In this document: in pieces, positions 1 to 64,000 of the stretch | How the letters are laid out: each line of letters opens with the position of its first letter | Position numbering within the stretch: the stretch's first letter is position 1 | Assembly: GCA_009693115.1 (NCBI GenBank) | Contig: SHXW01000001.1 | Location: forward strand, 62,001 to 126,000 | Source: Dehalococcoidia bacterium | GTDB taxonomy: Bacteria > Chloroflexota > Dehalococcoidia > Lucifugimonadales > Lucifugimonadaceae | Direction of reading: 5' to 3' | DNA: 64,000 nucleotides | The notes under the pieces: model-generated | The model's database searches: none | What the model was told of the DNA's origin: nothing | Seen by the model: only the letters and a program-made list of their open reading frames with translations | Position numbers and translations under genes: made by a program

Positions 1-957
1 CTTTGGCGCGACCGCGTCCAGACCGATGTCCCGCAGCCCGCGCACTACCCTATCGCGCCGCCGTCTGTAGATTGCGTTGTTACCGTCCAGCCATCTCTGC
101 GGGAGGTTGATGGCGGCGATACCCATCTCCTGAATCGCCTGCGACAGCCCAGAGTCTATGTTGGACTTTACCCGCATCAGCGCGTTCACCATCGCTGAGT
201 TGCCGACCGCCATGCCCACGCGCCAGCCCGTCATATTCGCCGTCTTGGACAGCGAGTGAAACTCCATGCAGATGTCCATCGCGCCCTTCGCCTGGAGCGC
301 GCTCGGGGCCACGTAGCCCTCGTACGTCACCTCCGTGTAACAGGCGTCGTGCAGGAGATAGAGGTCGAACTCCTTGCAGTAGCGCACCGCCTCCTCAAAG
401 AATTCCAGGTTGGCGACTGCGCCCGTGGGGTTGTTTGGGTAGTTCAGCCATAGCACCTTCGCACGCTTCGCAACGTCCGTCGGGATGTCGGCGAAGTCCA
501 TTAGGAAGCCGTTCTTCTCCTTCAGAGGGACGTAGTGCGTGATGCCTCCGGCGAACATCGTGCCGATGTTGTAAACCGGGTAAGCCGGGTCCGGCACGAT
601 GGCTGTGTCGCCGGGGTCGATAAAGCAGAGCGCGGCGTGGCCTATCCCCTCCTTGGCGCCGATGAGGTTGATCGCCTCGGTGGCCGGGTCCAGCTTCACG
701 CCGAAGCGGCGCATGTAGAAGTCGCACACAGCCTTGCGGAACTCCGGAAGGCCTTCCGATTCCGGGTAGCGGTGGTTCGCGGGCTTGTGTGCGCCCTTTT
801 CGAGCGCGTCGAGCACAGGGTCAGGCGTCGGGATGTCAGGGTCGCCTATCCCGAACGAGATCACGTCTATGCCCTTTGCCCTTTTCTCGGCGATGGCCCT
901 CGAAATGCCGACGAACAGGTACGGAGGGAGTTGCTGCACACGCTTTGCCAGTTGCAT
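1..957 (-). CDS. dapL: LL-diaminopimelate aminotransferase (partial, cut at window start)
   Basis: PLP-dependent class I/II aminotransferase that converts tetrahydrodipicolinate directly to LL-diaminopimelate for lysine and peptidoglycan synthesis. Translation from the ATG at 957 gives an N-terminal substrate loop (FGIGDPDIPTPDP), the NYPNNPTG segment, and the PLP-lysine motif SLSKTANMTGWRVG near residue 240. Only about 319 codons are visible and the C-terminus lies outside the window; DapL is usually about 390-410 residues. The next gene on the same strand, dapF, encodes the following step, which supports DapL over a generic aspartate aminotransferase. The family call is firm; the exact substrate is inferred. 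Confidence 0.88.
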   Translation of the reverse strand, partial: MQLAKRVQQLPPYLFVGISRAIAEKRAKGIDVISFGIGDPDIPTPDPVLDALEKGAHKPANHRYPESEGLPEFRKAVCDFYMRRFGVKLDPATEAINLIGAKEGIGHAALCFIDPGDTAIVPDPAYPVYNIGTMFAGGITHYVPLKEKNGFLMDFADIPTDVAKRAKVLWLNYPNNPTGAVANLEFFEEAVRYCKEFDLYLLHDACYTEVTYEGYVAPSALQAKGAMDICMEFHSLSKTANMTGWRVGMAVGNSAMVNALMRVKSNIDSGLSQAIQEMGIAAINLPQRWLDGNNAIYRRRRDRVVRGLRDIGLDAVAPK

Positions 958-1295
958 TGAGACACCTCAGACGAAACGAAACAACGATTTCGCAGATTAC
1001 ACAGATTTGAGGGACGAAGGCTCTCTTCCAGAAACAGGTCGGACACTACCCCCGGACATGTGGTTCTGATGCCGCGCAGGGCCGAAAAATCCCAAAGCTA
1101 GTGTCAGCAGGGCAGGGCGCTCCCCTGCCCCGCCGGGTTCATCCACAGAACCCGTCCTGAACTCGCCGAAGGATGGCACAGATTACACAAGTCGTCTGGA
1201 AAGTACAGCCTGGGCCCGGTACCCGCCTCTTCCCGCTATGTCGCTCGGTTTTCATGCCGGAATGTACGCAATCTGCGAAATCCCTGTTTCGCAGC
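958..1295. other. Intergenic gap with short repeated motifs
   Basis: No credible gene is seen here. The motif ATTTCGCAGATT occurs at about 987-998 and again inverted near 1268-1280, and a related CAGATTACACA occurs near 1179-1189. These look like degenerate short dispersed repeats flanking the dapL-dapF gap. Confidence 0.5.
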
Positions 1296-2153
1296 TCAGT
1301 CCGGCCACACGCCGGTGAAGACCTCGACGGCCGGCCCTTCGAGGAATGCCTCGCCCTTGCCCGGCCACGCTATTTTCAAGATGCCGCCCGGCAGGAGCAC
1401 CTCGGCCTCGTCCCCCACAAAGTTGTGGATGCGCGACGCGATAAACGATGCCGTGCTGCCCGTCCCCGACGATAGCGTCTCCCCTGCCCCGCGCTCGAAG
1501 ATGCGTGCCCTGATCTGGGACTTCGATAGCACATTCACGATCTCGAAGTTGACCCGGTTCGGGAAGATCTTGTGCCTCTCGACCAATGGGCCGATCTCAA
1601 GCAGCGGGAACTGCTCGACAGGCTCGTCCGGGAATACCACGCAATGCGGGTTGCCTATGGCCAGGCAGGTGATCTTCAGCGTCCGGTTGCCCACCTTCAG
1701 GGGATAGTCAAACACACGCTCGGGGCTACCCACAGCGGCGGAGTCAACGGGGATCTCCTCAGGCATAAATGTAGGCGCACCCATCCCCACGCGCGCCGCC
1801 TCCATTTTGTCGCCCTTCATGCGAGGCCACAGTGTGCGCACGCCGCCACCCGTCTCGATCACCATCCCGCCGTCCGGCCCCGGCAGCGCTATCTTGCGGT
1901 CGATCACGAACTTCGCAAAGAGGCGGATGCCGTTCCCGCTCATCTCGGCTTCGGAACCGTCAGGGTTGAACACGCGCATCCGCACCTGCGCCTTGCGGGA
2001 CTTCTGGACCACGACGATCCCGTCGGAACCGACGCCGAACGCAGGCTTGCTCATATCCACCGATAGCGTCGACCAGTCCCGGTCCGTCTCCCGGCCGTCG
2101 ATGGCTATGTAGTCGTTGCCTGCGCCTTGCAGCTTGGCGAAGGGAAGTGGCAA
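1296..2153 (-). CDS. dapF: Diaminopimelate epimerase-family protein, both catalytic Cys replaced by Ser
   Basis: DapF interconverts LL- and meso-diaminopimelate. The protein has the family substrate motif GAGNDY near residue 10, a MSGNGIRLFAKF segment near residue 71 and ERGAGETLSSGTGS near residue 225, and its roughly 285 residues fit the family. In characterised DapF the two active-site bases are cysteines (CGNGxR and GETxACGTG); here both positions are serine (codons AGC and TCG). I chose the TTG at 2153 because AGGGAG lies six bases upstream and the protein then begins just before the conserved GAGNDY region; an upstream start at 2255 would add an unconserved leader. It follows dapL on the same strand. 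Activity on diaminopimelate is inferred from context. Confidence 0.85.
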   Translation of the reverse strand: MPLPFAKLQGAGNDYIAIDGRETDRDWSTLSVDMSKPAFGVGSDGIVVVQKSRKAQVRMRVFNPDGSEAEMSGNGIRLFAKFVIDRKIALPGPDGGMVIETGGGVRTLWPRMKGDKMEAARVGMGAPTFMPEEIPVDSAAVGSPERVFDYPLKVGNRTLKITCLAIGNPHCVVFPDEPVEQFPLLEIGPLVERHKIFPNRVNFEIVNVLSKSQIRARIFERGAGETLSSGTGSTASFIASRIHNFVGDEAEVLLPGGILKIAWPGKGEAFLEGPAVEVFTGVWPD

Positions 2154-2343
2154 AGGATGCTCCCTGGTCTTTGAACATTGCAGCGCCCCGGAGAGGGGCC
2201 GTATGGAATAACGCTTAATGGCGGGCATGAAACCGGTGTGCCATTGTAGGGCCACCTGAGATTTCCCCCCCCCTTATATAGGAAGAAGGCGCATGGTGAG
2301 CGCATTGGTCAGAACGGCTGCCGGGTGGCTGTCAGTTTTGACG

Positions 2344-3282
2344 TTATTGACAGTCCGTCAGGAGCCAGTCTTGAACGGCCGCCTTCGCTCTGCTCGCCAG
2401 GTCCGGCCCAGATTCTAGCCACTTCACCCGCGGGTCGGACAGCTTAAACCAGTTGTACTGGTGGCGCACAAGGCGGCGCGTCGCCTTCTTCGCCGCCGCC
2501 ACTGCCTGGGCCAGAGTTAACTCGCCGGCGACGTGTGCCGTCATTTCCCGGTAGCCAATGCCCGACATCGCAGGCGCGTCCGTTGGCACGCCCGCTCCGA
2601 TCAAACCGCGTACCTCCTCAACCCACCCCGCGTCCGCCATCGCATCGATGCGCCGGTCAACCATACCGTACAACGCTGGTCGGGGAATCGTCAGGCCGAT
2701 CACCAGCGCGTCGTAAGGCGGTTCTGCCGCCCGGCGTTGCGCGCTCCCGCCCTCCAGCCCGGCTGCGGCCCGTTCCAGAGCGCGTATCACCCGTCGCGGG
2801 TTCTTCGCGTCAACAGCCGCCGCAGCCGCGGGATCCGCCTCGTGCAGCCGTGCGTGCAGCGATGCGACGCCCTGTTCCGCAAGCTGCCTCTCCAGTTCAC
2901 TGCGCAGCGCCTCATCTGGAGCGACTTTTGGCACGTCCCAGCCTTCGAGCAGGCCCCAGACATACTGCCCCGTCCCACCGGCGAGGATCGGCAGCCCGCC
3001 GCGGCCCGTGATTTCGCCGATCAGCGCCCTGGTCGCGTCCAAGAACGAAGCCAGGTTGAATGATTCATCCGGCCCGAGGCAGTCGATCAGGTGGTGGGTG
3101 ACACCCCTGCGCTCCTGGAACGAAGGCTTGGCCGTCCCGATGTTAAAGCCGCGGTAGAAGAGGCGCGAGTCTGCGTTGATGATCTCGCCTTGAAACGCCA
3201 GCGCCAGTTCGACGGCGAGCGCGCTCTTACCCGTTGCAGTCGGGCCGACAACAGCGATCAGACCAGTTTTGGAAGCTGTCAT
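2344..3282 (-). CDS. miaA: tRNA dimethylallyltransferase
   Basis: Transfers a dimethylallyl group to N6 of A37 in tRNAs reading UNN codons. The 312-residue protein has a P-loop near the N-terminus (GPTATGKSALAVELA), the DSR/YRGFNIGTAKP segment typical of MiaA, and an arginine-rich C-terminal part (KKATRRLVRHQYNWF) that grips the anticodon arm. Length is normal for the family. It lies on the minus strand downstream of tpiA, separated by a gap holding a repeat copy, so it is probably transcribed separately. Confidence 0.95.
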   Translation of the reverse strand: MTASKTGLIAVVGPTATGKSALAVELALAFQGEIINADSRLFYRGFNIGTAKPSFQERRGVTHHLIDCLGPDESFNLASFLDATRALIGEITGRGGLPILAGGTGQYVWGLLEGWDVPKVAPDEALRSELERQLAEQGVASLHARLHEADPAAAAAVDAKNPRRVIRALERAAAGLEGGSAQRRAAEPPYDALVIGLTIPRPALYGMVDRRIDAMADAGWVEEVRGLIGAGVPTDAPAMSGIGYREMTAHVAGELTLAQAVAAAKKATRRLVRHQYNWFKLSDPRVKWLESGPDLASRAKAAVQDWLLTDCQ

Positions 3283-3345
3283 TCTGAGAAGAGAGTTCAG
3301 CTAGAGATTACGAATAGTTAACACCCCGAGGAGTGGCACGGCTCA

Positions 3346-3374
3346 GATCCCTCACCATTCGGGTTCGGAATGAC
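3346..3374 (-). repeat. Dispersed repeat, second family (CATTCCGAAC...GTGAGGGATC)
   Basis: Read on the minus strand this reads GTCATTCCGAACCC then GAATGGTGAGGGATC. Related copies lie at 37683-37713 and 28783-28809, all intergenic and sharing the TCCGAAC/TCCCGAAC and GTGAGNGATC cores. Confidence 0.5.
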
Positions 3375-3475
3375 GGTGATCATGTCATCAAGCCCAGAAA
3401 GGTTGAGCAATACACTTTACGTACGGACCGAAGGCGACGGCGCCCGCATGGCGCAGGTCCGAACATGCCGACCGG

Positions 3476-4252
3476 CTACTTCGCGCTCGCAGCGATGCTC
3501 GCCGTCACTTGCACGATCTTCGCGAAGTCGTCCGCCTTCAGGCTGGCCCCGCCCACTAGCGCGCCGTCAATATCAGGCCGGTCAACGAACGGCCCGGCAT
3601 TTTCCCCAGTCACGCTGCCGCCGTACAAAATCGCGAACCCGTCAACCGGCTCACGGCCTGCGATCGACTTCAACTCCTGCCTGATCGCACCTGCCATGTC
3701 TCCGGCCTGCTCAGGCGTCGCCGCCTTGCCCGTCCCGATCGCCCAGACCGGCTCGTAGGCCACGGCCAGATAGCCCCAGGCGTCAAACCCTTCCAGGCTG
3801 GCTTTGAGTTGCGCCCTCACGGCCTGCTCCGCCCTGCCCGACTCCCTGATTTCGAGCGACTCGCCCACGCACAGCACCGCCCTGATGCGCCTCGCCGCGA
3901 CCGCCTTTGCCTTGGCCGCAACGTCCGCGTCAGTCTCCCCGAAAATCTTGCGCCGCTCAGAGTGGCCGACGATTGCGAATTCAACAAGGCCATCGAGCAT
4001 GGGCGCGGAGACCTCGCCGGTGAACGCTCCCGAATCCTTCGAGTGGACGTTTTGCGCGCCGATCAGGATGCCACTGCCGGCAACCGCCTGCCGCACCGCA
4101 TGGACCGAGACGAACGGCGGGCAGACGACCCTGATCACACCCTTGACTCCGGCTGTCTTCTCAACGACGGCCTTCGCGAGCTCGACCGCGACCGTGGGCG
4201 TCGTGTTCATCTTCCAGTTGCCAGCGATGATCGGCGTCCTGCCCTTCTTCAT
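3476..4252 (-). CDS. tpiA: Triosephosphate isomerase
   Basis: Interconverts dihydroxyacetone phosphate and glyceraldehyde 3-phosphate. The 258-residue TIM barrel carries GNWKMN with the catalytic lysine near residue 13, GHSERR with the electrophilic histidine near 97, and AYEPVWAIGTG with the catalytic glutamate near 168. An AGGAG ten bases before the ATG overlaps the end of pgk, and the six-base gap between the genes indicates a pgk-tpiA operon. Confidence 0.97.
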   Translation of the reverse strand: MKKGRTPIIAGNWKMNTTPTVAVELAKAVVEKTAGVKGVIRVVCPPFVSVHAVRQAVAGSGILIGAQNVHSKDSGAFTGEVSAPMLDGLVEFAIVGHSERRKIFGETDADVAAKAKAVAARRIRAVLCVGESLEIRESGRAEQAVRAQLKASLEGFDAWGYLAVAYEPVWAIGTGKAATPEQAGDMAGAIRQELKSIAGREPVDGFAILYGGSVTGENAGPFVDRPDIDGALVGGASLKADDFAKIVQVTASIAASAK

Positions 4253-4258
4253 GCGTGT

Positions 4259-5452
4259 CTAACTCCTGTCCAGCAGAGCGGCCACGCCCGGCAGGACCTT
4301 GCCCTCTAGGAACTCCAGCGACGCTCCGCCGCCGGTCGAAACGTGCGTGAAACGGTCGCGCAGGCCCATCCGCTCCACGACCTCAGCGGTCGAGCCGCCA
4401 CCGACAACCGTCGTGGCAGCCCGGTTCGCGGCCACGGCCTGCGCTACCGCCTTCGTGCCTTCGGCGAACTGCGGCCACTCGAAGACGCCCATCGGCCCGT
4501 TCCAGATTACAGCCCGTGATCTTGCGATCTCCGCCGCGTAGGCCTTGCGCGCCTGCGGGCCGATGTCGAGTATCAGCGCATCCGCGGGCACGGCAGACGC
4601 GGCGACGGTCTGCGCCTTCGCATCCGCCGAGAACACCGTCGCAACCAGCACGTCTGCTGGCAGCAGCACGGCAGGCTTCGACGCTGCCAGCAGCCGCTCT
4701 GCGGCTTCAACCTCTGCGGGCGTCACGTCCGTCTTGCCGCTGCCCATCCCTTTTGCCTTGAAGAACGCCGCCACCATTCCTCCGCCTATCAACAGTGCGT
4801 CCATGCGAGGCGCGATGTGCGTCAGCACTTGTATCTTGTCCGCCACCTTCGCTCCGCCCACGATCGCGATCGCCGGGCGGGCCGACGCATTCAGCGCTGC
4901 GCTGAGCATTTCGATCTCTCGCGCCATCAGCAGGCCTGCGACCGCAGGCAGGCGATTCGCCACGCCCACGACCGACGCGTGCGCGCGGTGCGCGGCGGCG
5001 AATGCATCGTCCACATAAATATCCGCGAGCGAAGCCAGTGATGCCGCGAAGACGTCGTCGTTCTTCTCTTCGCCGGGGTCGAAGCGCAGGTTTTCCAGCA
5101 ACGCGACCTGTCCCGCCTTCATCGCCGTTGCCACCCTCGCAGGCTGCGGGCCAGCCGGGCCTCCGGCGTCAAGCACTTCCGCTCCGAGGAGTTCGCCGAG
5201 CCGCCGCCGCATGGGTGTCAGACGTTCCTTGTCAACCACCTTGCCGCCTGGGCGGCCAAAGTGGGAGCAGGCGATCACCGCTGCCCCCTGTTCTCGCAGG
5301 TAGTTGATCGTGGGGAGCGATAGGCGGATGCGTGAGTCGTCTGTGATCTCGCCTGCCTCATTCACAGGCACGTTGAAGTCAACGCGCACCAGCACGCGCT
5401 TCCCGCGCATGTCCACGTCTTTGATTGTCTTCTTGGGAACGATCTCAGTAAT
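4259..5452 (-). CDS. pgk: Phosphoglycerate kinase, possible ATT start
   Basis: Transfers phosphate between 1,3-bisphosphoglycerate and ADP in glycolysis. The protein shows RVDFNVP near the N-terminus, SHFGRPGG, the GGAKVADKI nucleotide region, and a C-terminal GGGSTAEVVERMG glycine-rich loop. In-frame GTG (5416) and ATG (5410) starts would cut off the family-conserved residues KKTIKDVD that are encoded just upstream. No ATG, GTG or TTG precedes those residues, but an ATT at 5452 follows GAGGGAGA at a good spacing and gives a normal 397-residue length. This upstream segment belongs to a dispersed repeat also found at 11533-11600. The start is therefore uncertain; the gene call is firm. It precedes tpiA. 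Confidence 0.93.
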   Translation of the reverse strand: MTEIVPKKTIKDVDMRGKRVLVRVDFNVPVNEAGEITDDSRIRLSLPTINYLREQGAAVIACSHFGRPGGKVVDKERLTPMRRRLGELLGAEVLDAGGPAGPQPARVATAMKAGQVALLENLRFDPGEEKNDDVFAASLASLADIYVDDAFAAAHRAHASVVGVANRLPAVAGLLMAREIEMLSAALNASARPAIAIVGGAKVADKIQVLTHIAPRMDALLIGGGMVAAFFKAKGMGSGKTDVTPAEVEAAERLLAASKPAVLLPADVLVATVFSADAKAQTVAASAVPADALILDIGPQARKAYAAEIARSRAVIWNGPMGVFEWPQFAEGTKAVAQAVAANRAATTVVGGGSTAEVVERMGLRDRFTHVSTGGGASLEFLEGKVLPGVAALLDRS

Positions 5453-5500
5453 GGCGGAGACTTCTCCCTCACACCGGCCCTCTCCAGATCAGAGAGGGGA
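5440..5500 (-). repeat. Hairpin repeat copy at the pgk start
   Basis: On the plus strand CCCTCTCC (5478-5485) pairs with GAGAGGG(G) (5492-5499). Read on the minus strand the hairpin is followed by GTGTGAGGGAGAAGTCTCC and then GCCATTACTGAGAT, which runs into the 5' end of pgk. The same hairpin-plus-tail order occurs at 11533-11600. Confidence 0.7.
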
Positions 5501-5531
5501 CTTTGGGACAATTGCTCGACCTGGCGCGGGA

Positions 5532-6533
5532 TTATCCTGTCGCGCCAGCGATCTGCCGGGCCGCCATGCGCAACATCTCAGTGCCCTTCTGATCCAGTCC
5601 AGCCGAAGCAAGCGCTGAGTCAGCCTCAGCAAGGAGCCGGGCAAGCGTGTCCTGAGCGAAGCGGCGGCTTCCGCTCGCTTCCAGCATTCCGGCGACAGTT
5701 TTGATTGCCGACGGATCCAACACGCGTTGAACGTAAAGGTCGCCAAGCCGCCGCCGCGTTGTCGCGTCCGCAGTTGCCATCGCGTGCACGACCGGCAGGT
5801 TCTTCTTCTTGGCTATGAGTCGGCCCTGCTGCACCTGGTCACGTTCGTGTTCGCCCCAGAAGGCAGCGATGTCTCCAGCCACCTGTCTTGCGGTGCCCAG
5901 TTTCGAACCGAATTCGGCCAGGCTGTCGGCGGCCTGCGGCGTGCCCTGCGGGCTGGCCATGGCTCCGAGCCGGGCCGCACAACCAAATAGCGCGCCCGAA
6001 CGCGCCTCTGCCATCTCCAGGAAGTCGTTCACAGATAAGGCGAGCCGCTCCTGGTAGGCGATGTCCAGATATTCACCTTCGCACAGGCGGAGCGTCGCTT
6101 CGTCCAGCGTCTTCAGGGCTGCGGCCACCCGGTCAGGCGTCGTTCCATCAAGGCGGAGATCATAGAGCGCCAGCCGCGCCATGGCATGCATGCCGTCTCC
6201 CGCGTTGATTGCCTGCGCCGGGCCCCAGGTCCACCAGATGGAGGAACGCCCTGCCCTTTCGGTGTTCCCGTCTTCGACGTCAACATGGATTTCCGAAAAA
6301 TTCTCAACCAGCTCGACCGCAACGGCGTATCTGATCGCTGGTCTGAAGTCACCGCTAACAGCCTGTGCCGATGCGAGAGCGAGCGCACCATGGGTGCGAT
6401 CTGGTGACGGGTGATTAAGCGGCTCGCCCTTCTCGTCCACCCAACCGAGTTGAAAACCCATCATCCGGTAAAGCGGCAGCCCGCGCTCAGCGATGAGTTT
6501 GCGCAGGGCGTTCTCAAGTTCAACATTGGCCAT
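5532..6533 (-). CDS. Polyprenyl synthetase-like protein with degenerate active-site motifs
   Basis: The fold signature of trans-prenyltransferases is visible: the region ERAGRSSIWWTWGPAQ followed by INAGDGMHAMA matches the helix after the first Asp-rich motif, and GALFGCAARLGA and VAGDIAAFWG match later helices. However, the usual GKRLRP substrate-binding segment is replaced by DRTHGALALA, the first DDxxD reads VDVED, and the second reads GDIAA, so several metal-binding aspartates are missing. It may be a non-catalytic subunit, a diverged enzyme or a pseudo-enzyme. Start is uncertain among ATGs at 6575, 6551 and 6533 and a GTG at 6599. It lies upstream of pgk on the same strand. Confidence 0.7.
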   Translation of the reverse strand: MANVELENALRKLIAERGLPLYRMMGFQLGWVDEKGEPLNHPSPDRTHGALALASAQAVSGDFRPAIRYAVAVELVENFSEIHVDVEDGNTERAGRSSIWWTWGPAQAINAGDGMHAMARLALYDLRLDGTTPDRVAAALKTLDEATLRLCEGEYLDIAYQERLALSVNDFLEMAEARSGALFGCAARLGAMASPQGTPQAADSLAEFGSKLGTARQVAGDIAAFWGEHERDQVQQGRLIAKKKNLPVVHAMATADATTRRRLGDLYVQRVLDPSAIKTVAGMLEASGSRRFAQDTLARLLAEADSALASAGLDQKGTEMLRMAARQIAGATG

Positions 6534-6655
6534 TACTGGCAGGCCGGGCATCTCCAAAGCCAGGGTCCCCTTCATGGCACGGGGCAGGACACGCAACACC
6601 CGTGTACGGCGAATAGCGGGCCAGAGATCACAGATTCAGGGCAGCGACTAAGAGA

Positions 6656-7177
6656 CTATCTCAATAACCCCAGCCGCCAGCACCGCCTGTACCAGATGAG
6701 CATGCAGTCCAGCTGGATAAGGTCGAGGTAGTTGCGGGCTTTCTTGTCGAAGCGAACCAGGAGAGCGCGGCACTTTGAGAGCCAGCCTATCGTCCGCTCC
6801 ACTACCCACCTGCGAGCAGGGAACCTCTTCTCTCCATGCTCGTCGAGCTTTCCCTCGCCTATTCTCCTTATGTGCGGGATGTAGCCGTTGAAGAGCGCCT
6901 CCAACTCTCCTTCGGCGTTGTCATAGCCTTTGTCCAGACACAGGTTCTGCACGGTGCCCTCTGGACGTTTGACGACCACAGCCTCGATCGTGGCTCGCAA
7001 GAGCTTGAAGTCATTCACGTTCGCCCCGGCTACCACGACGCTCAGCGGCCCGCCGTCGCCATCAACGAGGATGCTCTTCTTGCTCCCAGCTTTGGCTCTG
7101 TCCGTCGGGTTCGGACCGATGAGGTCCCCCCCGTGCGGGCCTTGCCCATGACGCCGTCCACTGCCTGCCATTCCCAA
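6656..7177 (-). CDS. IS5-family transposase, C-terminal frame (OrfB, reached by -1 frameshift)
   Basis: Carries the second half of the DDE transposase: GPNPTDRAKAGSKKSI, the second catalytic aspartate in VVAGANVNDFKLL, the DKGYDNAE segment, and the third acidic residue in RRWVVERTIGW followed by the RxxxLxxRFDK pattern. It has no convincing start of its own. The frame is -1 relative to the upstream frame, and the first residues homologous to the family begin right after the G7 tract (7126-7132), so it is probably expressed as a fusion. Confidence 0.9.
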   Translation of the reverse strand: MGMAGSGRRHGQGPHGGDLIGPNPTDRAKAGSKKSILVDGDGGPLSVVVAGANVNDFKLLRATIEAVVVKRPEGTVQNLCLDKGYDNAEGELEALFNGYIPHIRRIGEGKLDEHGEKRFPARRWVVERTIGWLSKCRALLVRFDKKARNYLDLIQLDCMLIWYRRCWRLGLLR

Positions 7178-7488
7178 TGCACGGCGCCAAGATCGTCGCA
7201 GCGCTCAATGAGCAGCGCCCAGACCCTCTCGAAAACGCCTCTGTTCACCCACCGCTGGAACGTCCGGTGTACTGACGAGTCGTCGCCAAACTCCCTGGGC
7301 AGGTGGTTCCAGTGGCAGCTTGTGCGCATGCGGAAGATGATCCCGTTCAGAGCGCGCCGCGGGTCTATCCTGGGCCGGCCATGTCTTCCATTTGGATCAG
7401 GGTCAACCTCGTCGAGCACCCTCTTGACCTCCGCCCACAAGTCGTCCGGGACCTCCCAGATCGTGGCCAGTTCATCTCGCTTGTCCAT
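7042..7488 (-). CDS. IS5-family transposase, N-terminal frame (OrfA)
   Basis: N-terminal DNA-binding part of the transposase. GRPRIDPRRALNGIIFRMRT and WNHLPREFGDDSSVHRTFQRW are typical of the DUF4096-type domain of this IS group, and the first catalytic aspartate is in WQAVDGVMGKA. Homology to the family ends at RTGG, exactly at seven consecutive G residues (minus strand, 7132-7126); beyond this point the frame continues with unconserved residues to a stop at 7042. A -1 slip there restores the reading RTGG-DLIGPNPTD. Confidence 0.9.
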   Translation of the reverse strand: MDKRDELATIWEVPDDLWAEVKRVLDEVDPDPNGRHGRPRIDPRRALNGIIFRMRTSCHWNHLPREFGDDSSVHRTFQRWVNRGVFERVWALLIERCDDLGAVHWEWQAVDGVMGKARTGGTSSVRTRRTEPKLGARRASSLMATAGR

Positions 7489-7664
7489 GTGCAGCCTCCT
7501 TGCATGGAAGCCACACTCGGGTTCCCCGCTCTACGCCGCCAAGAGGTTCCTCAACGGGTTATTGAGATAGTCTCTAAACCCTCGCTCTCGTGCCCTCTCC
7601 CGACTGGGCGACGGGATTCCAAGGAATGGTCTCGCAGATTACCAAATGGTGGCCATCAGCGGCC

Positions 7665-8333
7665 TTAAGCCCGTGCCCGAACGACGTTCGGCACAAACGC
7701 TGCAATGTCCTTGAAACCAATCGCTCCCTCCCGGACTATCACCGGCGGCGATTTGGTGAAGTCAATCACCGTTGAGGGTGCGCTATGCGTGCCGCACTCC
7801 CCTTGCACGATCAATCCCATCTTCGCGCCAAGTTCTTGTTCGACACCGGCGGCATTCTTGTGAGGCTGACCGCCGGAGGAGTTCGCGCTTGTACCACAGA
7901 CCGGGCCTCCGAAAGCTCGGATGAGCCGCAGAGCGAGGACATGGTCTGGTACTCGTACGCCGACGCCGTCGCCCCCGGCAGCAATCTCGCTGGGCACTTC
8001 GGGCCGTTTAGGCAGCACAATCGTTAGCGCTCCGGGCCAGAACTTCTCCGCTAGCCTCTGCGCTTGCTCAGAGAATGATCGTGCGATTTTGAGCGTGTCT
8101 TCCGGACCTGCAACGAGCAAAGGCATCGGGCGGGTTTCTGCCCTGCCCTTTGCCTCAAACACCTTTCGCACAGCCGCTGGGTTCAGAGCGTCCGCTCCGA
8201 GAGCGTAAAACGTATCGGTGGGAAACGCCACCAGTCCGCCTGCGGCCAGAATGTCCGCGGCACGAGCAATTATCTGTTCTTCGCTACTGTGGACCAACGC
8301 TGCCTCGCTGAGTTCAATGTGAGTTTGCCGCAC
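7665..8333 (-). CDS. tsaC: Threonylcarbamoyl-AMP synthase (Sua5/YciO/YrdC)
   Basis: Makes threonylcarbamoyl-AMP from threonine, bicarbonate and ATP for the t6A37 modification of ANN-decoding tRNAs. GLVAFPTDTFYALGADA, KGRAETRPMPLLV and CGTSANSSGG are the family's nucleotide-binding motifs. I chose the GTG at 8333 (MRQTHIEL); the longer frame to 8450 would overlap the divergent guaA start and adds unconserved residues. Length is then about 222 residues, as expected for the short TsaC type without a Sua5 domain. Confidence 0.92.
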   Translation of the reverse strand: MRQTHIELSEAALVHSSEEQIIARAADILAAGGLVAFPTDTFYALGADALNPAAVRKVFEAKGRAETRPMPLLVAGPEDTLKIARSFSEQAQRLAEKFWPGALTIVLPKRPEVPSEIAAGGDGVGVRVPDHVLALRLIRAFGGPVCGTSANSSGGQPHKNAAGVEQELGAKMGLIVQGECGTHSAPSTVIDFTKSPPVIVREGAIGFKDIAAFVPNVVRARA

Positions 8334-8417
8334 TATATGACAGATGCTACTCTGAACGTTCCCATACCCGCTCCACCGCCACTCTTGTAATACCACTCTC
8401 AGGAGCCGGCCTTTTCC

Positions 8418-10118
8418 ATGACCTCCCAGAAGCCAGACAAGGCCTCGCACAGGGTCGCAACCTCGGATGACATAGAGGTGGCAACCTATCTTGAAATCGC
8501 TCAGGGCGATAAGACGAAGGCCGCACCCAGTCCGGTCTCTTCCCAGCCCGCTGCGAGCCCTGCAGGACGGACCGCCAAACCTGAAACGATCCTCATCCTA
8601 GACTTCGGATCACAATACAGCCGCCTCATCGCCCGCCGCGTCAGAGAGGCCAACGTTTACTGCGAGATCATCCCGCACACAGCCGGGCCAGCAACACTAC
8701 GCTCGCAGAACGTGATGGGGATCATCCTCTCGGGTGGCCCCGCCAGCGTATACGAGGCAGGCGCTCCTCAGGCACCAGGCTGGGTCTTTGACGCTGGAGT
8801 GCCTGTGTTGGGCATCTGCTACGGGATGCAACTCCTTGCGCACCAACTCGGTGGCAAGGTCGCTCCCGGTGCCGCTCGCGAATACGGCTTCGCTACCATC
8901 AACAAGCAGGAAGGCGACAACCCTCTGCTTTCCGGTCTGGACTCCGCTGTGCCGGTCTGGATGAGCCACGGAGACCGAATAGACATTATGCCGCCGGGGT
9001 TCAGGGCACTCGCCCACTCGGAAAACTCGCCCGTCGCGGTCATGGGGAACGGCCGAGGCCTCTACGGTATCCAATTCCATCCTGAAGTCGCTCACACGCC
9101 TCAAGGCGCTGAGATCATTAGGAACTTCCTGTACCGGATATGCGGCTGCTCCGCATCTTGGACGCCGACAAATTTCGTGACCGACGCCGTCACCCGCATC
9201 CAAGGTCAAGTTGGTCCAGACGGCCGGGTGATCTGCGCCCTTTCCGGCGGCGTAGACTCCGCTGTCGCCGCTGTGCTTATCCATCAGGCCATCGGCGACC
9301 GCCTGACCTGCATTTTTGTCAACAACGGACTCATGCGCCGTGGTGAGCCGGAGCGCGTGCGGGACATGTTTGCCCGCAACATCGGCCTCAAGCTGGTGTA
9401 TGTGGACGCATCGGAGCGATTTCTGGCTTCGTTAAAAGGCGTCACAGACCCGGAGGTCAAGCGTAAACGCATAGGCGCGGAATTCATCAACGTATTCGAA
9501 GAACAGGCGAACGCTCTCGGCAAGGTGGACTTCCTGGCGCAGGGCACGCTCTACCCCGACGTGATCGAAAGCGCCACTTCAGAGTCGAAGGCGGCGCACA
9601 AGATCAAGACGCACCATAACGTTGGTGGCCTGCCGGAACATATGAAACTGCGCCTCATAGAGCCGCTGCGTTTTCTGTTCAAGGACGAGGTGCGGCTGGC
9701 CGGACGGGAACTCGGCATGCCTTCAGAGGTGTTGAACCGCCAACCCTTCCCAGGCCCGGGGCTCGCCATCAGGGTCATCGGTGAGATCACGCACGAAAGG
9801 TTGGAAATACTGCGGGCTGCGGATTGGATCGTCATAGACGAGATTAAACGGGACAATCTCTACGACAAACTTTGGCAGAGTTTCGCCGTCCTCACAGACA
9901 CGCGGTCCGTGGGTGTCATGGGAGACCTCCGCACTTACTCGTATGTGGTGGCGATCAGGGCCGTGACTAGCAACGACGCCATGACAGCTGACTGGGCTCG
10001 GCTACCCTACGAAACGCTCGCCCGCATATCGTCCCGAATCGTGAATGAAGTGGCGGGCGTGAACCGTGTCGTTTACGACGTGACTTCGAAGCCCCCTGGC
10101 ACCATCGAGTGGGAGTGA
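8418..10118 (+). CDS. guaA: GMP synthase (glutamine-hydrolysing) with N-terminal extension
   Basis: Converts XMP to GMP using glutamine and ATP. The class I glutaminase domain starts at [20 protein letters not shown] near residue 58, with the nucleophile in GICYGMQ and the His/Glu pair in FHPEVAHT. The ATP-pyrophosphatase domain has the P-loop LSGGVDSAV, and the C-terminal dimerisation domain ends in KPPGTIEWE. The first 57 residues are an extra Ala/Pro/Ser-rich leader absent from most GuaA proteins. AGGAG lies 13 bases before the ATG. tsaC is divergent across about 84 bases. Confidence 0.97.
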
Positions 10119-10182
10119 GGCTTCGCCTCTTTTCGTTTACTCTTTTCCTTCTCGGAGATTTGAACCTGAGATCCGGATGATG

Positions 10183-10227
10183 GCGAGACTTCTCTCTCAC
10201 CCTGACCCTCTCCCGCTGGGAGAGGGG
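10183..10227. repeat. Hairpin repeat copy between guaA and purD
   Basis: CCCTCTCCC (10206-10214) and GGGAGAGGG (10218-10226) form a perfect 9-bp stem with a three-base loop, preceded by ACTTCTCTCTCACCCTGA. Read on the minus strand the tail is GTGAGAGAGAAGTCTCGCC, matching the copies at pgk and after purD. It may also act as a terminator for guaA. Confidence 0.75.
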
Positions 10228-10265
10228 ATCGCGTTCCTTGCCTGAAAAGACAGGCAGATGACACT

Positions 10266-11567
10266 GTGAAAATCCTTCTCGTAGGCTCAGGCGGTCGCGA
10301 GCACGCCATCGCATGGAAGCTCGCCCGGAGCCGCCATGTTCCCAATCTAATCATCGCCCCCGGCAACGCCGGCACGGCTGCGCTGGGCGAGAATGTCCCT
10401 GTCAAAGCGATGGACCTCCCCGGCATGGTGAAGCTGGCGAAAGCGCGCGGCGTCGATTTTGTCTTCGTAGCGCCGGACGACCCGCTGGCCGCGGGCATGG
10501 TTGACGAGATGCAGAAGGCCGGGATCATGGCGTTTGGCCCCACCGCCGCGGCTGCACGCATCGAATCGTCGAAGGTTTGGGCCAAGCAACTGATGATTCG
10601 CAACGGCATACCGACGGCTCGGGTGGACGTTTTCGACAACGCCTCCGCTGCCCTGTCGCACATAGAGCGCGCCCCGGAGGGATCGATCGTCATCAAGGTC
10701 GATGGCCTCGCACAGGGCAAAGGCGTCGTTGTGCCAGCCACGCGACAGGAAGCTGTCGCCGCGGTGCGCTCGATGATGGAGGAGCTTGTTTTCGGAAATG
10801 CGGGACGCAGAATCCTTGTCGAAGAGCGGATGAGCGGCCCAGAAGTCAGCGTCTTCGCTTTTGTCTGTGGCAGTTTCGTGTCCGACGAAATAGCGGCGTG
10901 CGACTATAAGCGCGTGAACGATGGCGACACCGGCCCCAACACAGGCGGCATGGGCGCCTACTCCCCGCCCGAGTTCTGGACGCCTGAGCTTGCTGCACGC
11001 GTCCGCCGGGAAGTCCTTGAACCTGTGGCACGGGCGATGGTCAAAGAGGGTTGTCCATTCAACGGCGTCCTATACGCGGGGCTGATGCTTACCAGCGAAG
11101 GCCCGAGGGTAGTTGAGTTCAACTGCCGTCTCGGCGACCCCGAGGCTCAGGTCATACTGCCCCGCCTGGAGTCCGACCTTGTGGATATTTGTCTGGCAAT
11201 GGCGAGCGGCACGCTTTCCAAGACAGCCGTTCGTTGGGGAGGTGACCCGCACGTCGGCGTCGTCCTCGCCTCAGGCGGATATCCCGGCAAATACCCGACG
11301 GGTTACCTGATTTCCGGGCTGGCGGAGGCTGCCAACGATGCCCTAATTTTCCACGCCGGGACGAAGATCGGCCCCGGCTCCGAAGTCCTGACAAATGGCG
11401 GACGTGTCGTGATGGCCGTCGGCTCAGGCAAGAGCGTCGCATCTGCGCGTGGCAGCGCCTACCGGTCAACCGCTAAGATCAAGTTTGAAGGCGCTCACTA
11501 CCGCATGGACATCGCGGCGCGGTCCGCGGCCAGTGGGTCCCACTCCCGTCAGGAGAGGGCAGTGTGA
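10266..11567 (+). CDS. purD: Phosphoribosylamine-glycine ligase (GAR synthetase)
   Basis: ATP-grasp enzyme joining phosphoribosylamine and glycine in purine synthesis. The N-terminus GSGGREHAIAWKLARS is diagnostic; the ATP-grasp centre has KVDGLAQGKGVVV and EERMSGPEVSVFAF, followed by NTGGMGAYSP and EFNCRLGDPEAQVILPRL. The C-terminal domain ends normally near FEGAHYRMDIA, and the last dozen residues (ending GSHSRQERAV) and the stop codon are encoded by a copy of the dispersed hairpin repeat. Confidence 0.97.
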   Translation: MKILLVGSGGREHAIAWKLARSRHVPNLIIAPGNAGTAALGENVPVKAMDLPGMVKLAKARGVDFVFVAPDDPLAAGMVDEMQKAGIMAFGPTAAAARIESSKVWAKQLMIRNGIPTARVDVFDNASAALSHIERAPEGSIVIKVDGLAQGKGVVVPATRQEAVAAVRSMMEELVFGNAGRRILVEERMSGPEVSVFAFVCGSFVSDEIAACDYKRVNDGDTGPNTGGMGAYSPPEFWTPELAARVRREVLEPVARAMVKEGCPFNGVLYAGLMLTSEGPRVVEFNCRLGDPEAQVILPRLESDLVDICLAMASGTLSKTAVRWGGDPHVGVVLASGGYPGKYPTGYLISGLAEAANDALIFHAGTKIGPGSEVLTNGGRVVMAVGSGKSVASARGSAYRSTAKIKFEGAHYRMDIAARSAASGSHSRQERAV

Positions 11568-11600
11568 GGGAGAAGCCTCCGCCATTACTGAGATAGTCTC
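11533..11600 (+). repeat. Hairpin repeat copy spanning the purD stop and the next gene start
   Basis: CCCACTCC-GTCA-GGAGAGGG is an imperfect hairpin and is followed by GTGTGAGGGAGAAGCCTCC and GCCATTACTGAGATAGTCTC. It matches the copy upstream of pgk for most of its length. The TGA of purD lies inside it. Its last 16 bases differ at one position from the terminal repeat of the insertion sequence at 6652-7574. Confidence 0.75.
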
Positions 11601-12270
11601 CAAACCCCGCCCTCTAACCGTCATCTGCGACTTCGATGACACCGCGGCTTCACAGAACGTTGCTCGCCTCCTCCTTGACCGCTTCGCAGAGGGCCGTGAC
11701 AAAAGGCACGTTGAAGATTTTCGCGCAGGGCGGATCACTTTCCGCGAGTATCAGGAGCGCAGTTTCAACGAGATTCATGTGCCGATTTCTGAGATGGAGG
11801 CCCACGTCCGGAATAACGCCTCCCTCCGGACAGGGTTTGCAGAAGCCGTCGCAGCGGCCCGGCAGGCCGGCGCTGGTTTCGCCATCGCATCCGCCGGTAT
11901 TGAGTTCTATATCCGTCCTCTGCTTGAACGTGAGGGCCACGGAGCGTTGCCCATCGTCGCTGTAAAGGCAACACAGGCTGCCCATGGTTCGGCTGACCCC
12001 ATCAGATACGATTACCCTGTCTCCCGCGAAGGCTGCGAGGGTGACTGGGCGGTCTGCAAGTGCAAGGTTGTCCAGAAGGCGCAGGGGGAGGGTGGAACCG
12101 TGATCTTCGTTGGCGACGGGATACGCTCCGACGCCTGCGCTGCTGGTAAGGCTGACAAGGTTTTCGCGCGAGCGAAGCTCCTCGAACATTGCACGACCAA
12201 CGGAATCAAGGCGACGCCATTTGATGACTTCCTTCCTCTTGCAGAGTTCTTGAGACAGTTCATTCGGTGA
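11584..12270 (+). CDS. HAD-superfamily phosphatase (MtnX/SerB-like)
   Basis: Contains HAD motif I as VICDFDDTAAS near the N-terminus, motif II around FAIASAGIEFYI, and motif III/IV as VIFVGDGIRSDACAAGKAD near residue 185. The pattern resembles MtnX-type 2-hydroxy-3-keto-5-methylthiopentenyl-1-phosphate phosphatases and phosphoserine phosphatases; the substrate is not clear. No ATG or TTG lies near the conserved start. An ATT at 11584 follows GAGGGAGAAG at a good distance, giving ITEIVSK, the same opening as pgk; the nearest standard alternative is a GTG at 11533 inside purD. It is probably co-transcribed with purD. Confidence 0.75.
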   Translation: MTEIVSKPRPLTVICDFDDTAASQNVARLLLDRFAEGRDKRHVEDFRAGRITFREYQERSFNEIHVPISEMEAHVRNNASLRTGFAEAVAAARQAGAGFAIASAGIEFYIRPLLEREGHGALPIVAVKATQAAHGSADPIRYDYPVSREGCEGDWAVCKCKVVQKAQGEGGTVIFVGDGIRSDACAAGKADKVFARAKLLEHCTTNGIKATPFDDFLPLAEFLRQFIR

Positions 12271-12343
12271 CGGGAACCAACAAAATGCGATTCACCATCT
12301 CCGTCCAATTTGGCTCCACCCATTCCCGGAATGACAAACAGCC

Positions 12344-13732
12344 ATGATCGATCGCTACTCACTCCCCGAAATGAAGAAGGTCTGGTCTGACGGTCACGCC
12401 TTTGAGCTGTGGCTCAAGGTGGAGATCGCCGCCTGTCAGGCCTGGACCAGGCTGGGCGTCATCCCTCCCGCCGACATGGAGAAGATCCGCCGGGCAAAGT
12501 TCGACCAGGCTGCCTATGACCGCCACTTTCAGTCGACGAAGCACGATGTGGTGTCCTTCACGCGAGCCGTGTCCGAAAGCCTTGGCCCGGAGAGCCGCTG
12601 GGTCCACCACGGTCTGACCTCCAATGACGTCAAAGACACCGCCCTTTCCATGCAAATGGCTGAGTCGCTGGACATCATTGCCCATGACATTTCAAAGCTC
12701 ATGGGCGTGCTCAAGCGCCGGGCCGAGGAGTTCCGCGACACTCCCTGCATCGGTCGCTCTCACGGCGTACACGCCGAACCGATGAGCTTTGGCCTGAAAC
12801 TCGCCCTCTGGTGGGACGAGATGCGCCGCCACAGTGAGCGCATCGCAGAGACACGCGGGCGCGTGGCCGTGGGCAAGGTCTCCGGTCCAGTGGGCACATA
12901 CGCCAGCGTGCCACCTGAAATCGAAGAGTCCGTCTGCAGTCAGCTCGGTCTTGCGCCAGCACCCGTCTCCAACCAGGTCATCCAGCGAGACCGCCACGCA
13001 GAGTTCGTGCAACGCCTTGCCCTCATTGCCGCCTCACTTGAAAAGTTCGCCACTGAAATCCGTGGCCTGCAGCGCACAGAAGTTCGTGAGGTAGAGGAAC
13101 CGTTCGGCACTCCCGGATTCGTCAGCACAGGCTCGTCGTCAATGCCCCACAAGCGCAACCCCGAGCTCTCCGAACGCATCTGCGGCCTCGCCCGGCTCGT
13201 GCGTGGATACTCCATCTCAGCGCTGGAAAACGTTGCTCTCTGGCATGAGCGGGATATCTCCCACTCGTCGGCGGAGCGCATGATCCTTCCCGACTCCTCC
13301 CTCGCCGTGGACTACATGCTCGATCTGTTCACCGGAATTGTTGACGGTATGAGAGTTCACACAGACCGCATGGCGCACAACATGGAGTTGACCCGCGGGC
13401 TCGTCTTCTCGCCTAGAGTGATGCTGGCCCTTGTAGAAGCCGGGATGGACCGCAAACAGGCGTATGAACTCGTGCAGGCGCACTCCATGCAGACTTGGGA
13501 ATCAGGCGGCGACTTCCGCGAGCGCGTCGCTGCTGACTCTCATGTAACAAACCTTATCCAGCAGGGCGAATTGATGACTCTCTTCGACTATGCCTACTTC
13601 CTGCGTTACACGGACCACACGTTCAATCGGCTGGGGTTTGCTACGAAGTCACGCAGCGCAAAGCCGAGGGCCGGAAAACCGGTGGGAAAAGCGCGCTCCG
13701 CCAAGGGCGCAGCTCCGGCGGGTCGCGGATGA
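12344..13732 (+). CDS. purB: Adenylosuccinate lyase
   Basis: Cleaves SAICAR to AICAR and adenylosuccinate to AMP. The fumarase/aspartase-superfamily signature GSSSMPHKRNPELSE lies near residue 265, with the SxxxxxxDVxxT segment (GLTSNDVKDTALS) and GRSHGVHAEPMSFG carrying catalytic histidines. The body is normal length, followed by a basic Lys/Arg/Ala tail of about 30 residues at the C-terminus that is not part of the fold. The stop overlaps the purC start by four bases (ATGA), so the two are translationally coupled. Confidence 0.97.
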   Translation: MIDRYSLPEMKKVWSDGHAFELWLKVEIAACQAWTRLGVIPPADMEKIRRAKFDQAAYDRHFQSTKHDVVSFTRAVSESLGPESRWVHHGLTSNDVKDTALSMQMAESLDIIAHDISKLMGVLKRRAEEFRDTPCIGRSHGVHAEPMSFGLKLALWWDEMRRHSERIAETRGRVAVGKVSGPVGTYASVPPEIEESVCSQLGLAPAPVSNQVIQRDRHAEFVQRLALIAASLEKFATEIRGLQRTEVREVEEPFGTPGFVSTGSSSMPHKRNPELSERICGLARLVRGYSISALENVALWHERDISHSSAERMILPDSSLAVDYMLDLFTGIVDGMRVHTDRMAHNMELTRGLVFSPRVMLALVEAGMDRKQAYELVQAHSMQTWESGGDFRERVAADSHVTNLIQQGELMTLFDYAYFLRYTDHTFNRLGFATKSRSAKPRAGKPVGKARSAKGAAPAGRG

Positions 13733-14640
13733 CCGCGGCCATCTTCGAGACAAACCTGACCGGCTTGATCCACCGAGGCAAGGTCAGGGATACATACGAC
13801 ATAGGCGGCGGACTACTGCTCATGGTCGCCTCCGACCGCATCTCCGCCTTTGACGTCGTCCTGCCAACGCCTGTCCCCGGCAAGGGCGCTGTTCTGGCTC
13901 AGATGTCCGCCTTTTGGTTCAACCTGACAAGGCCCGTCATCAAGAACCACCTTGTTGGCATGGGAGACGACCACGCTGCGCTGGCGGGTGTCGCCCGCAC
14001 AGGTGCTCTGGCTGAACTCAAACCTGAACTAGAAAAGCGCGCCATGGTGGTGCGCAAGGCAAGACGCGTAGACATGGAGTGCGTAGTCCGGGCTTATCTG
14101 GCAGGCTCCGCCTGGGCTGAGTACCGGCAGCACGGCACGCTCAACGGCGCGCCTCTGACGAAGGGCCTCCGTGAGGCGGAACGCCTGCCCCATCTCATGT
14201 TCACGCCCTCGACCAAGGCAGAGGCTGGTCATGACATGCCACTGACCAGAAAAGAGGGTGAAGACCTGGTCGGCAGGGATCTTTACGCCTTGCTGGAGCG
14301 GGCCAGTCTGGACGTCTTCAGCGCCGCGCATGACCATGCCCGCAGCCGTGGAATGATCATCGCGGACACAAAGATGGAGTTCGGGTTCATAGACGGCGAA
14401 CTAGCCCTCATAGACGAGATCCTCACGCCAGACTCTTCCCGGTTCTGGGACGAGAATGACTGGAAGCCGGGGTCATCGCCTCATGCCTATGACAAGCAGT
14501 TCGTCCGGAACTGGCTGATCCAGTCAGGGTGGAACAAAGAGCCGCCCGCTCCTGCTCTTCCATCAGACATAATCCAAAGGACGAGCGAACGCTACGTGCA
14601 GGCTTATGAACGCCTTACCGGTCGGACGCTAATGCTCTGA
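13729..14640 (+). CDS. purC: SAICAR synthetase
   Basis: Phosphoribosylaminoimidazole-succinocarboxamide synthase, which makes the substrate of the upstream PurB. The N-terminus IHRGKVRDTYDIGGGLLLMVASDRISAFDV is characteristic, with MECVVRAYLAGSAWAEY, FTPSTKAEAGHD and GFIDGELALIDEILTPDSSRFW following. At 303 residues it is the longer PurC type rather than the 235-residue E. coli type. It overlaps purB by four bases. Confidence 0.97.
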   Translation: MTAAIFETNLTGLIHRGKVRDTYDIGGGLLLMVASDRISAFDVVLPTPVPGKGAVLAQMSAFWFNLTRPVIKNHLVGMGDDHAALAGVARTGALAELKPELEKRAMVVRKARRVDMECVVRAYLAGSAWAEYRQHGTLNGAPLTKGLREAERLPHLMFTPSTKAEAGHDMPLTRKEGEDLVGRDLYALLERASLDVFSAAHDHARSRGMIIADTKMEFGFIDGELALIDEILTPDSSRFWDENDWKPGSSPHAYDKQFVRNWLIQSGWNKEPPAPALPSDIIQRTSERYVQAYERLTGRTLML

Positions 14641-14715
14641 CCCGCACAGCCGGGGGGACTCCGATCTGCTGTAAACAGGAGATATGTCTCCGGTCAGTGC
14701 GTCCATCTGCGCTGG

Positions 14716-14743
14716 TTGCACCGTTACACTACTGCCCTATCCT
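14716..14743 (+). promoter_or_regulatory. Candidate promoter for the DUF3105 pair
   Basis: TTGCAC (14716-14721) and TATCCT (14738-14743) are separated by 16 bases, about 50 bases before the downstream gene. This is only a consensus match by eye. Confidence 0.35.
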
Positions 14744-14795
14744 TGGGTAATAGACGCAGTCACTAACTCATAGCAATGGAAAGAGTCTGGCTCGA

Positions 14796-15509
14796 ATGAA
14801 GATGTTCTCCCGGAAGAAAGAAGAAGCCGTCATCGTCCCTGCGCGGGTCGCTACCCAGCGCCCGGAAGACCACCGCGGCATGTCCAAGACCGATCTCCGC
14901 GAGATCAAGCGCGAACGTTCTCGCGGCCGCAAAGGCCGTCGGCGGATGTTGATCACCGTCGGCGCAGCGATCTTCGCGGGCATATTCATCGCTGGCTTGG
15001 TGCTGCCGGGTGTTTTTAATAGCCGCCAGAACACCCGAGCCGGCCTGAACAAGGGCGGCCCAGTTTCAATAGCTGAGGATGAAGGCAGAGAGCACGTCGC
15101 GGCTGGCCAATCTCACGCGCCCTACATGACGAAGCCTGCAACTTCTGGTGACCACTGGTTCACCCCGCCTGTCACCCTCGCTCCCTACGGAGCGCCGGCC
15201 CGTTGGGGCATTTACGATGAAGTCCTGCCTGATGAAGTGCTCATCCATAATTTGGAACACGGTGGGATTGGCATGCATTATGACTGCCCAGATGGCTGTG
15301 ATGACCTCGTGAACCGGATCAAGGACCTCGTGACCACCAGCAAGTCGCAGTTCATCGTGTCTCCCTACCTCGGGATGCCGAAGAAGATCGCCATCACAGC
15401 ATGGCGGCACGTGATGTACATGGACGCGTTCGATCAGGAAAAGATTATCGAGTTCATCCGTGAATACCAGGACCGGGCGCCTGAGAGCTTGCCAAACAAC
15501 CAGTTTTAG
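14796..15509 (+). CDS. DUF3105 membrane-anchored protein
   Basis: A basic cytoplasmic N-terminus of about 50 residues is followed by one membrane segment (MLITVGAAIFAGIFIAGLVL, about residues 51-70) and an extracytoplasmic DUF3105 domain. The domain has SHAPYMTKPATSGDHW, GAPARWGIYDEVLPDE, the conserved HNLEHGGIGMHYDCPDGCDD with a Cys pair, and SQFIVSPYLGMPKKIAITAW. The biochemical role of DUF3105 is not known to me. The His and Cys content suggests metal binding or a redox disulfide, but this is speculation. It is followed by a lipoprotein paralogue. Confidence 0.85.
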   Translation: MKMFSRKKEEAVIVPARVATQRPEDHRGMSKTDLREIKRERSRGRKGRRRMLITVGAAIFAGIFIAGLVLPGVFNSRQNTRAGLNKGGPVSIAEDEGREHVAAGQSHAPYMTKPATSGDHWFTPPVTLAPYGAPARWGIYDEVLPDEVLIHNLEHGGIGMHYDCPDGCDDLVNRIKDLVTTSKSQFIVSPYLGMPKKIAITAWRHVMYMDAFDQEKIIEFIREYQDRAPESLPNNQF

Positions 15510-15625
15510 GACCCGTCCATATTTTCGGGCGGGGTGCCTGTTCACGCCTTAACCACCTGTCGGATGGCTATCCGTCCCTTCCCTAAAGGGCGAGGGTAGC
15601 TTGGGACAACTTCAGGACGCCAAAA

Positions 15626-16207
15626 TTGACCACAGACGTACGGACTTGGTTGATCTGTGCCAGCCTGTTTGTCACTGCTTTGGCGGGTTCCTGCTCGTCA
15701 GATGACAGCCAGCCAGCCGCCTTAGCCACCCCGCGTGCTGCCACGCCATCTTCAGAACTAGCGCCCCTCACCCGTGATGACGGAAGGCTCCACGTGGCGG
15801 TCGGCGCCTCCCATGCGCCGTACAGCACCATGCCAGCCACCTCAGGCCCGCACTGGTTGACGGCTCCGGTAGCCGGGGCCCCTCTGGGTGCGCCCGCCCG
15901 CTGGGGAGTCTATGGGGAAGCCCTGCCTGACGAAGTACTTGTCCACAACCTTGAGCACGGCGGAATAGGGCTGCACTACAACTGTCCGGTCGGCTGCCCG
16001 GACACTGTTGATGCGCTAGAGGGTTTCGTCTCGTCCAACTCGTCCCAGTTCATTGTCTCCCCCTACCACGGCATGAAGCCGAAGGTTGCAGTCACGGCGT
16101 GGCGGCGAGTGTTATACCTAGATGTTGTAGATGCCGATGCCATCCTCCAGTTCATCAGGCAGTACAAACGCCAGGCGCCCGAAGACGTGCCGGGAAATAT
16201 GTTCTGA
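15626..16207 (+). CDS. DUF3105 lipoprotein, tandem paralogue
   Basis: The N-terminus has a signal peptide ending in a lipobox (VTALAGSC), so the mature protein should be lipid-anchored at Cys22. The rest repeats the upstream DUF3105 domain, including SHAPYSTMPATSGPHW, GAPARWGVYGEALPDE, HNLEHGGIGLHYNCPVGC and SQFIVSPYHGMKPKVAVTAW. The start is a TTG at 15626 with AGGA nine bases before. The two copies differ in anchoring (transmembrane versus lipid) but keep the same core. Confidence 0.83.
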   Translation: MTTDVRTWLICASLFVTALAGSCSSDDSQPAALATPRAATPSSELAPLTRDDGRLHVAVGASHAPYSTMPATSGPHWLTAPVAGAPLGAPARWGVYGEALPDEVLVHNLEHGGIGLHYNCPVGCPDTVDALEGFVSSNSSQFIVSPYHGMKPKVAVTAWRRVLYLDVVDADAILQFIRQYKRQAPEDVPGNMF

Positions 16208-16210
16208 CGG

Positions 16211-16245
16211 TGTCCCCTCTCCCGCCGGGAGAGGGATAGGGTGAG
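16211..16245. repeat. Hairpin repeat copy before purS
   Basis: CCCTCTCCC (16215-16223) and GGGAGAGGG (16227-16235) form a perfect stem with loop GCC, followed by ATAGGGTGAGGGCA. It lies seven bases after the DUF3105 stop and may terminate that transcript. Confidence 0.75.
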
Positions 16246-16323
16246 GGCATTCAACCCGCCCTCAACTGCTTGCAATTCATCCACATCCTGAATCTCTTAG
16301 CGACTGAATGTGAAAACCTGCCC

Positions 16324-16572
16324 ATGTACTTAGCCAAAGTAAAAGTCACACTCAAACCAGCTGTCAATGACCCACAGGGCATCACGATAGGCCGCGCTCT
16401 GGGGCGACTCGGTTTCGATACTGTCGACAGTGTCCGCGCAGGCAAATACTTCGAACTCAAGATCAATGAGCCCGAGCGTGCCGTCGCTGAAAAGAAGGTC
16501 CGCGAGATGTGTGAAAAGTTGCTCGCCAACCCGGTCATCGAACGCTTCAGCTTCGATCTGGAGCCTGCGTAG
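16324..16572 (+). CDS. purS: Phosphoribosylformylglycinamidine synthase subunit PurS
   Basis: Small dimeric subunit that bridges PurQ and PurL in the three-part FGAM synthase. The 82-residue sequence has the PurS pattern AKVKVTLKPAVNDPQGITIGRAL, SVRAGKYFELKI and EKLLANPVIERFSFDLEP. I chose the ATG at 16324 because the upstream 18 codons are not conserved. purQ and purL are not next to it: the hairpin repeat lies upstream and hisB is convergent downstream. Confidence 0.9.
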   Translation: MYLAKVKVTLKPAVNDPQGITIGRALGRLGFDTVDSVRAGKYFELKINEPERAVAEKKVREMCEKLLANPVIERFSFDLEPA

Positions 16573-16643
16573 GCCTCCCATGGCTATGGGGAGCGGCGGT
16601 TCGGCTGGCCACCCCATTTCTTCGTCGCGTTAGCGACGCCAAC

Positions 16644-17255
16644 CTACAACTGGCCCTTGGTGCTGGGGATGGCATCCTTGGCGCGTTCGTCAAAGGCCGC
16701 AGCGGCACGCAGAGAACGTGCAAACCCCTTGAATGCCGCCTCGATCACGTGGTGCTCATTCAGGCCTGAAAGCATGCGGATGTGAAGGTTGAATCTGCCT
16801 TCGATCGCCATCGCCTCGAAAAAATGCCGCGCCATATCGGATGGGAACTCGCCGGCATTGTTCGACATCCCCATGTTCACGACGGCATAGCCGCGTCCAG
16901 AAAGGTCAAGCGCCACCTGCGCCAGGGCTTCGTCCAATGGCACCAGCGCGCTCGCCATGCGCACTACCCCACGACGCTCACCCAAAGCCTTGTCTATGGC
17001 GCGGCCAAGCACTATCGCTGTGTCCTCGATCGTGTGGTGAGTTCCGGTTTCTGTGTCGCCCTTCACCCGCACAGTCAGGTCAACAAGCCCATGCCTGGCG
17101 ATCTGGGACAGCATGTGGTTCAGGAACCCCACCGGCGTGTCGATGTCCGCCATGCCGGTGCCGTCCAGACCCACGGTGATGCTGATTTTGCTTTCACCCG
17201 TCTCCCGCTCAATGGTGGCGGTGCGGGCACCAATTTTTCTTGCAGATGGATCCAT
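16644..17255 (-). CDS. hisB: Imidazoleglycerol-phosphate dehydratase
   Basis: Dehydrates imidazoleglycerol phosphate to imidazoleacetol phosphate in histidine synthesis. The duplicated metal-binding motif is intact: THHTIEDTAIVLG near residue 72 and EHHVIEAAFKGFARSLR near 165. Length of 203 is that of the monofunctional plant/actinobacterial type, without the N-terminal phosphatase of E. coli HisB. Last gene of the his run; an AGGGG lies before the ATG. Confidence 0.97.
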   Translation of the reverse strand: MDPSARKIGARTATIERETGESKISITVGLDGTGMADIDTPVGFLNHMLSQIARHGLVDLTVRVKGDTETGTHHTIEDTAIVLGRAIDKALGERRGVVRMASALVPLDEALAQVALDLSGRGYAVVNMGMSNNAGEFPSDMARHFFEAMAIEGRFNLHIRMLSGLNEHHVIEAAFKGFARSLRAAAAFDERAKDAIPSTKGQL

Positions 17256-17262
17256 GTTGGGA

Positions 17263-17302
17263 TGTGCCCCTCACCCTGACCCTCTCCCACTAGGAGGGGG
17301 GA
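17263..17302. repeat. Hairpin repeat copy between hisC and hisB
   Basis: TGCCCCTCACCCTGACCCTC followed by TCCCACTAGGAGGGGG is an imperfect copy of the family, between the hisC stop and the hisB start within the his operon. Confidence 0.65.
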
Positions 17303-17330
17303 TTCTTGGAAACTAACTGCGCCGCACTGC

Positions 17331-18413
17331 TCAGGTGACCTTGTGCAACGCGGCGATCAGCCGGTCCGTCTGTTCAGGTGTGCCCGCGCTGATACGAAGT
17401 GACTCTTGCAGCCTCGGGTGCGAGAAATAGCGTACGAATATCCCTTGCTGGGCCAGCCCCTCATACGCCTCTCTGGCTGACCGGCGCGAGAACTTGCACA
17501 AGAGAAAGTTACCGTCCGAGGGGAAGAAAGTCACACCCTGCATCTTCTTCAACTCGGTCTCCAGCCGCTTCCTCTGCCCTACCAGCGCATGGGCACGCGC
17601 GAGCAGATGTTTCCTGTTCTTCAGCGCGACTATTGCAGCCGCCTCCGCCACGACGTTGATGTTGTATGGCTGCTTGATGTCCATTAGGTGCCTGACCATC
17701 TCCTCGCTGCCGATCATGTAACCAATCCGCAGCCCGGCGATGCCCGCCCACTTGCTGAACGAGCGGATAACCACCAGATTCTTGTACTCCGCGGTCAGGT
17801 GCGCGAGAGAAGTGCCAGAGAATTCGAAGTACGTTTCGTCTATCGCCAGCACAAGGCCGGTGTCGAGGAGTGCCCGTGCATCCTTTTCCGGGACGGAGTT
17901 TCCCGTCGGATTATTGGGCGAAGCAAGGAACAGGAGCTTCGTCCCTGGCGTGACCGCTTTTTTCACCGCCGCCACATCTACTTCCCAGCCATCGCCGCGC
18001 GGGACAGATACCACTTCCGCCGCGGCAAGGCGGGCACAAAATGAATACATGCCAAACGTGGGGTCACAGTCGAGGCAGCGATCCCCCGGTTCAAGAAAAA
18101 GGCGCATCAGCAGGTCAATAATCTCGTCGCCCCCTGCCCCTGCCATCACGCGCTCCACAGGTTGTCCTGTGTATTCCGAGAGAGCGGCCCGCACTTTGCG
18201 CTGGTCCGGGTCCGGGTACAGGTGTAGAGGGATGTCCTTGATGGCATGCAGGACTTCATCCGGCGCACCGAAGGGGTTCTCGTTCGCATTCAGTCGGATG
18301 ACATCTTCGGGCCGGATCCCCGCCTGCCGCGCAAGCTCATCCGACGGGTCGACCCCGGCGTAGGTTGCCACTTTTCTGAGGTGTGGGCGTACTAGCCGTT
18401 CAATGTCAGGCAT
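17331..18413 (-). CDS. hisC: Histidinol-phosphate aminotransferase
   Basis: PLP enzyme converting imidazoleacetol phosphate to histidinol phosphate. It has RLNANENPFGAP near the N-terminus, AGAGGDEIIDLL, SPNNPTGNS, and the PLP-lysine motif VIRSFSKWAGIAGLRIGY near residue 215, with FVRYFSHP near the C-terminus. Length (360) is normal. It lies between hisD and hisB on the same strand. Confidence 0.97.
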   Translation of the reverse strand: MPDIERLVRPHLRKVATYAGVDPSDELARQAGIRPEDVIRLNANENPFGAPDEVLHAIKDIPLHLYPDPDQRKVRAALSEYTGQPVERVMAGAGGDEIIDLLMRLFLEPGDRCLDCDPTFGMYSFCARLAAAEVVSVPRGDGWEVDVAAVKKAVTPGTKLLFLASPNNPTGNSVPEKDARALLDTGLVLAIDETYFEFSGTSLAHLTAEYKNLVVIRSFSKWAGIAGLRIGYMIGSEEMVRHLMDIKQPYNINVVAEAAAIVALKNRKHLLARAHALVGQRKRLETELKKMQGVTFFPSDGNFLLCKFSRRSAREAYEGLAQQGIFVRYFSHPRLQESLRISAGTPEQTDRLIAALHKVT

Positions 18414-18587
18414 GTTCCCAACTTTTATATCTAATCGCGGACAGACTCATCCACTTCACTTCGCGAAGGGCCGTGATGACAAGAGTTACCTGTCGATCGG
18501 GTGCCCTCTGGATGCTGGAAGATCGTGGCCACGTTGAAGCGTGCGTCTTCTCTGCCATATTCGGGGATAGTTCCTAAATCCTACCCG

Positions 18588-19916
18588 CTATTCGCCGAGC
18601 ATGCGTTTCAGGCGCGTCTCGGCAGCTTCGGCATGGCCTCCCAACCCTTCCAGTCGAGCAAGTTCGGCGGCCTTTGGCGCAATTTCCAAGAAACTCTTTT
18701 CGCTGAGGTTTAGGAACGGCGTCACCCGCAGGAAATGCCGCACGCTCAACGCCGATGCGAAGCGCGCTGTGCCGCCCGTCGGCATCACATGGCTAGGTCC
18801 GGCCACATAGTCCGCCATCACCTCTGCCGACGACTCCCCGAGAAACAGCCCGCCTGCGGACTTGACCAGCCCGGCGTATTTCGACGGATCCTTCACGCTC
18901 AGGCACAGGTGCTCCGGCGCCATGGCGTTTGCTAACTCGATGGCATCTTCGACGCTCTTCACGATCACAGTCGCGCCGTTAGCCTCGATCGACCCCCGCG
19001 CTATCGCTTGCCTGGCAAGCTTCGACAGCCTCCTCTCCAGTGCCGCTTCGATCCTCTCCGCCACGGCCTCGGAAGTCGCCACAAGCACCGGCATCGCCAT
19101 GTGGTCGTGCTCCGCCTGGGCGATCAGGTCTGCCGCACAGTACTCCGGGTCAGCCCACTCATCTGCCACCACGAGGGTCTCGGTGGGACCGTAAAGCCCG
19201 TCAATTCCCACGTCGCCGTAGACAAGCTTCTTCGCCGCAGTCACGAATATGTTGCCCGGCCCGCAGACCAGGTCCACTTTCGGCACCGTCTCAGTGCCGT
19301 ACGCCATCGCGGCGATGGCATGCGCCCCGCCGACCTTGAACACCCGATCCGCCCCTGCGATCGCCGCGGCCGCAAGCACAGCCGGGTGCGGCATCGCATC
19401 GCCCGGCGCAGGCGTAGTCAGAATGACCTCCCGCACTCCGGCAACCCTTGCCGGAACGACCGTCATGATCACGGTCGAGGCCAGCGGCGCAGTGCCCCCC
19501 GGCACGTATGCACCAACGCGATCAACCGGCGTGATCGTTTCTCCGAACTGGCCGGACGGATCCGACCAACCTTTTGGCTTCGCTGCCTGCTGAAAAGCAC
19601 GGACGCGCTTCGCTGCGGTCTCCAGCGCCTCACGTGCTGATGAAGAGATGCGCTTGAGCGCGCCTTCGACCTCAGCTGGTGGCACTTCGATGAAGGCAAG
19701 CGGCGCACCGTCAATCGCGCCCGAAATACGTTTCAGAGCACTGTCGCCCCCGGCTCGGACTTCACGGATGACCCTGGCGGCTATCTCGAGTGGCGACAGG
19801 TCTTCGTCATACAGGGACCGCCCACTGGCCTTGACCTTAATGTTGAGCGCGCCGCCGATTCCTCTGACATACCGGAAATGCTCTATACCTGCCTTTACCC
19901 CGACGATGCGCTTCAC
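18588..19916 (-). CDS. hisD: Histidinol dehydrogenase
   Basis: Zinc- and NAD-dependent four-electron oxidation of histidinol to histidine. Zinc ligands are visible in AQAEHDHMAMPV (Gln/His), MADYVAGPSHVMPT (Asp) and GLGGHAEAAE (His); the catalytic Glu-His pair is in AMAPEHLCL. The NAD region PTETLVVADEWA is present. Its start overlaps the hisG stop by four bases, so it is coupled to hisG. A gap of about 170 bases separates it from hisC. Confidence 0.97.
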   Translation of the reverse strand: MKRIVGVKAGIEHFRYVRGIGGALNIKVKASGRSLYDEDLSPLEIAARVIREVRAGGDSALKRISGAIDGAPLAFIEVPPAEVEGALKRISSSAREALETAAKRVRAFQQAAKPKGWSDPSGQFGETITPVDRVGAYVPGGTAPLASTVIMTVVPARVAGVREVILTTPAPGDAMPHPAVLAAAAIAGADRVFKVGGAHAIAAMAYGTETVPKVDLVCGPGNIFVTAAKKLVYGDVGIDGLYGPTETLVVADEWADPEYCAADLIAQAEHDHMAMPVLVATSEAVAERIEAALERRLSKLARQAIARGSIEANGATVIVKSVEDAIELANAMAPEHLCLSVKDPSKYAGLVKSAGGLFLGESSAEVMADYVAGPSHVMPTGGTARFASALSVRHFLRVTPFLNLSEKSFLEIAPKAAELARLEGLGGHAEAAETRLKRMLGE

Positions 19917-20992
19917 GCTTTGCGACTCCTGCGGACGCCTCGCGCTGCGGGCCGCGCTTGTCTCGCCGCGGCGTGCATCGCGTCGGCCATGAACGGAGCA
20001 AGATTCTCAATGAGTCGCTCGTATGCCTCGCAGTCTTTGCGAAACACATATGACGCCTCGTTCACAGTGATCCCGCTGCCGCCCAGCCTGCGAAAGTGGT
20101 CAATCGCCGCGATGAGGTCCTTCCTGGCCACGACGACCTGTGCAGCGAACCACCTCTTCCCGTCATCGGAATACACATCGGAAACTGACGGCCCCTGAAG
20201 GCCGCCGTAGCGACGCTCAGACATGACTAGTCGGGCAACGTCCCTGGCGGACTCGCCCTGAATGTTCGCGGTGATGCGCTGAAAGTCGCGTGCCCGTAGC
20301 GACGCTTCGATACGCTCTAGCATTTCACGCAATACGCGTAGCTTCTCTGGATCCGAGGCAAGCTGCCTGCCGTTCGCGACAAGTGCCGCCTGCGACTCTA
20401 CGACCGTCCCGTCCGCTAGAGGTCTCAGGCGGTTTTCTCGTAGCGTCGTGCCGGTGTCCACAATGTCGGCGATCATGTCCGCATAGCCCATGACCGGCGC
20501 CGCTTCAAGGCCCCCGCTGGCGTACACAAGCGTGTAGTAGTTCACGCCACGTTCTGTGAGAAAACGTCCGACGAGCCGCGGGTACTTCGTCGCGATCCTG
20601 AACTCCCGGCCTTTTTCCCGGAACTCGAGAGCGAGGTCGGCCAAGTCAGCCACCGACGTTACGTCAAGCCACGAGTCAGGCACTGCGATCTTGAGTCGAG
20701 ACACTCCGTACCCCAGATTGTCCATTACGAGGAGCGTGTCGCCACCCTCGCGGCGGGACTCGTAGTAACGGTCCAGCCCCGCGATGCCCACATCTGCGCT
20801 AGCGGTATCTACTTCGGGCGTGATGTCAGTCTGTCTCTGATAGAGAGCCTCTATGCCCGGCAACGATGGAATCTCAGCCGTGTAACGGCGGGAACTGGCG
20901 CGGCGAACCGTTAGCCCGCAGGACCGCATGAATCCCTCGGTGCCTTCGTAAAGCGCACCCTCCGAAGGTAGGGCTAGCCTGAGAGCGCTCAT
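19913..20992 (-). CDS. hisG: ATP phosphoribosyltransferase, long form
   Basis: First step of histidine synthesis. The catalytic part runs to about residue 235, with TKYPRLVGRFLTERGVNY and the PRPP loop ADMIADIVDTGTTLRENRL. Beyond it is a C-terminal domain (GLQGPSVSDVYSDDGKRWFA, then QVVVARKDLIAAIDHFRRLG) typical of the long, histidine-inhibited HisG, plus a basic tail. At 359 residues it is longer than the usual 290-300. Long HisG does not normally need HisZ, yet a hisZ-like gene overlaps it by four bases upstream. Confidence 0.93.
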   Translation of the reverse strand: MSALRLALPSEGALYEGTEGFMRSCGLTVRRASSRRYTAEIPSLPGIEALYQRQTDITPEVDTASADVGIAGLDRYYESRREGGDTLLVMDNLGYGVSRLKIAVPDSWLDVTSVADLADLALEFREKGREFRIATKYPRLVGRFLTERGVNYYTLVYASGGLEAAPVMGYADMIADIVDTGTTLRENRLRPLADGTVVESQAALVANGRQLASDPEKLRVLREMLERIEASLRARDFQRITANIQGESARDVARLVMSERRYGGLQGPSVSDVYSDDGKRWFAAQVVVARKDLIAAIDHFRRLGGSGITVNEASYVFRKDCEAYERLIENLAPFMADAMHAAARQARPAARGVRRSRKA

Positions 20993-22464
20993 CCGACCGC
21001 CTCCTCGGAAATGTGGCCGTTCGTAGAGACTCTGATAATTGTTCGGACGCCCCTTGACCGGGCGAAACGGTCGCGGTCTGCTTTGCTCCGCTTGTCCACT
21101 TCAAGGATGGCCGTCTCTCCGCGCTCGCGCAGGCGCGCTGCGTGCCCAGCGGCGGCCTTCCACGCGGCCTCATCGGCGGGCACCACGAGCAGAGCGCGTA
21201 AGGTTTTGGCCACTCGTGTGGGCAATGCTGCGGCGATTGCATCCATGTTGTAGGCAAAGCCCAGCGCAGGAGCGTCCTTGTCCGCCCCGAGCGCACGGGG
21301 GAGGCCGTCGTACCGTCCGCCACCGCCTAGCGCCTTTTTCCCTGCGCCGCTCCCGGCCGTCAAGTCGAACACCATGCCCGTGTAATAGGCGATGCCACGC
21401 GCTAGTCCAAGGTCGGCCGTAATCGCTTCCTCCGGCACGCCCTCGTCCACTGCCGCGGACACGACAGCCTCTAAGCGGTCGAACACCGCGCCGTCCTGCG
21501 CGGCGCGGCGGGCTACCCTCCTGCCTTGCGCCAGCGTCTTAGCCACGGGCCCGCTGATCACTGCCAACTCCGCCAGCAGGGCGAGCGCAGCATTGAATTT
21601 CTCAGGTTCGTCCGTGGCTGTGAGCTTGCGTGAGAGCCGGGTGACAATCTCCTCGGCTGTTCGGATCCCGGAGTAGCGATCCAACGGCTCGCCAAGCGTC
21701 TCGCCCAGCACAGACTCAACAAGCGCGAGCGACTTCTCATTGTCCGGTGCCAACGTCTGAGCAATTTTGCGAGCTGTAGCCATCTGGCCACGGCGTGTGT
21801 CGCCGCCGGGCGCAAGGCCCAGTTTGCCAGCAGCTTTGCACACCTTTTCAACACCAGCATCACCGTCGCGCAGAGCACCCACGCTGTTGACAAGGAAAAG
21901 CCGCGCCCGCTCGGAAAGGCCGTATTGCTTTAGAAGTTCCCATAACAGCCCGACGTGTCCGATCTCCACACGCGGTGACTTGAGGCCGAGCGAGTTCAAC
22001 CCGCTCCATGCCATCGAGATGATTTCACCGTCGGCTCGCGGCTCGCCTGCGCCCATGATCTCGGCGCCAAGCTGGGTGAACTGGCCTGTGACGGCACCAA
22101 CGCCCATGAGTGGAGGTGTGTGGCGGAAGACAGGTCCGCAATACTGCACCCGGAGCGGTAGCGATGAGAGTGCTCCCGTCTCAATGGCCCACCGCAGGGC
22201 GGGCGCGGTGTATTCGGGCCGCAGTGACACCGGGTATCCGCCCGGCTCGGTGAAGCTATAAAGACGGCTGGCCAGTTCGCCGCCTGACTTTCTCAGGAAA
22301 AGTTCGGTCTCTTCAAGTAGTGGCGTTTCGATGCGGACGTAGCCCCGCCGCGCGAAATACTCGCGGCACACTGACGCTGCAGATTCGACCCCTTCCAAAT
22401 CTGCATCCGCTAGGTCTCGCAATTCCGGCAAGCGCCGTATGACTTTTGAACCTGGCAATTCCAA
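20989..22464 (-). CDS. hisZ: HisZ-like ATP phosphoribosyltransferase regulatory subunit (HisRS paralogue)
   Basis: Homologous to class II histidyl-tRNA synthetase: SLRPEYTAPALRWA, GQFTQLGAEIMG, LARGIAYYTGMVFDL and GGGGRYDGLPRALG are aligned with HisRS motifs. The synthetase signature around the third Arg (ERPQxGRxRxF) is replaced by HTPPLMGVGAVTG, arguing for HisZ. It is 491 residues and retains a C-terminal domain resembling the anticodon-binding domain, which many HisZ proteins lack. Overlap with hisG supports a role in histidine synthesis. It could instead be a diverged HisRS. Confidence 0.75.
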   Translation of the reverse strand: MELPGSKVIRRLPELRDLADADLEGVESAASVCREYFARRGYVRIETPLLEETELFLRKSGGELASRLYSFTEPGGYPVSLRPEYTAPALRWAIETGALSSLPLRVQYCGPVFRHTPPLMGVGAVTGQFTQLGAEIMGAGEPRADGEIISMAWSGLNSLGLKSPRVEIGHVGLLWELLKQYGLSERARLFLVNSVGALRDGDAGVEKVCKAAGKLGLAPGGDTRRGQMATARKIAQTLAPDNEKSLALVESVLGETLGEPLDRYSGIRTAEEIVTRLSRKLTATDEPEKFNAALALLAELAVISGPVAKTLAQGRRVARRAAQDGAVFDRLEAVVSAAVDEGVPEEAITADLGLARGIAYYTGMVFDLTAGSGAGKKALGGGGRYDGLPRALGADKDAPALGFAYNMDAIAAALPTRVAKTLRALLVVPADEAAWKAAAGHAARLRERGETAILEVDKRSKADRDRFARSRGVRTIIRVSTNGHISEEAVG

Positions 22465-22897
22465 ATCCCCGTGTTTATTGAGCCCGAGCTAGAGAATATC
22501 CAGAAAATCTCCCTCCAAGCGGGAGCGGGTGAGGATGAGGGAGAAGACTAGAACCCATTTTGCTCATCGCTGCAGAATTTCTGCATGACCGCCACTTTCC
22601 CTTCCCCCACTATTGGGGAGGGGTTGGAGAGGAGAGAGGGTATCTTGTGCGATGATTTCCCCACTTGTAGAGCGTCGGAAATCGTCGCAGGCGTCAATTG
22701 TACGTGTGCTGGTTAATGTCCGGAATGCATTCCTGCCCCTTGACTAGGAATCACAGGCATTAGTTCGAATAGATGCCATCACTCTTGGCCTCTTTCGGCG
22801 GGAGAATGAATGTCGGGAGGCAATCTGACAGTGGGTGATCCACCTGGCCACCCACACCCTTTGACCACCCTGCTCACCGCCTCGATAATCACCCGCC
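22465..22897. other. Intergenic gap between hisZ and degV with repeat copies
   Basis: No gene is seen. Two repeat-like stretches are present: CTCCCTCCAAGCGGGAGCGG with the tail GATGAGGGAGAAGACT near 22510-22548, and CCCCACTATTGGGGAGGGG near 22613-22634. The divergent arrangement means promoters for hisZ and degV should lie here; no clear consensus was found. Confidence 0.5.
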
Positions 22898-23794
22898 ATG
22901 CCATCTCCTCTCCGCCAGCCTCCTGCCGCTATCACGAAAAAACAGCCTGTTGCAGTCGCCACCGACTCTGCATCCGCCCTTCCGCACGATATGGCATGCG
23001 CCTTGAGCATTTCTGTCGCCAGTATGGAGGTCACCATCGGCGGCACTACTTTCGTGGATGGCCCAGATGGTTCCGCAAGTGATTTTTACAACCTACTCCG
23101 CGATTCAGAGAAACTGCCTACGACCTCCGCTCCGAATCCCGCTGCCTGGCTGGGAGTTTTCAGAGAAGCCGCTCAGAAGGGTGACACCGTATTCTGCGTC
23201 ACCCTCTCCGCCACTTTGAGCGCGTCACATGATGCCGCCCGCGTCGCTGTTGAACTGGCGCAGCAAGAACTCCCTAGCGTCCACATCAGGCTCTTCGATT
23301 CTAGGGCCGCAGCAGGTTCGCAGGCTCTGGTCGCCCTCGAAGCAGCCAGGCATGCCCAACAAGGGGCAAGCTTGGATGCGGTCGCCGCCTCCGCACAGTC
23401 CGTCGCCGGAAAGGTCCGGCTCGTCGCGTTCCTAGATACTCTTGAATACATCTGGCGCGGCGGGCGCGTGCCCCGTGCCGCCGTGTGGGCTTCGCAACTT
23501 TTGAATATTAAGCCGGTCATGGAGTATTCAGCGGCGCGGGTCGGCGTCGTCGCACGCCCCCGCAACCGCAAAGGAGCATTCAGCAGACTCATGAAAGAGG
23601 CGCGCAATGACCTGGGCGTGAGGAAGGCCCATATCAACGTCATGCACGCCGATGCCGAGGATGATGCCCGCTCTCTGTTGGAGAGCATGCGCTCTGAGTT
23701 TGACTGCGCCGAACTGTTTCTGACGCAGTTCCACCCCTTCATGGGAGCACACACTGGCCCCGGCCTCGTTGGCCTGGCCTACTGGGCCGAGTAG
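22898..23794 (+). CDS. DegV family fatty-acid-binding protein
   Basis: DegV proteins bind fatty acids and in Firmicutes (FakB) present them to a fatty-acid kinase. The protein has VAVATDSASALP at the N-terminus, TTSAPNPAAWLGVF and VTLSATLSASHDAARVA matching the lipid-binding loop, and FLDTLEYIWRGGRVP, a family hallmark near residue 180. The end TGPGLVGLAYWAE matches the usual GPG-G-G-F tail. No fatty-acid kinase gene is nearby. No clear ribosome-binding site precedes the ATG. Confidence 0.9.
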   Translation: MPSPLRQPPAAITKKQPVAVATDSASALPHDMACALSISVASMEVTIGGTTFVDGPDGSASDFYNLLRDSEKLPTTSAPNPAAWLGVFREAAQKGDTVFCVTLSATLSASHDAARVAVELAQQELPSVHIRLFDSRAAAGSQALVALEAARHAQQGASLDAVAASAQSVAGKVRLVAFLDTLEYIWRGGRVPRAAVWASQLLNIKPVMEYSAARVGVVARPRNRKGAFSRLMKEARNDLGVRKAHINVMHADAEDDARSLLESMRSEFDCAELFLTQFHPFMGAHTGPGLVGLAYWAE

Positions 23795-23934
23795 ATGGCT
23801 GTTGTCATGATCCCAGCGCACCCTGAGAGGTATCTGGAAACGGTCAAACACAAGCCCCCCCAGATACTCAGTTGCTCTGTGCTCAGGGCCGGAATGTCAG
23901 GGGGCGGGTTCCTGCCCTATTTTCCCATACCGTC

Positions 23935-24723
23935 CTACCCTTTGAACCCCCATACCCTTGCCGCCGTCTTGCCCAAGATCCAGTCGAGCGCGCCGCCCTT
24001 CTGGAAGGCCGGGTAGCTCCGCACTCCCTCCAGGCAGTTCCTATAACCCTCGCGGCCAGCCGAAGGCGGGAAGTCAGACCCCCACGCCATTCGCTTCGCA
24101 CCGAACGCTGCTAGCGCCATATCAAACAGCGGTGGGTATTTGTCGAATGGGTAGGCCACTGGTAGCACGGAAGGCCGCTTTATTACCTCGCCGAGTCCGG
24201 GCACCTTCAGGCTAGTGTTCGGCCACTTCGCGCACTCCAGCGCAGATTTGTAGGCTTCGTAGGGAGGGTCGGAAAAGCCCACTCCGGCTAGGTGCTCTAT
24301 TTGAACATGTGTCATCGGGCAGGTGTCTAGGATTTTCTTGAACGCGTTTCCGAACTCCTCGGCCCCACCTGAGCCGCCCGTCGTGACGACGATGTCGAGT
24401 TCGCCCGCCCTCTTCCACATCGCATACGGGTCCTTCGTCTTGAACTTCGACGCCGTATAGAGGCGGATGCCGGCAGCGCCCTGCTTTTTCAGCTTTTCAA
24501 GCGTCGCCTCAGGTTTCGGGTCCTGTGGGTCAACTTGCACTGCCACCTTGAACCGGCCCGGGAACCGCCTCTCGCACTCGAACAGGTACGTGTTGTCATA
24601 CGACCCGGCGTGCTGGACGAGGACTGCGCCCGTCACGCCGTTCAGGTTCATCTCGTTCAGCAGCGTCTCGACAGGCTGGAACCAGTTCAGCCCTGCGTGC
24701 GTGTGCGTGTCAATGATGAGCAT
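23935..24723 (-). CDS. Amidohydrolase-2 family protein (TIM-barrel metal hydrolase or lactonase)
   Basis: Metal-dependent hydrolase of the COG2159/COG3618 type. It has the HxH metal site in IDTHTHAG at the N-terminus, a later His in VQIEHLAGVG near residue 165, and the catalytic Asp in MAWGSDFPPS near 230. Members act as sugar-acid lactonases, 2-pyrone-4,6-dicarboxylate lactonase or acid decarboxylases. With sugar dehydrogenase-like neighbours a lactonase role is plausible but not proven. The ATG at 24723 has AAAGG nine bases upstream; the longer frame to 24813 is not conserved. Confidence 0.85.
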   Translation of the reverse strand: MLIIDTHTHAGLNWFQPVETLLNEMNLNGVTGAVLVQHAGSYDNTYLFECERRFPGRFKVAVQVDPQDPKPEATLEKLKKQGAAGIRLYTASKFKTKDPYAMWKRAGELDIVVTTGGSGGAEEFGNAFKKILDTCPMTHVQIEHLAGVGFSDPPYEAYKSALECAKWPNTSLKVPGLGEVIKRPSVLPVAYPFDKYPPLFDMALAAFGAKRMAWGSDFPPSAGREGYRNCLEGVRSYPAFQKGGALDWILGKTAARVWGFKG

Positions 24724-24758
24724 GTTCGACGCCTTTCGTTTCCATCTGTGCGGCCCGT

Positions 24759-25301
24759 TTAGCCCAATACACGAACCTTGATCTGCGCTTTGGCCAAGAA
24801 CTGCGACAAACACGAGACGGCGTTCGCGTAGCTCTTATGGGTTTCCATGAAGAAGCCTGAATACTGAATTGGCGAGAAGAACTCGTTGCCTCGCGGATGT
24901 ACCGGGTTCAGGGCGATCAAGTATCGAGCCCTACTGGTGCGGAATGGCACGTAAGGCCGGAGGCGCTGTATCTGATCGCTGTCTACCAATAGCCGCAACA
25001 CTTGATCGTACAGATCCTTGACGGTGGATCCTACGATCCGCTGCCCATCAACTTCGACTGTGATCCCTCTTTGGCGTGGTTCGCGCTCGGTGATTTCCTG
25101 AATATTCCTAGGCTCCGAACGGATGGGTACCTCATTAGTTGGACGGGTTATCACGGCGGGTGACGCCGCCGATACATTATTGCCATGCTGTTCGAGATCA
25201 CTGACCAATCTCTCGATGACCTCGGCTACCGTAAACAGTGAGCCGCCCAGCTTCTGCAGTTTAGAGTGGACACTTTCTGGCAGGTTGATCGTCGGGCTCA
25301 T
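24759..25301 (-). CDS. Unknown protein with ribbon-helix-helix-like N-terminus (candidate regulator)
   Basis: I do not recognise a named family. Residues 3-38 (INLPESVHSKLQKLGGSLFT and the helix after it) have the strand-helix-helix pattern of ribbon-helix-helix or SeqA-like N-terminal domains. A polar linker follows. The C-terminal 90 residues (VDGQRIVGSTVKDLYDQVLR, then RYLIALNPVHPRGNEFFSP and YSGFFMETHKSYANA) look like a conserved folded domain. The ATG at 25301 has AGGAG nine bases upstream. It is the only candidate DNA-binding regulator within the surrounding catabolic genes. Confidence 0.7.
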   Translation of the reverse strand: MSPTINLPESVHSKLQKLGGSLFTVAEVIERLVSDLEQHGNNVSAASPAVITRPTNEVPIRSEPRNIQEITEREPRQRGITVEVDGQRIVGSTVKDLYDQVLRLLVDSDQIQRLRPYVPFRTSRARYLIALNPVHPRGNEFFSPIQYSGFFMETHKSYANAVSCLSQFLAKAQIKVRVLG

Positions 25302-25350
25302 GGGGCTGCACTCCTGATCTATCAAGGCGAAATGTCAGACCTACGCGCCC

Positions 25351-26352
25351 CTATGGTGGGCCAGGGTCGCCGACCTTGCCGTTGCCCTTACCTTCGCTCA
25401 GCACGAGTTTATTGATCTCGTCGCGGAGTGAACCAGACATTACCCAGTCGCCACCGAGGTCTTCCTTTATCTCGGCAGGCCTCTTCGCCCCGCATAGCGC
25501 TACGGTCACGGCCGGATCCGCGAGCACCCACGCCACCGCTAGCTGGGCCATCGTCTTTTTGTGGTCTGAAGCGATCTTCTTCAACTGATCGACAACGGCG
25601 AGGTTAGCAGGCAGGTTCTCCGGAGCCCAAATCGTCAGCCCGAAATTCTTGCCGTTGCGTCGCCAGTCGTCCTCCGAGAAGGTGTGCCCAGGCTTCCACG
25701 CGCCCGCGAGCAGGCCGTGAGCCATCGAGCCGTAGGCCATGATGCCCATGCCATTCTTCTGCACAAACGGGAAGGTGCCCGCCTCTGGCCGCCGGTCGAA
25801 CATGTGATAGCCGACCTGGTCACACACCGGGTGGCCGTGTTTCAGGCATTCGGCCAGCATGTCGGTGTGGAAGTTCGACACTCCGTAGTGCCTGATCTTC
25901 CCTGACTTCTTCGCTGCCTCCAGCGCCCGCATAGGCACCTCGTACGGGCGGCTCGGGTCAGGCCAGTGGATGAGGAAAAGGTCTATGTACTCGACATCCA
26001 GCCGTTTAAGGCTCTCGTCTATGCCCTCGTTGAGGTATTCGGGCGACGAGTCGCTTACAGCGGCGCGTGTGCGGTCAGGGTTGTCTTTCAACCATCTGCG
26101 GCCGCCCTTCGTCACGAGGACGATGTTTTTGCGGAACGGCTTGATCGCCTTGCCGAGCAGCTCCTCGCCGTAGCCCCAGCCATACACTGCGGCCCCGTCA
26201 AAAAGCGTCACGCCGCCGTCGTAAGCCGCTTGTGCAGCGGCGATGGCCTGCTGATCATCGAACGCGCCGTACTGGCCCCGGCCCATCGGCCAGCCGCCGA
26301 ACCCAATTACGCTTGTCTGGAGCCCTGACTTGCCGAACTCTCTTGTCCGCAT
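25351..26352 (-). CDS. Aldo/keto reductase
   Basis: NADP(H)-dependent oxidoreductase with the AKR catalytic tetrad: Asp and Tyr in LFDGAAVYGWGYGEELLG, Lys in LVTKGGRR and His in IDLFLIHWPDPS. The N-terminus EFGKSGLQTSVIGFGGWPMG and the C-terminal cofactor region are standard. Substrates in this family range from sugars to ketones. In this setting it could oxidise an aldose to its lactone, as seen in some L-fucose and D-arabinose pathways, but this is inference. Confidence 0.92.
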   Translation of the reverse strand: MRTREFGKSGLQTSVIGFGGWPMGRGQYGAFDDQQAIAAAQAAYDGGVTLFDGAAVYGWGYGEELLGKAIKPFRKNIVLVTKGGRRWLKDNPDRTRAAVSDSSPEYLNEGIDESLKRLDVEYIDLFLIHWPDPSRPYEVPMRALEAAKKSGKIRHYGVSNFHTDMLAECLKHGHPVCDQVGYHMFDRRPEAGTFPFVQKNGMGIMAYGSMAHGLLAGAWKPGHTFSEDDWRRNGKNFGLTIWAPENLPANLAVVDQLKKIASDHKKTMAQLAVAWVLADPAVTVALCGAKRPAEIKEDLGGDWVMSGSLRDEINKLVLSEGKGNGKVGDPGPP

Positions 26353-26378
26353 GATCCACCCTTCAAAAACGTCGCTGT

Positions 26379-27461
26379 TTAGCTGAACACGATTTGGCCC
26401 TGCGGCGTCACCCGCTTCACAGGGCGTACGCCAGTGTAAGCCACGGCCTGTAACGTCGCCCGGACCGTCTCACCCGCCTTGAACTTCAACGCTGTCCCGT
26501 TTTCCATCGCCTGCCTCAACCCCCCATTGTGGAAACTCGTGCAAGGCTCGAGGCCCACGTTGTAGCACCGTCCGTACCAGGGGTAGCCCCAGCCACCGGC
26601 GAAATTCCGCCAGTACCAAAGGTACTTGAACACCTTCGACGGGAAACTCACCGCAAAGCCCACGCCCAACTCCTCGTTCGTCATCGCGTACCATGCCTCG
26701 TCCATATCCGTGAAGTACGCCATGTCCAGCGAGCGGTCTGACTTCGGCGGGACGCGGGAAAAGTCAATGTCGAGCCCGCTCTTCAGCTTCGATTTCGGCC
26801 ACTGCCCCTCGTATCCGGGCTTCAGTTTTGACGTAGGCGCCACGTCGACGGGGTGGTTGATGACCCTGCTCGGCGGCAGGTACAGCCTGCATTTGTCTGA
26901 CAGGAACGCCCCGCCTAGTGCTATGTGCTCCAGCCATACGCACTCGCACGCCTCCTCCGACTCGTTCGTCACAGATTCATCCACAGTCAGCACGGCGTTG
27001 CCAGCCTCGATGGACAGTGTCTTTTCAGCCGAGAAGGGCATGCGGACGCCCTTCGCTCGGAAGCGTACGGCCACCCGCTTTGGCGTGTCCTCTATTACTG
27101 TGCAGTCCCACGGCATCGTGTTCAGTTCTCCATGCAACCCCATGTCCGCGCCGTAAACCGTGTCCGTGTACCCGCCGTGCGGTACCACCGTCTGCCAACC
27201 ACCCTCGTACTGGTCCAGCCAGAGCGACCCAGCCGTTCCCGTCGTGGGCACGAATTTCGACGGGTCGCGCACCCCCCACGGAGTGCGCCACATGAAGTCT
27301 GTGTCTGAGGGCTTGTGCACAAACGAGTAAACGTCTGCGCCTTTATCCGCCAGCACTATCACCCTGATGAGTTCGTTTTCGAGTACCACGGCCTTGTGCC
27401 CGCGGTACGTCCATGCGTCTGAGATTCGGCACCCGCTCGTACGTTCGTCTTGATAGTGCAT
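26379..27461 (-). CDS. Mutarotase-superfamily protein (aldose 1-epimerase-like, DUF4432 type), copy 1
   Basis: A 360-residue beta-rich protein starting MHYQDERTSGCRISDAWTYR. GADVYSFVHKPSDTDFMWRTPWGVRDPS and the later EHIALGGAFLSDKCRLYLPP are shared with a paralogue at 30272-31366. The fold signature is that of galactose mutarotase-like proteins; the closest label I can give is DUF4432/aldose 1-epimerase family, and the substrate is unknown. GGAGG precedes the ATG at 27461; a longer frame to 27569 is not shared with the paralogue. The AKR gene follows 26 bases downstream. Confidence 0.75.
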   Translation of the reverse strand: MHYQDERTSGCRISDAWTYRGHKAVVLENELIRVIVLADKGADVYSFVHKPSDTDFMWRTPWGVRDPSKFVPTTGTAGSLWLDQYEGGWQTVVPHGGYTDTVYGADMGLHGELNTMPWDCTVIEDTPKRVAVRFRAKGVRMPFSAEKTLSIEAGNAVLTVDESVTNESEEACECVWLEHIALGGAFLSDKCRLYLPPSRVINHPVDVAPTSKLKPGYEGQWPKSKLKSGLDIDFSRVPPKSDRSLDMAYFTDMDEAWYAMTNEELGVGFAVSFPSKVFKYLWYWRNFAGGWGYPWYGRCYNVGLEPCTSFHNGGLRQAMENGTALKFKAGETVRATLQAVAYTGVRPVKRVTPQGQIVFS

Positions 27462-27654
27462 ATTGCCTCCGGGCGTAGTGGATTGCTCTCGCCTCCAGCG
27501 ACCTTCGTTCCGAGGGTAGCGCCTGCGCGAATGGGAGAGAGCCGATGAACATGACACTCGGCTGGCCATGGTAAGACGTGGAGCGCAGTGAATTTCAGGT
27601 CCAATGCCGGCGCGCCTAGATCAGGATGAGGGCTGTCGATGACGTCTGGCGTCC

Positions 27655-28713
27655 CTATCTTCCCGGCTGGATCAATATCTTGAAGAAATCCTTCTTCGGC
27701 ATGAGCATACGGTTGAACCCGTCCTCAAGTGCCCGCGAGAGCGGCACCCTGGCCGAAATCAGCTCCTTGACCTTGATACGGCCCTCCGCGATCAGCCGCA
27801 CCGCGATCTCAAGGTCTCCGGGGTTGGCTGCGACGGACCCGATCACCGTCTTTTCCACCCCTACGATGTGGTTAAAGTCGAACTGAGGCTTCGAAGAGTA
27901 GATGCCCACCAGCACGACTGTCCCGCCGCGTTTTGCCAGGCTGACGGCCAACTTCGGCGTCTCCGCCGCGCCCGCCGTTTCGACCGTGATGTCCGGTCCG
28001 ATGCCGTTCGTCAGTTCGAACAGCCGCTTTTCGAGGTCCGGCGACGACGAGTTCACTGTTTCGTCTGCGCCGTTCCGCTTCGCCATGGTCAGGCTTATCT
28101 CGCGCATGTCCAGCGCGATCACTCGCGCTCCCGCCGCCTTGAACGCCTGTAACGTTATCTGGCCCACCGTACCGCAACCTATGACAGCCACCGTGTCGCC
28201 GGTCTTCACCCCGGACCGGCGCACCGCATGCACACCCACCATCGTCGTCTCGCACAGAGCGGCCTCTTCGTCGGAGACCGCGTCCGGCAACGGGACAACG
28301 TAGTTCGCTGGCCACGTCATGAACTCGGCCAGGCCGCCGTCGCCGGAAAGCCCGGCGATGCCCATGTTCGGGCACACAGCCTGCCTGCCGTTCTGGCACC
28401 AGTGGCACTTGCCGCACGTCATCACATCGGCCACCGCCACACGCATGCCGACCTTGATATTCGACACGCCTGCGCCTACGGTGACGACGTGTCCGGTCGT
28501 CTCATGGCCCAACACCAGCGGCGCCATGCGGCCGGTGATGGAGTTCGGCTTGCCCGTCTGCACCCAAAGCGGGCCGTACTGCCACTCTTCGATGTCCGTG
28601 GCGCAGATGCCCGTGTTCGTGATCCGCAGCTTAACCTCGTTGGGCTTCGGCTTCGGCTCAGGGATTTCATCGAGCCTCAAGTCCTTGTTGCCGTAGTACA
28701 CGAGAGCTTGCAT
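27655..28713 (-). CDS. Zinc-dependent alcohol dehydrogenase (sorbitol/threonine dehydrogenase type)
   Basis: Medium-chain dehydrogenase with catalytic zinc ligands in GICATDIEEWQYG (Cys) and LGHETTGHVV (His-Glu), structural zinc cysteines in CGKCHWCQNGRQAVC, and a Rossmann motif VIGCGTVGQ near residue 178. The acidic residue after the second strand (ALDMRE) suggests NAD rather than NADP. Likely acts on a sugar or polyol given the neighbours. It is divergent from the enolase-superfamily gene at 29032. Confidence 0.92.
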   Translation of the reverse strand: MQALVYYGNKDLRLDEIPEPKPKPNEVKLRITNTGICATDIEEWQYGPLWVQTGKPNSITGRMAPLVLGHETTGHVVTVGAGVSNIKVGMRVAVADVMTCGKCHWCQNGRQAVCPNMGIAGLSGDGGLAEFMTWPANYVVPLPDAVSDEEAALCETTMVGVHAVRRSGVKTGDTVAVIGCGTVGQITLQAFKAAGARVIALDMREISLTMAKRNGADETVNSSSPDLEKRLFELTNGIGPDITVETAGAAETPKLAVSLAKRGGTVVLVGIYSSKPQFDFNHIVGVEKTVIGSVAANPGDLEIAVRLIAEGRIKVKELISARVPLSRALEDGFNRMLMPKKDFFKILIQPGR

Positions 28714-29031
28714 CGAGTGTGCCTTTGTTCCCTATCCCTGGTTGGAAGAGGGTAAGGGTGTGGGTTGTGCGCTGTACTTTGTGATCCCGCACGGTAGTGA
28801 GAGATCTGGGGAGTGGGGCAACCCATGCGAAACTGCCCCTCCTCGGCCCCCTTGCCCCTCAACAACCACAGGGCTCGGGATAACGGATACATTCGTTGGG
28901 CCGTCCGGTATTTCGCGCCAGAATCTTACCCCACGCGCCCGTGCTACCATCCGGCCCGCACTACTTTCGATCAGCGTTTCTATTCGAACTCAGTGCCGCG
29001 CTCTCGCGGCTCGCCCTCCCGGAGGCCAACA
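28714..29031. other. Divergent intergenic gap with two repeat copies
   Basis: Contains a first-family copy near 28731-28760 (CCCTATCCCTGGTTGGAAGAGGG-like) and a second-family copy at 28783-28809 (GATCCCGCACGGTAGTGAGAGATC). No gene is seen. The GGAGG at 29021-29025 is the ribosome-binding site of the next gene. Confidence 0.5.
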
Positions 29032-30213
29032 GTGTCAGACACCAACCCCATCATCACGAAAGTTGAAGTCACCAGCTTCGAACACACACTCGACAACCTC
29101 GGCAAGGACTACAACACCTTCAACACTGTCTATGAGAAAGGCGGCCGCATTAAGGCACGCGGCAATGTCCTGTCCGTACACACCGACGCCGGAATCGTGG
29201 GCGAATACCCGGGCGTAGGTGGTCCAACGCTCGCACAGGTGCGAATGGTTGCCGAGTACCTAATCGGCAAGGAGGCCCTCGGCCGCGAGAAGATATACAA
29301 CGACATCAAGCGCGGCTTGCGCCATTACGACATGACCGGTGTTGGAGTTGTGGACATCTGCCTGTGGGACATCGCGGGCAAGCTCTACAACGCCCCGCTG
29401 TACAAACTCTTGGGCGGCACTCGCAGGCCTCTGCCTGCCTACGCCTCGACTCTCCACGGCGACGAGAATGGCGGCCTCTCGACGCCCCAGCAGTTCGCAG
29501 AATTCGCCCAGCAGTGCTACGAGATGGGTTACCCAGCCTTCAAGATCCACGGCTGGGGCCTCGCCGCTCAAAACCCCAGGCGCGAGATAGAAAACGTCCT
29601 GCACATGGGCAGGCGGATGGGCGGCAAGATGTCTCTCCTGATAGATCCGGCATGTGAGGTCGAAAACTTCGGCCAGGCCCTGGCGCTGGGACGGGCCTGC
29701 GATGAGGCGGGTTTCTTCTGGCTGGAGGATACGTTCAAGGACGGCGGCGTCTCCGCCTTTGCCCACCGCAAGCTGCGCCAGATGATCAAGACGCCCATTC
29801 TTCAGACCGAGCACGTCCGCTTGCTTGAGATGCACGTGGACTTCATCATTGCCGAGGGTACGGACTATGTCCGCGCCGGGGCGCACGAGGATGGCGGGGT
29901 AACAGGGGCGATGAAGATCGCCCACGCTTCGGAAGGGTTTGGCCTTGACGTCGAGCTACACGGTCCCGGCCCCGTCCACCGCCACCTCATGTCGTCCATT
30001 CGCAACACCAACTTTTACGAACTCGGCCTCGTCCACCCGCTCGTAAAATCCTCACGCAACCCCACGTATCAGGGCTACTCCGACGACCTTGACGCCGTCG
30101 ACAAGAAAGGCTGCGTCTACGCCCCTGAAGGCCCGGGTATCGGCGTCCCCCTCGACTGGGAATGGATCAAGGCCCATCAGATAGACCACGGGGTTCTAGC
30201 TGAGAAGAAGTGA
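29032..30213 (+). CDS. Enolase-superfamily protein (mandelate racemase/muconate lactonizing type)
   Basis: Mg-dependent enzyme that abstracts a proton next to a carboxylate. The barrel has KIHGWG (a K-x-H in place of the usual K-x-K base motif) near residue 175. Metal ligands are Asp in LLIDPACE, Glu in FWLEDTF and Glu in LQTEHVRLLE. A His follows in VELHGPGPVHRH and a Glu in FYELGLVHP. This differs from the two galactonate-dehydratase-like enzymes at 59-61 kb. A GTG at 29032 with GGAGG six bases upstream is preferred over starts 73 codons earlier. Substrate probably a sugar acid; not determinable here. Confidence 0.88.
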   Translation: MSDTNPIITKVEVTSFEHTLDNLGKDYNTFNTVYEKGGRIKARGNVLSVHTDAGIVGEYPGVGGPTLAQVRMVAEYLIGKEALGREKIYNDIKRGLRHYDMTGVGVVDICLWDIAGKLYNAPLYKLLGGTRRPLPAYASTLHGDENGGLSTPQQFAEFAQQCYEMGYPAFKIHGWGLAAQNPRREIENVLHMGRRMGGKMSLLIDPACEVENFGQALALGRACDEAGFFWLEDTFKDGGVSAFAHRKLRQMIKTPILQTEHVRLLEMHVDFIIAEGTDYVRAGAHEDGGVTGAMKIAHASEGFGLDVELHGPGPVHRHLMSSIRNTNFYELGLVHPLVKSSRNPTYQGYSDDLDAVDKKGCVYAPEGPGIGVPLDWEWIKAHQIDHGVLAEKK

Positions 30214-30271
30214 TAACAGCCGGTGGTCCACATCCCTCCTCACGATGGGAGAGAGCGAGGGCCGAGACTTT

Positions 30272-31366
30272 TTACCGCCTAAACGTAACCACGCCAGCGG
30301 ACGTGACGCGCGACACGCCCTTCTTAGACTCATAGGCGACCGCCTTCATCGAGATCGTCCGCTTCTCGCCTGCCTTCATCAACACGGACGTGGGCTTGTT
30401 TGATCCCGGCAGCGGCTTCCCGTTCGCAAGGCTCGAGAACGGTTCCAATCCGATGTTGTAGTTCCGGCGGTACCACGGCCAGCCCGTCCCACCGCCAAAG
30501 ACCTGCCAGAACCAAAGGTACGGGTAGACCTCCTTCGGATACACGAACGCGAACCCCACACCACGCTCCTGATTGGTCACTGCATACCATCCCTCGGCAA
30601 GCCCGGTCATCACGCAATAATCTGCAAGGCGAGCTGACTTCGGCGGGAAATTGTGGAGATCCACTGCCTTGCCCTTTGGATCCACGGCTTTTGGGAACGT
30701 GCCTGACTGGCCAGGCTTCAACCTGTGCTCGCCGCCCTGTCCCTCATCTTCGTTCCCCGGCACAAAGAACTTGGCCGCGGGAACGTCCAGCCGACATGAA
30801 GGCGAGAGGAACGGCGATCCCAGCGCGATGTGCTGCCCCCAGACGCACTCCGCCGCCTCCTCAGCCTCGTTCACGACCGATTCTTCGATGTGCAGCGTCG
30901 GGTTCCCGCGTACTATCGTGAGCGTCTTCTCTATATAAAACGGCGTTCGGTACGTCCGCACCCAGAACTTGGCAGAGACGCGATCCGGTGTGTCCTCCAA
31001 TACCTGACAGTCCCATGGCATGATCGCGGACTCATTGTGCTGGCCGATCTCCGCGCCCCTGTAGTTCATCGGCGATCCGCCCGTTGGCGCAATGGTCTGC
31101 CACCCGCCCTCGTAAACGTCATGCCAGAGGCCGTTTCCCCAGCCCGACGTGGGCACCCACTTCGACGGGTCGCGCACGCCCCATGGCGTCCGCCACATGA
31201 AGTCCGTGTCCGACGACTTGTGGACGAATTCATAAATGTCTGCGCCCTTGTCCGCAAGAACCGTCACTCGGATCTGATCGTTCTCCATGATCACCGTCTT
31301 CAGGCCGCGAAACGTCCACGCGTCCGAGATGCGGCAGCCGTAAGTGCGTTCCATCTGGTAGTGCAT
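30272..31366 (-). CDS. Mutarotase-superfamily protein (aldose 1-epimerase-like, DUF4432 type), copy 2
   Basis: Paralogue of the gene at 26379-27461, with the same opening (MHYQMERTYGCRISDAWTFR), GADIYEFVHKSSDTDFMWRT, and EWxxHIALGSPFLSPSCRLD-type core, but with an insertion near residues 205-230. A GAGG seven bases before the ATG supports the start. It is convergent with the enolase-superfamily gene. Two mutarotase-like copies flanking a dehydrogenase and a dehydratase fit handling of different sugar anomers, which is inference. Confidence 0.75.
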   Translation of the reverse strand: MHYQMERTYGCRISDAWTFRGLKTVIMENDQIRVTVLADKGADIYEFVHKSSDTDFMWRTPWGVRDPSKWVPTSGWGNGLWHDVYEGGWQTIAPTGGSPMNYRGAEIGQHNESAIMPWDCQVLEDTPDRVSAKFWVRTYRTPFYIEKTLTIVRGNPTLHIEESVVNEAEEAAECVWGQHIALGSPFLSPSCRLDVPAAKFFVPGNEDEGQGGEHRLKPGQSGTFPKAVDPKGKAVDLHNFPPKSARLADYCVMTGLAEGWYAVTNQERGVGFAFVYPKEVYPYLWFWQVFGGGTGWPWYRRNYNIGLEPFSSLANGKPLPGSNKPTSVLMKAGEKRTISMKAVAYESKKGVSRVTSAGVVTFRR

Positions 31367-31824
31367 GTCGAGACCTCACATATGTCCCCAACCATCGCGT
31401 GCGAGACTTGGAATCCACTCTCATGCGAGAAGGGTTGGGGAAAATTAACCGAGACTTGGGCCTGTGATTCCGGGGCAGACCCCGAAGCCCGCTCTCTCCG
31501 AAACGCGAGTGTCGCTATCGTAAACCGGCAGAGTCAGTCCTGTGACCCACGCGTTGCAAATCCGTGACCCTGCAGGTGAACTTGGAGCGGCAGTATAGAG
31601 CACCGGACGTACTTATTTTCCAGCAAGTCTCTTAGGGCTCTCGCTCCCGGCCGAGCAGCGTACCGCCCTCGCGATACTCCAACGTTCAGTTTTCACATCT
31701 GAATGTCTGGCGGCGCCAGTGGAAGTGGGAGCAGGTCAAGCGGGCCAGGGCAACTACAGCCACACCCTGCCATTTGTCGCTCAGACGCCCACGGGACGCA
31801 TCAAGTCAGCGTATCGTTTGCAGC
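31367..31824. other. Intergenic gap, no clear gene
   Basis: No convincing coding region, tRNA or riboswitch was seen. A short hairpin (CCGGGGCAGACCCCGAAG) lies near 31470-31488. The divergent orientation implies promoters for the genes on either side. Confidence 0.4.
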
Positions 31825-32715
31825 GTGACTGGTCTTGCTATCACCCTCGTCCTGATTTCTGCTGTTGCGCACTCCAGCTGGAACCTACTCGTCAGGCGCG
31901 CCACCACCCCGGAACTGTTCACATGGTGGATGGCGATGGCTGCCACCATTCTCGGCGCGCCCGCACTTGTGTATCTGTTAGTCACGGATCCACCTGACGC
32001 CATGGGGTGGGCCTTTGTGGGCGGCACAATAATTCTCCATACCGGATACTTCACGTTCTTGGGCAGGGCCTACCGTACCGGCGACCTGTCCATCGTCTAT
32101 CCAGTCGCCCGGGGCCTCGGCATTGCTCTCATACCAGCCATCGCATTCCTGACGATAGGCGAGAGCGTATCCTGGCCAGCCGGACTAGGTATCGGCCTCA
32201 CTGTCGTCGGAATCTTCAGCGTGATCTCGTGGGGCCATGGGGTGGGGGCAGGGGGACAGTCGGTGGCAGGGTCATTGCGGGGCCTGCTCCGGACGCCCGG
32301 ATTCGTTTACGCCCTGCTTACCGGTCTCACCATCGCTGGGTACTCAATCGTGGACAAGCAGGGCGTCAAGCACGTCTATCCCTTGCTTTACGTCATACTC
32401 ATCACCGCCGGTGGAGGTACCGGCATGCTCTTGACCCTGAGCCGGCAATATCCACGGTCCGCCTTCCAGAAAGAACTGCGCCTGCACTGGCGGGCCATCG
32501 CCATCGCAGGAGTCCTCCAGACCATCGCCTACGGGCTGGTGCTCTTCGCTCTGCGGGTCTCGCCTGTCAGTTACGTCGGCCCGTTCCGTGAGGTTGGCGT
32601 CGTCTTTGGCGTCATAATGGGAGCACTTGTGCTTAAGGAGCGGGTCACGCGGCCAAGGCTGGCAGGGGCCGCCGTTATCGCCTGCGGGGCCGTCGCCATC
32701 GCGCTTGCGCCATGA
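31825..32715 (+). CDS. EamA/DMT-family transporter
   Basis: Integral membrane protein with about ten predicted hydrophobic segments in two EamA repeats of five: the first includes LAITLVLISAVAHSSWNLLV and the VARGLGIALIPAIAFL segment, the second ends with YVGPFREVGVVFGVIMGALVLKERVTRP, both EamA hallmarks. The family exports amino acids, sugars and other metabolites. A GTG at 31825 is chosen because the protein then begins at the first membrane segment. Confidence 0.87.
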   Translation: MTGLAITLVLISAVAHSSWNLLVRRATTPELFTWWMAMAATILGAPALVYLLVTDPPDAMGWAFVGGTIILHTGYFTFLGRAYRTGDLSIVYPVARGLGIALIPAIAFLTIGESVSWPAGLGIGLTVVGIFSVISWGHGVGAGGQSVAGSLRGLLRTPGFVYALLTGLTIAGYSIVDKQGVKHVYPLLYVILITAGGGTGMLLTLSRQYPRSAFQKELRLHWRAIAIAGVLQTIAYGLVLFALRVSPVSYVGPFREVGVVFGVIMGALVLKERVTRPRLAGAAVIACGAVAIALAP

Positions 32716-32752
32716 CTGAAGAGATCCAGTGGGAAGTTTCTGAACCAGGGGC

Positions 32753-33700
32753 CTACTTCGGCTGGAACTGTGAATCACGCCACGAAAACAGCGGTTGCCA
32801 ACCGATCAACTTCTTCGCAAGCTCAGTCGAAATCGGCGCACGGAATCCTTCAAGCCGCTCCTTCACCTGCACGTTCGGGTATACGGCGCGAATGGCGTCC
32901 ATAGTCGGCACGGTGATCATCGTATCGATAGCGTTCAGAAACAGCCGGTAGTGTCCCGTCCAGCCTTCTGATTCCACGGACATCACGCAGGCGCTGGCGG
33001 CATCCCTTATGTGCAGATATGTCCAAAACGCCTGACAGCGGTTCCACACATCTGAAATCGGCGCCTTCGCCAGTTCTCGAAAATAGCCGTCGTCCCACAT
33101 TCCGTTGAACCGCATGCTCGCGATGGACATCCACGGCGACCTGCGGGCGAACGCTTGTCCAATCTCCTCGCCCAGCCATTTCGCGATCGAGTACGGGTCT
33201 TCCGAACGCGTGTAGACCCTATCGTCAAGTGGGAAATACTCCGGCGGCTTCACCTCGCGCTGCTTCCAGCGCGCCGCAGTGCCCATCGCACCGACCGCGT
33301 TATACGACGAACCTAGAGCGACCCGCCTCACCTTCAGCTGCTCAGCGGCGCGGCAAACGTTCCACATGGACATCGTATTCGTGCGGACCACATCCTCTTC
33401 GACGTAATTTGCTGCGCTCGGGCGGGAAGCCAATGAGATCACCGCCTCGCAGCCGTCCATCGCCGAAACCACTTGGCCGTAATCAGATATTTCGACCTCG
33501 AAGAACTTCGGTAGTTGTGGCCAGCCCTTGCGCAACTCAATTGCCGTGTTAGCGCTGGCGAGGCGGCCGGTCGTCCCGGAATGGGACAAATCCCCCATGC
33601 GGGACCGATCAGCGTTTATTACCTCATGGCCTCGCTTGTAAAGTTCGTCAATGACGTAGTGGCCTACGATGCCAGACCCGCCTGTGACTAGGACTTTCAT
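32753..33700 (-). CDS. NAD-dependent epimerase/dehydratase (extended SDR)
   Basis: Extended short-chain dehydrogenase with the N-terminal Rossmann motif VLVTGGSGIVGHYVIDEL and the catalytic YxxxK in DPYSIAKWLGEE near residue 160. Members modify nucleotide sugars or, in the uronate-dehydrogenase branch, oxidise hexuronates. The latter would fit the setting but the sequence does not decide. The ATG at 33700 has GGAG six bases upstream. It is convergent with the EamA gene with a 37-base gap. Confidence 0.87.
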   Translation of the reverse strand: MKVLVTGGSGIVGHYVIDELYKRGHEVINADRSRMGDLSHSGTTGRLASANTAIELRKGWPQLPKFFEVEISDYGQVVSAMDGCEAVISLASRPSAANYVEEDVVRTNTMSMWNVCRAAEQLKVRRVALGSSYNAVGAMGTAARWKQREVKPPEYFPLDDRVYTRSEDPYSIAKWLGEEIGQAFARRSPWMSIASMRFNGMWDDGYFRELAKAPISDVWNRCQAFWTYLHIRDAASACVMSVESEGWTGHYRLFLNAIDTMITVPTMDAIRAVYPNVQVKERLEGFRAPISTELAKKLIGWQPLFSWRDSQFQPK

Positions 33701-33716
33701 TTCTGTCTCCACGAAC

Positions 33717-33766
33717 ACAGGGGCACGATGCCCTCCTGTGTCTCAGGACAGGCATCGTGCCCCTGT
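33717..33766. repeat. Perfect 16-bp inverted repeat
   Basis: ACAGGGGCACGATGCC (33717-33732) and its exact complement (33751-33766) are separated by 18 bases. It lies between the aldolase stop (33817) and the epimerase start (33700), both minus strand. It could be a terminator or attenuator; no long T run follows it in the direction of transcription. Confidence 0.8.
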
Positions 33767-33816
33767 CTAGGTTTATCTCAGGCAACCTCTCCGCCTAGAA
33801 AGGTGAGATGAACTAG

Positions 33817-34728
33817 CTATACAGGCATCGTCCGCTTCGTCAGCGCACGTCCTGCTTTCGCCATCGGTTCGCCGCCTCCGGACATGACCATCACGCCCTG
33901 CTCCTTTATGAGCTTGCGGACCTGCTGGTCAACCGACAACTTCTTGTCGTTCCATGAGCTCAGGAACTTCAGCCCGTGCTTGTCGCATGCCGCCTTGATC
34001 GTCTGGCGGGCCTGTTCCATGATTGGGGGGTAAGGTGGGTCATGGGCATCAGGCAACCCATACGACATCCCCATGTCTCCGGGGCCCCACTCTGCGAACG
34101 ACAGGCCGGGGACGCCTGCGGACAGGTCAGCGTTGGCTACACACTCCCGGTCTTCAAGTTTGAGGCCCAGGATGAGTTCGCCGTCCGGGTTCAGCGGCCA
34201 TGGATCCGCGATGTTTGTGTAGGTTCGAGCGTCCACGCCCCAGACTTCCGCCGGGTGGGCCTGACCGCCAGCGCCGCGCTGGCCTTCACCGAGGCCCTTT
34301 CCCACACCGATGGTCTGGAAGGGGTAGCGGCATGTTTCGACAAACGCTCGCACGGCATCGGGCTGGCGTGCGTGCGTGTGCAGGATCCCGTGGACTCCTG
34401 CCGACAGGACGTGCCTGATCTGCCAGGCATTCGCCCAGACCTCTTCCTTAGTTCGGGCGTTTGAGGGCAGGGTGGTGATGACGGTTGGGATGCGGTGGCC
34501 GGACTTCGTAGGGCCGCCATCAACCAGACCCTTCATGAAAAGGTCAAGGCCAGCGATATCGAAGGCATGGTGCTCGAAGTCCACGTTGATGAAGTCAGCC
34601 CATGTTTTCGCCATCTTTTTGCCGTTCTCATAGGTCAGGGGGCCGGCCCCTGTGTAGTACACGGGTTGTCCCTGCTCCCAGAGTTCGATTACGCGGTTCA
34701 ACCGCTTCCGCGCCTTTTTCACTGCCAT
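33817..34728 (-). CDS. HpcH/HpaI aldolase-family protein, copy 1
   Basis: Member of the class II pyruvate-aldolase (HpcH/HpaI) TIM-barrel family: FINVDFEHHAFDIAGL carries the His, LKLEDRE the metal-binding Glu and WGPGDMGMS the metal-binding Asp. It is more distant from the tandem pair at 39-40.7 kb and contains an insertion (GKGLGEGQRGAGGQAHPAEV). Likely cleaves a 2-keto-3-deoxy acid or oxaloacetate-like compound. AAGGAG lies six bases before the ATG. Confidence 0.85.
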   Translation of the reverse strand: MAVKKARKRLNRVIELWEQGQPVYYTGAGPLTYENGKKMAKTWADFINVDFEHHAFDIAGLDLFMKGLVDGGPTKSGHRIPTVITTLPSNARTKEEVWANAWQIRHVLSAGVHGILHTHARQPDAVRAFVETCRYPFQTIGVGKGLGEGQRGAGGQAHPAEVWGVDARTYTNIADPWPLNPDGELILGLKLEDRECVANADLSAGVPGLSFAEWGPGDMGMSYGLPDAHDPPYPPIMEQARQTIKAACDKHGLKFLSSWNDKKLSVDQQVRKLIKEQGVMVMSGGGEPMAKAGRALTKRTMPV

Positions 34729-34862
34729 GTTGTGCTCCTTGCCATGCGACTTATTTGGTCTGGTGGTGTTGCAGCCCGTTTCACGGGTTTTATGGAATCA
34801 CAGCGTCATGAAGCGGGATTTTACTTAATCCTGCCGAGCCTCACAAACGGCCAGCGCAGATC

Positions 34863-34893
34863 TCCTTCCCGGTGAGAGAGGGTTGAGATAAGG
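34863..34893. repeat. Hairpin repeat, degenerate copy
   Basis: CCTTCCCGGTGAGAGAGGGT followed by TGAGATAAGGGCA resembles the family tail (GGGAGAGGGTNAGGGTGAGGGCA). It lies in the gap between the aldolase and the Ldh-type gene. Confidence 0.45.
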
Positions 34894-34971
34894 GCATAAA
34901 CGAGGCGCGCTCTGTCGGAAATAGAAGGCATCCATTCATCTCAAGCTGACCTGTTTCTCCTGTGAAGGGGT

Positions 34972-36054
34972 TCAGTTCTTCGTCAGCGTCCACCCGATGC
35001 CAAGTTCGGAGGTGACACCCCGGAACCACTCGATCACCTCCGGGTGCAGCGGTATCCCCTGATTTCGGCGGAAAATCTCCTCTTCGTGCTCAGGCAGGCC
35101 GGCGTAATACACACGCTTCTCTCCTGGTGCGGGCGGGCATTCGCGCAAACCTTTCAGATATACGTCCATCTGTTCCTTGAACCCGGCCACATCCGTGAAC
35201 GATTCGATGTTGTATGCGATGAAGTGGTGGCACGCCGTGCCCTTCGAAACGAACCCCGGCTGCCCGCCACCCAGCAGCGATGACAGTATGTCCACCATCA
35301 TCGCCAGGCTGTAGCCCTTGTGTGAGCCACCCTCGCGAGTGCTGCCCAGGGGCAACATGAGCATGTTGTCTAGAGGTTCCGTCTCCTCCATGATCGGCGT
35401 GCCGTCTGGCTTCGCCACCCATCCCGGCGCCAGCTTCACCCCGAGGCGCTTGGCCAGTGCCACCTTGTTTCCCGCAACTCCGCTCATCGAGGCGTCAAAG
35501 ACAAACGGTGCCTCTTTGCTTGCTGGAACGGCGACGGCTATCGGGTTCAACCCGATCATCGCCTTGCTGCCGAAAGTCGGCGCGACGATGTTCCCCCCAA
35601 CGGTCATGGAAAGGCCGATCATGTTGTGTTCGAGCGCAAGTTGCGCGTGGTAGGCCGCCGCGCCGTAGTGTCGGCCGTTAATGGCGGACACCGCGCCCAT
35701 GCCCGTCTTCTTCGCCTTCTCAATGGCCAGTCTCATGCACCACGGGCCCACGTGCAGGCCCAGGCCGCGGTCACAATCAACGCTCGCTGCAGACGCGCTC
35801 TCGCGGAGAATCTTTATGTTCGGGCGTGCATTTATGGCACCCTTGTTGTAGCCCTCCACGTACCGGCGAAGCATGTTGCTCACGCCGTGCGTCTCAATGC
35901 CGCGCACATCGGCATATACGAGTCCGTCCGATGCTTGCGAGGCATCTGCCTTGGACAAGCCCATCTTCAGGAAGATGTTAGTGACCGTGTCCTTGAGGTC
36001 TGAGTACTTGACCCGTACCTCAATGTCATGCGGTACATGGAATCTCTCTAGCAA
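34972..36054 (-). CDS. Ldh-family NAD(P)-dependent oxidoreductase (malate/L-lactate/2,3-diketogulonate type)
   Basis: Belongs to the YlbC/DlgD-type dehydrogenase family, unrelated to classical lactate dehydrogenase. GIETHGVSNMLRRYVEGYN carries the catalytic His near residue 57; GRHYGAAAYHAQLALEHNMIG, GLNPIAVAVP, and GGSHKGYSLAMMVDILSSLL are family signatures. Substrates include malate, sulfolactate, ureidoglycolate and keto-sugar acids. TTG at 36054 is the start, with AGGA-type signals upstream. Its position beside the aldolase suggests a 2-hydroxy-acid step. Confidence 0.9.
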   Translation of the reverse strand: MLERFHVPHDIEVRVKYSDLKDTVTNIFLKMGLSKADASQASDGLVYADVRGIETHGVSNMLRRYVEGYNKGAINARPNIKILRESASAASVDCDRGLGLHVGPWCMRLAIEKAKKTGMGAVSAINGRHYGAAAYHAQLALEHNMIGLSMTVGGNIVAPTFGSKAMIGLNPIAVAVPASKEAPFVFDASMSGVAGNKVALAKRLGVKLAPGWVAKPDGTPIMEETEPLDNMLMLPLGSTREGGSHKGYSLAMMVDILSSLLGGGQPGFVSKGTACHHFIAYNIESFTDVAGFKEQMDVYLKGLRECPPAPGEKRVYYAGLPEHEEEIFRRNQGIPLHPEVIEWFRGVTSELGIGWTLTKN

Positions 36055-36448
36055 ATCCTGTTCCTTTCTTTCCCTGCTTAATTAACAAGCGTCACCCTCG
36101 ACTGGGCGAAGCGAATGGTTCCGATCCCCTCCCCGTCCCGGTTGGACGGGATCCCAGTGGAACAGGGTACAGGGTGAGAGCAGTTTCAATTGATCGGGCC
36201 GCCAAGATCACACTCGCCCACGAGATGACGAGGCGGGAACGAACTTTTCAGGCTCTTCCATCGCCGCCCCGAACCGCCGAGTATAGCTCGGCGGCTCTGT
36301 CCCTCCGCCCATGATTGAACGGTAGTAGGATTGCCTGTTGGCCATGATTGGCCGTTGAGTACACCACACCCCTGCCCCTTTCTAACGAGTGAGGCGGCAG
36401 GATGCCGGTCCCGGCTAGCCGGGATCTGAAAATCTCAGGAGAACAGCG
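36055..36448. other. Divergent intergenic gap with repeat copy
   Basis: A repeat-like stretch at about 36125-36170 includes CCCGGTTGGACGGG and ACAGGGTACAGGGTGAGAGC. CCATGATTG is repeated near 36310 and 36343. No gene seen. AGGAG at 36438-36442 belongs to the next gene. Confidence 0.45.
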
Positions 36449-37579
36449 TTGGCTACCGGAACTTTAAAAGGCCTGACTGCGATACTCGTCCGGCCAGGCA
36501 AACCCCTGGAACTAGAAATGCTTCCCACGCCCGAGGTCGAGCCGGGAGGCATACTTATCAAGAACACTGCCGCCGCCATTTGCGGCTCTGATCTCCATTA
36601 CTGGCGCGATGACGGCCACTATCAGGGTCCGGACCTCCGCCGCGTCCCTGGACACGAGTTCACTGGCGTCGTCCACTCCCTCGGCAAGGGTGTCACGTTT
36701 GATTCGCTGAGACAGCCGCTCAAAGAGGGCGACCGTGTCGCCTTCCCTTTCTTCAACCCCTGCAACCGCTGCTATTGGTGCATCCGAGGCGAACACCACG
36801 CCTGCCCGTACCGCCAGCGCCGCAATAACCAGTTCACCGTCGAGCAGTACCCGTACTGTGATGGCGGCTATGCCGACTACTACTTCCTCCCGCCCGGACA
36901 CTATGTATTCAAGGTGCCGGACGTCCTGCCTGACGACGCCATACCGCCAGTGAACTGTGCATTGTGCCAGGTGCTATACGGCATCGAGCAAGCAGAGCCG
37001 CGCTTCGGAGACACCATAGTCATTCAAGGCGCAGGCGGCCTCGGCATCTATGCCGCGGCGGTAGCACGCGAAAAGGGCGCGTCAAAGGTCATTTCGATAG
37101 ATGGACAGACCCCGCGTCTTGAACTGGCACTCAAGTGCGGAGCGACAGACGTAATAGACATGAAGCAATATAAGACTCCGGCAGACCGCATCGCCCGCGT
37201 GAAAGAGCTCACCAACGGTATCGGCGCGGATGTCGTAGTCGAAGTCGTTGGCATCGCAGCCGCCACCATTGAAGGTCTGGACATGGTCCGCATCAACGGC
37301 AAATACGTTGACATCGGCAACATCATCCCCACGACCATTACCCTCCCGGCCACGAAGGTCATATCTCAGCAGATCAAGTGGCACGGCGTGACGCATTATG
37401 ACCCGTGGATCATCCCTGTCGCGCTGGATATGCTCGTGCGCACGCAGGACAAGTACCCACTTTCGAAGGTCGTATCGCACAGCTTCGCGCTAAAGGACAT
37501 CAACAAGGCCTTCGAGTTCGCCGAATGGCAAGGCAAAAACACTGGCACCGCCGCCACTCGCGTCATCCTCAAACCCTAG
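36449..37579 (+). CDS. Zinc-dependent alcohol dehydrogenase
   Basis: Medium-chain dehydrogenase with catalytic zinc ligands in AICGSDLHYWRDD (Cys) and VPGHEFTG (His-Glu), structural zinc cysteines in CNRCYWCIRGEHHAC, and the Rossmann motif GAGGLGIYAAAVA near residue 195. An acidic residue following the second strand (ISIDGQT) suggests NAD preference. Start is TTG with AGGAG seven bases upstream, and the frame has no better start. Distant paralogue of the gene at 27655. Confidence 0.92.
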   Translation: MATGTLKGLTAILVRPGKPLELEMLPTPEVEPGGILIKNTAAAICGSDLHYWRDDGHYQGPDLRRVPGHEFTGVVHSLGKGVTFDSLRQPLKEGDRVAFPFFNPCNRCYWCIRGEHHACPYRQRRNNQFTVEQYPYCDGGYADYYFLPPGHYVFKVPDVLPDDAIPPVNCALCQVLYGIEQAEPRFGDTIVIQGAGGLGIYAAAVAREKGASKVISIDGQTPRLELALKCGATDVIDMKQYKTPADRIARVKELTNGIGADVVVEVVGIAAATIEGLDMVRINGKYVDIGNIIPTTITLPATKVISQQIKWHGVTHYDPWIIPVALDMLVRTQDKYPLSKVVSHSFALKDINKAFEFAEWQGKNTGTAATRVILKP

Positions 37580-37931
37580 TTCCTTTCCCACTGAGGGAGG
37601 GTACGGGTGAAGGCATGAAGGACGATGTCACATGAGCGACTGACTCGGCATTCGTTCGTGAAAGCATAGGCGACGCTCTTGCCGATCGTCCCGAACGAAG
37701 TGAGGGATCCCTTGGCATCTGAGAGGGGTGGGTAATGACGGCCCGCCCCTCTCTTCTGTTTTACGCGGTCCCAGGACCCGGTTCTGCTCCCCCATTGACG
37801 GCCGCCTTGTGGATGCGGGTCGATACCCGCCACAGCGGTTGTTGATGGTGACAAAGACCGTAGATCGCCTCCCACTTCCACGGCTGTTAGCATCTGGCCG
37901 CACTCGCCGGTTCACATTTAGGAGGCGTCAA
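37580..37931. other. Intergenic gap holding both repeat families
   Basis: A first-family copy lies at about 37582-37615 (TTTCCCACTGAGGGAGGGTA then CGGGTGAAGGC). A second-family copy follows at 37683-37713 (GATCGTCCCGAACGAAGTGAGGGATCCC). AGGAGG at 37920-37925 serves the next gene. No gene is seen, although an open frame from 37728 runs through. Confidence 0.5.
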
Positions 37932-38861
37932 ATGCTCGTAACTCTGCCCACGGCCACCCTCGGAGGCACCGGCCTCAAGGTCACCCGATTAAGCTACGGT
38001 GCCATGGAAATCAGGGGTGCTCCCCGCGGCCGAGATGTCACTCCGAAACAGGCCGAAATGATCCTGAATGCCGTCCTGGATTCGGGCATTAACTACATCG
38101 ACACGTCGATCGACTACGGCCAGAGCGAAGAGTTCATCGGCCAGTTCCTCTCCCACCGCCGTTCCGAGTTCTATCTGGCCACAAAATGCGGGTGCCAGGT
38201 CGGCGCGGCGCAAGCCCCCGCCGGACAGCGCAGCCCCCATATCTTCACAAAGGAAAACATCGTCGCTGGCGTCAACCAGAGCTTGAAGCGCATGAAGACC
38301 GACCACCTCGACGTTGTGCAATTCCATGCCAGTCCGTCAAAGGCCGAACTGAATGAACACGGCGCTCTCGCCGCGCTCCATGATCTCCAGCGTCAGGGCA
38401 AGGTCCGTTTCATTGGCATGTCTGGAGTGCTGCCCGAACTCGCCGAGCACATCTCGATGGGTGCGTTCAAGGTCCTGCAAATCCCCTACTCGGCCCTCGA
38501 ACGGCAGAACGAGCAGTGGATCACCGCCGCTTCCATGAAGGACATCGGCACCGTGATTCGAGGCGGTGTCGCCAAGGGCGAGCCAGGCCAATCCGGAGTG
38601 AACAGGCCCGACGCCTGGGCGGTCTATGAGCAGGCGAAACTCGATGTGGTCAAGCCGCAGACAGAGTCACGGACATCGTTCATGCTCAGGTTCACCCTGA
38701 GCCATCCTGACGTACACACAACCATCGTAGGCACACTCAACCCCGAACACCTCAAGGCAAACGCCGAGGCTGCAAGCCGCGGTCCGCTACCCCCCAATGT
38801 GTACGCCGAAGCCAGGAAACTACTTGCCGCCGCCGGTCAGGTTCCCGCCACGACCGGCTAG
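37932..38861 (+). CDS. Aldo/keto reductase
   Basis: AKR fold with the catalytic residues Asp and Tyr in INYIDTSIDYGQSEEFIG, Lys in YLATKCGC and His in LDVVQFHASPS. The N-terminus LGGTGLKVTRLSYGAMEI resembles L-galactose/L-fucose dehydrogenase-type AKRs. A strong AGGAGG six bases before the ATG at 37932 sets the start; the in-frame region upstream is intergenic repeat. Substrate unknown; oxidation of an aldose is a reasonable guess. Confidence 0.92.
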   Translation: MLVTLPTATLGGTGLKVTRLSYGAMEIRGAPRGRDVTPKQAEMILNAVLDSGINYIDTSIDYGQSEEFIGQFLSHRRSEFYLATKCGCQVGAAQAPAGQRSPHIFTKENIVAGVNQSLKRMKTDHLDVVQFHASPSKAELNEHGALAALHDLQRQGKVRFIGMSGVLPELAEHISMGAFKVLQIPYSALERQNEQWITAASMKDIGTVIRGGVAKGEPGQSGVNRPDAWAVYEQAKLDVVKPQTESRTSFMLRFTLSHPDVHTTIVGTLNPEHLKANAEAASRGPLPPNVYAEARKLLAAAGQVPATTG

Positions 38862-38937
38862 CCCGCCGCTGTTATTCCGAAGGCTTGGCATGACCGGGAC
38901 CAGACAATCCAGATTTGACCGACCAATTCATGGATGA

Positions 38938-38965
38938 AAAGAGCGGGCCATTCGGCCCGCTCTTT
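38938..38965. terminator. Bidirectional rho-independent terminator
   Basis: AAAGAGCGGGCC and GGCCCGCTCTTT form a perfect 12-bp stem with loop ATTC. It lies between the convergent AKR (plus) and aldolase (minus) genes and has A/T-rich flanks on both sides. Confidence 0.85.
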
Positions 38966-39023
38966 CTACTACTGATCTCTGGTGTTGGGCACCCGTCGCT
39001 GGCCGTGTGCCAGCCCCCCTCCG

Positions 39024-39806
39024 CTACTTTCTCCCGAACTGCTCCCGGAACTCGGTCACCCATTTCTTCACAGCGGTCGTGCCCAAGAATATTGGACTGG
39101 AAACGTTCATGAAGCGGTAGCCCTCGCCAATCCAGCGGCGGCAGTCTTCCGGATCCCCAAAGGTGCAGCCCAGCATCATGCCCGCCTTCTTGGCCTTCTT
39201 CGCGATGTCCAGCATGGCGTTCTCCACCTTAGGGTGGTGGATCTTGCCCGGCACGCCGAGCGAAGCAGACATGTCAGTAGGCCCGAAGAGCAGCACTTCG
39301 TAATTCTTCACCTTTAGCGTCTCGTCCAGTTTTTCCAGCGCCTCTGCACTTTCGATCTGGAGAATGAGCACAGTCTCGCTGTTGGCGGTCTTCAGGACCT
39401 CATCACCAGAAATGCCAAGGAATGTCGCGAAGAACGGGGCGATGCCGCGCTCGCCAATCGGCGGGTACTTGGCGTACTTCACCGCCTGACGCGCCTCCGC
39501 AGGGTTGTCCACCTGCGGCACCATTACGCCCACCGCTCCCACGTCATACGCCTTCTTGATGAGGGACGGGTCATTCCATGCGACACGAATAACTGGTGCT
39601 ATCCCTGCCTGTCTGGCCATCACGCACACTGTGCCTACGGATTCCGTGCCCCACGGTTCATGCTCGTGGTCAATCCAGACCCAGTCAACGCCGCACTGGT
39701 TGTAGATGGCGGCTGCGATGTGGGCCTCCTGCCCAAACAGGGCCGTGCCCAAGACCACATCATCTTTTGCGATTTTCTGCCTGATCGTGCTTGGATATGC
39801 GGGCAT
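39024..39806 (-). CDS. HpcH/HpaI aldolase (2-keto-3-deoxy acid aldolase type), copy 2
   Basis: Class II pyruvate aldolase of about 260 residues. DWVWIDHEHEPWG has the catalytic His, PVIRVAWND the substrate-binding Arg, LILQIESAEALE the metal Glu and LLFGPTDMSASLG the metal Asp. YPPIGERGIAPFFATFLG is the usual substrate loop. The family includes 2-keto-3-deoxy-L-rhamnonate and 4-hydroxy-2-oxoheptanedioate aldolases. It begins two bases after the stop of its tandem paralogue, so the two form an operon. Confidence 0.93.
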   Translation of the reverse strand: MPAYPSTIRQKIAKDDVVLGTALFGQEAHIAAAIYNQCGVDWVWIDHEHEPWGTESVGTVCVMARQAGIAPVIRVAWNDPSLIKKAYDVGAVGVMVPQVDNPAEARQAVKYAKYPPIGERGIAPFFATFLGISGDEVLKTANSETVLILQIESAEALEKLDETLKVKNYEVLLFGPTDMSASLGVPGKIHHPKVENAMLDIAKKAKKAGMMLGCTFGDPEDCRRWIGEGYRFMNVSSPIFLGTTAVKKWVTEFREQFGRK

Positions 39807-39808
39807 GG

Positions 39809-40654
39809 CTAACCCTTCCTCCCGGCCGCCGAGCGGGCCTTTGAGCCTGATGCAACCACGGCCTTTTTCGGCTTACCGAACTCTTCCCGCAGTTCGGTGA
39901 AAATCCGCTTCATCCCAACCGTCCCCTCCGCCAGCGTGCTAGACACATTCATCATCCGGTAGCCCTCGGCGATCCACTTGCGCGCCAACACAGGGTCATT
40001 CCACGTAGTCGAAAGGGCCTTCCCCCTACCCTGCTTCTTCATCTTCTGTGCCACATCCACCATGATGTTCTCGACCCTGGGATGTGACATTTTCCCCGGT
40101 ATCCCGAGCGACGCCGAAAGGTCAGCCGGGCCGACGAGCAGCACCTCGAAGTCCTTCAGTTTCAACGTCTCGTCGATCCGCTCGTACGCCTCCACGCTTT
40201 CCATCTGGATGATGAGCACAGTCTCGTTGTTGGCGTTCTCAAGCACTTCGTCCCCGGTCAGGCCCATGTAGGTGGCGAAGAACGGTGCGATGCCGCGCTC
40301 GCCGATCGGCGGGTACTTGGCGTAGCGGATGGCGTCCGCCGCCTCCTTCTCGTTGTCCACCTGCGGCACCATCACACCCACGGCGCCCACGTCGTATGCC
40401 TTTTTGATTTGCGCCGGGTCGTTCCATGCGACGCGGATTACCGGCGCCACACCCATCTGCCGTCCCATAACTGCAATGGTGCCTATCGACTCCGTGCCCC
40501 ATGGCGAGTGTTCCTGGTCTATCCAGACCCAGTCAGGCCCTGTCTGGTAGACCGCCGCGGCGATGTGTGGCATCCGCGTATACATCGAGGCACTCAGGAG
40601 CAGGTCATTGCTCGCGATGCGGCCTCGTATCGTGCTCGGGTAAGCGTTTGGCAT
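39809..40654 (-). CDS. HpcH/HpaI aldolase, copy 3 (tandem paralogue)
   Basis: Closely related to the downstream gene: WIDQEHSPWGTES, PVIRVAWNDPAQIKKAYDVG, VLIIQMESVEAYE and LLVGPADLSASLG keep the catalytic His, Arg, Glu and Asp. The C-terminus has an added Lys/Ala-rich tail (KPKKAVVASGSKARSAAGRK). The start at 40654 has CGGAG six bases upstream and aligns with the paralogue; a longer frame to 40882 is not conserved. The two copies differ around the first active-site loop (DHEHEPW versus DQEHSPW), hinting at different substrates. Confidence 0.92.
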   Translation of the reverse strand: MPNAYPSTIRGRIASNDLLLSASMYTRMPHIAAAVYQTGPDWVWIDQEHSPWGTESIGTIAVMGRQMGVAPVIRVAWNDPAQIKKAYDVGAVGVMVPQVDNEKEAADAIRYAKYPPIGERGIAPFFATYMGLTGDEVLENANNETVLIIQMESVEAYERIDETLKLKDFEVLLVGPADLSASLGIPGKMSHPRVENIMVDVAQKMKKQGRGKALSTTWNDPVLARKWIAEGYRMMNVSSTLAEGTVGMKRIFTELREEFGKPKKAVVASGSKARSAAGRKG

Positions 40655-41347
40655 GAACAGACTCCGGCCGTGAGGGAGGCATGTGCGGCGAGCCGACAAT
40701 AAAGGCAGGCTGCGGGGCACTTCCGAAAGGCCGGCGCAATAATACCCGTTCAACCGCCTGCGCTGTGGGATTGCTACCTCCCGTCGGGACTTGATCAACC
40801 AACTGAGGCCCGCCATGAGCCAAGTTGGAGGTCTCGTTCCTGCCCCATCATCGGTAGGGTATTGGAGTGGGTGCATCTCCAACGTGAGAAGTAGTTAACC
40901 ACCACCGCCATCCCGACCGAGATCTCGCAAGCCGGAATGGAGCGGAGGGACCTGATGCCCGCCTGAATTCCACTCCACTTAAGTCAACCTGAAAATCATC
41001 ACAGTGGGCATGCTCAGGCCCGGCGGGCCACATTCGGACGATGGCCTGAAGCATCCATTCCTGCGATGATCTTCCAGTCAGTTTTCGGGTTGACAGGCCA
41101 TTCGCAACGCCAAACCGGGCAATCCTGTCGTGCTATTTGCAACGCTAAATGTCCTGCGGCTCACTAACGGTCACTTCACGCTGAACGATCTCTACCCTCC
41201 CCCCTGTGACTCGCCCTCGGCCTGACCGCCGTGGGCGCCCTGTGTTCTTGATGTTTCCCATGCCGCGGAGTGTTCCGGCCATGGCGCGGACAGCGCGGGC
41301 AGATGAGAGATCCGTGACAGGGTTGTGGCAAAATTGCCTGTTTGAAA
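40655..41347. other. Long gap without a recognised gene
   Basis: Nearly 700 bases with no convincing coding potential. CGCAACGC occurs twice in related settings (CATTCGCAACGCCAAA near 41099 and ATTTGCAACGCTAAA near 41136). Just downstream of tRNA-Arg on the minus strand, GGCAATTTTGCC forms a short hairpin near 41327-41338 that may help end that transcript. No known riboswitch or structural RNA was recognised. Confidence 0.4.
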
Positions 41348-41423
41348 TGGTGCGCCCGGAGAGACTCGAACTCTCAACCCCCAGGTTCGAAGCCTGATGC
41401 TCTATCCGTTGAGCTACGGGCGC
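41348..41423 (-). tRNA. tRNA-Arg (anticodon TCG)
   Basis: On the minus strand the acceptor stem GCGCCCG (41423-41417) pairs with CGGGCGC, the D-arm has TAGCTCAACGGATAGAGC, the anticodon loop is CTTCGAA (anticodon TCG, reading CGA), and the T-loop is GTTCGAGTC. A CCA is encoded at 41350-41348. Confidence 0.93.
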
Positions 41424-41693
41424 AGTGAGACTGACACCATCAGTCTAGTCGAGCGGCGCAGCATGTGGCAGACCAGACATGCCACCGACTCCAACGAACC
41501 TGTAAACACCAAACCTCAAGCGTTCCAGAGTCGGTTGCTTGAGTCAGGGATTCTCCCTCGGGGCCGTTGTGGGCGGCTATCTCATCCCTTAGTGCTTATC
41601 GCAGTGTCGTTGGGGTGGTCTCTGAGCCTGCGACCCCAGCTTGATTCGTCTGCATCTGTTCGGTCCGAGCCTGCCGGAAGGCTCTGTTGTCCT

Positions 41694-41729
41694 ACAAAAC
41701 AACAGGCCACCGGATCCGGTGGCCTGTTG
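41694..41729 (-). terminator. Terminator of tRNA-His, perfect 30-bp palindrome
   Basis: Positions 41700-41729 form a perfect 30-bp palindrome centred on GGATCC, with arms beginning CAACAGGCCACCGG. On the minus strand it is followed by TTTTGT, fitting a rho-independent terminator 15 bases after the tRNA-His 3' end. Confidence 0.85.
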
Positions 41730-41743
41730 AGACTGGTCTGGGT

Positions 41744-41821
41744 TGGGGTGAGCGGAGGGATTCGAACCCTCGACCTTCAGGTTCACAGCCTGACGCCCTA
41801 GGCCGCTGAGCGACGCTCACC
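41744..41821 (-). tRNA. tRNA-His (anticodon GTG)
   Basis: On the minus strand the acceptor stem GTGAGCG pairs with CGCTCAC, preceded by the extra G(-1) at 41821 facing C73, the identity element of tRNA-His. The anticodon loop is CTGTGAA (anticodon GTG), the T-loop is GTTCGAATC, and CCA is encoded at 41746-41744. Confidence 0.95.
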
Positions 41822-41833
41822 ATGTGACTAATC

Positions 41834-41862
41834 ACCGTAGCACCCGACAGTTAACGGGTCAA
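41834..41862 (-). promoter_or_regulatory. Candidate promoter of tRNA-His
   Basis: On the minus strand TTGACC (41862-41857) and TACGGT (41839-41834) are separated by 17 bases, with the -10 about 12 bases before the tRNA 5' end. Confidence 0.55.
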
Positions 41863-42075
41863 ACTCGCGGAGATTGGTGTGCTTCGGAATAAAGGGAGGG
41901 GCCACAGATCGCGGTTTTTCAGCCCTCACCCTACACAACCTTTACGACCGTCCCATGTCATGCCGATCGGCCGCGAGGGACCCATTCCTGTTCTTCCCTC
42001 TCCCTTCTGTGCCCAGCTTGGGATGAATCGCGACGTCCACCATCTCCATGGCCAGCCACCTTCGAGACATGTCCC

Positions 42076-42813
42076 CTACTTCCTCACCTGCAGTTTCCGC
42101 CACTCCTCGCGCATCGCTTCGGTTGGTGGGTAATACTTGCCAGGCCGCACACGCTCCTTGACGATCCTCTCCTTAATGTACTTCTCTACCTCCTCCGTCT
42201 CCTCCACCCACTCGATGCACTCCTCTGCGAACCACGATGGCACGACGACGCAGCCGTCATCATCGCCCACGATCACATCGCCGGGGCGCACAAGCGCGCC
42301 GCCGCACTGAATGTCCACGTTTTCCTCCGCTGGATCCGCCCATGGACGTCCGCCGTACGGGGTGCGCCCGCCTGCATACACGATGAACCCGTAATTCTCG
42401 TCCTCAAGCACGCTCATGTCGCGGATTGCCCCGTCCGTCACGAGCCCGTCAGCGCCATTCATCTTTAGCTGGAGCAGTTTCACATCGCCCGCGATGGCCG
42501 CGAGCTTCTTGCCCATGATGTCCGCCACCAGTACGTCGCCACGGCCGCAGCGGGCCATCGCACGGTACTCAGGCGAGTCTTCGCCCACCTTGACCTGAGC
42601 GTCGAGGTCGGCTCGAGGCGGCAGGAAGCGCAGGGTGCGTGCCCGTGCCGCCAGTCGACGCCCCTTCGTGAACGCTTCCACGCCCTCCATGAATGGCAGC
42701 GGTACGCCGGCCTTGCTGTAGACAGCGCTCCACACCGTGGCGACCGGGACCTTTTTGAATCTATCTAGGGTCTTCTGTGAGACATCAACCGGTTTAAAGC
42801 TGCGTTCTGGCAT
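42076..42813 (-). CDS. RraA-like protein (4-hydroxy-4-methyl-2-oxoglutarate aldolase/demethylmenaquinone-type family)
   Basis: RraA/HMG-aldolase fold protein of 245 residues. [24 protein letters not shown] carries the family's Arg-Asp metal and pyruvate-binding residues, preceded by [12 protein letters not shown] and followed by [17 protein letters not shown]. Members are either class II pyruvate aldolases that cleave 4-carboxy-4-hydroxy-2-oxo acids or RNase E inhibitors. The charged C-terminal extension ([15 protein letters not shown]) and the surroundings favour the metabolic role. AGGAG lies seven bases before the ATG. Confidence 0.88.
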
Positions 42814-42872
42814 CGTACTGCTCCTATTTGATCGTGCTGGAGCGTCACCCGCCCCGTCTCTGCGCTAAGTTG

Positions 42873-42920
42873 CTGTGAAGCTCTCCCACAGCGGGAGATG
42901 CTTGGGCCAGGGAGAAGTCT
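42873..42920 (+). repeat. Hairpin repeat, degenerate copy
   Basis: CTCTCCCACAGCGGGAGATG is followed by CCAGGGAGAAGTCTGCGCCATG, close to the GAGGGAGAAGTCTCCGCCAT tail seen at pgk and after purD. It lies between the RraA-like gene and pepA. Confidence 0.6.
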
Positions 42921-42940
42921 GCGCCATGCGAAGGGAGCTT

Positions 42941-44461
42941 CTATCCCGCCAGGTCCATTGCGAGCTGCACGAGGGTACGTGTCGAAACACCTGTCGCGCC
43001 TGGGACATTGACCCCTCGGGCTGAATCCACGAGATTGAGAGCGGCGATGTCCAGGTGCACCCACGGAGTATTGCCCGCAAATTCACCTATGAAGTGTGCC
43101 CCCGTGATCGAGCCTGCCGGTCGGCCCCCTGTGTTTTTCATGTCGGCAACCTTGCTGTGGTTCTGTCGTTTCGAGACAGGGTCCAACGGCAGCCGCCAGA
43201 AATGTTCGCCGCGCTTCCTTGCCGCCGCAAGGAGTTGTTCCATGAGCATGTCGTCGTTACTGAACGCCGCTGCATTGCCGTTGCCGAGGGCAATGCGGGC
43301 CGCTCCAGTCAGCGTCGCCACGTCCACGATACGGTTCGCGCCTTTAGATTTTGCGTAGCAGATGGCGTCAGCGAGGGTCAACCGGCCTTCGGCATCAGTG
43401 TTCTCCACCTCTATGTACCTGCCGTTCATGGCGCGGACCACGTCTCCCGGACGCTGTGCTGCTCCGCCGGGCATATTCTCGGTCGCGGCGACGACTGCAT
43501 GGACGTTGATCTTAGGCTTGAACGAGGCGATGGCCTGCATGGCCCCGATCACCGCCGCGCCGCCACCCATGTCGCCCTTCATGTCGCCCATGCCGTCAGC
43601 TGGCTTGATCGAAATACCGCCGGAGTCAAAGGTGACGCCCTTACCTAGGAACCAGATGTGGTTATCGGCGTTGGCCGGGTCGCCGTCGTAAGTGATGTGG
43701 ATGAACTTGAGCGGTTGCGCGCTTCCCGCCGCCACGCCAAGGTAAGCGCCCATGCCCATCGCCTGGACCTCGTCCTTTTCAAACACCTTGATCTTCATGC
43801 CACCGTTGGACGCGACGTCCGTGGCGACCGCCGCCATTCTGGAAGGCGGGAACATATTGGCAGGTTCGTTCACCATGTCGCGGGCAAGACAAGCGGCCCC
43901 TGCGAAAGTGACGCCGCGTCGTATGCCTGTTTTGATAGCGCCGATCTTCGCCACGTCCCCTTCAACTATCTCCAGTTTCTGAAGTCGTGGGTCGGCATCC
44001 TCATTAGACGTGGTCTTGTACTTGTCGAAGCGATAACCGCCAAGCACCGCTCCTTCCGCAATGGCCTCGGCGCAAGCGGTTGGCTCGAGGCCGGCTACAC
44101 CCGCTCCGTGCAGGATGGTGGCCGCCCGCCTGACGCCGGAGCGTTCCAGTCGCCGTACCACCTCCGCGCTTAGAGCGCGTATTGACGCTAAGTCAAAAAC
44201 CCCGGCCTCGCCCAGCCCCGCGATCAGGACGCGGCTGGGGCCGAAGTTTCGGTACGCGGTGTCGGGTGTGTGGATGAGCGTCAGTTCGCCTGCCTTGCCT
44301 TTGATCTCTCCTTCGGAGATGAGATGGGAGATGAGGCCGCCTAGCGAGTGGTCAACGGCACCAGTAGCTCCTCCGGGTGATGTGACCCCCTGGAACAGGT
44401 TGACGATAAGCGCGTCCGTGCGGTGTTCGGCGACGTTGCCATTCGCGACTGAAATGTCCAT
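42941..44461 (-). CDS. pepA: Leucyl aminopeptidase (M17 family)
   Basis: Cytosolic two-zinc aminopeptidase. The catalytic region has GKGVTFDSGGISIKPADGM with the metal-binding Asp and Lys, MKGDMGGGAAV, and NTDAEGRLTLADA, the M17 signature with the bicarbonate-binding Arg; VDVATLTGAARIALG and TGGRPAGSITGAHFI follow. The start ATG at 44461 (MDISVANGN) has GGAGG 11 bases upstream; the longer frame to 44566 is unconserved. Length 506 is typical. Confidence 0.96.
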   Translation of the reverse strand: MDISVANGNVAEHRTDALIVNLFQGVTSPGGATGAVDHSLGGLISHLISEGEIKGKAGELTLIHTPDTAYRNFGPSRVLIAGLGEAGVFDLASIRALSAEVVRRLERSGVRRAATILHGAGVAGLEPTACAEAIAEGAVLGGYRFDKYKTTSNEDADPRLQKLEIVEGDVAKIGAIKTGIRRGVTFAGAACLARDMVNEPANMFPPSRMAAVATDVASNGGMKIKVFEKDEVQAMGMGAYLGVAAGSAQPLKFIHITYDGDPANADNHIWFLGKGVTFDSGGISIKPADGMGDMKGDMGGGAAVIGAMQAIASFKPKINVHAVVAATENMPGGAAQRPGDVVRAMNGRYIEVENTDAEGRLTLADAICYAKSKGANRIVDVATLTGAARIALGNGNAAAFSNDDMLMEQLLAAARKRGEHFWRLPLDPVSKRQNHSKVADMKNTGGRPAGSITGAHFIGEFAGNTPWVHLDIAALNLVDSARGVNVPGATGVSTRTLVQLAMDLAG

Positions 44462-44892
44462 TCGGTGGAGAGCCTCCGTGGGGCCCCGCCGTCCAGGGCG
44501 AGCGGGGGAAGGGTGTTCAAACGGGCGGAGTATAAGGGCTCCTGCGTTGGCTGGCACGTGTTGCATCCGGAGGCATGGAGAGCTAGACTCACCGCCATGC
44601 CCAGAGATGCACGATAATTTTATACTTATTCGGAATAATGCTTATATGAAAGATAGTACTTTGGTACTCTGGGAACCAGTCTGGGCGCACCAAATAATGC
44701 TCTGCGTCGCACACACAGGCCCAATGCACTGGTGGCCCATCGGTAATGGGGCATGGCGGGCCGCAAAAAGAACGACCGGCCCCTAACAGCCGGGGCCTAA
44801 CACGCACCGTCCGCCGTGGGCGGCGCGCCACTGAGCAGTCCCGACAGGGACTTTTCGATCAGCCTCCGCTTGCCGGGGCAAAGGCTAATCCG
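44462..44892. other. Divergent intergenic gap with AT-rich block and structured leader
   Basis: A distinctly AT-rich block at about 44608-44665 contains TTTTATACTTATTCGGAATA and probably holds promoters for both sides. Between 44780 and 44890 several complementary segments occur, such as GCCTCCGCTTGCC with GGGGCAAAGGC (44868-44887), just before the next start. This could be a leader hairpin or attenuator; no known riboswitch class was recognised. Confidence 0.45.
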
Positions 44893-45732
44893 ATGGGTTC
44901 AGGCATCAACATCAACGTCATCTCCGACGGTTCATTCCTCCTCGACGGCGGTCCGGTCTTCGGGGCAGTCCCGAAAATCCTCTGGGAAAACCACTCCAAG
45001 CCAGATCGGAAAAACCGCGTCCGCCTTGGCCTCAACTGCCTGCTGATCCGCACCCCTACTGCCAACATCCTTGTTGACGCGGGCATAGGCAATAAGTCCC
45101 CAGAATTCACCAAGGACATTTATGGCCACACCACCTCGAAGCTCGTCCGCAACCTGCGCGCTCTTGGCCTGAGCCCACGGGACATTAATTTCGTCGTCCT
45201 CACCCACCTTCACTTCGACCACTGCGGCGGCGCAACTCGCCTTGACCGCGAGGGCAACATCGTCCCTACCTTCCCCAAGGCCCGCTACCTCGTCCAACGC
45301 AAGGCTTGGGAAGAAGGGTGCAGCCCCAATGAGCGCGCCTATCCTGTTTACGCACACGGCCCCGCAGAGTTGGACGTCATCAAGCAGCGTGGCCAGCTGG
45401 ATCTGCTCGACGGTGACGTTGAGCTTGCCCCCGGGGTGCGGGCCATAGTTACCAACGGCCACGCCGACGGCCACCAGCTAATCACAGTCAACTCCGGCAG
45501 CGAGCGCCTGGTATTCCTGGCTGACCTCGTCCCGACGCCCCACCATCTGCCGCTGCCCTACATCACCGCTTTCGATCGATACCCTGACCAGACCCTGAGT
45601 GCGAAGAGGGAGATGCTTGCCCGCACAGAGAAAGAGGGCTGGCTGATGGTCTTCGCGCACGGCCTCGTCGAGCGGGCCGGGTACATTGAACGCCGGGGCA
45701 AAGTCCTGGCTCTCAAGCCGGTCGCCATCTAA
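44893..45732 (+). CDS. Metallo-beta-lactamase-fold hydrolase
   Basis: MBL-fold protein of 279 residues with the metal motif THLHFDHCGG near residue 100, further histidines in TNGHADGHQLI and ADLVPTPHHLPL, and FAHGLVERAGYI near the C-terminus. The pattern matches the quorum-quenching-lactonase-like and 'MBL fold metallo-hydrolase' subfamily of unknown substrate. The ATG at 44893 begins the conserved N-terminal beta strand; upstream in-frame codons run through the intergenic leader. Confidence 0.92.
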   Translation: MGSGININVISDGSFLLDGGPVFGAVPKILWENHSKPDRKNRVRLGLNCLLIRTPTANILVDAGIGNKSPEFTKDIYGHTTSKLVRNLRALGLSPRDINFVVLTHLHFDHCGGATRLDREGNIVPTFPKARYLVQRKAWEEGCSPNERAYPVYAHGPAELDVIKQRGQLDLLDGDVELAPGVRAIVTNGHADGHQLITVNSGSERLVFLADLVPTPHHLPLPYITAFDRYPDQTLSAKREMLARTEKEGWLMVFAHGLVERAGYIERRGKVLALKPVAI

Positions 45733-45763
45733 CCTGCCCCGCGAGACCAGTCTGAGTTTCCTT

Positions 45764-45801
45764 CACAGCGGCGTTCCGTTTACACCACGGACGCCGCTGT
45801 G
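45764..45801. terminator. Hairpin between convergent genes
   Basis: CACAGCGGCGT (45764-45774) pairs perfectly with ACGCCGCTGTG (45791-45801), with an inner CCGT/ACGG pair extending the stem. It lies between the stops of the MBL-fold gene and mtaB. Confidence 0.7.
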
Positions 45802-45832
45802 ATGTTTATGAAGTCACCCAGGCCGGAAGACG

Positions 45833-47137
45833 TCACTTGGCTCCTATTGGAGTACCGGTCATCATGTCGCCGTCGAGGCCTGTCAGGCGCACATCCTCGA
45901 TCAGACTACCCGGACTACGCTCCTGTGCAGGTTCCTTCCCATCTGCCGCTCCAGCGAGCCTTACCCTGAGGTAGTTGTCCGTCAACCCCTCGGAGCCGCG
46001 TCTGAGTTCCCACAGAACTTGCCGCACCGTGCCCAGAAACTTCTCCCTGTGCTGAACGGAATGCCTGCGGGCAACTTTTCGCAACTCCGATGCCCGCGCC
46101 ACCCGTACCTCAATTGGTACAGAGTCTGTGAAATGCGCGGCGCTCGTTCCGGGGCGGGCCGAATACGGGAAAATATGGGCGTCGGCGAAGAGCGCCACCT
46201 CCATGATCGCGACCGTCGCCGCATGGTCAGCGTCCGTCTCTCCTGGAAATCCGGAGATGACATCCGTCGTGACCGAGCAATCCGGTATGGCGGCCCGCAC
46301 CCGCTCGACCGTGCGGATGAACGCCTCGGGGCTGTACCGGCGGCGCATGCGCTTGAGAACAGGGTCACTCCCGCTTTGTAGGGGGAGATGAAAGTGGGGG
46401 CACAGTCTGCCACGGCCTGCGCCCGTCCATACATCTAGTAACGCGTCCGTCACCTCCATCGGCTGCAGTGACGACACCCGCAGGCGGCTCACAGGTGTCT
46501 CGCGCAGAGTTCTCGCAACCATCTGCGCCAGATCAGTGCCTTCAAGGTCACATCCATAAGATCCCAATTGCGTACCTGTCAGCACTACTTCCGGGATGCC
46601 GGCCGCGGCGAGCGACCGTACTTCGGCGACGATCTGCCCTTCCGGGATACTTCGCTCCCGTCCTCGCACCTTCGGCACGATGCAGTAGGCGCAGACCTGA
46701 TCGCACCCCTCCTGAATCTTGACCGAGGCCCTTGTCCTGCCCAGAAGGATGGGCGCGGCCGCGATCGCTGCGCCGTCGGCGCAGGGCGTCAGGCGCGCGC
46801 GCAGGTGTTCTGTCACGCGGGCGACTATGGTTGCCTTGGCTCTGTTGGTCACCGCCATATCAACGCATGCCAGCGCCGCCACGGCATCCTCGGCCCGTTC
46901 TGCATAGCAACCGGTCACAACTGTCAGAGCTGAAGGAAACCTGCGGCGTGCAGACGCCGTGGCCTGCCTCGCTTTGCGGTCCGCCACGTGCGTCACGGTG
47001 CATGTGTTCAACACATATACGTCCGGTGTGTTCCCGGCTGGAATTACGGAATACCCTGCCGCGACGAACTCTTGCGCCAGCTTCTGACTGTCAGCAGAGT
47101 TAAGTTTGCACCCGTGTGTTTCGATCAGGACTTTCAT
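45833..47137 (-). CDS. mtaB: tRNA t6A37 methylthiotransferase MtaB
   Basis: Radical SAM enzyme converting t6A37 to ms2t6A37 in tRNA. The N-terminal UPF0004 domain supplies three cysteines (ETHGCKLN, LNTCTVTH, TGCYAE) for the second iron-sulfur cluster; the radical SAM cluster motif is EGCDQVCAYCIVP near residue 145; a TRAM-like domain is at the C-terminus. TGTQLGSYG is characteristic of MtaB rather than MiaB. Together with tsaC and miaA this gives three A37-modification genes in the window. Confidence 0.93.
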   Translation of the reverse strand: MKVLIETHGCKLNSADSQKLAQEFVAAGYSVIPAGNTPDVYVLNTCTVTHVADRKARQATASARRRFPSALTVVTGCYAERAEDAVAALACVDMAVTNRAKATIVARVTEHLRARLTPCADGAAIAAAPILLGRTRASVKIQEGCDQVCAYCIVPKVRGRERSIPEGQIVAEVRSLAAAGIPEVVLTGTQLGSYGCDLEGTDLAQMVARTLRETPVSRLRVSSLQPMEVTDALLDVWTGAGRGRLCPHFHLPLQSGSDPVLKRMRRRYSPEAFIRTVERVRAAIPDCSVTTDVISGFPGETDADHAATVAIMEVALFADAHIFPYSARPGTSAAHFTDSVPIEVRVARASELRKVARRHSVQHREKFLGTVRQVLWELRRGSEGLTDNYLRVRLAGAADGKEPAQERSPGSLIEDVRLTGLDGDMMTGTPIGAK

Positions 47138-47525
47138 GTTGTGATGGAGTTCATTCCCTGTATGTGGACTGGAGCTGCGTCAAATAGGGAACAGCGCGTG
47201 GAAGGACATCCCTGACCCAGAATTTCCGAGCTTCAATTCTATGGCCATGATGACGATCGTGGCCGCTGCACGGGCTCTGTTTCCCGGTGGATCCGGAAAG
47301 ACGTTTCCCACGTTCGGGCTGAACTCGCGCAGACTGTTATAATCCGCCCGCTGCCGTACATGCTCTCTGATGCTCGCTGGCGACCATGCACACGGAGACA
47401 GTGGCGGTCTCCTTCCACGCTGGCAGGTTTGGCAAGGCACCTCGCCCGTCCGGACGGGCGTTCACCGGGAAAGCTTACAAGTCCGCGCCATGGCAGGCCG
47501 CGATGTGACTGAGGAATCGAATCAA
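47138..47525. other. Divergent gap between mtaB and fabF
   Basis: No gene is seen. A perfect -10 hexamer TATAAT lies at 47338-47343 on the plus strand, but no good -35 is visible 16-18 bases upstream. An open frame in register with fabF runs through from 47370 and is not conserved. Confidence 0.45.
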
Positions 47526-48767
47526 ATGGCGAGAAGAGTTGTAGTTACGGGCATCGGGCTTGTCACGCCTGTTGGAATAGGGCGGGAAGCGACGTGGAAA
47601 AGTCTCCTCGCCGGCGTCTGCGGTGTTGACCACATCGCGTCCTTTAATTCGGAGGGTTTTGACACCCGCATCGCCGCTGAGGTCAAGGGTTTCAACCCGG
47701 ACGCAATGCTCAACCCAAAGGCGGCGCGCCGCATGGACCGCTTCGCTCAACTCGCCTGTGCGGCCTCGCTAGAAGCCGTGCAACACGCGGGCATACAGAT
47801 GGATCGCGAAAACCGGGACAGGGTCGCGGTCATGGTCGGGAGCGGAGTAGGTGGCATCCAGACTCTTTCCGAACAGTTCAAGGTATTGGAGACGAAGGGC
47901 CCAACCCGCGTCAACCCGTTCTTGGTGCCCATGATGCTTGGTGACATGGCATCCGGCCAGGTCTCGATGCTCATAGGCGCAAAGGGGCCCAACTTTGCCA
48001 CGGTCTCAGCGTGCGCCTCGGGGGGTGATGCCATTGGTGAGGCGTTCGAGATGATCCGCCGAGGTCGCATAGACGTCGCGTTCGCAGGAGGCAGCGAGGC
48101 GGCGATCTGCCCCATAGCTATAGCTGGATTCAACTCCTGTCAGGCTCTTTCCAAGCGCAACGATGATCCGAAGAAGGCTTCGCGCCCATTTGACTTCGAG
48201 CGAGACGGATTCGTCCTGGGAGAAGGCGCTGGTCTCATCGTCCTGGAATCTCTCGAACATGCGGAGAAGAGGGGCGCCAAGGTCCTGGCTGAAATGGCCG
48301 GTTATGGCGCGACGAGCGACGCCCATCACGTCACCCAGCCCGACCCGGAGGGCGAGGGCGCTGCACGAGCCATGCGGCACGCTCTGGACGAAGCCGGGAT
48401 GCGTCCGGAACAGATTGACTACATCAACGCCCACGGGACATCCACACCACTGAACGACAAGCTGGAAACACTATCGATGAGGCGGGTGTTCGGTCCGCAG
48501 GCGCACAGAGTTCCGGTCTCCTCAACCAAGTCAATGACCGGGCACCTGCTGGGAGCGGCAGGTGGCATTGAAGCGGCGTTCTCCGTCATGGCGATCGCAG
48601 AATCCGCCATACCGCCCACCATCAACCTTGAGTTTCCCGACCCTGACTGCGACATGGACTACACTCCGCATACAGCGCGCCGCGGGCGAGTCGCTTCTGC
48701 GATGAGCAACTCGCTGGGGTTCGGCGGGCACAACTGCAGCCTTATATTCCGCGAATTCATTAACTGA
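47526..48767 (+). CDS. fabF: 3-oxoacyl-[acyl-carrier-protein] synthase II
   Basis: Condensing enzyme of fatty-acid elongation. The active-site triad is complete: Cys in SACASGGDAIGEAFE near residue 165, His in INAHGTSTPLND near 305 and His in KSMTGHLLGAAGG near 340. The thiolase-type N-terminus RRVVVTGIGLVTPVG follows the ATG at 47526, which has GAGGAA about ten bases upstream. Length 413 is normal. No other fab genes are adjacent. Confidence 0.96.
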   Translation: MARRVVVTGIGLVTPVGIGREATWKSLLAGVCGVDHIASFNSEGFDTRIAAEVKGFNPDAMLNPKAARRMDRFAQLACAASLEAVQHAGIQMDRENRDRVAVMVGSGVGGIQTLSEQFKVLETKGPTRVNPFLVPMMLGDMASGQVSMLIGAKGPNFATVSACASGGDAIGEAFEMIRRGRIDVAFAGGSEAAICPIAIAGFNSCQALSKRNDDPKKASRPFDFERDGFVLGEGAGLIVLESLEHAEKRGAKVLAEMAGYGATSDAHHVTQPDPEGEGAARAMRHALDEAGMRPEQIDYINAHGTSTPLNDKLETLSMRRVFGPQAHRVPVSSTKSMTGHLLGAAGGIEAAFSVMAIAESAIPPTINLEFPDPDCDMDYTPHTARRGRVASAMSNSLGFGGHNCSLIFREFIN

Positions 48768-48779
48768 CGACCGTCGGCC

Positions 48780-49049
48780 CTACATCCGGGCCTTGACCGC
48801 CCTAAGCCCGCCGGAGGGGTTCGGCTTTGCCGATATCACACATCGGCGACCTGTCTTCCTGAGTTCCATCGAAACCGCGAACAAGGAATCCATCTCAATG
48901 GGATCAGCCTGGATACATGGATCTGGGTTCGTCACTGGTTCCTGATACATCTGGACGGCGCTCAGGACGAATCCGGCGCCGATCAAAGAAACCGACAGGG
49001 CCAACTTGTTTCGGGTGTCGACCCAATCTGCCCACCACACCTTCTCCAA
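48780..49049 (-). CDS. Small putative membrane protein (hypothetical)
   Basis: A possible 89-residue protein starting at TTG 49049 with AGGAG about ten bases before it. It has a hydrophobic segment (LALSVSLIGAGFVLSAVQMY, about residues 16-35) and a polar C-terminus. It is convergent with fabF and divergent from recJ with about 20 bases between the starts. I recognise no family; it could be spurious. Confidence 0.35.
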   Translation of the reverse strand: MEKVWWADWVDTRNKLALSVSLIGAGFVLSAVQMYQEPVTNPDPCIQADPIEMDSLFAVSMELRKTGRRCVISAKPNPSGGLRAVKARM

Positions 49050-49068
49050 TGCCTTACTTCTCCTACTA

Positions 49069-50832
49069 ATGACATCAACATCCCCTTCGCGTTCGAAGCA
49101 GTGGCGGGTTTCACCGCCGCCGCCCGCCAGCTTCCACATTGATCCCCGTGAACTCTTCCCCGCGGCCAGCGGATCTGAAGCGCAACCCTCGCGGCCGCCT
49201 GGCTTAATCTCGCCTGGTTGGTTGCCATCAAGGCTCCTCTTCAACCGCGGCATCAAGGCAGTTGCTGCTGCCCGTTTGTTCCTAAATCCGGAGACATCCC
49301 ACCTTAAGGATCCGTTCACCCTGCCGGATATGGAGATCGCAGTGAACACGCTCCTCGAGGCGTGCCGTGCCGGAGAGTCGATAGGCATCTGTGGTGACTT
49401 CGACGTGGACGGGTTATCAGGGACAGCAGTCGTCGTCCAGACCATTCGCTCCCTTGGCGGCACGCCACTGCCCTTCATCCCGCACCGCGAGCAGGAGGGC
49501 CACGGAGTCTCCCTCACCGCTGTCCACGCCTTCCGAGAGGCGGGGGCCAGACTCATGGTCACAGTGGATACTGGCACATCGGACGTGGATGTGATTGCCG
49601 CGGCGAAGGTCATGGGTATCGCGACGATCATCACCGACCATCACATAGCCGGGCCGGGTTCAATTGGCCTGCCCCCTGCTGTGGCGATCGTGAACCCCCA
49701 CCGGGTTACACCTGAGCAACCCCTGAGCGGTTCCGGAGTCGCCTTCAAGCTCGCGCAGGCCGCATGCACAATCGCCGGGATCCCTGTGCCCGCGGACGCT
49801 CTCGCCCTCGCCGCTCTCGGCACCATTGCAGACTCGGCGCCCCTCCGTGATGACAATCGCATCATCGTGCGGTTCGGACTTGAACAGCTAGGCAAGACGA
49901 AACACCCTGGCCTGAGAGCCTTGCTCGACCACTCCCGCGCTCCGGCCGCAAATGGCAGGCCTGACACCGAACTCGTCTCTTTCTACCTTGGTCCCCGTCT
50001 CAACAGCGCGGGCAGGCTAGGCGATGCAGGGCCGAGCCTGCGCCTCCTCATTAGTGAAGACCTTGGCGAGGCAGAAGCCCTTGCCTCCTCCCTCGATGCG
50101 CTCAATTCGGAACGGCAGCGCCTCGGAGAGATGGCCTGGCAACAGGCCGAAGTTCAGATGAAGTCCATAGACCGTCTCTCTGGTGTCATCGTCGTCAAGT
50201 GCGAATCCGTCCAACCTGGTCTGCTGGGGCCGCTTGCAGGCAAGCTGTGCGAACTGCACCGCCGGCCGGCCATTGCCATGACCATGACAGGCGGCGCTAT
50301 GCGGGCGAGCGCGCGCAGTGTGCCGGGGTTCGATATCCATGCCGCGATAGCATCACAGTCTGCACTGCTCGAAAGGTTTGGCGGACACGCAAGAGCTGCC
50401 GGCTTCACAGTGCGGCCCGAAAACGTTGGCGCGGTTCTGGCTGGCATCGAAAGGCATGCCGCCTGGGCGTCTATGAATGCCGATCATGCGCCCGAAATAG
50501 AGGCCGACTGCGAAACGAGGCTCGAAGAGCTGGGCGTGTCCATGTGGGACTTCGTCGAGGCCATGTCACCCTTCGGCGAAGGGAACCCCGCTCCATTATT
50601 GATCTCCCGCAGTGTCCAGCCCGTATCGGTCAAGACGATGGGGTCAACAGGTAAACACCTGCGGTTAACGATCGAGGACAACGGGCGTGCCATTGATGCC
50701 GTGGGTTTCGGTCTCGGAGGCACAACGTTGGGCATAGGGCGGGTTGACATCGCCTACCGGCTGCGGACTAACCTCTGGGCTGGCCGACTCCGCCGGGAGC
50801 TCGACCTCAAGGCTATCCGCCCCAGCGCGTGA
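49069..50832 (+). CDS. recJ: Single-stranded-DNA exonuclease RecJ
   Basis: 5'-3' exonuclease of the DHH superfamily. Motif I is GICGDFDVDGLSGTA, motif II lies in VTVDTGTSDVD, motif III is the DHH in IITDHHIAGPG, and the DHHA1 nucleic-acid-binding domain includes FGGHARAAGFTV and the C-terminal OB-like region. NPHR and LGPRLNSAGRLGDA are also conserved. The N-terminal start is uncertain: ATG 49069 lacks a good ribosome-binding site. Length about 587 is typical. Confidence 0.93.
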   Translation: MTSTSPSRSKQWRVSPPPPASFHIDPRELFPAASGSEAQPSRPPGLISPGWLPSRLLFNRGIKAVAAARLFLNPETSHLKDPFTLPDMEIAVNTLLEACRAGESIGICGDFDVDGLSGTAVVVQTIRSLGGTPLPFIPHREQEGHGVSLTAVHAFREAGARLMVTVDTGTSDVDVIAAAKVMGIATIITDHHIAGPGSIGLPPAVAIVNPHRVTPEQPLSGSGVAFKLAQAACTIAGIPVPADALALAALGTIADSAPLRDDNRIIVRFGLEQLGKTKHPGLRALLDHSRAPAANGRPDTELVSFYLGPRLNSAGRLGDAGPSLRLLISEDLGEAEALASSLDALNSERQRLGEMAWQQAEVQMKSIDRLSGVIVVKCESVQPGLLGPLAGKLCELHRRPAIAMTMTGGAMRASARSVPGFDIHAAIASQSALLERFGGHARAAGFTVRPENVGAVLAGIERHAAWASMNADHAPEIEADCETRLEELGVSMWDFVEAMSPFGEGNPAPLLISRSVQPVSVKTMGSTGKHLRLTIEDNGRAIDAVGFGLGGTTLGIGRVDIAYRLRTNLWAGRLRRELDLKAIRPSA

Positions 50833-50843
50833 GTGATTATCTA

Positions 50844-50876
50844 GAACACCCTCTCCACGAATGGGAGAGGGTGTTC
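50844..50876. terminator. Hairpin terminator between recJ and lgt
   Basis: GAACACCCTCTCC (50844-50856) and GGAGAGGGTGTTC (50864-50876) form a perfect 13-bp stem with a seven-base loop, between convergent genes. The sequence CCCTCTCC/GGAGAGGG also belongs to the dispersed hairpin family, so the repeat appears to serve as a terminator here. Confidence 0.8.
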
Positions 50877-50903
50877 TTCATGGCCGGATGTCCGGGGCAA
50901 AAT

Positions 50904-51800
50904 TCAGATCTTCGCCGAGCGTAGCTTGCGTCGGCGCTCTGTGCGAGTCGACCCCTGGGGCCCTGGTGTGCCACCATTCTCACCCGGCTTTTTAAACCGT
51001 GTCTTCCAGACGATGAACGGCACTGTCACGAGCAGGACTAGAAGTGCGATCAAGTGCGCCTCTTGCAGGCCCCAGAATTTGACACTGTCCAGCCGTACGA
51101 ACTGGATCATGAACCGTCCTGCCGCGTAAAGCGCCAGATACACCATCCAGAGCGAACCGTCCGGTTTCAGCCGGTCTCTGAAGCGAAAGATGACGGCGAG
51201 GACGAGCATGTTCCAGATCATCTCGTAAACGACAGCCGGGTGCACGGGCTTTTCTGGGTCACCAAAGAACCTCTGCGCCCCGTCGCGCCCGGGGTTGTCC
51301 ACATGCGAGAAGTACCAGCCCCAGGGGAGAGACGTGGCCCTAGACCAGTGTTCTCCGTTGATGATGTCTCCCACGCGGCCTATGGTCTGTGCGATGAGCA
51401 TGGCAGGCGCCGCAAGGTCCATAAGCTTGCCGACGGGGTAGCGCGAGATGCGGGCGTAGATCATCCCGGCCGCCCACCCGCCCAGGATCGCTCCCCAAAG
51501 CCCAATCCCGCCTGCCCAGAGGGCGAAGATGTCGCCGGGGTTGTGCCTGTATACATCCCAGTTGTCAGCTACGTGGACGATGCGCGCGCCGACTATTCCT
51601 CCCAGGATCGCCCAGATGGCAGTGTTGTAGACCATGTCAGGGTCCAGGTCTCGCTTGCGCGCCCAGCGTGCGATCAGGTAGACGGCAACCGCCACGCCCA
51701 CGAAGCTAAGCAGCCCGTGCCAGCTGAGAGTGAAGCTGCCTGACGAGATGATGTTTGGGTTGAATGGGATTCTGATGGAGAGCAGGCCGAGTTGTGTCAT
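50904..51800 (-). CDS. lgt: Prolipoprotein diacylglyceryl transferase
   Basis: Inner-membrane enzyme that attaches diacylglycerol to the lipobox cysteine of prolipoproteins. It has several membrane segments, the Lgt signature AQTIGRVGDIINGEHWSR near residue 135, and HPAVVYEMIWN and GRFMIQFVRLD later. Basic, disordered C-terminal tail. TGGAG lies four bases before the ATG. A substrate candidate, the DUF3105 lipoprotein, is encoded in this window. Confidence 0.95.
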   Translation of the reverse strand: MTQLGLLSIRIPFNPNIISSGSFTLSWHGLLSFVGVAVAVYLIARWARKRDLDPDMVYNTAIWAILGGIVGARIVHVADNWDVYRHNPGDIFALWAGGIGLWGAILGGWAAGMIYARISRYPVGKLMDLAAPAMLIAQTIGRVGDIINGEHWSRATSLPWGWYFSHVDNPGRDGAQRFFGDPEKPVHPAVVYEMIWNMLVLAVIFRFRDRLKPDGSLWMVYLALYAAGRFMIQFVRLDSVKFWGLQEAHLIALLVLLVTVPFIVWKTRFKKPGENGGTPGPQGSTRTERRRKLRSAKI

Positions 51801-52133
51801 GCGGCTCCAGTGAGTGGGGGATGAGGGATCCGGAATTAGGAAGCGCCGACGAATTCTATGTATCGAGATTCGGCAGCGTCAAACCGGCGCCGATTTGAAT
51901 GACTCTCGCCCGTCGAGGGAGACGAACATTACGCGACCCACACAGCGCGTTTTCCCTCAATCGCGCCTGCACCAATTGGAGTGTGGATCGGGGTTGAAAG
52001 GCATCCGCACCGATCCCTCGCACAAATTACGCGGACTGCGCGGGACTGCATCTGAGCTGGAACTGGCGGCCATGCTAGAATCCGGCCAATTAACCGGCTT
52101 GTACGCCTTGTCCATCCGCCGTGCAGGGGTCAG
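51801..52133. other. Divergent gap between lgt and the Xer recombinase
   Basis: No gene is recognised. TAGAAT at about 52075-52080, some 55 bases before the recombinase start, is a possible -10 element. Confidence 0.35.
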
Positions 52134-53045
52134 ATGCTCGAAGCCGTACACACATTCCTAGATTATGTCGCAGTGGAGCGCGGGCTGTCCCGCCACACCA
52201 TCGCGGCGTATTCCAATGACCTAAGGTCACTCGTCGAGTTCCTCTCGTCTGCAACAGTGTTGAGGAATCAGGCTCAGGCTTGGCAGGCAGTTACGCGGGA
52301 CGACATCGCCCGTTTCATGGCTGACATGGACGAACGGGGATATTCAACAGCGACCCGTGCCCGCAAGGTCGCCTCCCTCAAGTCATTCATGGGGTTCATG
52401 AAGGCCGAGGGCCTCATCAATGACAATCCCGTCGCGCACGTCCGATCCCCTCGGATCGGGCGCAGGCTGCCGAAGGCGATGAACGTTGAGGACGCGGGCA
52501 GGTTGCTTGATTCCGCGGCGCGGGACACATCTCCTGAGGGCCTGCGTGATTACGCCATACTTGAACTGATGTACGCGTCTGGCATGCGCGTGAGCGAAGT
52601 CACCGGGCTGGATGTGAAGGACGTGGATCTGAATGCCGCCACGGTGCGCGCCTTCGGCAAAGGGTCGAAGGAACGCGTCATACCCCTGCACGAAACGGCA
52701 GTCGAAGCGTCACGCAACTATCTCGCACGCGGCCGTCCCGTTTCCGCAGGCAGGCACGGCGAAACTGAAGCACTATTCCTCGACGTCCGCGGTCGCCGGA
52801 TAACGCGTCAGGGCGTATGGCTCAGGCTCCGCAGGGTGGCTGCATTGACCGGTATCACATCGCACATAACTCCCCACACCCTCAGGCACTCATTCGCGAC
52901 TCACCTCCTGCATGGGGGAGCGTCCCTCCGGCATGTTCAGGAACTTCTGGGGCACGCAAGCATCGCGACGACGCAGGTGTATACGCATCTCACGAGCGAC
53001 CACGTGAGGAGGGAGTATGAAAAGGCGCACCCCAGGGCGAGCTAG
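52134..53045 (+). CDS. Tyrosine recombinase XerC/XerD
   Basis: Site-specific recombinase that resolves chromosome dimers at dif. The SAM-like N-terminal domain (FLDYVAVERGLSRHTIAAYS) is followed by the catalytic domain with Arg in YASGMRVSEVTGLD, Lys in FGKGSKERVIP, HxxR in TPHTLRHSFATHLL, His in LLGHASIATTQ and the nucleophile Tyr in VYTHLTSDHVRREYEKAHPRA. Length 303 and the C-terminal form are standard Xer, not an integron or phage integrase. XerC and XerD cannot be told apart by eye. Confidence 0.94.
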   Translation: MLEAVHTFLDYVAVERGLSRHTIAAYSNDLRSLVEFLSSATVLRNQAQAWQAVTRDDIARFMADMDERGYSTATRARKVASLKSFMGFMKAEGLINDNPVAHVRSPRIGRRLPKAMNVEDAGRLLDSAARDTSPEGLRDYAILELMYASGMRVSEVTGLDVKDVDLNAATVRAFGKGSKERVIPLHETAVEASRNYLARGRPVSAGRHGETEALFLDVRGRRITRQGVWLRLRRVAALTGITSHITPHTLRHSFATHLLHGGASLRHVQELLGHASIATTQVYTHLTSDHVRREYEKAHPRAS

Positions 53046-53174
53046 GGGCCGGCCGTCTTCCCTCCCCCATCGCTCCGCTCACTGTCGAAATGACCGACCT
53101 ATCTCTGGGATGGCATTTACGAATTCCATTTAGACGGCACACAGACCAGGACAGGGGAATCAAGGAGGAGTCTC

Positions 53175-53942
53175 ATGCGGTCTATGACCATCACCATCGA
53201 AGGACGCGCAGGTGGTGGAGCGCCGGACGCTGGCAGGATCGTTGCTCGCGAGCTGAATTTGGACTTTGTTGACCGTTTATTGTTGGCAGATATCGCAAAG
53301 CGCGTCGGCTCCACCGTTGGGGCGCTCGCAGACTCCGAGAGGCGAGTGCCCACGGTGGGGAGCAGGATGGCCCAGGCAGTGCAGCGGATGCTCCACAGGT
53401 CAGCCGTGGCGGGCATGGGCGGCGACCCTTACTTCGGTCCCGGGATTGAAACACTCCTCGCCCGCCCGTACCGCGACCTCGAAGGGGCCCCCGCCACCAC
53501 TGCTGAGGAGATAGACGAGCAACACTTCATCGCGACAACAGCCGAGGTCATCAAGGATCTTGCGGAAACCGGCAACTGTGTCATCCTGAGCCGTGGCGGG
53601 GCGGCCATTCTTAAGGGCAACCCCGGCGTGTTACGCGTCGGCGTCTTCGCACGTATGGACGACAGGGTACGCCGCATTATGGCCCGTGAGCGGCTCAACA
53701 ATCCCGCTGCCAGGGAGTTCATCACCCACTCGGATGCCGCGCAGCAACGCTACTTCGAGAAGGCATTCAAGACCAATCCGCTCGACCCCTTCCTGTATCA
53801 TTTCGTTGTGAACACGTCTGACGTGAGCGTCGAGTACGCCGCACAGGTGATCATAGACGCCGCCAGAATCATGGCGGACCGTGGCCTCAAGTTCGCAGAG
53901 CCTGTGAACCCCGTGGACGGATCGGTCGCAAGGATCGAGTGA
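53175..53942 (+). CDS. Cytidylate kinase-like family protein
   Basis: Resembles the cytidylate-kinase-like family (Pfam Cytidylate_kin2): N-terminal strand MTITIEGRAGGGAPDAGRIV in the place of the P-loop, ELNLDFVDRLLLADIAKRVG, NCVILSRGGAAILKG, then VRRIMARERLN and DPFLYHFVVNTS. The P-loop is unusual (GRAGGGAPDAG, lacking the GK[ST]), so NMP-kinase activity is doubtful. A strong AGGAGG lies six bases before the ATG. A small membrane protein gene follows 31 bases downstream. Confidence 0.82.
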   Translation: MRSMTITIEGRAGGGAPDAGRIVARELNLDFVDRLLLADIAKRVGSTVGALADSERRVPTVGSRMAQAVQRMLHRSAVAGMGGDPYFGPGIETLLARPYRDLEGAPATTAEEIDEQHFIATTAEVIKDLAETGNCVILSRGGAAILKGNPGVLRVGVFARMDDRVRRIMARERLNNPAAREFITHSDAAQQRYFEKAFKTNPLDPFLYHFVVNTSDVSVEYAAQVIIDAARIMADRGLKFAEPVNPVDGSVARIE

Positions 53943-53973
53943 GTCCCCGGCACACAGTGCGTAGCAGGATTGC

Positions 53974-54300
53974 ATGCCAAGTAAGAGAATCTCCCGGAAG
54001 TTCGCCCCACAGCCTTCACATGGCCGCGGCCGACGCGAAAGCAGACCTAATGTATTCATTCAGCCGGAGAAGGCAGACGGTAACGAGGCGCAGTCGGTGA
54101 TCGCCCCAGCGGTAGGCGGAAGGGCTGATGGCTCTGTCGGCGCGGATATTGTCGCTGTCCGGCCTGCGGGCCGGGTACGGGTGGGTACGGCGAGGGCGGA
54201 CATCTTCACTCGGACGCTTGATAGAGAACTCAAACAGCTTGTTATTCTCACCACCCTGTCGGTCGTCGCCGTCATCGTCCTGAAGTTCGTCCTGACATAG
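53974..54300 (+). CDS. Small protein with C-terminal membrane anchor (hypothetical)
   Basis: A 108-residue protein: basic, low-complexity N-terminal 70 residues and a single C-terminal hydrophobic segment (LKQLVILTTLSVVAVIVLKF, about residues 86-105), giving a tail-anchored layout. AGGA four bases before the ATG and its closeness to the kinase-like gene suggest it is real and co-transcribed. No family recognised. Confidence 0.55.
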   Translation: MPSKRISRKFAPQPSHGRGRRESRPNVFIQPEKADGNEAQSVIAPAVGGRADGSVGADIVAVRPAGRVRVGTARADIFTRTLDRELKQLVILTTLSVVAVIVLKFVLT

Positions 54301-54510
54301 GCGCCTGCCATCACGCGGCTCTCTGGCGGAAGCGTGCCTGTATGTAGTCGTCCCCTTAGACGGCAGACGACGCGCCGATTTCAGTCGCGGACTGTTTTCA
54401 TGGTATGCCGCTATTCGCACGCTGGAAGTGTCGGTCAGGGAACTCGGTACGGGTATCGTACTGAACCAGTCGCTTGAGTCAGAGGTTTCATTGCTGATGC
54501 ATCCGCCTCC

Positions 54511-56436
54511 GTGACTCCCCCTGCGAAAACCCTGTTCCCGGAACGCCTTGCCGCCGTGCCCCTCAGGCCAGGCATTTACATGATGCGCGGGGCGACTGGC
54601 GAGGTCCTTTACGTCGGCAAGTCCTCCGCGCTCCGTAACAGGCTACGATCCTACTTCAGCAACCCCGGCTCGCTTTCGGGCAAGACGGCAGATCTTGTCA
54701 GCCACATAACCGACTTCGAATATATCGTCACAGAGTCAGAGCAGGAAGCCCTGCTCCTAGAAAACAGTTTCATCAAGCGCCACAAGCCGCGCTATAACGC
54801 CCGGCTCAAGGACGACAAGACATACCCGTTCATCAAGGTTGACCTTACTGATCCCTTCCCGCGTATCTACGTCACCAGGCGATCTGAAAACGACGGTTCG
54901 CGCTATTTCGGCCCTTTCGCCAGCGCAGGCAGCGTGCGCAAGACCCTTGACCTCCTCAACCGCCTCTTCCCTTACCGTTCCTGCACAAAGGCCATCACAG
55001 GCACGGACGACAGGCCCTGCCTTGAATACCACATCAAGCGCTGCATAGCGCCCTGTACCGGTTACGCCTCCAGAGACGAATACATGGGCGTCATCAACCA
55101 GGTGGTGTTGTTCCTCGAAGGCAACACGAAACAGGTGGTTTCAGAGTTGAAGGTCGAGATGACCGACGCGGCCGATGCCCTCAAATTCGAACGGGCCGCC
55201 GCCCTAAGAGACAGGCTGCGCGCCATAGAGCGTGTGTACGAGGGCCAGAAGGTCATCGGCCTCAGTGACGAAGACCTTGACGCCGTGTCAGTGGCCCGCG
55301 GCCGAAATGAAGCCTGGGTCGAGGTCTTCTTCATCCGACAGGGCAACCTTGCCGGACGCGACAATTTCCTCATGGAAGGCACCCAGGACGATTCGGAAAG
55401 CGAGATCGTTGCTCAGTTCATCAAACAGTTTTATGACTCAGCGGTCCACATCCCACGTACTGTGCTCATCGGTGAGGAAATTGAAGATAGGAATCTGATC
55501 TCAACCTGGCTCGCATCGAAACGCAACGGACCCGTAGAAATTACCGTGCCACAGCGAGGGTCGAAACACAGGCTCCTTGAAATGGTGCGCGAAAACGCTG
55601 CGCAGGGGCTGGAACAACTCAAAATCAGATGGCTCTCAGACACTGACCTCATGGCTACAGCAATGTCCGAAATTCAGGAGCAGCTTTCCTTGCCGCGCCT
55701 GCCACGGCGCATCGAGTGCTACGACATCTCTCACATCCAGGGCACGAATATGGTGGCGAGCATGGCGGTGTTTGAAGATGGTCGCCCAAAGAATTCGCAT
55801 TACCGACGTTTCAAGATAAAGACTGTCCAGGGAAATGATGACTTCGCGTCGATGAGAGAGGTTCTTACCCGCCGTTTCAAACGTCTCCAACAGGCCCGCG
55901 TTGGATCCGCCCCTCGCCCTCCGTCGAGCGAGGGTGCGCTGGAAGGCGCATCCGATAATCCTGTGGTTCCTGAAGCCCCTGATGGAGACGCCACTCAAGA
56001 GAGTTTCGGTGAGATCCCCGACCTCGTGCTAATAGATGGCGGCAAAGGCCAACTCAACTCCGCGATCGAGGTCTTCCTACAACTCGGGCTCAAGGACATT
56101 CCCCTCGCAAGCCTCGCCAAAAAACAGGAAGAGATTTACCTGCCTCACAACGCAGACCCTGTGGTACTGCCACGCAACTCACAGGCCCTCTTTCTAGTGC
56201 AGCGTGCGCGCGATGAGGCGCACAGGTTTGCCGTCACTTTTCACAGGGAGAGACGCCAGAAATCGTCCGTGCAGTCCGCGCTTGACCTGGTGCCCGGCAT
56301 CGGGCCAAAAAGAAAAAGGGCGCTCATAAAAAGATTCGGCTCGGTTAAGGGCATCAGGGAGGCACCAAGCGTGGATCTGGCCGCGGTGCCCGGCATGACC
56401 GCCAAACTCGCCGACAAAATCAAGCAATACCTATAG
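54511..56436 (+). CDS. uvrC: Excinuclease ABC subunit C
   Basis: Dual-incision nuclease of nucleotide excision repair. The GIY-YIG domain starts at PGIYMMRGATGEVLYVGKSS with the 3'-incision active site; a Cys-rich FPYRSCTKAI and UVR motif follow; the RNase-H-like 5'-incision domain has RIECYDISHIQGTN and PDLVLIDGGKGQLNSA; the C-terminal tandem HhH includes VPGIGPKRKRALIKRFGS. The linker near residues 463-505 contains an in-frame stretch resembling the dispersed hairpin repeat. GTG start at 54511. Confidence 0.96.
   Translation: MTPPAKTLFPERLAAVPLRPGIYMMRGATGEVLYVGKSSALRNRLRSYFSNPGSLSGKTADLVSHITDFEYIVTESEQEALLLENSFIKRHKPRYNARLKDDKTYPFIKVDLTDPFPRIYVTRRSENDGSRYFGPFASAGSVRKTLDLLNRLFPYRSCTKAITGTDDRPCLEYHIKRCIAPCTGYASRDEYMGVINQVVLFLEGNTKQVVSELKVEMTDAADALKFERAAALRDRLRAIERVYEGQKVIGLSDEDLDAVSVARGRNEAWVEVFFIRQGNLAGRDNFLMEGTQDDSESEIVAQFIKQFYDSAVHIPRTVLIGEEIEDRNLISTWLASKRNGPVEITVPQRGSKHRLLEMVRENAAQGLEQLKIRWLSDTDLMATAMSEIQEQLSLPRLPRRIECYDISHIQGTNMVASMAVFEDGRPKNSHYRRFKIKTVQGNDDFASMREVLTRRFKRLQQARVGSAPRPPSSEGALEGASDNPVVPEAPDGDATQESFGEIPDLVLIDGGKGQLNSAIEVFLQLGLKDIPLASLAKKQEEIYLPHNADPVVLPRNSQALFLVQRARDEAHRFAVTFHRERRQKSSVQSALDLVPGIGPKRKRALIKRFGSVKGIREAPSVDLAAVPGMTAKLADKIKQYL
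55911..55934. repeat. Hairpin-repeat-like segment inside uvrC
   Basis: CCCTCGC (55911-55917) and GCGAGGG (55928-55934) form a 7-bp inverted repeat within the variable linker of UvrC, encoding PRPPSSEG. It resembles the intergenic hairpin family but is short. Confidence 0.4.
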
Positions 56437-56647
56437 TAGAGGCGCCACCCATATTTCATGCCCCACTGGGCGTAACGCCGAAAGCGGTTGTCCGAGGAAT
56501 AAGCAGTAGGGGCTACATGGCACTGTTTCCCCAGATTCTTCCCTCCGCTCCAATTGCGGTCGGATGGAAGCTCACGTCTGAACGTATAGACAGGCCAGGG
56601 CCATCGCTACTCTCATCCAGTCGACATGTACCTGCCGAGGCCAGTCA

Positions 56648-57694
56648 ATGCGCGCCGTACGCTTCACCGAACCAAACCGGGCCGAGATTGTCGAACGTCC
56701 GCGCCCTCATGTCGTCGAGCCGGATGATGCGGTAATAATGGTGACTACGGCAGGACTGACTGCGTGGGACATAGCGCGGTGCGAGGACCCGTTCGGCCCA
56801 TCCGCATTTATCTTTCCTCAGACCTTTTCTAAAGGCAAGGCACGACCCCTCACACGAACCGAAAGTGGCGATGCCACCATCCCGGGCGGAGAGTTCGCCG
56901 GAAACGTCGTTGAGGTGGGGTCGGCGGTCAGAACCCTCCGGATCAACGACCTGGTCTTCGCAATTTCTGCGTGGAGGGAAGCGGACGGCAGGCTGCGGAT
57001 GTTCGGAGCGGATGGCCTTGACGGCGGACACGCCGACTACGTCCTTGTTCCTCATGCAGATCGCCTTTTGGTAAAAACCACCGCGGGGGCTGAGGAACGG
57101 TCGCTTCTCGCTGGGGGGACATTTGCTCTGGGAGCGTGCGCAGCGGAAATCGCCAGATCCCGCCACTTCGGGGGTTCGCTGATTGTCGCCGGGTGCGACG
57201 CGATGGGCATGTCCGCTCTGGCAGCCCTGAACAAGACCGGAGCGTTTGTGCACACCACTGCGCTGGACTCCAGCCCTGCCCGTCTGACCATTGCGGGCCG
57301 CTACGGGGCGGCGCCCGTCAATGTGCGAGAGCCTGGAGCAGCGAAGTTGATACAGCCTGCAGACGTTGTCATCGCTGGCGAAATCTCGGACAGCACCAGC
57401 GCAATCTGGATTGCTAGCGCGGTCAACGCCGGAGGCACTATTGTTTTCACCGAGCCGGATGGTATCGAAAAATGGCGAGAGCTAAACATGCCCGTGCAAA
57501 GGGATGTGCGACTTATCGTGGCAGACTGGGCGTCGCAGGAGCAGGCCGCGAAGCTCGCCACCCTCATCCACATCAGGAAATTGGACCTGATGCCAGTCGT
57601 CTCCCACGTCGTGCCCCTTGAGGAGGCGCGCGAAGCCTATGCGCAGGCCGTCTCGCGCGGCCCGGCAGTGATGAAGGTTCTGCTCAAGCCCTGA
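56648..57694 (+). CDS. Medium-chain dehydrogenase/reductase lacking zinc ligands
   Basis: MDR-superfamily protein (348 residues) with the N-terminal GroES-like fold and a C-terminal Rossmann domain. The usual catalytic GHE is GGEFAGNVVEVG, the usual Cys position reads GLTAWDIARCED, and no four-cysteine structural zinc loop is present. The nucleotide-binding loop GCDAMGMSALA is atypical. It therefore resembles zinc-independent quinone oxidoreductase-type members or a diverged sugar dehydrogenase. GAGG lies seven bases before the ATG. Confidence 0.75.
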   Translation: MRAVRFTEPNRAEIVERPRPHVVEPDDAVIMVTTAGLTAWDIARCEDPFGPSAFIFPQTFSKGKARPLTRTESGDATIPGGEFAGNVVEVGSAVRTLRINDLVFAISAWREADGRLRMFGADGLDGGHADYVLVPHADRLLVKTTAGAEERSLLAGGTFALGACAAEIARSRHFGGSLIVAGCDAMGMSALAALNKTGAFVHTTALDSSPARLTIAGRYGAAPVNVREPGAAKLIQPADVVIAGEISDSTSAIWIASAVNAGGTIVFTEPDGIEKWRELNMPVQRDVRLIVADWASQEQAAKLATLIHIRKLDLMPVVSHVVPLEEAREAYAQAVSRGPAVMKVLLKP

Positions 57695-57705
57695 CCCAGG
57701 CTCGT

Positions 57706-58614
57706 CTACTGCACAGGCTTGACCGGTGGTGTCTCCCACCGCAGTACAAAATGCGGCGCACCCGCCGTTAGGGTGGTATTGCCCTCTCTGGCATCACGCT
57801 CTGCTACACGTTGTCTGTACGCCCACAATACCGTCAATGCTGCGTCGATGTTCGTTACCGTCTCTGGCAACGAAAGGGTACCTTCGGGCAGTATCAGTTC
57901 GATGCGGCCGGGCCGTGGTTCAGCCAGGACTACCCCAGTGAAATTAGATTGGGCGAATCTAGCCGCGGGTTCTCCAGCAATGGTTCTAATGGAGGAATCC
58001 GGCTGATTCGTACCACTGGGTGCTGTAGTTGCGCCGATTTCTCTTCCTGTCGAATCTGAAGCAGCAGATGTTGAGTACATCGTCGTGGTTCCTGCCCCTG
58101 GCGGTGCGTGGGCACTGGGAGCGGTCGTTGCGCTGGGTTCCGTGGGCCGGGTGGCATCGGACAGGTATGGCCGCGCATCGGAGAACACGCGGTCAATGAT
58201 CGAGAGGCGGGCGAGGATTTCCTGCCGGTTCGCGCCTGTAATGTCCTCAAGCAATATGGCAAGGCGGGAATGGTCGAGCGGAGCGGCTCCTGAACGGGCG
58301 GCAAGCTCGGCGAAGAGAGGGACGAGCGCGGCGAGTGTCTTACGGGCAGCTTCCGCCTCTTGAGGCGACAACGGTGTGGCGGCGCGCATCCCGTCGCGCG
58401 TTACCCGGATCCGGCTGCGGCCAGTCGCCACCCCCCACACTCTGAGCGCGCCTAGACGAGAAGAGAACGCCCCGCCTCGCTCGCTCATACCCAGCGCGGA
58501 AGCGAGGCCGTGGCGTGACACCTCGCCCGTGAACTCTCTCGCGATGCGCTGCCCAAGGGCGACCGTCTCAGACAACGTGAACTCTGGGTACTCATACGTA
58601 CCGAGCTTTGGCAT
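57706..58614 (-). CDS. Unknown protein with winged-helix-like N-terminus
   Basis: A 302-residue protein I do not recognise. Residues 10-75 (TLSETVALGQRIAREFTGEV, then GLASALGMSERGGAFSSRLG) resemble a winged-helix DNA-binding domain. A helical segment runs to about 150, then a Ser/Thr/Pro/Ala-rich linker (about 150-205), then a C-terminal domain with LSLPETVTNIDAALTVLWAY. GAGGA six bases before the ATG supports the start. It is convergent with the reductase gene, 11 bases away. Confidence 0.7.
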   Translation of the reverse strand: MPKLGTYEYPEFTLSETVALGQRIAREFTGEVSRHGLASALGMSERGGAFSSRLGALRVWGVATGRSRIRVTRDGMRAATPLSPQEAEAARKTLAALVPLFAELAARSGAAPLDHSRLAILLEDITGANRQEILARLSIIDRVFSDARPYLSDATRPTEPSATTAPSAHAPPGAGTTTMYSTSAASDSTGREIGATTAPSGTNQPDSSIRTIAGEPAARFAQSNFTGVVLAEPRPGRIELILPEGTLSLPETVTNIDAALTVLWAYRQRVAERDAREGNTTLTAGAPHFVLRWETPPVKPVQ

Positions 58615-59126
58615 GAGATGTCCTCTACAGGGTCTGAGGCGCTATTAGGGCGTGTCTGGCAGGGTTGACCCTCCCGGGACACCCCAGGAGTGGACAGAGG
58701 GGCAACGGCGAGATCTGAGACCCTTTCTGAGATCAACAGGGCTGCGAAGCCGGGGAAATTCCGCCTATGCGCTGGATTATACGCGCCGGATCCACCGGCT
58801 GCGCCCGAGGACGCATTACCATCCTACGCTTATCTGCCGGATGGCGCAGCGCAAGCCGGTCTATATAGCAGCGTATATCCTCCCGTGCGCCGCCCATACG
58901 CCGGGCCGCCACTTTCACCCGAAACCGCCTGGCTTGCAGCCCATGGGCTATGTGCGTTCTCTGTTGTCGGGCGAGCGGCTATACTTCCGCCGCAAAATGG
59001 CTCTGTGCTGTTGCCGAGTCCGTGGTCGCCCGCCGAGCCTCGCCGCTTCGGAATAAGGCGACTAGCAATACTCTGTCTGGTGTCTTGTTTGGCGTGTTAA
59101 TGAGGGACGAGCGTGAGAGGCCAATC
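58615..59126. other. Gap of about 500 bases before the dehydratase cluster
   Basis: Open frames pass through on the plus strand but their products are Pro/Tyr/Arg-rich with no family resemblance or ribosome-binding signals, so I treat it as non-coding. It should hold promoters for the divergent genes; none was clear. Confidence 0.45.
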
Positions 59127-60266
59127 TTGAAAATCACGGACATACGCACCATCCACGCATACGACGGCAGCCGCAATAACCTCTTCCTTCAAGTCTTTAC
59201 CGACGAGGGCATCACCGGCGTCGGTGAGCCCTACTCGATTGGGCCGGACGAGGGCATCATCGGCGTCATCGAAAACATGAAACCGTGGTTCATCGGACAG
59301 GATCCCGGACGCATCGAATGGCTCCTGCGGCGTGCCCGGAACACCATGCGTTTCCCCCTGGGGCAGGTCGCGTGGTCTGCCCTGTCCGGCCTGGACCTCG
59401 CCCTCTGGGACATCATGGGCAAGGCAGCAGGCGTCCCCGTCTACAAGCTCCTTGGCGGCCCTACACGCGATAGAGTCCGCGTCTACCACGCCATCTACGA
59501 TCCAGACCCCATCAGACTTGGCGAAAATGCACAGGCCCTCCTTGCCGAGGGTTACACCGCCTTCAAGACCACCCCCTTCCCGCCCGGCTACCGCACCATG
59601 CCCTGGCAGGCCGTCGTACGCGAGTCGGCCAAGCGTATGGAGACGCTCCGAATAGCAGTGGGCGACGGCCCTGATATCGGCATAGACATCCACACTGTAA
59701 TCAGGGAGCCGTCTAAGGCAGTCGAACTTGTTAAGGCTCTCGTCCAGTACAGGCTCATGTTCGTCGAAGAGCCTGCCGGGGCAGAGTTCATCGCAACCAC
59801 CGCCCGCCTGCGCCGCGAGTTCCGCGTCGCGCTCGCCACAGGCGAGAACCTGTACGGCGCGGCACGTTACGCCGAACTCATGGACGCCGATGCGGTGGAC
59901 ATCATCCAGCCGGATGTGCTGTGCTGCGGTGGCCTGCTCGAAGCGAAGAAGATTGCCGCCATCGCCGAGGCCCACTATGTCACTGTCGCGCCGCACAACC
60001 CCCTCGGCCTCATCTCGACTGCCGCCTCTGTCCATTTCGCAGCCAGCATCAACAATTTCCTGATCCTTGAGTGGCACGGCGATGACAAGCGCCAGAAGCA
60101 GGAGTTTGTCACCCCAATGTGGAAGCCCGTGAACGGATATTTCGAGCTGCCACAGTCGCCTGGGCTCGGCATCGAATTGAACTTGGACGCCATAAACAAA
60201 CACCCTGCGAAGCATTGGAACCGCGGCTTTCCGGTCGGCCCTGACGGCGCCCCCGGCAACATTTGA
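59127..60266 (+). CDS. Galactonate-dehydratase-like enolase-superfamily enzyme, copy 1
   Basis: Sugar-acid dehydratase of the GalD/mannonate-dehydratase branch of the mandelate-racemase subgroup. Metal and catalytic residues match: Asp and His in GIDIHTVIREP, Glu in FVEEPAG, Glu in ATGENLYGA, His in VAPHNPLGL and Glu in LILEWHGDD. FPLGQVAWSALSGLDLALWDIMG is the usual capping-barrel junction. TTG 59127 (MKITDIRTIHAYDG) with GAGAGG six bases upstream aligns with the paralogue; an ATG at 59100 is possible. Which aldonate is used cannot be read from sequence. First of a tandem pair. Confidence 0.9.
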   Translation: MKITDIRTIHAYDGSRNNLFLQVFTDEGITGVGEPYSIGPDEGIIGVIENMKPWFIGQDPGRIEWLLRRARNTMRFPLGQVAWSALSGLDLALWDIMGKAAGVPVYKLLGGPTRDRVRVYHAIYDPDPIRLGENAQALLAEGYTAFKTTPFPPGYRTMPWQAVVRESAKRMETLRIAVGDGPDIGIDIHTVIREPSKAVELVKALVQYRLMFVEEPAGAEFIATTARLRREFRVALATGENLYGAARYAELMDADAVDIIQPDVLCCGGLLEAKKIAAIAEAHYVTVAPHNPLGLISTAASVHFAASINNFLILEWHGDDKRQKQEFVTPMWKPVNGYFELPQSPGLGIELNLDAINKHPAKHWNRGFPVGPDGAPGNI

Positions 60267-60330
60267 TGACGTCAGGGCGCAACTGAAACCCGTCTCCCAA
60301 CCGGGGCTACAGGAATCTGGAGAGGACTCC

Positions 60331-61473
60331 ATGAAAATCACCCGCATCGAGACCCTCATCGCGGACAACGGCAACAACAATATCGTCTACGTCCGCACGC
60401 ACACTGACGCCGGAATTCACGGGGTCGGCGAAGCCTACCGGGTCGGTCCAGACAGGGCCACCGCCGAATGGGTCTCTTACTTCTCAGAGCAGCTTGCCGG
60501 CCGCGACCCGACCGAGATCGAGCGCAACTGGGCCCTCTGCTACCAGGGCACGCGCTTCCCTCTCGGGTCGTCCGCGCTCGCCGCCCTTTCCGGCATCGAC
60601 CAGTCCCTCTGGGACATCGCTGGCAAGGCCGTCAACATGCCCGTCTACGAACTCCTCGGCGGGCGCGTCCGGGATCGCCTCCGCGCCTACCACGGTGTCC
60701 ATGCAGACTCGCCCCAGAAGCTGGCCGAGGCCGGGCGGAAACTTGTTCAAGGCGATGGCTTCACCGCGCTTAAAACCTCTCCCCTACCCGAAAACTGGCG
60801 CGATCTCACCTGGAACCAGGCGGTGGATGGCGGCAAGAGATTCATTGAAGCCCTGCGCCGGGCCGTCGGAGACGACATAGATATCGGCCTTGACGCCCAC
60901 GCCGCCGTCTGGGAACCGGCACGCGCTCTCGAACTCTCTGACGCCCTTGTAGAGTTCAAGCCGTTTTTCATGGAAGAGCCGTTGCGGATGGAAAACCGCC
61001 GCGAAATGGGCCTGCTCCGCCGGAAGATGCCATTCGCCCTTGCTACCGGTGAGTGCCTCTACACAAAATTCGAACTAGGCGAACTCATCCGCGAGGAGGC
61101 CGTGGACATCCTCCAACCTGACGTCTGTATCGTCGGCGGCATGACCGAACTGCGGAAGATCGCCTTCAACGCGGAGGCGCACGACCTAACTGTCGCGCCG
61201 CACAACCCACTAGGCCCGCTGGCTACTGTGGTGAACCTGCACTTCGACGCTGCCACGACGAACTTCCTCATTCAGGAGTACCGCACGCCATCCGAGAGTG
61301 AGGCAGCGACCGTAGTGAAGTCGCCGAAGCCCGTGGACGGTTACTTCCCCCTGCCCGATGGCCCCGGCTGGGGCGTGGACATCGTCGACTCCGCCGTCGA
61401 GGCCCGTCCGATGAAGCGCAACTGGCACCGCGGCGACCGCACGTACCCCGACGGGGCAATCGCGTACATCTGA
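60331..61473 (+). CDS. Galactonate-dehydratase-like enolase-superfamily enzyme, copy 2
   Basis: Paralogue of the preceding gene, 380 residues. It retains Asp/His in LDAHAAVWEP, Glu in FMEEPLRM, Glu in ATGECLYTK, His in VAPHNPLGP and Glu in LIQEYRTP. Differences lie in the N-terminal capping domain, which sets substrate choice in this superfamily. GAGAGGA four bases before the ATG. The 64-base gap to the first copy suggests one transcript. Confidence 0.92.
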   Translation: MKITRIETLIADNGNNNIVYVRTHTDAGIHGVGEAYRVGPDRATAEWVSYFSEQLAGRDPTEIERNWALCYQGTRFPLGSSALAALSGIDQSLWDIAGKAVNMPVYELLGGRVRDRLRAYHGVHADSPQKLAEAGRKLVQGDGFTALKTSPLPENWRDLTWNQAVDGGKRFIEALRRAVGDDIDIGLDAHAAVWEPARALELSDALVEFKPFFMEEPLRMENRREMGLLRRKMPFALATGECLYTKFELGELIREEAVDILQPDVCIVGGMTELRKIAFNAEAHDLTVAPHNPLGPLATVVNLHFDAATTNFLIQEYRTPSESEAATVVKSPKPVDGYFPLPDGPGWGVDIVDSAVEARPMKRNWHRGDRTYPDGAIAYI

Positions 61474-61572
61474 TGACCCAGAACCCGTATCCCACCAAAA
61501 GAGGGCGTTATACGAGGACGTGGTTCCATCTTGGCTTGCCGCGATCGGGGTGAGGTCTGTCCCAGACCAGGG

Positions 61573-62424
61573 TTAGCGCTTTGCTCTCTTCGCCGCCATT
61601 GGAGGCACATTCACTTCGACGTCGCTCCCCGGCCCGCCTGCCCATGCGCCCAGCGCCAGTAGCCCACCGTCCACAGCCAGATAAGACCCCGTCATGAACG
61701 ACGCCTTCTCAGACGCCAGGAACAGCACCGCGTTGGCCACGTCCTCCGCCTGCCCTATGCGCCCGAGCGGGTGCAGCTTCCCGGTCTTCTCTAGCTGCTT
61801 TTTGAGGTTCGAGCCCTTCGGGAACGTCGCCCGGACCATCGGTGTATCCATCGCGCCGGGGCACACCGCCAGCACGCGGATGTTGTCCGCCGCGTAGTCC
61901 AGCGCAAGTTGCCGCGTGAGCGATAGATCGCCGCCCTTCGATGCTGCGTATGCCGAAACGCCCCTCATGGACTGGACGCCCTGCACAGACGCGTTGTTGA
62001 TGATCACCCCCCCGCCCCGCTTCTTCATCTCAGGGATGGCATACTTCGCCATGAGAAAGCGTGACTTCAGGTTGACGGCGATGATCCTGTCCCAGTCCTC
62101 CTCCGAAAGTTCGTGCGCGGGCTTGTAGGACGAAGGTGGCTGGATGCCAACGTTGTTGAACAGCACGTTTACGCCGCCGAAGGCCTGCACAGTCTCCTTG
62201 ACCACCCGCGCACATGCGTCCGACTTCGAAACATCCGCCTCCACAAACAGCCCCTTGCCCTTGCGGCCGCGCTTGATCTCTGCGACAGCCTCCTCTGCGG
62301 CCTTGCGGTTAATGTCCGCCAGCGTCACATTCGCGCCTGCGTTCGCAAATGCGATGGCCGCTGCCCTGCCCATGCCCAGCGCCGCACCCGTGACGATGAC
62401 CGTCTTGCCTGTGAACTCACCCAT
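61573..62424 (-). CDS. Short-chain dehydrogenase/reductase
   Basis: Classical SDR with TGAALGMGRAAAIAFANAG as the NAD(P) motif, NNVGIQ, the catalytic Ser in INNASVQG and Tyr/Lys in SAYAASKGG near residue 160; CPGAMDTPM and GSYLAVDGG close the fold. An Asp at the end of the second strand (LADINR) favours NAD. In non-phosphorylative sugar pathways a related SDR oxidises the sugar or the keto-deoxy acid; that role here is inference. AAGGAG nine bases before the ATG. Confidence 0.92.
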   Translation of the reverse strand: MGEFTGKTVIVTGAALGMGRAAAIAFANAGANVTLADINRKAAEEAVAEIKRGRKGKGLFVEADVSKSDACARVVKETVQAFGGVNVLFNNVGIQPPSSYKPAHELSEEDWDRIIAVNLKSRFLMAKYAIPEMKKRGGGVIINNASVQGVQSMRGVSAYAASKGGDLSLTRQLALDYAADNIRVLAVCPGAMDTPMVRATFPKGSNLKKQLEKTGKLHPLGRIGQAEDVANAVLFLASEKASFMTGSYLAVDGGLLALGAWAGGPGSDVEVNVPPMAAKRAKR

Positions 62425-62576
62425 GTAATTTGACTCCTTGTTATCGGAACTTTACCGGCGGCGGAACGATATCACGCCCGGTGCGGAGGCCAGCGCGTTC
62501 CCCAGACGCGAATAGCGGGACGCCCTCTGGTGCTAACATCCGCAATTTTGGATCATCATCGGAACGGAAATAACTC

Positions 62577-63995
62577 TTGGCCGAAAAAGAAGCAGTCGCT
62601 CCCATACGTCCGCAATCGAGCCCCTCCGGGAAGGTCAGGCCCTGGCAGGTCTTCGCTCACCGCGACTACACGATGCTGTGGTCCAGCGGCGTCACGATGC
62701 AGGTCAGCATGCAGCTGCGCAACCTTGCGACAGCGCAGTGGCTGTTCGACTCCACAGGCTCCGCCGCGCAGCTTGGCATCCTGGGCATCTTCCAGCTCCT
62801 CCCAATTCCAATCACGCTCTTCGGCGGTGCTCTCGCGGACACCATGGATCGCAAGAAGCTCATGGTGATCACCCAGAGCGTTTTCCTGGTGGCGCTCGCC
62901 GGCCTGACCGCGGCGGCAGCGGCCGGCGCTTTGGCATCGTGGCAGATCTTCGCCGTAACGGGTGTGACGGGTGTTGTGGGCGCTCTGGGCAACGCAGCTC
63001 GGCCTGCGATGGTGTCTCGGGTCGTACCGAAGTCCGACATCCCTCACGCCGTCACGATGAACTCCTCCACCATGCAGGTGGCAGGCATCATGGCGCCGCT
63101 CCTCTTCGGCATTGTTTATTCGTTTTTCGGTGTGACTGTGACGCTGGCATTAGCCACCGCGCTCACTTTCGCCAGCGTCATCACACCCATGCTGATCAGG
63201 GCCAGCGGCGCGCCTGATGGTGGGGCTCGGCGCATATCGCCTCAGGTACTAGTCCAGGGTTGGGGGTTCGTTTTGAAGCATCCCATCCTGCCTGGACTTT
63301 ACCTGCTGGACATCGGTGTTACGGTCGTCAGCTTCTACCGGGAGTTGTTCCCCATCTTCGCCAGCCAGCTTTACGGCTGCACCCCGGAGGCTTCAGCGTA
63401 CTTCAAGAAATGTGCGGCGCAGGTAAGCTGGCTCGGTTCGGTCAACGGCATGGGCGCTCTCATAGGCAGCCTCCTTGTGTTCTTCACCAGCCGCATCCAG
63501 CGCAAGGGCCTGCTCGTGATCTGGGCCTCGCTCGCATACGGTCTGCTGCTCTTCGCGTTCGGGTTCAACCACAATTTGTGGTTGGGCATGCTGATCGTCG
63601 TTGCCCTCGGCATGTCGGACGCAGTCACCATGACCATGCGTCAGGCCATAGTTCAGTTGACCACGCCCGACGCCATGCTTGGCCGCGCCTCGAGCGCTCA
63701 CTCCTTCGCCGCAATGGGAGCGAACCAGCTTGGCAAGGTCGAGGTCGCATTCATGTCCGCATCAGTCGGCGCAGGGACCACCATGGTCATCGGTGGCGTG
63801 GTTTCAGTGCTTGTGGTCGCAATTATCTGGAACCGGATGCCCGGTGTCCGCAAGTATCGCTACGTCGAATCGCTGGCATACGGAGGAGATGGCCGTGGCG
63901 GTGTGCAAGCTGCCCAGCCGATTCCCGCGCATGGGCCGCCTGCGGCGTCGCCCAATCCGACACAACACACCGTCTCAGGAGGGAATCAGAAATGA
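62577..63995 (+). CDS. MFS transporter
   Basis: Major-facilitator protein of 472 residues with about 12 hydrophobic segments. The N-terminal part (FAHRDYTMLWSSGVTMQVSM) and the loop GALADTMDRKKLMVITQS (motif A, DxxxRK) match the MFS_3/enterobactin-exporter type. Topology suggests a proton-driven exporter or importer of unknown substrate. Start TTG at 62577. Its stop overlaps the next start by four bases, so the downstream gene is coupled to it. Confidence 0.9.
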   Translation: MAEKEAVAPIRPQSSPSGKVRPWQVFAHRDYTMLWSSGVTMQVSMQLRNLATAQWLFDSTGSAAQLGILGIFQLLPIPITLFGGALADTMDRKKLMVITQSVFLVALAGLTAAAAAGALASWQIFAVTGVTGVVGALGNAARPAMVSRVVPKSDIPHAVTMNSSTMQVAGIMAPLLFGIVYSFFGVTVTLALATALTFASVITPMLIRASGAPDGGARRISPQVLVQGWGFVLKHPILPGLYLLDIGVTVVSFYRELFPIFASQLYGCTPEASAYFKKCAAQVSWLGSVNGMGALIGSLLVFFTSRIQRKGLLVIWASLAYGLLLFAFGFNHNLWLGMLIVVALGMSDAVTMTMRQAIVQLTTPDAMLGRASSAHSFAAMGANQLGKVEVAFMSASVGAGTTMVIGGVVSVLVVAIIWNRMPGVRKYRYVESLAYGGDGRGGVQAAQPIPAHGPPAASPNPTQHTVSGGNQK

Positions 63996-64000
63996 AGATC
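63992..64000 (+). CDS. Start of a further gene (partial, cut at window end)
   Basis: ATGAAGATC begins inside the transporter stop (ATGA overlap), preceded by AGGAGGG eight bases upstream, a strong ribosome-binding site. Only MKI is visible. The same opening is used by both dehydratase paralogues (MKIT), so another enolase-superfamily gene is a reasonable guess. Confidence 0.6.

What the first reader, a model, noticed from the sequence alone, without database searches (positions are those of the whole stretch)
1296..2153. Diaminopimelate epimerase with both active-site cysteines replaced by serine
Characterised DapF enzymes use a Cys pair as the two acid/base residues (CGNGxR and GETxACGTG contexts). 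Here the first reads MSGNGIR (AGC codon) and the second GETLSSGTGS (TCG codon), while the rest of both motifs and GAGNDY are kept. dapL next door still points to a diaminopimelate role. Either serine works as the base in this lineage, or the protein has another activity and a second epimerase exists.
Basis: partly seen in the sequence, partly recalled or inferred. Interest (0 to 1): 0.6.

Follow-up and report, generated by a model that had tools for sequence, protein, structure and literature searches.

The report
Lysine-pathway epimerase with paired catalytic serines
An enzyme that textbooks say needs two cysteines to flip a lysine precursor has two serines instead, not only here but in whole groups of bacteria where it is the only copy, so the rule about its catalytic residues is probably incomplete.

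Summary
Window 1296-2153 (-) encodes a DapF whose two catalytic cysteine columns read Ser72 (AGC) and Ser229 (TCG). It is no sequencing error: all 67 family genomes (of 76) with a match carry it, while 54 of 58 other DapF genes read from the same order are Cys/Cys. The genome has no second DapF. The lineage has dapL, lysA and no Mur ligases, so meso-DAP is needed only for lysine. All five residues published as binding the distal end of DAP are kept.

Followed outward, Ser/Ser DapF is widespread: most Acidobacteriota read, a second copy in Lachnospiraceae, and Solirubrobacterales (60 of 61 genomes; the other is cut off after its first Ser; always one DapF). That order's wall contains meso-DAP by published chemotaxonomy, and none of its 10 genomes tested has meso-DAP dehydrogenase. 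An AU test rejects one Ser/Ser clade (p 0.0043), so the pair arose at least twice.

Best explanation: a working DAP epimerase with a Ser/Ser acid/base pair. That it makes meso-DAP is strongly inferred; that the serines move the protons is inferred and surprising, because Cys-to-Ser mutants of relatives lose nearly all activity. No assay was possible. New variant of a known kind.

The parts
1296..2153 (-). dapF gene, 285 aa, Ser/Ser diaminopimelate epimerase (TTG start, TGA stop)
   Evidence: TIGR00652 222.7 bits, cut-off 114.65
1938..1940 (-). codon AGC, Ser72, in place of the first catalytic Cys (Cys75 of 9mro)
   Evidence: AGY in 66 of 66 intact family genes
1467..1469 (-). codon TCG, Ser229, in place of the second catalytic Cys (Cys224 of 9mro)
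   Evidence: TCN in 66 of 66 intact family genes
1470..1472 (-). codon TCG, Ser228; Ala in most Cys/Cys DapF read
2160..2165 (-). AGGGAG, likely ribosome-binding site six bases before the TTG start
   Evidence: read; inference
1..957 (-). dapL, LL-diaminopimelate aminotransferase, cut off by the window start; same strand, just downstream of dapF
   Evidence: TIGR03540 471 bits over residues 1-319, below the full-length cut-off because the gene is cut; dapL near dapF in 39 of 39 family loci with flanks
2344..3282 (-). miaA, upstream neighbour, not part of the mechanism
   Evidence: TIGR00174 234 bits, cut-off 148.65

Best explanation
It is a working, sole diaminopimelate epimerase. DapL makes LL-DAP; this protein inverts one alpha carbon to give meso-DAP; LysA decarboxylates that to L-lysine. 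No peptidoglycan is made, so lysine is its only purpose here. Ser72 and Ser229 sit at the N-terminal ends of two facing helices, as the cysteines do in known DapF, and take over their roles: one takes the alpha proton and the other returns one from the opposite face. Shown here: the residues, their fixation, the single copy, the gene neighbours, the kept DAP-binding residues, the predicted fold. Inferred: that it makes meso-DAP (about 0.88) and that the two serine hydroxyls are the proton carriers (about 0.6).
For: Sole DapF in G000; one per genome in 67 of 76 family genomes, 26 of 26 of those at least 90% complete. lysA in 72 of 76, 66 over cut-off, 26 of 26 of the good ones. Mur_ligase_M: one match in 71 of 76, none in 5, never two; in G000 it reads as FolC, so murC-F are missing. 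Published work says SAR202 and the marine Dehalococcoidia lack peptidoglycan (passages). dapL beside dapF in 39 of 39. The residues named in PMC12039745 (passage) as holding the distal end of DAP (Asn66, Asn164, Asn197, Glu215, Arg216) correspond to N63, N168, N202, E220, R221; in this family all are 98-100% and elsewhere in Ser/Ser groups 94-100%. Strong purifying selection: median dN/dS 0.045 in 11 usable of 105 close pairs. AlphaFold model pLDDT 93.3, S72 just before helix 73-85 and S229 just before helix 230-242; the best PDB matches are DapF. Independent natural test: 61 of 61 Solirubrobacterales genomes have exactly one DapF, 60 Ser/Ser and 1 cut off after its first Ser; none of 10 tested matches meso-DAP dehydrogenase; PMC3035278 (passage) says meso-DAP is the wall diamino acid of all members of that order. 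Ser in the first place is known to work in a cousin, a Ser/Cys hydroxyproline epimerase (PMC4113996, passages).
Against: Engineered Cys-to-Ser single mutants of relatives keep almost no activity: under 0.1% in PddB, said to match M. tuberculosis DapF (PMC8225329, section 16), and 'greatly reduced' in HisR (PMC11602996, passages). A hydroxyl has a pKa about 6 units above a thiol (same section). In the eLife study a Ser/Thr member is a dehydratase, not an epimerase. No enzyme assay, no ligand-bound structure. The GNPH His170, whose counterpart is reported as essential in DapF (PMC5885031, passage), is kept in this family but is Gln in 97% of the Solirubrobacterales group, so the solution need not be the same in every clade.
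Confidence: 0.62

Rival explanations
1. It is a DAP epimerase, but the serines only hold the helices or a water; another group such as His170, Glu220 or an ordered water carries the protons.
For: His170 and Glu220 are 100% kept in this family. The high pKa of serine makes direct base action hard (PMC8225329).
Against: If serine were only a spacer one would expect Ala, Gly or Thr in some lineages; apart from one unreadable base call, every DapF read at these columns has Ser or Cys there. His170 is Gln in most Solirubrobacterales.
Confidence: 0.24
2. It binds DAP but does another reaction (for example an elimination), and lysine is made without an epimerase, with LysA taking LL-DAP.
For: In the proline racemase cousins a Ser/Thr pair marks a dehydratase (PMC4113996). 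No assay exists.
Against: DAP has no leaving group at the beta carbon (chemistry, recalled). The gene stays beside dapL in 39 of 39 loci and single-copy. Solirubrobacterales have meso-DAP in the wall and only this kind of DapF.
Confidence: 0.07
3. A changed substrate: racemase of another amino acid, as histidine racemase and O-ureidoserine racemase are on the same fold.
For: The fold has done so before (7vdy; PMC11602996). The Lachnospiraceae Ser/Ser copy coexists with a Cys/Cys DapF and may be such a case.
Against: For this family the five distal DAP contacts are kept, the TIGR00652 score is nearly twice the cut-off, and there is no other DapF.
Confidence: 0.05
4. A decaying or inactive protein, or a sequencing or assembly error.
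For: Both catalytic cysteines are missing.
Against: Same state in 67 family genomes with fixed codon types, median dN/dS 0.045, convergent in other phyla.
Confidence: 0.02

Closest known systems
Canonical diaminopimelate epimerase DapF (TIGR00652; 9mro, 2otn, 3ejx, 1bwz)
   Same: Length, two-domain fold, helix N-terminal placing of the two catalytic positions, DAP-contact residues, dapL/lysA pathway.
   Different: Both acid/base cysteines are serine; the nearby columns 78 (Cys to Leu), 219 (Trp to Phe) and 228 (Ala to Ser) also changed in this family.
Ser/Cys 4-hydroxyproline epimerase of the proline racemase superfamily (PMC4113996)
   Same: A natural serine at the first acid/base position of a two-base epimerase with a related fold (passages read).
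   Different: Only one of the two is serine there; other substrate.
Ser/Thr trans-3-hydroxyproline dehydratase B9K4G4 (4k7g)
   Same: Neither acid/base residue is cysteine; fold match at rank 30.
   Different: Catalyses dehydration; Thr, not Ser, on the second face.
C73S and C217S mutants of H. influenzae DapF (2q9h, 2q9j)
   Same: Serine at one or the other position in the DapF fold (titles).
   Different: Man-made single mutants; here both changes are natural and fixed.

Membership tests
DapF, diaminopimelate epimerase | Sequence model TIGR00652 over its cut-off | tested here: met
   222.7 bits, cut-off 114.65
DapF, diaminopimelate epimerase | DapF fold | tested here: met
   pLDDT 93.3 model; 9mro TM 0.88-0.90, E 8.9e-32
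DapF, diaminopimelate epimerase | Residues that hold the distal end of DAP | tested here: met
   N63, N168, N202, E220, R221
DapF, diaminopimelate epimerase | Cys/Cys acid/base pair (defines the described mechanism) | tested here: not met
   Ser72/Ser229; the sequence family as sampled here also holds Ser/Cys, Cys/Ser and Ser/Ser members, so this lowers the claim of the canonical mechanism, not of family kinship
DapF, diaminopimelate epimerase | Interconverts LL- and meso-DAP | not testable with these tools
   needs an assay
Lysine by the DapL route | dapL and lysA in the genome | tested here: met
   dapL at 1-957; lysA at G000:C4, 466 bits, over cut-off
meso-DAP by dehydrogenase (Ddh) | TIGR01921 over cut-off | tested here: not met
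   no match in G000
Peptidoglycan producer | Several Mur ligases | tested here: not met
   only FolC in G000; at most one Mur_ligase_M match in each of 76 family genomes

The most novel reading that the evidence does not exclude
A thiol-free DAP epimerase: a Ser/Ser pair does cofactor-free alpha-carbon epimerisation at physiological rates, evolved at least twice and fixed as the only epimerase in entire groups of bacteria. This would overturn the view that this enzyme class needs a thiolate-thiol pair, and would make these enzymes immune to the disulfide switch and to thiol-directed inhibitors.
Probability: 0.5. Interest if true: 0.85.

Novelty: new variant of a known kind. Interest (0 to 1): 0.68.

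Why it matters
DapF is a textbook two-cysteine enzyme, a model for how a weak base removes a very weakly acidic proton without a cofactor, and an antibacterial target whose aziDAP inhibitors bind the cysteines covalently. Natural Ser/Ser enzymes that work would show that the thiol is not required, would supply ready comparisons (Cys/Cys, Ser/Cys, Cys/Ser and Ser/Ser all occur in one order), and would explain why single mutants mislead. They should also be insensitive to the disulfide switch described for C. glutamicum DapF (PMC5296763, passages).

Tried and rejected
Sequencing error: rejected (67 family genomes). Second canonical DapF: rejected. Ddh bypass: rejected for G000. General loss of cysteine in this genome: not seen, 1.09% Cys in window frames of 300 aa or more counted from the first Met (a crude set that includes spurious frames). 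An oxidation-proof active site as the reason for the change: family f1 DapF has fewer other Cys (mean 1.81 against 3.16 in Chloroflexota Cys/Cys), but Acidobacteriota (4.56) and Lachnospiraceae (5.84) Ser/Ser do not, so it is not a general reason. One ancient Ser/Ser clade: rejected overall (AU p 0.0043), but that Acidobacteriota, Solirubrobacterales and Lachnospiraceae Ser/Ser form one clade is neither shown nor rejected (support 56). Shared compensating columns: Trp219 to Phe/Tyr, Met166 to Val/Ile and Ala228 to Ser recur, but Trp219 and Ala228 each stay unchanged in most of one Ser/Ser group, Met166 stays Met in 32% of the Acidobacteriota group, and the Cys/Cys Acidobacteriota also lack the Trp and the Met, so I claim no compensating residue. 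Literature searches for a described natural Ser DapF (open-licence library only) listed none that I recognised as such; I read passages of some of the listed papers, not all. The SAR202 papers gave peptidoglycan passages but no occurrence of lysine.

Full report
What is there. Window 1296-2153 on the minus strand encodes a 285-residue DapF (TIGR00652 222.7 bits, cut-off 114.65). Aligned to the cyanobacterial DapF 9mro, Ser72 falls on Cys75 and Ser229 on Cys224. The codons are AGC (1940-1938) and TCG (1469-1467). dapL follows on the same strand (1-957); miaA, tpiA and pgk lie upstream.

It is real and family-wide. Of 76 genomes of the same family, 67 have a DapF match, 26 of 26 among those at least 90% complete and at most 5% contaminated. 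All 67 are Ser/Ser (one gene lies in two pieces, each showing its Ser). The first Ser is AGY and the second TCN in 66 of 66 intact genes. Elsewhere in the order I read 58 genes from 57 of the 122 non-family genomes with a match (15 best matches plus L015 and L022, then mostly one per family; two genes read twice were counted once): 54 Cys/Cys, 1 Ser/Cys, 1 Cys/Ser, 1 unreadable at one column, and 1 Ser/Ser that is a divergent second copy (L387) in G532, whose other copy is Cys/Cys. Among 25 further loci from class and phylum, chosen as best matches, 20 are Cys/Cys and 5 Ser/Cys.

What it has to do. G000 has one DapF, one LysA, no meso-DAP dehydrogenase match and one Mur-ligase-like protein that reads as FolC (FolC by eye). 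In the family, 72 of 76 have LysA, 66 over cut-off, and no genome has more than one Mur_ligase_M match. Published work says SAR202 and the marine Dehalococcoidia lack peptidoglycan (PMC10444878, PMC11994032, PMC10284905, passages); that this family belongs near that marine group is my inference. So meso-DAP is needed for lysine alone. dapL lies beside dapF in 39 of 39 family loci with flanks, and in 15 of 17 order loci. Purifying selection is strong: median dN/dS 0.045, maximum 0.08, over the 11 of 105 pairs whose dS was usable.

Active site. PMC12039745 (passages) names the residues that hold the distal end of DAP. Their counterparts N63, N168, N202, E220 and R221 are at 98-100% in this family and 94-100% in every Ser/Ser group (the 94% is N168 in Lachnospiraceae). 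The AlphaFold model (20-sequence alignment, pLDDT 93.3) places each serine just before a helix, as described for the cysteines. The 26 best fold matches in the PDB are DapF apart from two chains of O-ureidoserine racemase.

Wider distribution. All 120 matches lie in frames with the DapF second motif, and all but a few cut-off ones were aligned as DapF with Ser or Cys in the first place. They come from Acidobacteriota, Aminicenantes, Solirubrobacterales and other Actinomycetota, Lachnospiraceae, Myxococcota, Chloroflexota and a few others. The scan asked for Ser, so it gives no frequency. Of 50 of these 120 genomes searched with PF01678, 35 gave just the two halves of one gene, 32 of them Ser/Ser and 3 Cys/Ser. 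The other 15 gave further matches; in Lachnospiraceae and Myxococcota the second gene is Cys/Cys where read.

Less biased samples. Order of Patulibacter americanus, taken as Solirubrobacterales: 61 of 61 genomes have exactly one DapF; 60 are Ser/Ser and 1 is cut off after its first Ser (58 read, three). Phylum of G608, taken as Acidobacteriota: 75 of 80 have a match; of the 30 best-scoring, 21 Ser/Ser, 8 Cys/Cys, 1 Cys/Ser. Phylum of Patulibacter, taken as Actinomycetota: 57 of 60 have a match; of the 30 best-scoring, 27 Cys/Cys, 2 Ser/Cys, 1 Cys/Ser.

A natural experiment. PMC3035278 (passage) states that meso-DAP is the diagnostic wall amino acid of all Solirubrobacterales. Patulibacter americanus DSM 16676, a cultured strain, has one DapF and it is Ser/Ser; none of 10 genomes of the order matches meso-DAP dehydrogenase. 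Unless an unknown enzyme does it, the Ser/Ser DapF makes the meso-DAP. This is the strongest argument that the pair works.

Origins. On a tree without the motif columns (87 rows, chosen partly at random with some fixed), the family together with two Myxococcota genes (branch support 100) is nested among Cys/Cys Chloroflexota (99, quick tree). Holding all Ser/Ser rows together is rejected (p 0.0043). The other Ser/Ser groups may share one origin. Codons fit more than one origin: AGY/TCN here and in Lachnospiraceae, TCN/TCN in nearly all Acidobacteriota and Solirubrobacterales. Ser/Cys and Cys/Ser stages also occur separately. The Myxococcota genes look like transfers from near this family.

The difficulty. 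Single Cys-to-Ser mutants of related racemases lose nearly all activity (PMC8225329; PMC11602996). Serine in first place works in a Ser/Cys hydroxyproline epimerase (PMC4113996), but I found no report of a two-serine epimerase. So the meso-DAP role is well supported and the serine chemistry is the open question.

Verdict. A new variant of DapF: Ser/Ser in place of Cys/Cys, functional by inference, convergent, and directly testable.

Noticed in passing
window 6656-7488 (-): Two overlapping frames (7042-7488 and 6656-7177) that read like an IS5-type transposase split in two frames; judged by eye, not searched.
   Followed up: no
L387 (G532) and L069 (same genome): One genome of the order carries a Cys/Cys DapF and a divergent Ser/Ser second copy (ISGNGLRIF / ASGSSSCA) resembling L409 of Acidobacteriota and the Lachnospiraceae paralogue; possibly a separate subfamily with another substrate.
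   Followed up: partly
L147 (Clostridium asparagiforme DSM 15981), L151, L177: Lachnospiraceae Ser/Ser dapF-like gene about 2-3 kb from a Cys/Cys dapF; the two Lachnospiraceae genomes tested also have meso-DAP dehydrogenase (G602, G633).
   Followed up: partly
L123, L139, L158: Myxococcota genomes hold a Ser/Ser DapF that (L123, L139) groups with the window's family, besides a Cys/Cys DapF: likely gene transfer between phyla.
   Followed up: partly
L406, L412, L414, L415, L419, L421, L425-L427: Acidobacteriota Cys/Cys or Cys/Ser DapF with an extra residue after ERGV in the second motif and, in the Cys/Cys ones, Val at the GNPH Asn column: a divergent DapF type.
   Followed up: no
window 3476-5416 (-): tpiA and pgk adjacent and both best hit by a fused pgk/tpi model, upstream of miaA-dapF-dapL.
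   Followed up: no

Follow-up and report, generated by a model that had tools for sequence, protein, structure and literature searches.

The purD-phosphatase junction

The window, a stretch of 64,000 nucleotides from an uncultured member of the Chloroflexota (Dehalococcoidia/SAR202-like; genome bin of 2.02 Mb), carries purD on the plus strand (10266-11567), with a GTG start and a TGA stop codon at 11565-11567. It is followed on the same strand by the gene of an MtnX-like HAD-IB phosphatase, and the two genes meet in a copy of a repeat (11535-11604, plus strand) that comprises a degenerate hairpin, GTGAGGGAGAAG, CCTCCGCC, and an end resembling the terminal repeat of an insertion sequence. As the initial annotation had proposed, the repeat encodes the last ~10 codons of PurD (GSHSRQERAV) together with the TGA; the C-terminus of the protein reads ...DIAARSAASGSHSRQERAV. 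Because the match to TIGR00877 stops at residue 420 of 433, the repeat-coded end is an extension outside the conserved domain.

From the repeat and the end of purD up to the HAD domain, the phosphatase frame contains neither ATG nor TTG. The start candidates in this frame are GTG 11449, TTG 11485, and GTG 11533, all of which lie within purD, and ATT 11584. Initiation at the ATT would yield a protein of 228 amino acids (11584-12270, plus strand), initiation at GTG 11533 one of 245 amino acids, whose gene (11533-12270, plus strand) overlaps purD by 35 nt. A possible Shine-Dalgarno sequence, GGAG (11569-11572, plus strand), precedes the ATT by 11 nt and can pair with a downstream CTCC.

Copies and ends of the repeat family

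Within the bin, the best non-self match of positions 11557-11603 is a copy on the minus strand at the start of pgk (5433-5479; 87% identity over 47 nt, E = 1.2e-12), so that the similarity, as already claimed from the first inspection, is not due to chance. The complete pgk copy (5433-5500, minus strand) has a tail that is in frame with the gene (ITEIVPK/KTIKDVDMRGKR). The window also contains a hairpin with a partial tail in the intergenic region upstream of purD (10166-10229, minus strand) and a copy consisting only of the hairpin (17270-17303, minus strand). Genome-wide, exact hairpins of the form CCCTCTCC-n-GGAGAGGG occur 52 times, compared with a single occurrence in a reversed control. 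A subset of them bears a 42-nt tail with the consensus GGTGAGGGAGAAGTCTCCGCCATTATTGAGATNGTTTC(C/T)AAG, of which a profile search recovered ~19 clear copies and additional fragments. The element is thus multicopy, ~70 nt long, and without a transposase; a search of 249 other genomes of the order, allowing up to three mismatches, gave no match to its tail. According to a rough codon-usage gene call, made only around the repeat copies, the tail copies are located between genes or at gene edges, and some further copies touch gene ends. Copy L114 (G000:C21:17446-17486, minus strand) lies 21 nt ahead of a gene resembling that of a ribosome hibernation factor; this gene has retained a GTG start of its own, which is not in the frame of the tail.

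The end of the tail is related to an insertion sequence of the IS5 family that resides in the same window (6652-7574, minus strand). The terminal inverted repeats of this element (GAGACTATCTCAATAACCC) are perfect over 19 bp; TAA flanks them, and the domains of the element are PF13340 and PF01609. It carries two overlapping transposase ORFs on the minus strand (7488-7042 and 7177-6656), is present in a single copy in the bin, and adjoins another hairpin at ~7580-7620. The last 17 bases of the tail at purD, ATTACTGAGATAGTCTC (11584-11600, plus strand), which begin with the proposed AUU codon, match the terminal inverted repeat at 15 of 17 positions, a similarity that goes beyond the initial annotation. 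The corresponding value is 12/17 for the pgk copy and 9-15/17 for nearly all copies, whereas only 0.02% of random 17-mers from the window reach 11/17.

Left inverted terminal repeats were sought at every tail copy and are convincing only in copy L120 (G000:C38:14383-14419, plus strand); they are absent at purD and pgk. Not only the right but also the left end of L120 (TAA/GTGACTATCTCAA) is IS-like, and the copy is flanked by TAA and CAA, which makes it the best candidate for a two-ended miniature inverted-repeat transposable element (MITE). In many copies, the right end is followed by YAA; the purD copy has no clean target duplication. That most copies show neither a recognizable left terminal repeat nor a target duplication counts against a MITE-like origin. 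Given the match between the tail end and the terminal repeat of the resident insertion sequence, and the additional IS-like left end of L120, the family is read, from its sequence features, as IS-derived and MITE-like, built on a REP-like hairpin, with most copies too worn to show both ends.

MITEs are non-autonomous elements with the terminal repeats of insertion sequences, and MITE ORFs fused in frame to genes of the host have been described (PMC10969869). The present family resembles them in that it is short, dispersed, and mostly intergenic and has an end in common with a resident IS5-family element, but differs in its REP-like hairpin core, in a left terminal repeat that is recognizable only in L120, and in that several copies appear to supply the start region of genes. 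With REP/REPIN elements it shares the many short, dispersed, intergenic palindromes (CCCTCTCCC-n-GGGAGAGGG), so abundant relative to the reversed control, but not the additional 42-nt tail with an IS-type terminal repeat at its end. Like Rickettsia palindromic elements (RPEs), the repeats are translated in frame as parts of unrelated proteins; RPEs, however, are located inside genes, whereas the repeat described here sits at gene edges and supplies a stop or a start. Insertions within the body of an ORF, as known for RPEs, are absent among the copies, which are fused to gene starts or lie at gene ends and between genes.

The junction in relatives and in-frame fusions at other genes

The relatives available for comparison are distant: none of the 60 genomes searched belongs to the same genus, and the named matches among the genome contigs are bins of Dehalococcoidia, SAR202, and Chloroflexi. 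An alignment-based search of these contigs recovered 24 relatives, all with ~53% identity or less, whereas a single-sequence search found none. Among 26 loci of relatives in which purD immediately precedes the phosphatase, some of which represent the same genome in two collections, 20 have a 4-nt overlap of stop and start codon (ATGA, GTGA, or TTGA). In these relatives, PurD extends a few residues beyond DIA-RA, and the phosphatases that start in the overlap begin ~12-15 residues before CDFDD. A frameshift fusion of PurD and phosphatase was set aside; the relatives keep separate genes.

Since the overlap is so common and the tail has no match in the other genomes of the order searched, stop-start coupling at this junction is ancestral, and the element replaced an older coupled junction rather than creating one. 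The initial interpretation of the repeat as a stop-start junction is therefore correct in that the repeat carries the purD stop codon, but not in that the arrangement itself would be owed to the repeat.

The tail runs in one and the same frame into at least five genes on the same strand, which had also escaped the initial annotation; in the remaining copies, the tail is not continued by coding sequence. The fused genes encode Pgk (ITEIVPK/KTIKDVD), the MtnX-like phosphatase (ITEIVSK/PRPLTVICDFDD), the phosphoglycerate mutase GpmI (ITEMISK/GSGRALLIVLDG), an ABC substrate-binding lipoprotein (ISEIVSR/LQNRR), and a HAD hydrolase (INEIVSK/YSVIVMDVDG). The chance of all five fusions sharing one frame is 1/81, which is explained by selection for an intact gene without any special design. 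The fused tails vary most at third codon positions (p = 0.016), but the non-fused copies lean in the same direction (p = 0.05); codon-position bias is too weak to decide whether the tails are translated and was dropped as proof of translation. In copy L115 (G000:C8:50094-50135, minus strand), the only ATG near the start of the mutase gene is in the tail (GAG ATG ATT TCC AAA). In copy L118 (G000:C37:9741-9780, plus strand), the lipoprotein gene appears to begin at a GTG of the tail; a terminator-like hairpin lies immediately upstream.

Start codons at the fused genes

On balance, the evidence points to a MITE-like copy that replaced the ancestral overlap, supplies the stop codon of purD, and probably allows a restart at AUU 11584. 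On this reading, the lineage has a small element without coding capacity that combines a REP-like hairpin with a GGGTGAGGGAGAAGTCTCC segment and whose end shares ancestry with the terminal inverted repeat of the IS5-family element in the window; the repeat would be one of its degenerate copies. Having come to lie at the purD-phosphatase junction, presumably by insertion, it would have displaced the 4-nt overlap and with it the original start, given PurD its tail of ~10 residues and its TGA, and provided the first codons of the phosphatase (ITEIVSK) with its end. Ribosomes would terminate at TGA 11565 and reinitiate 16 nt further on at AUU 11584, aided by GGGAG. Termination-reinitiation at overlapping or closely spaced genes is established (PMC6728339).

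The ATT proposed as the start in the initial annotation is a serious candidate: it lies 14 residues before CDFDD and thus agrees with the N-terminus of the relatives, and the same fit of native length is found for pgk (4259-5452, minus strand), with ATT 5452 as the proposed start. In the relatives of Pgk, a few residues precede the conserved KKTI-D-D motif; in the window, this motif directly follows the tail. Between an in-frame TGA in the hairpin loop and the conserved KKTIKDVD with GTG 5416, ATG, GTG, and TTG are all absent, and GTG 5416, the first standard in-frame start, lies inside the conserved N-terminus. Because no ATG, GTG, or TTG precedes this N-terminus, the pgk copy speaks independently for a near-cognate start within the repeat. 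Initiation at AUU has been documented for pcnB and infC of Escherichia coli and cvfC1 of Staphylococcus aureus (PMC13009471, PMC2268962), which resemble the proposed case in their non-AUG (AUN) initiation; there, however, they are demonstrated starts of host genes, whereas the candidate AUU at purD comes from a repeat element. The spacing of 11 nt between GGAG and ATT is long and counts against AUU 11584. In E. coli and S. aureus, AUU starts give reduced yields (PMC13009471), and weak initiation would be unexpected for a gene as central as pgk. A small hairpin predicted to hide the GGAG was drawn in all four folded copies, not clearly better than in shuffled sequences.

The main alternative, though a less likely one, is initiation at GTG 11533 inside purD, with the repeat as an in-frame insertion that lengthens the N-terminus by ~17 residues (MGPTPVRRGQCEGEASA-ITEIVSK...). 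This GTG is a standard start whose reading frame is that of the phosphatase and stays open across the repeat, but it has no Shine-Dalgarno-like sequence upstream. It is located 31 residues before CDFDD, which would make the protein at least ~16 residues longer in this region than the overlap-starting, purD-linked relatives, and a corresponding solution is impossible at pgk because of the in-frame TGA in the hairpin loop.

Judged less probable still is that the tail provides only an open frame and a ribosome-binding context, with near-cognate or mixed starts differing from gene to gene: AUA 11593 for the phosphatase, AUC for pgk, AUG for gpmI, GUG for the ABC binding protein, and UUG for the HAD gene. 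The column after GAGAT indeed varies freely, with a G (ATG) in gpmI, and the GTG at the next codon of L118 yields a normal-looking lipoprotein signal peptide, but AUA 11593 would be 20 nt away from GGAG. Very improbable is a phosphatase that is poorly or not translated after the insertion and heading for decay: an ordinary start is missing at the expected place, but the body of the gene is intact and its motifs are conserved with respect to relatives.

It is doubtful that the preferred restart at AUU 11584 can be extended to a portable, IS-derived translation-start cassette that has taken over the starts of pgk and at least four other genes. Such a cassette would offer the terminal repeat in one fixed frame, AUU (or AUC) as initiator, and GGGAG upstream, and would place these genes under near-cognate (IF3-sensitive) initiation. 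Because standard codons are present elsewhere in the tail at gpmI (ATG) and at the ABC binding protein (GTG), the fused genes need not share a single AUU start.

The repeat is real, lineage-specific, and apparently IS-derived, and carries the stop and probably also the start at the junction. In-frame MITE fusions being already known, what is unusual is that gene starts have been taken over repeatedly, perhaps with AUU. If correct, the effects of a small mobile repeat can go beyond disrupting or decorating genes: by bringing along a stop codon, a ribosome-binding context, and an in-frame start, it can replace a conserved coupled junction; weak AUN starts could in this way be imposed on housekeeping genes. 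Ordinary gene callers would then misplace the starts, in pgk to GTG 5416 and in the phosphatase to a site inside purD.

Elsewhere in the window, two pairs of neighbouring stretches with 71-76% DNA identity (39181-39700 and 40029-40548; 59345-60009 and 60549-61216) are probably tandem gene duplications.
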